Origin: Acidobacteriota bacterium
GTDB lineage: Bacteria; Acidobacteriota; Vicinamibacteria; Vicinamibacterales; UBA823
DNA: 20,794 nt
Direction: 5' to 3'
Assembly: GCA_003509065.1 (NCBI GenBank)
Contig: DODG01000366.1
Coordinates: forward strand, 1-20,794
Under the pieces are notes generated by a model. That model made no database searches and was not told where the DNA came from. It saw only the letters and a program-made list of their open reading frames with translations. Shown here one piece after another: positions 1 to 20,794 of the stretch. The position numbers and the translations under genes are program-made. Every line of letters starts with the position of its first letter. Positions within the stretch are counted from its first letter, which is position 1.

Positions 1-789
1 GGTTGGGCAGGTGACGAAGCAGCTGACTGGAACCAGATCGAAACGGCTCGGATTGCAACTGATGCCGTACGCAAATGTGACGCATGGCGCGATAAGACCT
101 CCTTGGATCCAGGCCATTACGACGTTGTGCTCGAACCGACTGCCGTCGGTATGCTGATGCTCCGCATGCGCAGAACCTTCGATGGACGTGCAGCCGACGA
201 AGGGCGCTCATACTTTTCTTCGCCCAGTGGTGGAACACGGGTGGGAGATGAAATCTTTGATCCGCGGATCACAATCCACAGTGATCCGGCTTCGCCGGAT
301 GCCGAAACAGCGCCTTTCGATGGCGAAGGCGCAAGGCAGGCAGCGGAAACCTGGATTGAAAATGGAATATTACGCAATCTTTCATACTCGCGATTCTGGG
401 CTAACAAGCAAGGGGTTGCACCACGACCTGCACCAGCGAACCTGCTAATGTCGGGAGGGTCGGATTCAATTGAAGCGATGATTGCATCAACTCGTCGTGG
501 GGTGCTCATCACGCGTTTTTGGTACATCCGAGGCCTGAACCCCAGGACGATTTCGTACACCGGGTTGACTCGAGATGGCACATTCCTGATTGAGGACGGC
601 CGAATCAGTAGACCAGTGAATAACTTTCGGTTTAATCAATCGCTGGTCGAGCTATTACAGAACGTTGACATGTTGGGTGAGCCGGTACGCGTGGCAGCCG
701 GCGAGAACAGTTCGGTTGGCGCGCCAATCATCGTGCCACCTCTGAAAGCACGCAACTTCAACCTTGCGAGTGTCAGTGATGCAATCTAA
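1..789 (+). CDS. TldD/PmbA family protein, PmbA (TldE)-like, C-terminal part
   Basis: The frame is open from base 1, so the 5' end lies outside the window; 262 residues remain. They form the C-terminal beta-rich domain of the TldD/PmbA family, whose two subunits form a metalloprotease that trims peptides and modified peptides in the cytoplasm. Seen: a VVLEP-type strand, FDGRAADEGRS followed by G-x-R-V-G-D-E, a GVLITRFWYIR block, SYTGLTRDGTFLIEDG, FRFNQS, and the SSVGAPIIVPPL ending. There is no HExxxH zinc motif, and the region where TldD carries catalytic residues reads as the inactive-partner type, so I call it TldE/PmbA-like. A tldD-type partner immediately upstream is expected but cannot be seen. 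The gene converges on the aminomutase gene, whose stop is about 65 bases downstream. Confidence 0.88.
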   Translation, partial: GWAGDEAADWNQIETARIATDAVRKCDAWRDKTSLDPGHYDVVLEPTAVGMLMLRMRRTFDGRAADEGRSYFSSPSGGTRVGDEIFDPRITIHSDPASPDAETAPFDGEGARQAAETWIENGILRNLSYSRFWANKQGVAPRPAPANLLMSGGSDSIEAMIASTRRGVLITRFWYIRGLNPRTISYTGLTRDGTFLIEDGRISRPVNNFRFNQSLVELLQNVDMLGEPVRVAAGENSSVGAPIIVPPLKARNFNLASVSDAI

Positions 790-855
790 AGCAGACCAAT
801 ATCTACCCGCTCAAGCTTGTATTCGAACTTGTTTATCTGGTGGCGCACGGGCCGA
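790..855. other. convergent gap between the PmbA-like and KamA-like genes
   Basis: This short gap separates two genes that end facing each other. I see no strong GC-rich hairpin followed by a T-run on either strand, so no intrinsic terminator can be called. Confidence 0.5.
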
Positions 856-1998
856 CTAGAACACTGAGGCTGCCGACTCCACGGGCTGCAGGTGATCGAA
901 CCAAAACGCTTCGTCATTGCGGTGACAAACCATGAAACGACCGAGATCTGAAGCGTTTTTTGCTTGATGATAACGCAAATAAATATGCTTCTCATCGACC
1001 GCCATGATTTCGATCTTCCCCGTCTCATGAGACATACAGAATTTTGCTCTACGTGCGAGGCCTGAGCCCCGACGTAACGCTTCCTGGAAGATTGTCCAGG
1101 CACGCACCATCGGGACTTCGTAGGGCTCGTTCCCGGCTGTGGGTCGGCCCTGGAATAAATAATACGGAGGACATCCAATAAACGAGAGTCGCTCATAGAG
1201 TTCCGATAAGACCTCTGCAGAATCATTAATCCCACGGATCATCGGACACTGATTAACGCAGATGACACCATTCTTAATACACGTGTCGATTGACTGAATT
1301 GCCTCGGCCGTCAATTCCCGTGGATGATCGAAATGGGCCATCAAATATATGCGTTGCTCGGGCGTGGAATAAGTACGAAACGCCTCGTGGAGTGCCTCGT
1401 CATTGAGCACACGAAACGGGTCAAATGCCGGCATCTTCGAGCCCATTCGGATAATTTTGACGTGTGGAATCTCTCGGAGAGCGCTGAAAATCTCTACTAG
1501 GCGTCTGGTACTCATAAGTAGTGGATCTCCACCAGTTAAGAGTACGTTGGTTACTTCTGGATGTTCCGCGATGTACTTCAATCCCTCACTTACGTCATTT
1601 GTCGCTTCGTCGTTCTCGTCCATGAATAGCCGCTTTCGGAAGCAATAGCGGCAATACGCTCCACAGACCTCATTGCATAAGAGTAGAACCGTATCGGTGT
1701 ATTTATGCTGAACGCCTCTTGCAACCGTCACCGCCTCTTCGTTGCTCGCATCCAAGCGACCCCATTCATTAGATTCTTCAACGCGTGGGATGATTAATTG
1801 ACGGATTGGATCATCCGGATCATCCCAATCAATCAGTTTTAAATAGTAGTCATTCGCTCTGAAAACATATTGTTCCGCGACTGGCTCTAATTGGGCACGC
1901 TCCGAGGGAGATAGCTGTTCAAGCTTCGATAGGTTTCTGACGTACTTCACCCGTCGCAAACTCTTATCGGTCACCTTACCGGACGTTGGGTTACCCAT
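856..1998 (-). CDS. KamA-family radical SAM aminomutase, substrate probably not lysine
   Basis: A 380-residue radical SAM, PLP-dependent 2,3-aminomutase homologue. Such enzymes move the alpha-amino group of an amino acid to the beta carbon using 5'-deoxyadenosyl radical chemistry. Numbering from the chosen ATG: the cluster motif CGAYCRYC gives Cys112, Cys116 and Cys119; the GGDP SAM-binding motif is at 156-159; the likely PLP lysine is Lys328 in SHETGKIE. The ATG at 1998 was chosen over an in-frame TTG at 2019 because GAGGAG lies 9 bases upstream of it. The length is close to short KamA-family members and below classical lysine 2,3-aminomutases (about 416). The two lysine-binding aspartates of the clostridial enzyme (Asp293, Asp330) align by motif with Arg285 and Cys321. 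A basic residue at the first position is also found in glutamate 2,3-aminomutase. The family call is secure; the substrate is an inference. Confidence 0.9.
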   Translation of the reverse strand: MGNPTSGKVTDKSLRRVKYVRNLSKLEQLSPSERAQLEPVAEQYVFRANDYYLKLIDWDDPDDPIRQLIIPRVEESNEWGRLDASNEEAVTVARGVQHKYTDTVLLLCNEVCGAYCRYCFRKRLFMDENDEATNDVSEGLKYIAEHPEVTNVLLTGGDPLLMSTRRLVEIFSALREIPHVKIIRMGSKMPAFDPFRVLNDEALHEAFRTYSTPEQRIYLMAHFDHPRELTAEAIQSIDTCIKNGVICVNQCPMIRGINDSAEVLSELYERLSFIGCPPYYLFQGRPTAGNEPYEVPMVRAWTIFQEALRRGSGLARRAKFCMSHETGKIEIMAVDEKHIYLRYHQAKNASDLGRFMVCHRNDEAFWFDHLQPVESAASVF

Positions 1999-2007
1999 AA
2001 CACGCTT

Positions 2008-2013
2008 CTCCTC
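2008..2013 (-). promoter_or_regulatory. ribosome binding site of the KamA-like gene
   Basis: Read on the minus strand this is GAGGAG, 9 bases before the ATG at 1998. It falls inside the extra codons that would follow a TTG start at 2019, so it argues for the shorter protein. Confidence 0.7.
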
Positions 2014-2143
2014 TACCAAAACGTTCTAGAGGGGCTGGCTCAGTTCCAGTCCTGCACCTCTCCTAACCGTTACGACCATCACCAATATCCAAAACACATC
2101 AATCACGCACAAGACGCTTTTGGTTATTGGGGGAGTGATGAGT

Positions 2144-2171
2144 ATCAGACCAGAACGACCTTGACTGTCAA
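2144..2171 (-). promoter_or_regulatory. candidate sigma-70 promoter for the KamA-like gene
   Basis: On the minus strand a perfect TTGACA (2166-2171) is followed after 16 bases by TCTGAT (2144-2149, four of six matches). Transcription would begin near 2136, leaving a leader of about 140 bases. The -35 is half of the palindrome at 2160-2172. Confidence 0.45.
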
Positions 2172-2172
2172 G
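2160..2172. repeat. 13-base palindrome, candidate operator
   Basis: CTTGACTGTCAAG is a perfect inverted repeat of six bases around a central T. It coincides with the -35 element proposed for the leftward KamA-like promoter, so a dimeric regulator bound here would block or control that promoter. No cognate regulator gene is in the window. Confidence 0.4.
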
Positions 2173-2304
2173 TCTAATCTCTTTAAATCTAAGGTTTGTA
2201 TTATATCAAACAACCGGCGAAACCTTGACTAAGCTACTCTATTAAAAAAATTTAGTGAGAATTGCACAGTCAAAAAGAAGAATTCTGTTGTTTCCCCTAA
2301 CTCC

Positions 2305-2332
2305 TTGACTCATCAGGTTGAGCCGCTATGAT
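2305..2332 (+). promoter_or_regulatory. sigma-70 promoter for the SBP/MFS/oxidase gene run
   Basis: TTGACT at 2305-2310 (five of six matches) and TATGAT at 2327-2332 (five of six) are separated by 16 bases. Transcription would start near 2339, giving a leader of about 28 bases that contains GAGGAG (2351-2356) before the ATG at 2368. Confidence 0.75.
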
Positions 2333-2367
2333 GAGCCTGCACAAAGAACTGAGGAGACTTACACTCA

Positions 2368-3270
2368 ATGAGTACATTCGTGATTAGTCCGCATATGCGA
2401 CTTCAAGAATGGGTCGCCCACGACAAGGGATACTTCAACGCAGAAGGACTCAAGTACGAGTTTAAAACACGTACGGGCAGCCCCTCAGTGAAGTCCGCTG
2501 AACCTTTACCCAAAGACCAGATTCGTGGCGCGTACCAAAGCATCGAATCTGGTATGCGGCAAACGACCGACGTTAGCTGTGCGTGTCATTGGACCATTAA
2601 TATGGCTGCGGCGGCTGGTCACGGCAAGCTCTGGGGTGAGGCTTATTCGGTTACCCCCTCAGGTATCTACGTACCAGAAGACTCAAGTGTCAGAAATCCT
2701 GAAGACCTCGCCAATATTCCGATTAGCGTCGGTTATCAGTCAGGTAGTCACTATTCAACCATCCAGTCGCTCGAACCGTTTCTGACTAAAGAAGAGATTA
2801 ACCTCCACTTTGGTGGAATGCTTTTTCAGCGACTAGAACTGCTCATCGATCGCGAAGTGCCGGCCGCCGGTCTATTCGGTGGACCGCTATATCTCGCTGA
2901 ACAACTGGGCTTTCGAAAAATCCTCGACACAACGTTTATGATTGCAGCCCTCGTCCCAGACGCTGTTGATGAAAATGATGTTAGAAAATACTACCGCGCG
3001 TTAAAACGGGCACAGGCTGACATCGATTTTCGTCCGGAACAGTACACGCATTTTTACAAGAAGTTCTTCCCGAAACGGTGGCACGATGTGATGGATGTGC
3101 GGAGATTCGGCCCTGGAGAACGACTCGTTTTTCTGCCTTACGACCAGCAGATTTTTGACAGCACACAAAGCTGGGTAGCGGACCGTGGCATTTTTGAAAC
3201 AGGCTTGGAAGATCGAATGGACTACGCCTGTTCCGTGGCTGGTGAATTGACGTCTAACGTTGAAGGCTGA
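2368..3270 (+). CDS. NMT1/SBP-like ligand-binding protein without signal peptide
   Basis: A 300-residue protein with the layout of the NMT1/THI5 and ABC-transporter solute-binding fold. It has an N-terminal segment with WVAHDKGYFNAEGL (residues 15-28), a central NPEDLANIPISVGYQSGS block (110-127) that resembles the hinge and ligand-binding part of these proteins, and a helical C-terminus. No signal peptide or lipobox is present: the start ATG is backed by GAGGAG 11 bases upstream, and the N-terminus MSTFVISPHMR is not hydrophobic enough. It should therefore be cytoplasmic, which is odd for a transport receptor. No ABC permease or ATPase gene is nearby; an MFS transporter gene follows 91 bases downstream. 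SCACHW at 70-75 places two Cys and a His together, loosely like the Cys-rich site of THI5 enzymes, but that parallel is weak. It could be a cytosolic binding protein or an enzyme; ligand unknown. Confidence 0.65.
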   Translation: MSTFVISPHMRLQEWVAHDKGYFNAEGLKYEFKTRTGSPSVKSAEPLPKDQIRGAYQSIESGMRQTTDVSCACHWTINMAAAAGHGKLWGEAYSVTPSGIYVPEDSSVRNPEDLANIPISVGYQSGSHYSTIQSLEPFLTKEEINLHFGGMLFQRLELLIDREVPAAGLFGGPLYLAEQLGFRKILDTTFMIAALVPDAVDENDVRKYYRALKRAQADIDFRPEQYTHFYKKFFPKRWHDVMDVRRFGPGERLVFLPYDQQIFDSTQSWVADRGIFETGLEDRMDYACSVAGELTSNVEG

Positions 3271-3323
3271 AAAACCCTGAAACTCCCGTAAAACCCTCAC
3301 TGGAAACCTTGGAACTGACCATC

Positions 3324-3365
3324 ATGTACAAAATTGTCATTATTGACCGAAAGAATGGGCTATGA
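3324..3365 (+). CDS. possible 13-codon leader peptide before the MFS gene
   Basis: ATG at 3324 opens a tiny frame, MYKIVIIDRKNGL, whose TGA stop (3363-3365) overlaps the MFS start as ATGA. A GGAA sits about 10 bases upstream. The overlap is the classic arrangement for translational coupling, and the MFS start has only a weak ribosome binding site of its own. It may equally be chance; no homologue is recognised. Confidence 0.25.
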   Translation: MYKIVIIDRKNGL

Positions 3366-4705
3366 GTAATCGCTTCGTACGAGTGTTTCGAGAAATACAG
3401 GATGAAATAAAAGGTCCAGACGGCAAGATGTACTACGGCTGGTGGAATGTTGCGGCCGTCTTCCCGTGTGTCATTTTCATTTTCTCCACTGCGAACATGA
3501 TGCTTCAGTTGATGTATCCGGCAGTTGAGGATGCCCTGAATTTGACCCGAGCCGAAGTCGTGTCAATTTATTCAGTGAAGTCCGGCACGGCGGCCATTGT
3601 GGCATTCGGTGCTGGCTTTCTAATTGACCGTTTAGGCGTCAAAACTATTTTGTACGTATGTGCAACCATGTCAATGCTGGGCTTTGTTTTCTTCCATTTC
3701 GTTGATGGGAAATGGATGTGGTGGCTTGCTGGAATCCCACTCGGGTTCTCCTCAATTCCGCTCCTCTTGGCAACTAAGACTTTGGTTGCCCGCTGGTTTA
3801 ATCGACGTTTGGGGTTGGCGCTAGGCTTGGCGGCAAGCGCAACAAGCATCTCCGGAATGATATTCCCGGTAATTTTTGCCTGGTTGATCGAAACCTTTGG
3901 CTGGAACAATGGGCTCCCTATCATGAGTCTCGCGATTCTTTTCGTAGTCTTCCCAGTCGTGTACTTCGTAGTAAAGGATACTCCGACGAAGGAAGAAGTC
4001 AGTCGAGAATTCGGTAATGAAGCGGCCAGTCCACGCACCTTCGTAAAAGGCCGGTTGATTGAAGAAAGCCAAGGTGACGGGGGGGTCCCCTTTTCGAACA
4101 TTCTCAGGAAACCAGTGTTTTGGGTACTTTGTGTCGTGCAGTTCTTCATTGGATTCGTAGATCAGGGGTTCACTCAAAACGTGACACCATTTCTTGTGAA
4201 AGACCTAGGTTTCACGTTGACTCGAGTGGCTTTCACCGTGAGTTTGTCGTTCATCTTGGGCTTTTCGTCAAAGATCTTTTTTGGTTGGTTCTTCGATCGG
4301 TATTCACTCAAAGGGATTTCCCTCTGCTACGTAATGATCGGATTTTATATCTCACTCGCCTTCGGAATTCAGGGACTGGTCACCCTGATCATCTTCCAGC
4401 TAGCACGGGGATTTGCGCATGGGGGCGTTCTGATGGAAGAACCGGTGGTCGCGAAACACGTTTTTGGTCCAGGTCATCTGGGAAAAATCCTCGGTACGTT
4501 TAGCTCCATAACAGCGCTTGGCTTAATGCTGGGTCCGATCACGGTCGGTTGGTGGTATGGACAGGCTGGTAACACATATATTCCAGCTTTCTTGACCTTA
4601 GTCGGTATCATGCTAGTCTGCGCGGCCACCATGTTCCTCATTAAGCCGGAGTACCGCCTCCGACAGAAACAGGAACAATCTGAACTGGAACCGGCGGAAA
4701 GCTAG
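3362..4705 (+). CDS. MFS transporter (monocarboxylate/OFA-like)
   Basis: A 447-residue polytopic inner-membrane protein whose hydrophobic segments fit twelve helices in two halves joined by a charged cytoplasmic loop near residues 206-245. The MFS signature GFLIDRLGVKT lies between helices 2 and 3 (85-95), and its second-half counterpart GWFFDRYSLKG is also present. The N-terminal YGWWNV and the WFNRRLGLALGLA block before helix 5 resemble monocarboxylate/oxalate-formate type MFS carriers, so a small organic acid or amino-acid derivative is a fair guess. The substrate cannot be read from sequence. It is followed after 20 bases by the oxidase gene, so the two are almost certainly co-transcribed. 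The charged, glutamate-rich C-terminal tail is cytoplasmic. Confidence 0.85.
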   Translation: MSNRFVRVFREIQDEIKGPDGKMYYGWWNVAAVFPCVIFIFSTANMMLQLMYPAVEDALNLTRAEVVSIYSVKSGTAAIVAFGAGFLIDRLGVKTILYVCATMSMLGFVFFHFVDGKWMWWLAGIPLGFSSIPLLLATKTLVARWFNRRLGLALGLAASATSISGMIFPVIFAWLIETFGWNNGLPIMSLAILFVVFPVVYFVVKDTPTKEEVSREFGNEAASPRTFVKGRLIEESQGDGGVPFSNILRKPVFWVLCVVQFFIGFVDQGFTQNVTPFLVKDLGFTLTRVAFTVSLSFILGFSSKIFFGWFFDRYSLKGISLCYVMIGFYISLAFGIQGLVTLIIFQLARGFAHGGVLMEEPVVAKHVFGPGHLGKILGTFSSITALGLMLGPITVGWWYGQAGNTYIPAFLTLVGIMLVCAATMFLIKPEYRLRQKQEQSELEPAES

Positions 4706-4725
4706 TACAGACAAGGATTCATTCG

Positions 4726-5979
4726 ATGGATAGACGGAAGATGCTTAAAGCGTCCGGCCTGGCCGCTCTTGGGCTCGGCTTTACTGGCTGTGCGACTAGA
4801 ACACCGAGCTTGTTGCAACCGGGAACGAACCCTAGAATCCAACTTGCAAGCCTGAATGCCTCGTGGAACCGTGTGATTCGAACGACGGTCGGACTCCGTC
4901 CTTACCGACCTTCCGGCTTTGTAGTCCGAGCCGAAAAACTGGACAATAAGACGCTCGTACATAATTACGGTCACGGGGGTGCCGGCCACTCGTTGGCATG
5001 GGGGACCGGCTCATTGGCTGCTGACCTCGTAAGTGAGGCAGCAACACAGAGTGACCGACGAGTCGCAGTGCTGGGATGCGGCGTGGTCGGATTGACGGCG
5101 GCGCGGCAACTGCAGCGACGAGGTTTTGAGGTCACTATCTATACGTTATCCGTCCCTCCAGACACCACCTCCGATAAGGCGTGGGCCGGATTCACACCAA
5201 CGTCACGGGCTGTAGCTATCGGTGGCCGCACACCCGCTTGGGACACACAATTCCGGCAGGCTGTGGAAATCTCGTATCGAGAACTTCAACTCCTCGCTGG
5301 TCCCAACTACGGCATTACGTGGATTGATGATTACGCTATGACGGATGAGGTGAGGGTGTCGCGTTCACCAGAAGCCCGTGCAGAGGCTGGACTTCTGCCA
5401 GCTCACCTGCAAATGGGCACGGAATTACTGGGACCGGGTGAACATCCTTTTCCCTCCACCTATGTGAATCGAGGAACACGGATGCGTATCGAGCCATCCA
5501 TTTATCTTGAGGCATTAGTACGCGATGTAACCCAGTTTGGGGGCCGCATTGTAATTAGGAAATTCGATACACTCCCTGACCTTATGTCACTTCCGGAACC
5601 AATTGTCGTCAATTCGACGGGGCTGGGATCACGAGTTCTATTCGGCGATGAAGAATTAACGCCAGTCAAGGGCCAACTCACCTTTCTGGTCCCTCAACCA
5701 GAATTGAATTACATACTTTTTGGTGTTCTTCGAAACAGTGAAGGTGGTCTAATGCCCATAACTGTGATGCCTCGTCGAGATGGGATTGCCCTAGGCACTA
5801 CCGGTGAACAGGACGTGTGGACGCTTGAGCCGAACGAGGAGGCGCGCCGTCGAACAGTCGAGGCTCACATTGCGCTCTCGAACATCATGCGCTCACCAAG
5901 ACCTCACACGGTAGTCGCTCGCTCACAACGACTCGGCACAGCCCCGGCCCTTGAAACCTTCTTCGATTTGGAATCGTAA
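4726..5979 (+). CDS. Tat-type lipoprotein D-amino-acid-oxidase-like FAD enzyme, circularly permuted
   Basis: A 417-residue FAD-dependent oxidoreductase related to D-amino-acid oxidase, which oxidises amino acids to imino acids and hydrogen peroxide. The N-terminus has a twin-arginine-like signal (DRRKMLKASG) ending in a lipobox, FTGC with Cys22, so an exported lipid-anchored, FAD-loaded protein is predicted. GLRPYRP (56-62) and HNYGHGG (79-85), normally at the C-terminus of this family, lie before the Rossmann motif GCGVVG (117-122). Next come TTSDKAWAGF, then VNSTGLGS (295-302) and GQLTF. The C-terminus ends after the segment that normally precedes GLRP and has no second HNYGHGG. Arg58 matches the carboxylate-binding arginine (pig Arg283); the position of pig Tyr228 seems to hold Thr346. 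AAGGA lies 8 bases before the ATG. Fold secure; substrate unknown. Confidence 0.88.
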   Translation: MDRRKMLKASGLAALGLGFTGCATRTPSLLQPGTNPRIQLASLNASWNRVIRTTVGLRPYRPSGFVVRAEKLDNKTLVHNYGHGGAGHSLAWGTGSLAADLVSEAATQSDRRVAVLGCGVVGLTAARQLQRRGFEVTIYTLSVPPDTTSDKAWAGFTPTSRAVAIGGRTPAWDTQFRQAVEISYRELQLLAGPNYGITWIDDYAMTDEVRVSRSPEARAEAGLLPAHLQMGTELLGPGEHPFPSTYVNRGTRMRIEPSIYLEALVRDVTQFGGRIVIRKFDTLPDLMSLPEPIVVNSTGLGSRVLFGDEELTPVKGQLTFLVPQPELNYILFGVLRNSEGGLMPITVMPRRDGIALGTTGEQDVWTLEPNEEARRRTVEAHIALSNIMRSPRPHTVVARSQRLGTAPALETFFDLES

Positions 5980-6004
5980 TATTTCAAGAATATTGACCTA
6001 ATGG

Positions 6005-6031
6005 TTCATTCGATGTCGCTCTCCGAATGAA
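6005..6031. repeat. 8-bp inverted repeat before the S9 peptidase gene
   Basis: TTCATTCG (6005-6012) and CGAATGAA (6024-6031) are exact inverted repeats around an 11-base loop, 18 bases before the peptidase start. A smaller AATATT pair flanks TCAAG just upstream, around 5980-5995. It has no T-run, so it is more likely an mRNA hairpin or binding site than a terminator. Confidence 0.35.
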
Positions 6032-6049
6032 TTTAATCTGAGGCTTCCC

Positions 6050-8875
6050 ATGACCTTCACTGTTCAAAACGCACCTGACGCTGCTTTCGTCCCAACACGG
6101 CTGATATCGCACGCGCGACGGTTCTTAGCCATATCCCTATGCTGCACTTTCTCGATCAGCGTGTTTACTCAGGAACAAATGCCACCAACCGCAGCCGATT
6201 ACGGTCAGTGGGAAACGCTCGGTCGCGGTAGCATTTTATCGCCTAATGGTCAGTGGTTGGCATATCCAATCACGCGCTCGAACGGAGAAAATGAACTACG
6301 GGTTGCGAACACGGTAACAGACGCACGAACCGTAGCCTCGTTTGGTGAGGACGCGGCCTTTTCGGCTGATTCGAGATGGCTGGGTTATGCGATCGGCCAA
6401 TCCGACGATGCCCCAGCGGGTCTCGATGCCTCCGAAAACCCAGGAAGCGCTGATCTGGGGCTTCTCGACTTGAACTCGCTTGAAGTCGAAGTCATAAAGA
6501 GTGTCGCTACCTTCGCCTTTAGTGAAAACAATGCTTACCTAGCAGTCCATCGCACGCCACCTCTGGCTAAGACCGAACAAGATGGTGGTGATACGGACAG
6601 TCCAGTCGAATCGATCGGCTCAGATCTCGTGGTAAGAGACCTGAATGCCAAGACCGATGTACAGTTCGCCAACGTATCAGCATTTTCCTGGCAAGATGCT
6701 GGAGTCCTAGTCGCCATGACCATAGCAGCTGAAGGACAAACTGGGAACGGGGTACAACTGTTCAACCCAGAAACGGGAGAGTTGCACACCCTCACATCAG
6801 GGAACAATCTATTTACTGGCTTGTCGTGGCGATCTGAAGAAGATGACCTGGTCGTGCTACGCTCGCACTCCCGAACAGGGTACGAGGGTGACACCCACGA
6901 CATTCTCACCTGGCATGATCTCGAAGCCAATCAAACCAGTGCTCTCACCTATGACCCGACTACCGATGCAAATTTCCCAGAAGACTTTCGCATTGTTCAC
7001 GAAAGACAACCCAGCTGGTCAGATGATGGCACTGCGGTTTTCTTCGGAATAAGACAATGGGAAACATCTCCTGACACCAACGGTGAGTCGACAAAAGACA
7101 CGGACGGCAAGGATGATGAAAAGCCTGCCGATGTCGACGTCTGGCACAGTCAAGACAGACGAATTATTCCCATGCAAAAAATCCAAATGCAACGTGATCG
7201 GGAACGTAATCTCTTGGCGGTTTGGCATTTGAATGAACCCAGTGTCGTGCAGTTAGGGATAGACCTGATGGAGGAAATCTCCATATTGGACGGTCACACC
7301 TTCGCGGTGGCGCAAGATACTACCCCTTATGCGTTCGAAACGATGTTTGGTCGTCGCTGGATGGACATTTATGTGATCGACGTAAAGACCGGCACTCGCA
7401 CCAAGGCTGTCGAGAAAATCCGGCATTTCCATGGCGGCAGCACGACTGGCCGTTATCTGCTGTACTTCAAAGACAATCACTTTTGGACGTATGAATTGGC
7501 GACCGCCAAGCACACGAATATTACAGGTGAAAGTGCTGCCTCGTTTGCCGACGCCGAATTCGACTACCCCACCGAAGAACGCCCCCCGTACGGCGTTGCG
7601 GGTTGGACAATAGCCGACGAGTCGGTCCTTCTCTACGATCGATATGACATCTGGCTCGTAACACCAAATGGGTCGTCGTACGAGCGCTTGACCGACGGGG
7701 CTGAGGAAGCTATTCGGTATAGATATGTTGCTCTGGAAGATACAACGGCAGGCATTAGTGCAACGGATCCCTTCTACGTCAGCGTATACGGTCAATGGAC
7801 CAAGAAAAGTGGGTACGCGCGGATTAATATCGAAGAGGGAATCAGGCTGGAACGCCTCCTCTGGCTTGATAGTCAAGTTGACCAAATCATAAAAGCTGAC
7901 GATGCATCACGGTATGCGTACGTGGTTCAGCGTTTCAATGATTCGCCAGACTATTTCGTGAGTGGCCCAGACCTAACAGCCGCGAAGCAAGTTAGTAACA
8001 CTAATCCCTTCCAGAAAAACTACGCGTGGGGACATTCAGAACTTGTGGACTATCGGCACCCGACTGGCCAACGTCTCCAAGGTGCGTTGTTCTATCCGCC
8101 CAACTACGATCCGAGTAAACAGTACCCGATGCTCGTGTATGTTTACGAACTGCGTTCACAAATGGTCCATCGATATGTAGCACCATCGGAACGGCGACCA
8201 TACAACACCAGCGTCTTTACCAGTCAAGACTACCTCGTGTTGCAACCTGATATTGTTTATTGGGATCGAGATCCGGGAGTCTCGGCTACTGAGTGTGTCG
8301 AAGCTGCGGTGGCAGCAGTGCTGCAGATGGGCATTGCGGACCCGAAACGAATTGGACTTGTGGGACATTCTTGGGGTGGATACGAAACTGCGTTCATTCC
8401 AACTCAGACCAACACGTTCGCAGCAGCCGTGGCAGGAGCCCCCCTTACCAATTTTTTCAGTATGTTTGGCACCATTCACTGGAACCAAGGGATGCCTGAG
8501 TCGTCACATTTTGAAACGGGTCAAGCGCGAATGGACGTGCCTTATTGGCAAGACATGGAAGCCTATGTTCGAAACTCGCCCGTGCTGTTCATCGAGGATC
8601 TCAACACGCCAATGTTGGTAGCCTTCGGCAACAAGGATGGCACAGTCGACTGGCATCAGGGTATCGAGCTGTACAACTACGCTCGGCGGGCCGGTAAGGA
8701 CTTAGTGATGCTGGTGTACGACGATGAAAATCATAGCCTCCGAAAGAAACCTAACCAGATTGACTATCATCACCGGGTGCTGGATTGGTTTGATCACTTT
8801 CTTAAAGGTGAGAATGCACCAACTTGGATCACTGACGGCGTGAGCGTACTAGCTCGCGAAAAACAGTTGCAATAG
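6050..8875 (+). CDS. secreted S9 family prolyl oligopeptidase-type peptidase
   Basis: A 941-residue serine peptidase of the S9 (prolyl oligopeptidase/acylaminoacyl peptidase) clan. A hydrophobic stretch near residues 25-40 gives an export signal, probably with a processing site near FTQEQ. The middle 600 residues look like a beta-propeller built from WDxxDD, SWRSEEDDL and SPNGQWLAY-like blades, which gates access for peptides. The C-terminal alpha/beta-hydrolase domain carries the triad: Ser774 in GHSWGGY, Asp863 in GNKDGTVDW and His895 in DENHSL. It should cleave oligopeptides outside the cytoplasm. The ATG at 6050 is preceded by GAGG at 6039-6042. It follows the oxidase gene by 70 bases and may be the last gene of that transcript. 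An acidic low-complexity insert (about residues 345-365, NGESTKDTDGKDD) looks like a surface loop. Confidence 0.92.
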   Translation: MTFTVQNAPDAAFVPTRLISHARRFLAISLCCTFSISVFTQEQMPPTAADYGQWETLGRGSILSPNGQWLAYPITRSNGENELRVANTVTDARTVASFGEDAAFSADSRWLGYAIGQSDDAPAGLDASENPGSADLGLLDLNSLEVEVIKSVATFAFSENNAYLAVHRTPPLAKTEQDGGDTDSPVESIGSDLVVRDLNAKTDVQFANVSAFSWQDAGVLVAMTIAAEGQTGNGVQLFNPETGELHTLTSGNNLFTGLSWRSEEDDLVVLRSHSRTGYEGDTHDILTWHDLEANQTSALTYDPTTDANFPEDFRIVHERQPSWSDDGTAVFFGIRQWETSPDTNGESTKDTDGKDDEKPADVDVWHSQDRRIIPMQKIQMQRDRERNLLAVWHLNEPSVVQLGIDLMEEISILDGHTFAVAQDTTPYAFETMFGRRWMDIYVIDVKTGTRTKAVEKIRHFHGGSTTGRYLLYFKDNHFWTYELATAKHTNITGESAASFADAEFDYPTEERPPYGVAGWTIADESVLLYDRYDIWLVTPNGSSYERLTDGAEEAIRYRYVALEDTTAGISATDPFYVSVYGQWTKKSGYARINIEEGIRLERLLWLDSQVDQIIKADDASRYAYVVQRFNDSPDYFVSGPDLTAAKQVSNTNPFQKNYAWGHSELVDYRHPTGQRLQGALFYPPNYDPSKQYPMLVYVYELRSQMVHRYVAPSERRPYNTSVFTSQDYLVLQPDIVYWDRDPGVSATECVEAAVAAVLQMGIADPKRIGLVGHSWGGYETAFIPTQTNTFAAAVAGAPLTNFFSMFGTIHWNQGMPESSHFETGQARMDVPYWQDMEAYVRNSPVLFIEDLNTPMLVAFGNKDGTVDWHQGIELYNYARRAGKDLVMLVYDDENHSLRKKPNQIDYHHRVLDWFDHFLKGENAPTWITDGVSVLAREKQLQ

Positions 8876-8909
8876 CAACGATAAACTGTCCGCTAGGGTT
8901 TTAGGATTT

Positions 8910-9998
8910 TTACAGACGGCGCCCCTCTAAATACCGGCGTCCATTTTCCATGAGATCCGTGAAGCTTACCTCATCGCCAGTCTGCACAATGGTGCGAAGG
9001 CGCTCGACGGCGTTCAGTAATGCCGTCAACGACTCAGTGCCATACTCATTCAGCGACTGAATCTCAAAATAAAGCTTTGGACTGTCGTGTACGACTCGAT
9101 TTGAAACTCTAAGCTGATCATCAAACGTCGTGCTGGATAAATCGACAAGTTTAGGCGCTGCTTCTCCACTCATAGCCAATGCTTCAAGAAACGCGATGTT
9201 AAGGGCATGAGACAACCCGATAACCCATGCGATGAGTCGATCATGGCTGTCGAGATCCATATGGGCCTGAACGATCATCGTCGAAGAAAACAACTCCTCC
9301 GCGGATCTGGTTGCCTCGGGTACGCCAACATCAACGAAAATAACATGTCGACCAGATAATAGTTCCGTATCAGGACCAAACATTGGGTGTAGCGAAGTTA
9401 CTCGCGCTCCGGCTTGGACGAGCGCGCGAAGACCAGGCTGAACAGGTCCCTTCAAGGAACCGATGTCAAAAATCACACCGGGAAACGAACGTTCGGCTAA
9501 TTCCAGAAGAATGTCGTTGGCGGCACCTAAAGGCGCTGCCACGACAATATAGTCATGTGAGAGCTCAACCTCACGCCAATCAGAATAATGATGACAGCCT
9601 TCCACACCACCAGCGGGATCAGCCACCTCAACTTCAAAGGCCTGCGTCAGTAAGAAGCGAACGAACCACTGACCCATTCGTCCTCTTCCACCTATCACCA
9701 AGACACGTCGTCCACCACCTTCGCCATGGGCAGCAACATGGTCCTTTTCTTGAATGGTCAATGACGATCGAACAAGTGCCTGCATGATCTGTTCGGCCAA
9801 TTCAGGTGAGAAGTGACATTCATCAGCAATGGCCCGTGCCCGAACGATAACTTCCTTCTCCTGCTCATAGTCGCGTGTGGGAAGCCCAGCTTCCCGTTTG
9901 GCGGATCCGATCGCTTTTGACAACCGTTGTCGCTCGGCAACTAATTCTAGAATTTGCCGGTCCACATCGGCGAATTCCCGTCTTAACTCATCCAACAT
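8910..9998 (-). CDS. tyrA: bifunctional chorismate mutase/prephenate dehydrogenase
   Basis: A 362-residue cytoplasmic enzyme that makes 4-hydroxyphenylpyruvate for tyrosine from chorismate. Residues 1-85 are an AroQ-type helical chorismate mutase ([27 protein letters not shown], then [11 protein letters not shown]). Residues about 98-362 are prephenate dehydrogenase, opening with the NAD motif GGRGRMG (103-109). SLHPMFGPD at 202-210 contains His204, matching E. coli TyrA His197, and [10 protein letters not shown] (261-270) is the second conserved block. Its length is near the 373 residues of E. coli TyrA. The ATG at 9998 has only a weak GGAT about 10 bases upstream. No other aromatic-pathway gene is in the window, and the gene converges on the S9 gene with a 34-base gap. 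It should be subject to tyrosine feedback as in relatives, though no regulatory site is visible. Confidence 0.93.
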
Positions 9999-10114
9999 TA
10001 TTGATATCCGCTATCAAACTTTGCGTGACACAGCGAGACCATCTCGTCGTCGCTATTTGCAATACATACATAACAACGTGAATCGCCAAAGACACCAGAT
10101 AAACTTGTTTCACT

Positions 10115-10123
10115 TGGTATAAT
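10115..10123 (+). promoter_or_regulatory. extended -10 promoter at the start of the next gene
   Basis: TGGTATAAT is a perfect extended -10 (TGn plus TATAAT at 10118-10123) with no matching -35. Transcription should start near 10130, within 2-3 bases of the ATG at 10133, so the mRNA would be leaderless or nearly so. Confidence 0.65.
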
Positions 10124-10132
10124 TATCGTCTG

Positions 10133-10591
10133 ATGGGACTCAAGTCGCTGCAACTATATCTACGCAACTATCATCTGCCCAGCATCCTCATGGTAGCACT
10201 GCTCGTACTGATCCCGAAGTTCCTCAATGGACAGCCCAACAACGTTGTTTTGGATGGCGTGGCACTTGTCCGGATCAGTGAAACTGGCTCGAATCGTATC
10301 GTCGAAACCCTGGAGGAGGAGGTGGAAGAGGTCACATCTGTCGTGCAAAAAATTGGCGACCGCTATCTTTGGGCGACACGTGGTAACACCGAGCTTCGAC
10401 GATACGACCATGGTACGTTTATTACGTATGTCGCCGAAGATGGGTCTGGATATATTCGTGTGTTTGACCAGGACATGCGAACGATGTTTGACGGACTAAA
10501 CGAGTTGGATGGCGTTTTCGATTATTTAGAACATTTCCCGCTTGGACTTACAACAGTGACGTACTACGGTAGACTGCGGAAGGCTCCCTGA
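10133..10591 (+). CDS. small exported or membrane-anchored protein, unknown function
   Basis: A 152-residue protein I cannot assign to a family. Residues 14-33 are hydrophobic (LPSILMVALLVLIPKF), giving a signal peptide or anchor with NGQPN after it. The mature part starts with a short strand-rich segment (VVLDGVALVRIS), then a glutamate-rich helix ETLEEEVEEVTSVVQKIG (about 57-75), then aromatic and charged strands ending in TTVTYYGRLRK. No cysteine pairs or metal motifs are seen. It diverges from tyrA across a 134-base gap. No ribosome binding site precedes the ATG, but an extended -10 promoter almost touches it, so a leaderless transcript is likely. The frame is open and intact, and the signal segment supports a real gene. 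Confidence 0.7.
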   Translation: MGLKSLQLYLRNYHLPSILMVALLVLIPKFLNGQPNNVVLDGVALVRISETGSNRIVETLEEEVEEVTSVVQKIGDRYLWATRGNTELRRYDHGTFITYVAEDGSGYIRVFDQDMRTMFDGLNELDGVFDYLEHFPLGLTTVTYYGRLRKAP

Positions 10592-10687
10592 ACCTTATCA
10601 GTTGAAGAGCCACTTCAAAATCAGCTAATCTGGGACCATAAGAGTCAAAGTGAGACATAGACGACGGTCGTTTTCGGAGACATAGCG

Positions 10688-11104
10688 ATGACATACCAGA
10701 AAATTCTTGTGATAAGTACCTTATTTGTAACTTTTTCCGTGCTGCCGGCTGAGAGTCAGGACCAGCAGTCAATCCAAGGCGGAATCTATTCAGCTGCACA
10801 AGCCAACCAAGGAAGCAAGCTCTTTGCGAGCGTGTGCTCAGAGTGTCATCAGGAGGACGAATTTTCGAGCGCTGGCTATCTGGACAGTTGGACAGGAGCG
10901 CCAGTCGCTGAATTCTTGGATCTTATCCAGATGACAATGCCGGAAGACAATCCCGGCAGTCTGCGCAGTGCTGAGTATGCGGCAATTATTGCCTACTTCT
11001 TTGAACTGAACGGCATTCCCATGGGCGACACTGAGATGGACTCTGACATTTCCGCTCTTGAGAATGTTGTCATCGAAGGGCCGTATGTCGAAGGTGATCG
11101 GTAA
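10688..11104 (+). CDS. small periplasmic c-type cytochrome
   Basis: A 138-residue exported class I-like cytochrome c for periplasmic electron transfer. A signal peptide is visible in residues 1-22 (KILVISTLFVTFSVLPAES). The single heme-binding motif CSECH has Cys50, Cys53 and His54. Met84 in MTMPEDNPG is the likely axial ligand, and AEYAAIIAYFFELNGIPMG is the usual C-terminal helix. GGAG lies just upstream of the ATG. It follows the small exported protein by 96 bases on the same strand and converges on the quinone oxidoreductase gene with a 19-base gap. Its electron donor and acceptor are not indicated locally. Members of this type often serve quinoprotein or other periplasmic dehydrogenases, but no such gene is in the window. 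Confidence 0.9.
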   Translation: MTYQKILVISTLFVTFSVLPAESQDQQSIQGGIYSAAQANQGSKLFASVCSECHQEDEFSSAGYLDSWTGAPVAEFLDLIQMTMPEDNPGSLRSAEYAAIIAYFFELNGIPMGDTEMDSDISALENVVIEGPYVEGDR

Positions 11105-11123
11105 ACAAGTTCCACAAAACTCG

Positions 11124-12095
11124 TCATACGTTCAGTACAACTTTACCAACGGTACGTCGACCTTCTAAGGCGCGATGCGCCTCGGCTGCCTCAGCTAACG
11201 GAAATCGATTACCAATTCGGACTTCTAGCTTTTTCGACGCGACCAACTCCAGCACCGTGTGAGCTCTAAGCTCAAGTTCGGCACGGTCCCGAATGTAGTG
11301 AACCAATGAGGGACGCGTCACAAACAAAGAGCCAAGAGGATTGAGTTGGCCCAAGTCAAATGGTGACACCGGTCCGCTCGACTGCCCGAACAGTGCCAAG
11401 AGGCCTCGTGGGCGCAAGGATCGTAGGCTGCCATTGAAAGTACTCTGCCCCACCGAGTCGTACACGACGTCAACACCTCGACCATTGGTCAGTTTCTTCA
11501 CTTCGTCAGCAAAGTCAGTCGTAGTGTAATTGATGACCTTGTCAGCACCGGCTTCTTGAGCTAACGCTGCCTTTTCTTCGGTTGAGCAGGTTCCAAATAC
11601 AGTCGCACCAGCCTGCTTTAACATTTGAATCAGCAATAATCCGACGCCACCAGCTGCAGCGTGGACCAAAGCCATGTCACCAGAACGGGTCGTACGAGTT
11701 CCGTGAACCAGATAGTGTGCGGTCATGCCTTGCAGCATGACTGCCGCCGCTTGCTCTTCCGATACACCGTCTGGGATCTTAATGATCTGGCTTTCCGGAA
11801 TTAACACGGCATCGGCATAAGCGCCAGGGACCATCGCCCAACAAACTCGGTCTCCAACCTGCAGACTATTCACATCAGAACCGACGACGTCAACAATCCC
11901 AGCACCCTCACGCCCCAGGACGAATGGCAAAGGGGACGGATACAAACCCGTCCGAAAATAAACGTCAATAAAATTGACGCCAGCGGCCATCACGCGAACC
12001 CGGACCTGCCCACTTGCTGGTGAACCCGGATCATACTCCTCCAGCTTCAACACTGCAGCACTACCAGTTTCTCGTACCAAGATCGCCTGTGACAT
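11124..12095 (-). CDS. zinc-free NADPH:quinone oxidoreductase, MDR superfamily
   Basis: A 323-residue cytoplasmic medium-chain dehydrogenase/reductase of the quinone oxidoreductase type, expected to reduce quinones or other enones with NADPH. Seen: an N-terminal GroES-like domain with AGVNFIDVYFRTGLYP and VLGREGAGIV (near 52-80), and a Rossmann domain with HAAAGGVGLLLIQMLK (near 145-160). GADKVINY and GVDVVYDSVG follow. The zinc ligands of alcohol dehydrogenases are absent, and the length is the family norm. GGGAGG lies about 6 bases before the ATG. It is 43 bases downstream of the SelA-like gene on the same strand and is probably co-transcribed with it. That pairing suggests, but does not show, a role for this reductase in processing the PLP enzyme's unsaturated or keto product. 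Confidence 0.9.
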   Translation of the reverse strand: MSQAILVRETGSAAVLKLEEYDPGSPASGQVRVRVMAAGVNFIDVYFRTGLYPSPLPFVLGREGAGIVDVVGSDVNSLQVGDRVCWAMVPGAYADAVLIPESQIIKIPDGVSEEQAAAVMLQGMTAHYLVHGTRTTRSGDMALVHAAAGGVGLLLIQMLKQAGATVFGTCSTEEKAALAQEAGADKVINYTTTDFADEVKKLTNGRGVDVVYDSVGQSTFNGSLRSLRPRGLLALFGQSSGPVSPFDLGQLNPLGSLFVTRPSLVHYIRDRAELELRAHTVLELVASKKLEVRIGNRFPLAEAAEAHRALEGRRTVGKVVLNV

Positions 12096-12138
12096 GCGCC
12101 TCCCACTGGCAAAAAGCAGGACTTCCTGCTGAACAGTT

Positions 12139-13419
12139 TCAGGATACTTTTACGACCACCGAACTGAAAAACTCCCGAGTTCGTTGAGCGACCAAAATTT
12201 CCTCGCCTTCATTCATACATCGGGTCTGGATTGCTTGACCAGTCATGGCAATCCGCGGATCACCGTTCTTGAGCTCCTCACGAACCTCTACAGCGGACAA
12301 TGGCACGGCGTTTTCGTCCCAAGTTAAATTCACCCGTGGTTTACCACGGTCATCTTGTGGGACATCAGCCATAAGACCTGGTATTCCCTGGAGTTCGTTA
12401 GCAATGTACTCAGCCTTGCGGCGCCACTCGGCGTACACTCGATCGTGATCTAATCCAACGTAGCGGTCGAGCGCCACAAGAAAACCCATAATTTCTTCCT
12501 TCCCAACTTTCATACCGCGTCCCAAGTTCGCATTCGGTGCCGAGTGTAATGTCGCCGCTTCGATCAGATCTCGCCGCCCAGCCAGGATTCCAGTCGACTG
12601 TGGTCCCTGAATACCCTTCCCTCCACTAATGACAACCAAGTCCGCACCGGCATCCAGCCAACGAGTCAAGGTGTTTGTTGGTGGTAATTCGGATGCGGCG
12701 TCCACAATTACCGGAACACCCGCGCGACGTCCGAACTCCAGTAATTCATGAACTTTCATAGCCTTGGAATCATCTTCGGTTTGATAGTCAAGGCGAGCAA
12801 GACCAGAAATCATCGCCGTATTCGAGTTAATCGCATTGGCAAACTGTTCCCGCGTCTCAACGTTAATCATCGTCATGCCTGCGGCACGATATGCCCGATC
12901 GTAACCAAACCTTCCCGATGTCTGCGTCAAACACTCACGTTTAGACCACGTGGGGTGTGGTAAGGCGTCAATCTTGGCTTGGTCGTTACCTGTCAAACAG
13001 GCTGCTGCTCCAAGAATCATGGCCGAAAAGGAACCGCTAGTAACTAACGCAGCATCAGCACCGAGCACCTCAGCCAGACGCGCACCAGCTGCTCGTGTCA
13101 GTTCGTGCATATCAACAAAATGCTTGTTGGCCTCAATCATCGCTTGCATTACCTCGGATGGCATGCGAGACCCACCGAGATAGGTGATGTGATCCATCGC
13201 AGGTAGGTGAGGTTTAAGACCAAGCATCCGCGTGTAAATGTTATCGTCAAGGGCCTGTTTGACTACGACAGCCGCTTCAGCACCACTCGTGCCACCTGAC
13301 AGAGTCGCACCCCGGGTTGCGCAACCACTCGCTAAGGCCCCGAAGAGGCCTAGACCAAAAAATTGACGGCGATTCAGCTGATTTCCGATGTTCGATACCT
13401 GTTTTTCAGATTCACGCAT
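12139..13419 (-). CDS. SelA-like PLP-dependent enzyme with Tat signal and lipobox
   Basis: A 426-residue fold-type I PLP enzyme of the SelA/D-glucosaminate-6-phosphate ammonia-lyase group. Lys268 in SGGKGIQGPQ (265-274) is the likely Schiff-base lysine, VDAASELPP (239-247) gives the cofactor aspartate, and SGSFSAMILGAAA (128-140) binds the phosphate region. The N-terminus carries a twin-arginine motif, NRRQFFGLG (16-24), followed by a hydrophobic stretch and lipobox LASGC with Cys33. An exported lipoprotein already loaded with PLP in the cytoplasm is therefore predicted. GGAGAG lies upstream of the ATG. The SelA role in selenocysteyl-tRNA synthesis is unlikely here because of the export signal, and no selB or selC was seen. 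A beta-elimination or ammonia-lyase reaction on an amino acid or amino sugar is likelier; the substrate is unknown. Confidence 0.87.
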   Translation of the reverse strand: MRESEKQVSNIGNQLNRRQFFGLGLFGALASGCATRGATLSGGTSGAEAAVVVKQALDDNIYTRMLGLKPHLPAMDHITYLGGSRMPSEVMQAMIEANKHFVDMHELTRAAGARLAEVLGADAALVTSGSFSAMILGAAACLTGNDQAKIDALPHPTWSKRECLTQTSGRFGYDRAYRAAGMTMINVETREQFANAINSNTAMISGLARLDYQTEDDSKAMKVHELLEFGRRAGVPVIVDAASELPPTNTLTRWLDAGADLVVISGGKGIQGPQSTGILAGRRDLIEAATLHSAPNANLGRGMKVGKEEIMGFLVALDRYVGLDHDRVYAEWRRKAEYIANELQGIPGLMADVPQDDRGKPRVNLTWDENAVPLSAVEVREELKNGDPRIAMTGQAIQTRCMNEGEEILVAQRTREFFSSVVVKVS

Positions 13420-13585
13420 GGGAAACTCTCCAAGGAATTATTAATGACAAAACGTTGGCCTTCTGACTCATGCACCTTACCACGCGTGACGAAACACCAG
13501 CGATTATTTCAACCGTTACATCTGTGGTTGAACCAATCCACCTGTAGTTATTCGACAAGGCATGACAAGATGTACCCATTCACTC

Positions 13586-13591
13586 AAGGAG
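13586..13591 (+). promoter_or_regulatory. ribosome binding site fixing the P1 peptidase start
   Basis: AAGGAG, 6 bases before the ATG at 13598. It selects this start over an in-frame ATG at 13562 that lies upstream of the site and would add 12 polar residues before the signal peptide. Confidence 0.7.
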
Positions 13592-13597
13592 TTTGAC

Positions 13598-14776
13598 ATG
13601 AACACTGGTTTGATTTGGATGTTTGCAGGTGCCACGGTTTTAATTTCTATGACTACACTGTCTGGTACTCAAGACCGCATCCGAACACGAGACCTCGGTA
13701 TCGAACCTGGTGTATTCCAGCCAGGTCCACTGAACGCTATCTCGGACGTAGCAGGCGTACGTGTTGGGCACACAACTATCATTCAGGGAAATAACATTCG
13801 GACAGGAGTCACCGCCATCGTTCCACACGAAGGAAACCTCTTTCAGGATAAAGTCGCTGGCGCGGTCTATGTCGGTAACGCGTTCGGCAAGTTAGCTGGT
13901 TCAACTCAAGTTGATGAACTAGGTACTATCGAAACTCCAATCATCCTGACAAATACACTAAGTGTTGGCACCGCAGTTGAAGCAACGGTTGCCTACATGT
14001 TACGCCTTGATGGGAACGAGGAGGTGCGATCGATCAACGCTCTTGTCGGTGAAACTAACGACGGGGGTTTGAATGACATTCGTGGACAACATGTAAAACC
14101 GCATCATATCTGGGAAGCCATCGACGCCGCCTCCGGTGGAACTATCAGTGAAGGCTCGGTGGGCGCTGGCACGGGCACAACCGCATTCGGATGGAAAGGG
14201 GGTATCGGCACTTCATCTCGACAACTCCCCGACCGATTTGGTGGCTATACGGTGGGTGTGCTCGTACAAAGTAACTACGGCGGTGTCCTTACAATTGACG
14301 GTGTTCCAATTGGAAAAGAACTCCAGCGCTATTCATACGCACCCCCTGTGGCTGATCAGAGCAACGACAGCGGTTCAGCCCCTTTCGACAACCTAGGTGA
14401 TGGCTCCTGCATGCTCGTCGTAGCTACTGATGCACCGGTTGATGCGAGAGATCTTAAGAGAATCGCCACACGGGCAGTGTTTGGCCTAGCCCGGACTGGT
14501 TCCTCTTACAGCAATGGCAGTGGGGATTTCGCAATTGCATTTTCGACTTCACAGGAGATGCGCTCTACATTTGGAGACAGAAATCCGAGAAAGCGATCGA
14601 TTTTGCAACCAGATGGAGTATCGCCCTTGTTTCAAGCGACGCTCGAGGCAACAGAAGAAGCCGTCTACAATTCGATGCTGCAAGCCACTACTATCACTGG
14701 CAACGGACGAACCGCTGAGGCCTTGCCGATCGATCAGGTGCGGCGAATTCTTGAACAATACGGTCGTGGCCAATAG
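13598..14776 (+). CDS. secreted P1/DmpA-family aminopeptidase (S58)
   Basis: A 392-residue N-terminal nucleophile hydrolase of the DmpA (L-aminopeptidase/D-esterase)/BapA family. These self-cleave into two chains and then release N-terminal residues from peptides, including D- or beta-residues in some members. The start at 13598 opens a signal peptide (LIWMFAGATVLISMTTLS). Seen: GPLNAISDVAGVRVGHTT (43-60), GETNDGGLNDIRGQHV (151-166), and the self-cleavage site Gly269-Ser270 inside DGSCMLVVATDAPVD, with Ser270 the predicted nucleophile. Then come ARTGSSYSNGSGDFAIAF and a C-terminal tail close to family length. In relatives the residue after NDG is usually aromatic (Tyr/Trp); here it is Gly157, which may alter activity. 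It is divergent from the SelA-like gene over 178 bases. Export suggests peptide scavenging outside the cytoplasm. Confidence 0.9.
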   Translation: MNTGLIWMFAGATVLISMTTLSGTQDRIRTRDLGIEPGVFQPGPLNAISDVAGVRVGHTTIIQGNNIRTGVTAIVPHEGNLFQDKVAGAVYVGNAFGKLAGSTQVDELGTIETPIILTNTLSVGTAVEATVAYMLRLDGNEEVRSINALVGETNDGGLNDIRGQHVKPHHIWEAIDAASGGTISEGSVGAGTGTTAFGWKGGIGTSSRQLPDRFGGYTVGVLVQSNYGGVLTIDGVPIGKELQRYSYAPPVADQSNDSGSAPFDNLGDGSCMLVVATDAPVDARDLKRIATRAVFGLARTGSSYSNGSGDFAIAFSTSQEMRSTFGDRNPRKRSILQPDGVSPLFQATLEATEEAVYNSMLQATTITGNGRTAEALPIDQVRRILEQYGRGQ

Positions 14777-14961
14777 TCCAATAGACAGGTCTCTAGAGCC
14801 TGAAATAGCCAGCCATGGCGAGAAATCAGCCTTGTTTTACTCGCTCCTAAGATAGTTACAGACTAAATCACCACAAATAGCAACTAAGGAGATGCACAGC
14901 AATTAAAATGGAGTCGAAGGACGGCACAAAGATAGATGAGCCTAACCGTATCTGCATGCCG

Positions 14962-14990
14962 TTGAGATTTTACGATAATGGCCCTATAAT
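14962..14990 (+). promoter_or_regulatory. strong sigma-70 promoter of the lipoprotein gene
   Basis: TTGAGA (14962-14967, five of six) and a perfect TATAAT (14985-14990) are exactly 17 bases apart. Transcription should begin near 14997, leaving a leader of about 34 bases before the ATG at 15031. Confidence 0.85.
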
Positions 14991-15018
14991 CCTAATCCAT
15001 CGAAGAGGAGCATTTAAT

Positions 15019-15025
15019 AGGGAGG
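15019..15025 (+). promoter_or_regulatory. ribosome binding site of the lipoprotein gene
   Basis: AGGGAGG ends 5 bases before the ATG at 15031, which opens straight into a lipoprotein signal peptide. Confidence 0.8.
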
Positions 15026-15030
15026 AAGTC

Positions 15031-15615
15031 ATGAATCGCCTGAGTTTTATTTGGGGAATTGCACTAGTGAGCCTGACCCTGTCAGCTCTAGGATGTGGAG
15101 GGGGATCGAGTAATGGGGACGATTCGACCCTGTCGGAAAGCACTGTAGAAGAAGCTCCGGTAACTGAACCGGAAGTTTCACCAACTGATACTGCGGAGGC
15201 GCCTGCAGAGGCACCAGCGGAATCCGAACGACCTAGATTCGTTGCGCCGGTTAGAGGAGTCGCCGAGGTGGCCTATCTCGCACCTGATACAGAAGTCATC
15301 GATGGCGAGGTCGTCACAAAGATTCGAATTCAGAACCGAGCAACAGGTGCTATCGCAGGTTTGAAAGTCGATGAGTTCTGGTATGATTCCGACGGCAATT
15401 CGCTCGGGGGCGACTCACAGCGAGTGCGTCAACCATTACTGGTTGGTGAAATCACGACGATCGAATTGCGGATACCTCGCAGTTCGCGTATGAATCGTAA
15501 TAATTACAGTTTTAGTCATGCAAACGGCGAAATCAAAGCGACGCAGGTCGACGAGCTTCCCGATCCTGTTGAAGAAGAGGCTGAAGAGGCTGAAGAGGCT
15601 GAATCTGAAAGCTAG
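15031..15615 (+). CDS. lipoprotein with acidic repeat tail, unknown function
   Basis: A 194-residue predicted lipoprotein. The signal peptide is LSFIWGIALVSLTLSALGC with the lipid-modified Cys at position 20. A low-complexity linker follows, rich in Glu, Pro, Thr and Ala (about 25-70). A compact domain of some 90 residues comes next, with alternating strands (EVAYLAPDTEVIDGEVVTKIRIQNR, LKVDEFWYDSDGN, VGEITTIELRIPR) that resemble beta-sandwich domains of the FxLYD type, though I cannot confirm this. The C-terminus is an acidic EEAEEAEEAE tail from a 9-base DNA repeat. The start at 15031 is fixed by a strong ribosome binding site and a promoter at 14962. It probably sits in the envelope as a binding or structural protein. 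No enzyme motif is seen. Confidence 0.8.
   Translation: MNRLSFIWGIALVSLTLSALGCGGGSSNGDDSTLSESTVEEAPVTEPEVSPTDTAEAPAEAPAESERPRFVAPVRGVAEVAYLAPDTEVIDGEVVTKIRIQNRATGAIAGLKVDEFWYDSDGNSLGGDSQRVRQPLLVGEITTIELRIPRSSRMNRNNYSFSHANGEIKATQVDELPDPVEEEAEEAEEAESES
15574..15600. repeat. three tandem 9-base repeats in the lipoprotein tail
   Basis: GAAGAGGCT occurs three times in a row and encodes Glu-Glu-Ala units. Being a multiple of three, copy-number change would keep the frame and only change tail length. Confidence 0.75.
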
Positions 15616-15736
15616 TAGTCGTCGTTTGACAAAGTTACCCGGCCATTCGGATCACACGGATTGAGGGACTACTATAAGGACCTCTCAGTCCGTTGTTATC
15701 TGCTCCGCTAGACCAGACGCGGGACGAAATACTAGG
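15616..15736. other. convergent gap with long-loop inverted repeat
   Basis: TAGTAGTC (15613-15620, covering the lipoprotein stop) and GACTACTA (15667-15674) pair exactly across a loop of about 46 bases. There is no T-run after it, so its role as a terminator for either convergent gene is doubtful. Confidence 0.3.
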
Positions 15737-17872
15737 TCATTGACTGGTGGAAGCAGACTGAGGGTTCAGCACTGCAAACTTCGATTCTCGGAACACGAGT
15801 GAACCTGGAGCCAGCCGAGAAATGGCCTCTGTCCGTAACACATAGAAGCCGTACGGAAACTCGGCGGTGGAAATTTTTACAACGTGACCATATCCGCCCC
15901 GTGCACCTTTCAATTCCGTGTGCGAGCGTGTGTCCACAGTGCTAAATACAACTCTCTCCTCACTATCGAGGACCGTGGTCGTAATATCAACCGAGTGCGG
16001 TCTTTTTAGTTCGTTGTCGTACACATCAACATAAAGATAAAGTTCATCGCCTCGGAGAAATTCCCGCTGGGTCGTCGGCATCGCCGGCAGCACATCCTCG
16101 AACCTCGGGTCAAGTTTCGCACTTGGGGTTCGACTTGCCACAGCAGATGCAATGGCAAGGCCACTCATTTGTATTGCATCCTCAGAAAAATCTGGAACAT
16201 CGAGATAACGGTGCACACTACCTACTGCACCTCCACCACTTTCCCGAGACGCCACTAGAACCTGATACCGACCAGGTTTCAGATCATCAACTCGTGAAAG
16301 GACCTTAAGTCCATAACGTGAAATCACCTCATGGGTTTCAGGAGGGAGATCCAGTTCCAGAGTTTGACTTTCTCCTCCTCGGATTTTGCCTGCCGAATCT
16401 AACACAGTCACTGATAGCTCAACCGTGTCGACGAAATTGCCATCTCGTTCAATAAAGGTCAAACCCGCCGGATCAATTTCAACGATCACCGACAGCGAAA
16501 CATTCTCTCCATCCCCAAGATATGGTAGGGCCGCAACACTTAAACCAAGCCCGCTGACTGGCAGTGGACTGGTCATCACTTCACGCAATTCTTTCGACGT
16601 GTTTCGACCAGCCTCTACTAAATTAAACTCTTCCGCTTTCCCACTCGGTGCCAAGTACTCCTTTCTTGAACGCACTGTAACGCCTGGTCGGTTGACAAGG
16701 ACGTCAATCGTGCGCGCCTTGCCATCACGACGTTCATTTGTAGGATAGTACCCAAGTACGTAATAGGAGCTGTTATCACGAATAATCTCAGCAAAGGCAC
16801 TGGATAAATCGTTAGAATTGATGAAAGCCATCCCGCCAGTCTCATCTGCAAGAACCCGCAAACTATCCTGGGCAAGTCGTAGATCGTCGCGAAGGGAGTC
16901 GCTTCTAAGACCCGTTGCGGTGCCTGAAAAGCGATCATCAGGAATCACCCCAAACACCTCAATTTGATCGCTGCCAACCGTCGCTAATCCTCTCGGATCA
17001 ACTGTGTAAAGCGAAACATTCGTTTGCGTTGCCATCGCAATCGTGCGACGCACTTCATTCTGTACCGTTAACGCTAACGGCTGGTTAACATCGTAAATAT
17101 CGTAATCGATACCTTGGCTGAAAAAGATGACAGCCTTCCGCCGACCGCGTACGCCCCCAAGCCATTGCGAGAGGGTTCGTAATGTCGCATATGTTGACCG
17201 AGCGTTGTCGCTCCGTTCAAAACCCAATTCGTCTCCAATTGGTTCAAAATCAGGTCGTTCACTAAGCCGTCGATAGTAAGTATCGCTGCGTGTCAACACG
17301 CTCGATCGCGCAGCACGTCCTGCAAATCGGTCAACTGCCTCCAAGAGCAGGCGCTGGTTGCCAGTGAAACCCTGAGCCGCATCCGTACGACCACTGGTAA
17401 AAACTACAGAGACCAGATCATTAGCGCCTAGATACTGTTCGATAAATTCGGTGGCAGCCCGCTTAACGTACGACGTCTGTAAGGGTCTCGTGTGTAAATC
17501 ATCAAGCGCGAGAACAAAAACACGGCCATCGAAAGGCCTGCGATTGGTACTAACATCCTCTTCAATTTGACGATTAGAAAACAGTAAGCTCGTAGGGCGT
17601 TCGACGGGAATACGAATTCTAGAAAACGCTGTTACCGCTTGGCTTTCACCATCTTCTAAGACCTCAAAATCATCAACCGTGAGATCATCAACGAAGTCTC
17701 CATTCTCGTCGGTGACAACCGCATCGACCTCAACATAGTTAACTTCCAGTCGAAACGTAACTGGCGGCTGTTGCGTGCCCGGATCGGGCATGGTTTGCTG
17801 GGCTGAGGACGCCCCAGCTTCAAATAGAAACGCTGTGCAAAGAATCATCAATATTCTATATATGGTCAACAT
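15737..17872 (-). CDS. secreted VWFA-related acidobacterial protein
   Basis: A 711-residue exported protein of the VWFA-related type common in Acidobacteriota. The signal peptide (residues 1-25, IYRILMILCTAFLF then ASSAQQ) is followed by the family hallmark VEVDAVVTDENGDFVDDLTVDDFEVLEDG (about 47-75). A von Willebrand A-like domain comes next (about 117-370, with VFVLALDDLHT and GRRKAVIFFSQGIDYD), ending in SYYVLGYYPTNERRDGK. The remaining 300 residues look like beta-sandwich repeats. The metal site is degenerate: the usual DxSxS is DDLHT (124-128). The ATG at 17872 has GGAG 7 bases upstream and is preferred over a GTG at 17911 with no site. Function is unknown in the family; adhesion or envelope assembly is a guess. 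It diverges from the M24 peptidase gene. Confidence 0.85.
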   Translation of the reverse strand: MLTIYRILMILCTAFLFEAGASSAQQTMPDPGTQQPPVTFRLEVNYVEVDAVVTDENGDFVDDLTVDDFEVLEDGESQAVTAFSRIRIPVERPTSLLFSNRQIEEDVSTNRRPFDGRVFVLALDDLHTRPLQTSYVKRAATEFIEQYLGANDLVSVVFTSGRTDAAQGFTGNQRLLLEAVDRFAGRAARSSVLTRSDTYYRRLSERPDFEPIGDELGFERSDNARSTYATLRTLSQWLGGVRGRRKAVIFFSQGIDYDIYDVNQPLALTVQNEVRRTIAMATQTNVSLYTVDPRGLATVGSDQIEVFGVIPDDRFSGTATGLRSDSLRDDLRLAQDSLRVLADETGGMAFINSNDLSSAFAEIIRDNSSYYVLGYYPTNERRDGKARTIDVLVNRPGVTVRSRKEYLAPSGKAEEFNLVEAGRNTSKELREVMTSPLPVSGLGLSVAALPYLGDGENVSLSVIVEIDPAGLTFIERDGNFVDTVELSVTVLDSAGKIRGGESQTLELDLPPETHEVISRYGLKVLSRVDDLKPGRYQVLVASRESGGGAVGSVHRYLDVPDFSEDAIQMSGLAIASAVASRTPSAKLDPRFEDVLPAMPTTQREFLRGDELYLYVDVYDNELKRPHSVDITTTVLDSEERVVFSTVDTRSHTELKGARGGYGHVVKISTAEFPYGFYVLRTEAISRLAPGSLVFRESKFAVLNPQSASTSQ

Positions 17873-17879
17873 GAGCAAA

Positions 17880-17883
17880 CTCC
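17880..17883 (-). promoter_or_regulatory. ribosome binding site choosing the VWFA protein start
   Basis: Minus-strand GGAG lies 7 bases before the ATG at 17872. The in-frame GTG at 17911 has no such site, so the shorter protein is favoured. Confidence 0.55.
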
Positions 17884-17967
17884 ATATACCAAAACCATGA
17901 CTACCTCTCACAAATACAGGAACTACTGATACAACTTGGCACGTCGCGAAATCTAAAGTCTGCCTCC

Positions 17968-17993
17968 ATTATAGAACTTCGTTAGCGAAGTTC
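17968..17993 (-). promoter_or_regulatory. minus-strand -10 with adjoining 20-bp palindrome
   Basis: A perfect TATAAT on the minus strand (17968-17973) is immediately preceded by GAACTTCG-TTAG-CGAAGTTC (17974-17993), an 8-bp exact inverted repeat around four bases. The palindrome fills the place where the promoter spacer should be, and no -35 match lies upstream, so an activator or repressor may sit there. Transcription would begin near 17961 and read into the VWFA-related gene. Being in a divergent region, it could also act on the M24 gene. Confidence 0.55.
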
Positions 17994-18100
17994 ACCTACA
18001 CCTATATCAGACGGTCAGATCGGTTAATTGGTCGAGCTAAATCACCTAAAAATACCATTGAGGATATTTTTTTGAAAAAAGTACGAACTACTTATCAATT

Positions 18101-18106
18101 GGAGGA
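18101..18106 (+). promoter_or_regulatory. ribosome-binding-like GGAGGA without a suitable start codon
   Basis: A strong GGAGGA stands 37 bases before the M24 ATG at 18144. No ATG, GTG or TTG follows it at the right distance in that frame; only a CTG at 18117 would extend the protein by nine residues. Confidence 0.35.
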
Positions 18107-18130
18107 GTCATAACTACTGAAAGGCGCTAA

Positions 18131-18136
18131 TATACT
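18131..18136 (+). promoter_or_regulatory. candidate -10 next to the M24 peptidase start
   Basis: TATACT (five of six) ends 7 bases before the ATG at 18144, which would make a leaderless mRNA. No -35 is evident and the site lacks TGn, so support is modest. Confidence 0.3.
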
Positions 18137-18143
18137 GGATACT

Positions 18144-19328
18144 ATGCAGTTGGACATTCAAGCAATTCAAGCTGCATTGCGTGCAGATCACCTAGATGGT
18201 TGGCTTCTGTACGATTTCAATGGATCGAATCCGATCGCTAAACGCCTAGCTGGGCTGAGTTGTAAAAATATACTCGCGAGCCGACGATGGTACTACTTAA
18301 TTCCTGCTACGGGCCAGCCACGTGGCCTTGTGCACGCGATAGAACGCCACACGCTTGACGCATTGCCTGGAGAGAAATTCATCTACCTCGAACGAGAAAC
18401 TCTTGAAAAGCAACTCAAGATTTTACTGGGTAGTTGCCGTCACGTCGCAATGGAATACTCGCCAGAATGTGCGATCCCGTATATTTCCCGGGTCGATGCC
18501 GGCACAATTGACCTCCTGCGACGTCTCGGAATCAACGTCTCCTCATCAGGCGACTTAGTGCAACGTTTTGAAGCCAGCTGGGACGCCAAGATGCTGACGC
18601 AACATCAAGCAGCCTCCGAGCGCTTATACCGCATCAAAGATCGGACTTTTGAAACAATTCGGAAGGCCATTCGAGATGGCCATAAACCGAAAGAATATGA
18701 AATCCAACAACAAATGGTTGCCTGGTTCCAGGAAGAGGGACTAATCAGTGATTCAGCTCCAGTAGTAGCGACGCAGGAGCACTCAGCGAGCCCACACTAT
18801 ATGCCAACAGCTACTTCGTCTCGAGCTATCTGTCGAGACCAAGTAGTGTTGCTCGATCTCTGGGGCAAACTCGATGAGCCTGGTGCGGTCTTTGCCGATA
18901 TTACTTGGGTTGGTTATGTTGGGGCACAACCCCCAGATGCGATTTGCCGAGCCTTCGAGGCTATCAGACTCGCACGTGACGAAGCAGTAAGTACGGTACA
19001 ATCGGCAGTTCGGAAAGGGCGCGATCTTCGCGGATGGGAAATTGATCAAATCGCTCGTCGTACCATTGACCGTGCTGGTTACGGTGACCGCATTCTCCAT
19101 CGAACTGGTCATAGCCTAGGTGAAGAAGTTCATGGAAATGGCGTCCACCTAGATAATTACGAAACTCGTGATGAGCGCCGAATCTTACCTGGAACGGGCT
19201 TTACCATCGAACCGGGAGTCTACTTTGAATCATTCGGCGTACGGACCGAAATTAATATGTACGTTAGTGAGAACGACGCAACAGTCACTGGGCCGCTGCA
19301 GACAACGGTTGTGGCACTCGCGGAGTAA
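18144..19328 (+). CDS. M24 family Xaa-Pro-type metallopeptidase
   Basis: A 394-residue cytoplasmic dinuclear-metal peptidase of the M24 (pita-bread) family, likely removing an N-terminal residue before proline or acting on dipeptides. Residues 1-150 form the creatinase-like N-terminal domain; the catalytic domain follows. Metal ligands are all present: Asp238 in LLDLWGK, Asp252 in FADITW, His323 in RTGHSLG, Glu356 in TIEPG and Glu369 in RTEIN. The catalytic-pocket sequence HGNGVHLDNYE (330-340) is also intact. There is no signal peptide. The ATG has no near ribosome binding site; a -10-like TATACT just before it and an orphan GGAGGA 37 bases upstream leave the start mechanism open. HtrA follows after 52 bases. 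Confidence 0.92.
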   Translation: MQLDIQAIQAALRADHLDGWLLYDFNGSNPIAKRLAGLSCKNILASRRWYYLIPATGQPRGLVHAIERHTLDALPGEKFIYLERETLEKQLKILLGSCRHVAMEYSPECAIPYISRVDAGTIDLLRRLGINVSSSGDLVQRFEASWDAKMLTQHQAASERLYRIKDRTFETIRKAIRDGHKPKEYEIQQQMVAWFQEEGLISDSAPVVATQEHSASPHYMPTATSSRAICRDQVVLLDLWGKLDEPGAVFADITWVGYVGAQPPDAICRAFEAIRLARDEAVSTVQSAVRKGRDLRGWEIDQIARRTIDRAGYGDRILHRTGHSLGEEVHGNGVHLDNYETRDERRILPGTGFTIEPGVYFESFGVRTEINMYVSENDATVTGPLQTTVVALAE

Positions 19329-19368
19329 GAAACTGTAAGAGAATAGAAGTATGGTTCTGACCCTAAGC

Positions 19369-19374
19369 GGGAGG
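19369..19374 (+). promoter_or_regulatory. ribosome binding site of the HtrA gene
   Basis: GGGAGG lies 6 bases before the ATG at 19381 and fixes that start. Confidence 0.75.
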
Positions 19375-19380
19375 AAATAG

Positions 19381-20794
19381 ATGTCAGCGCGAAAAACAAC
19401 TGTTTATTCCATGGTGTTAGTTGGAGTGGTATCGATGGCTATCGGTATGGTCATCACATCTCGACTCGACTTGTCATCATCATCATCGGCGCAAACGTCC
19501 ACTGCCCCACCGATGAACAGTAATCCGATCGTTGGTAGCATCGATGCCAATACATTTCGTGCAATCGCTAAAGCACAAACGCCGATGGTCGTTAATATTC
19601 GCACTGAATCGAGAAGACGCACTCAGGAATTAACAGATTTTTTTGGCGGAGACGACCTCTTACGCCGATTCTTTGGCACCCCAGAACAACGTCCGCAACC
19701 TGAAGAAGAAGTCACGGAAGGTGCTGGCACCGGCTTCTTAATTGATGATGAAGGTTTTATTCTGACAAACAACCACGTTGTTGAAGATGCAACCAGAATT
19801 CAGGTGGGATTCTTTGAAGGTGAAGCAGGTGAATTTTTCGAGGCGGAAATCATTGGCCGCGATCAATTAAGCGATAGCGCGTTAATCAAGTTGGTTGAAC
19901 TCCCTAACCGTGATCTGTCGGTAGCAAAATTCGGGGACTCTGATCAAATGGAACCAGGCGATTGGGTTATGGCAATTGGGAATCCATTTAACTTGGCGCA
20001 CACCGTTACAGTCGGCGTTATAAGTGCGATCGGACGACCATTCCCGGTGGCAGAAGGACGAAGTCAGGATGTTTTACAGACAGATGCGGCCATTAATCCC
20101 GGTAACTCAGGTGGCCCACTCCTTAATATCCGCGGTGAAGTCATCGGAATTAACACAGCAATCGTATCCAACCGAGCGAGTAACCTTGGCATTGGATTCG
20201 CAATCCCAATTAATGTTATCCGCGAGTTGTTACCACAATTACGTGAAGGAAAGGTGACGAGAGGGCGGATCGGCATTCAAATCACCCGAGTCCAACAAGA
20301 AGCCGTCGAAGCTTTTGGGTTGTCTGACCGTCGTGGTGCTGTTGTCTCCAGCGTCGAGCCCGGTGGTCCGGCATCCGCTGGAGGCCTCCAACCTGGTGAC
20401 GTAATCGTTGAATTCAACGGTGAAACGGTTGAAGATACGAGCGATCTACAAAATAAAGTGGTCAAGACGCCACCCGATACAACGGTACCGGTAACAATCG
20501 TACGTGACCGGGAACGCACGACATTAGAGATCACTATTGCAGAACTGGATCTGGAAAACGAAGGACAAGACCGTAGCGCACGCACCGAAAACCTAGACAC
20601 AGGCTTTGGTATGACATTGACCGATCTCACTGGACAATTGTCTCGCCGCTTACGTGCACCATCTGACATAAGTGGCGCAGTGGTTAGCGCTCTCCAGGAC
20701 CGGGGTGCAGCCGCTCGTGGCGGAATTCAACGCGGTGACATTATTCTTGAAATCAACCGCACGGAAATCACACAAGCAACTGAGGCAACCAGCA
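19381..20794 (+). CDS. HtrA/DegP family periplasmic serine protease, 3' truncated
   Basis: The first 471 residues of a Do-family protease; the frame is still open at the window end. These enzymes degrade or refold damaged envelope proteins. A hydrophobic segment (about 8-26, VYSMVLVGVVSMAIGMVI) serves as signal or membrane anchor, followed by a Ser/Thr/Pro linker. The trypsin-like domain has His132 in TNNHVV, Asp165 in QLSDSALIKL and Ser243 in GNSGGPL. A charged loop with FFGGDDLLRRFFGTPEQ (87-103) matches the Q-linker region of DegP-like proteases. The first PDZ domain begins near residue 294 (RGRIGIQI) and contains GGLQPGDVIVEFNG. A second PDZ domain near residue 420 (SGAVVSALQDRGAA, GGIQRGDIILEIN) is cut by the edge. 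GGGAGG at 19369 fixes the start. It may be co-transcribed with the M24 gene. Confidence 0.95.
   Translation, partial: MSARKTTVYSMVLVGVVSMAIGMVITSRLDLSSSSSAQTSTAPPMNSNPIVGSIDANTFRAIAKAQTPMVVNIRTESRRRTQELTDFFGGDDLLRRFFGTPEQRPQPEEEVTEGAGTGFLIDDEGFILTNNHVVEDATRIQVGFFEGEAGEFFEAEIIGRDQLSDSALIKLVELPNRDLSVAKFGDSDQMEPGDWVMAIGNPFNLAHTVTVGVISAIGRPFPVAEGRSQDVLQTDAAINPGNSGGPLLNIRGEVIGINTAIVSNRASNLGIGFAIPINVIRELLPQLREGKVTRGRIGIQITRVQQEAVEAFGLSDRRGAVVSSVEPGGPASAGGLQPGDVIVEFNGETVEDTSDLQNKVVKTPPDTTVPVTIVRDRERTTLEITIAELDLENEGQDRSARTENLDTGFGMTLTDLTGQLSRRLRAPSDISGAVVSALQDRGAAARGGIQRGDIILEINRTEITQATEATS

What the first reader, a model, noticed from the sequence alone, without database searches (positions are those of the whole stretch)
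4726..5979. Circularly permuted D-amino-acid-oxidase-like enzyme
In D-amino-acid oxidases the GFRP...RP and HNYGHGG segments close the chain, after the FAD-binding GxGxxG fold opens it. Here GLRPYRP (56-62) and HNYGHGG (79-85) come first, then a short linker and GCGVVG (117-122). The chain ends after the segment that normally precedes GLRP, with no second HNYGHGG. All parts are present once, in one open frame. A clean permutation fits better than truncation or fusion. It may let the C-terminal FAD segment sit behind an export signal. I cannot tell whether such forms are already described.
Basis: partly seen in the sequence, partly recalled or inferred. Interest (0 to 1): 0.82.

Follow-up and report, generated by a model that had tools for sequence, protein, structure and literature searches.

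The report
Circularly permuted, Tat-exported D-amino-acid oxidase family
This bacterial gene encodes a relative of the classic enzyme D-amino-acid oxidase whose chain is rewired so that the usual tail comes first and the usual head comes last; many relatives in several bacterial phyla share that order, and they are predicted to be exported and likely oxidise amino acids outside the cytoplasm.

Summary
ORF 4726-5979 (417 aa) carries GLRPYRP (56-62), HNYGHGG (79-85), then GCGVVG (117-122), each once. A profile built only from normal-order D-amino-acid/D-aspartate oxidases (DAAO/DASPO) matches the native core in two pieces in swapped order (117.6 and 50.3 bits). Rotating the core at residues 102-111 gives one unbroken match of 180.5 bits over 2-309 of 311 positions.

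It is a large family, not a misassembly. In 797 genomes of four phyla, 88 had a match: 52 permuted, 33 normal order, 3 unclear. On a tree of 60 proteins the 36 permuted ones lie on one side of a single branch (97/91), so one origin is likely. Of 130 permuted proteins read, 129 carry a twin-arginine near the N-terminus; by the same rule 0 of 21 normal-order ones show a signal. AlphaFold2 gives a confident fold (pLDDT 88.4).

The carboxylate-binding arginine is invariant, but Thr346 stands where DAAO has Tyr228, so the substrate may differ. Substrate, electron acceptor and export are untested. My searches of the open-access library showed no report of a permuted DAAO. New variant of a known kind.

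The parts
4726..5979 (+). circularly permuted D-amino-acid-oxidase-type flavoprotein gene, 417 aa
   Evidence: ORF; Pfam DAO PF01266 6.5e-26; rotation scan; AF2 model pLDDT 88.4, pTM 0.85
4726..4794 (+). predicted Tat-type lipoprotein signal (aa 1-23: RRKMLK, hydrophobic run, FTGC)
   Evidence: sequence; 129 of 130 permuted proteins (the window's included) carry an RR in this region; export itself untested
4861..5040 (+). N-block (aa 46-105): equals the C-terminal end of DAAO, with GLRP (Arg58 = human DAAO Arg283), HNYGHGG and the following helix 84-105
   Evidence: profile of the block alone (aa 43-107 of the window and 33 relatives) matches 17 PDB DAAO/DASPO sequences near their C-terminal ends
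5041..5058 (+). junction (aa 106-111) joining the old C-terminal helix to the old first strand
   Evidence: AF2 helix 84-105, strand 112-116; HNYGHGG-to-GxGxxG spacing is 35 in 108 of 130, 36-42 in 19 (38 here), not found by the pattern in 3
5059..5901 (+). C-block (aa 112-392): equals the N-terminal four fifths of DAAO, with the GCGVVG Rossmann FAD motif
5761..5763 (+). codon of Thr346, at the place of DAAO Tyr228
   Evidence: permuted Tyr 61, His 35, Gly 12, Asn 10, Ser 7, others 5 of 130; normal-order bacterial Tyr 19 of 21
5902..5976 (+). variable C-terminal tail (aa 393-417)

Best explanation
The gene encodes a circularly permuted member of the D-amino-acid-oxidase (DAAO) fold, with the usual C-terminal block first and the usual N-terminal FAD-binding block last, which is predicted to be exported by the Tat route as a lipoprotein and would likely oxidise a D-amino acid or a similar amino acid with FAD. 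Shown: the swapped order, its continuity with DAAO/DASPO after rotation, its presence in genomes of at least four phyla, and the invariance of the substrate arginine and near-invariance of the FAD and HNYGHGG motifs in the proteins read. Inferred: the protein folds around FAD in the cytoplasm, crosses the membrane folded, and is anchored by the lipobox cysteine. Arg58 holds the substrate carboxylate, a hydride passes to flavin N5, the imino acid hydrolyses to keto acid and ammonia, and the flavin is reoxidised by oxygen (giving hydrogen peroxide) or by a membrane carrier. In the model the new ends lie between the last helix (371-387) and the GLRP strand (50-60), and the old ends are joined by six residues. 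The order likely arose once, by the usual route of tandem duplication, fusion and loss of outer halves. My odds: permutation 0.98, single origin 0.85, Tat export 0.85, amino-acid oxidation 0.6, D-amino acid as the substrate of this particular protein 0.45.
For: Normal-order-only profile (24 rows): native core 117.6 + 50.3 bits in swapped order, best rotation 180.5 bits in one stretch 2-309/311 with the cut at 102-111, duplicated core one stretch of 177.4; the rotated form wins by more than 10 bits with at least 280/311 positions in 129 of 130 permuted proteins, median gain 68 bits. A rotated family profile (18 rows) matches 17 PDB sequences at E up to 1e-10, all DAAO/DASPO and each in a single stretch, best 4-327 of 329 on 6rkf 13-334; the native-order profile breaks into two swapped stretches in the two alignments printed. 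AF2 model pLDDT 88.4, pTM 0.85; aa 109-387 superpose on residues 2-264 of human DASPO. Distribution: 52 permuted, 33 normal, 3 unclear of 88 genomes with a match among 797 (G365, G413, G464 settled). One change of order on the careful tree, 97/91, in 96% of 200 bootstrap trees. Arg58 equivalent 130/130, HNYGHGG near-invariant. Twin-arginine 129/130.
Against: A single rotated sequence does not beat the native one against PDB by phmmer (83.1 v 84.6 bits total); the gain appears with profiles. Thr346 replaces Tyr228, and human Tyr224 has no clear counterpart, so the DAAO active site is not fully kept (the Tyr224 position is not kept in normal-order bacterial relatives either). No conserved operon: the MFS transporter and binding-protein genes beside it were found again only in the nearest genome, not in 5 other genomes of its family. 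NCBIfam gives no hit above a cut-off. L125 shows no signal at its called start, and 23 of 130 fail my hydrophobicity rule. Export, FAD content and activity were not measured. The isolated N-block folds poorly alone (pLDDT 69.9).
Confidence: 0.72

Rival explanations
1. A permuted DAO-fold protein that is exported but acts on something other than D-amino acids (for example an N-modified amino acid, an opine or an imino acid), or is a dehydrogenase feeding a membrane carrier rather than an oxidase.
Against: Sequence and fold are closest to DAAO/DASPO, and the carboxylate arginine is invariant in 130 of 130.
Confidence: 0.4
2. Not a permutation but a fusion or duplication in which the N-terminal GLRP/HNYGHGG block is extra and the C-terminus also supplies that block.
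For: None found; two-stretch matches alone could look like this.
Against: No protein matches the HNYGHGG motif twice among 121 homologues or 130 permuted proteins; after the C-block only a ~25-residue variable tail remains here; rotation gives one full-length match.
Confidence: 0.01
3. Assembly artefact at the junction near 5030-5070.
For: The window's own assembly is not held.
Against: Same order in another genome at 98% identity and in isolates and MAGs of several phyla.
Confidence: 0.005
4. The switch to permuted order happened more than once.
For: The tree is unrooted and four normal-order rows are long branches.
Against: One change on the tree in 96% of 200 bootstrap trees; branch support 97/91.
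Confidence: 0.12

Closest known systems
D-aspartate oxidase / D-amino-acid oxidase (DASPO, DAAO; human, pig, Rasamsonia, yeast solved structures)
   Same: DAO fold, GxGxxG, GLRP with carboxylate arginine, HNYGHGG, one continuous alignment after rotation
   Different: Block order swapped; Tyr228 replaced by Thr346; Tat-type signal and tail added
Normal-order bacterial DAAO-like proteins (L107-L114, L138-L149, L151)
   Same: Same phyla in part, same motifs, Arg at the DAAO 232 and 283 positions in 21 of 21 as in 130 of 130 permuted
   Different: FAD block first, no signal by my rule, other side of the branch in the tree
Pfam PF01266 DAO superfamily (glycine oxidase ThiO, sarcosine oxidase, L-amino acid deaminase)
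   Same: Fold of residues 109-387; Pfam match in 66 of 66 members scanned
   Different: Known members open with the FAD motif (recalled); Proteus L-amino acid deaminase is N-terminally extended without permutation (chain range)
Naturally permuted proteins such as concanavalin A, swaposins and permuted DNA methyltransferases (recalled, from no call)
   Same: Swapped order of conserved blocks with fold kept
   Different: Unrelated folds; I know of no DAAO example

Membership tests
DAO superfamily (PF01266) | Profile match above the curated cut-off | tested here: met
   92.1 bits v 27.9 for this protein; 66 of 66 alignment members match at E up to 0.001
DAAO/DASPO family | GxGxxG FAD motif, GLRP with carboxylate Arg, HNYGHGG | tested here: met
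   Arg58 130/130, motifs near-invariant
DAAO/DASPO family | Block order: FAD motif first, GLRP/HNYGHGG last | tested here: not met
   order swapped, so it is filed as a permuted sister group and not as a standard DAAO
DAAO/DASPO family | Active-site Tyr228 | tested here: not met
   Thr346 here; Tyr in 61 of 130 permuted proteins
DAAO/DASPO family | Overall fold | tested here: met
DAAO/DASPO family | FAD content and oxidation of D-amino acids | not testable with these tools
   Needs purified protein
Tat-exported lipoprotein | Twin-arginine, hydrophobic run, lipobox cysteine | tested here: met
   aa 3-22 by reading; of 130 permuted proteins 81 pass my rule for Tat plus lipobox, 26 for Tat alone, 23 fail the hydrophobicity rule (22 of these still show an RR); a home-made rule, not a trained predictor
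Tat-exported lipoprotein | Tat-dependent export and acylation | not testable with these tools
   Needs fusion assays

The most novel reading that the evidence does not exclude
A single ancient circular permutation turned a cytoplasmic D-amino-acid oxidase into a family of cell-surface flavo-oxidases: moving the N-terminus out of the buried first Rossmann strand to a surface loop allowed a Tat lipoprotein signal, and the rewired enzyme then spread through Acidobacteriota, Gemmatimonadota, Pseudomonadota and Bacteroidota to scavenge or police D-amino acids outside the cytoplasm.
Probability: 0.35. Interest if true: 0.78.

Novelty: new variant of a known kind. Interest (0 to 1): 0.62.

Why it matters
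DAAO is a textbook flavoenzyme used in biosensors and antibiotic manufacture (recalled). A natural, widespread, likely single-origin permutation of it is, as far as my searches could tell, unreported; where a source names these proteins it calls them 'FAD-dependent oxidoreductase', 'D-amino-acid oxidase' or the like. It shows that the fold tolerates new ends between the last helix and the GLRP strand, which is useful for engineering. Because both orders occur in one phylum, it makes the question whether a permutation can be fixed by a change of cell compartment directly testable.

Tried and rejected
Single-sequence rotation against PDB gave no gain in total score; profiles resolved it. Viral contigs: no relative. 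Gene neighbourhood as a clue to function: 675 neighbour ORFs at 102 of 129 loci, largest cluster in 8 loci (amidase, mostly opposite strand), so no conserved operon was seen. Window MFS, binding-protein and peptidase genes as a functional unit: MFS and binding protein were found again only in the nearest genome, the peptidase also in L020 and L022. N-block folded alone: pLDDT 69.9, too weak to search. Both fold comparisons align in chain order, so the swapped block could not be superposed directly; the continuity claim rests on sequence profiles. Fusion/duplication and misassembly rejected (see rivals). tRNA scan: none. Dropped or moved rows: L030_4772 (71.7 bits, fragment) left out; L049 (its frame runs off the locus) left out, so 79 of the 80 loci are in the set; L029 first sorted as normal order by my rule and moved to permuted after reading; L126 read as permuted from its frame but left out of the 130 and of the tree. 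The 130 include the window and a few copies of one gene fetched twice (125 distinct cores). A2 holds 18 of the 20 rows chosen (L079 and L090 left out when pasting). Tree: 36 permuted chosen below 58% identity (the nearest genome's copy kept besides), plus 21 normal-order and 3 PDB rows. The first-listed genome counts include the centre genomes G001, G242, G243 and G251, which were known or chosen to hold a permuted gene.

Full report
What is there. ORF 4726-5979 encodes 417 aa with Pfam DAO at 6.5e-26. In DAAO the first two close the chain. phmmer against PDB gives separate stretches in swapped order; for human DASPO (6rkf), query 107-156 matches 9-60, 248-383 matches 143-269, and 51-105 matches 280-337.

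Rotation test. With single sequences, rotation does not raise the PDB score (83.1 v 84.6 bits for 6rkf). With an 18-sequence rotated profile, 17 PDB sequences match at E up to 1e-10, all DAAO or DASPO and each in a single stretch, best 172 bits over 4-327 of 329. The native-order profile of 66 sequences finds the same 17; for 6rkf it gives 161.7 bits in two swapped stretches of 115.1 and 44.2 (two alignments printed). As an independent test I built a profile from 24 normal-order proteins only and scored the window core (aa 45-392) cut at 116 places. The score peaks at cuts 102-111 (180.5 bits, one stretch 2-309 of 311), against 117.6 for the native order, a median of 129.8 over all cuts, 177.4 for the duplicated core, and no hit or below zero for 5 shuffles. 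Over 130 permuted proteins the rotated form wins by more than 10 bits with at least 280 positions in 129; the exception, L128, has a shortened match.

How widespread. The protein search gave 6752 matches at E up to 1e-3 among 7995 scored candidates, with the order checked only for the 120 listed; all 120 have GLRP ahead of the main GxGxxG. Among 60 relatives of the nearest genome 24 matched the window protein at E up to 1e-3, some of them by the FAD motif alone. With the rotated profile at E up to 1e-15: the window's phylum (Acidobacteriota by the titles of its loci) 25 of 199 genomes (16 permuted, 8 normal, 1 unclear); Pseudomonadota (round Sphingopyxis) 15 of 299 (15 permuted, three of them settled by reading); Bacteroidota (round Dyadobacter) 25 of 198 (2 permuted, 23 normal, 13 of these read and 10 judged by coordinates); Gemmatimonadota (round a Longimicrobiales genome) 23 of 101 (19 permuted, 2 normal, 2 unclear, by coordinates only). 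The counts include the centre genomes G001, G242, G243 and G251, known to hold a permuted gene. The profile was built from permuted proteins and only some candidates were scored per genome, so normal-order genes may be undercounted.

Origin. After all sequences were put in the same order, a careful tree of 36 permuted and 24 normal-order proteins needs one change of order, with support 97/91, and 96% of 200 bootstrap trees agree. The tree is unrooted; that normal order is ancestral follows from its use in the DAO superfamily at large (recalled). Duplication, fusion and trimming is the usual route to permutation (general knowledge, inference here).

Export. Of 130 permuted proteins, 107 pass a simple Tat rule of my own (81 with a lipobox), and 22 of the 23 others still show a twin-arginine on reading; in all 129 of 130. 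The narrower RR pattern occurs in 123, against 38 expected when the same segments are shuffled. Of 21 normal-order genes, 16 start too close to the FAD motif to hold a signal and 5 fail the rule; one of these five has an RR without a hydrophobic run. Start codons were called mechanically. Since the order changed once, this is one association, not many.

Active site. By alignment to human DAAO, Arg283 (here Arg58), Arg286 (Arg61) and Gly313 (Gly85) are kept in 130 of 130, and the rest of His307-Gly313 almost throughout. Tyr228 is Tyr in 61, His in 35, Gly in 12, Asn in 10, Ser in 7 and something else in 5 of 130; here it is Thr346. Normal-order bacterial relatives have Tyr in 19 of 21. Arg350, next to this site, is invariant in both groups, where the human enzymes have Gly. 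So carboxylate binding is likely kept, while the rest of the substrate pocket differs in this subfamily.

Context. Upstream lie an MFS transporter (3362-4705, 20 bases away) and a gene that looks to me like a binding protein (no family hit); downstream a serine peptidase of family S9. The arrangement recurs in the nearest genome, but none of the window's other genes tested was found beside the gene in five other genomes of the same family. Among neighbours at 102 loci no cluster recurs in more than 8 (an amidase). The gene seems to act alone.

Literature. Searches for circular permutation with D-amino acid oxidase, FAD-dependent oxidoreductase, flavoprotein, FAD-binding domain or DAAO, and for D-amino acid oxidase with twin-arginine, bacterial DAAO or Acidobacteria listed nothing that by title or start of abstract concerns a permuted DAAO. 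I looked at passages of six papers: PMC7503967 and PMC13359353 (the only two with both terms; the words stand in unrelated places), PMC3637537 and PMC1683948 (structure-alignment methods; the first uses an artificially permuted FAD-binding domain, amino acid oxidase is not mentioned), PMC4699246 and PMC4912152 ('permut' does not occur). The other listed papers were not opened. A review of bacterial DAAOs (PMC4601262) is not held. Subscription papers are mostly missing, so an earlier report cannot be excluded.

Noticed in passing
window 12139-13419 (-): PLP enzyme of the SelA/DgaE type (TIGR01437, below its cut-off) that also begins with a twin-arginine and lipobox-like stretch (NRRQFFGLGLFGALASGC): a PLP enzyme that looks exported, which seems unusual.
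   Followed up: no
window 13562-14776 (+): S58 (DmpA-type) peptidase with a signal-like stretch near its N-terminus; some DmpA enzymes release D-amino acids (recalled), a possible but unlinked partner.
   Followed up: no
window 2368-3270 (+): Protein that looks like a transporter binding protein, with no Pfam or NCBIfam hit and no obvious signal peptide at the called start.
   Followed up: partly
L055:2507-3652 and 3836-4978 (+): Two permuted genes in tandem in one MAG contig.
   Followed up: no
L124, L125, L126: Divergent permuted proteins from the Pseudomonadota set; in L124 and L125 the match to the N-block is shorter, and L125 lacks a visible signal at its called start.
   Followed up: partly
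L115-L117 and L127-L132: A second, divergent permuted subfamily (280-333 bits to the native profile) found in both the Acidobacteriota and the Pseudomonadota sets.
   Followed up: partly
L076, L079, L081, L087: In these Dyadobacter loci the next gene on the same strand belongs to one cluster, a beta-eliminating lyase family protein where scanned (L087).
   Followed up: partly
L114:3141-5318 (+): Normal-order DAAO-like protein in a 725-residue frame, perhaps fused to another domain; the longest branch in the tree.
   Followed up: no
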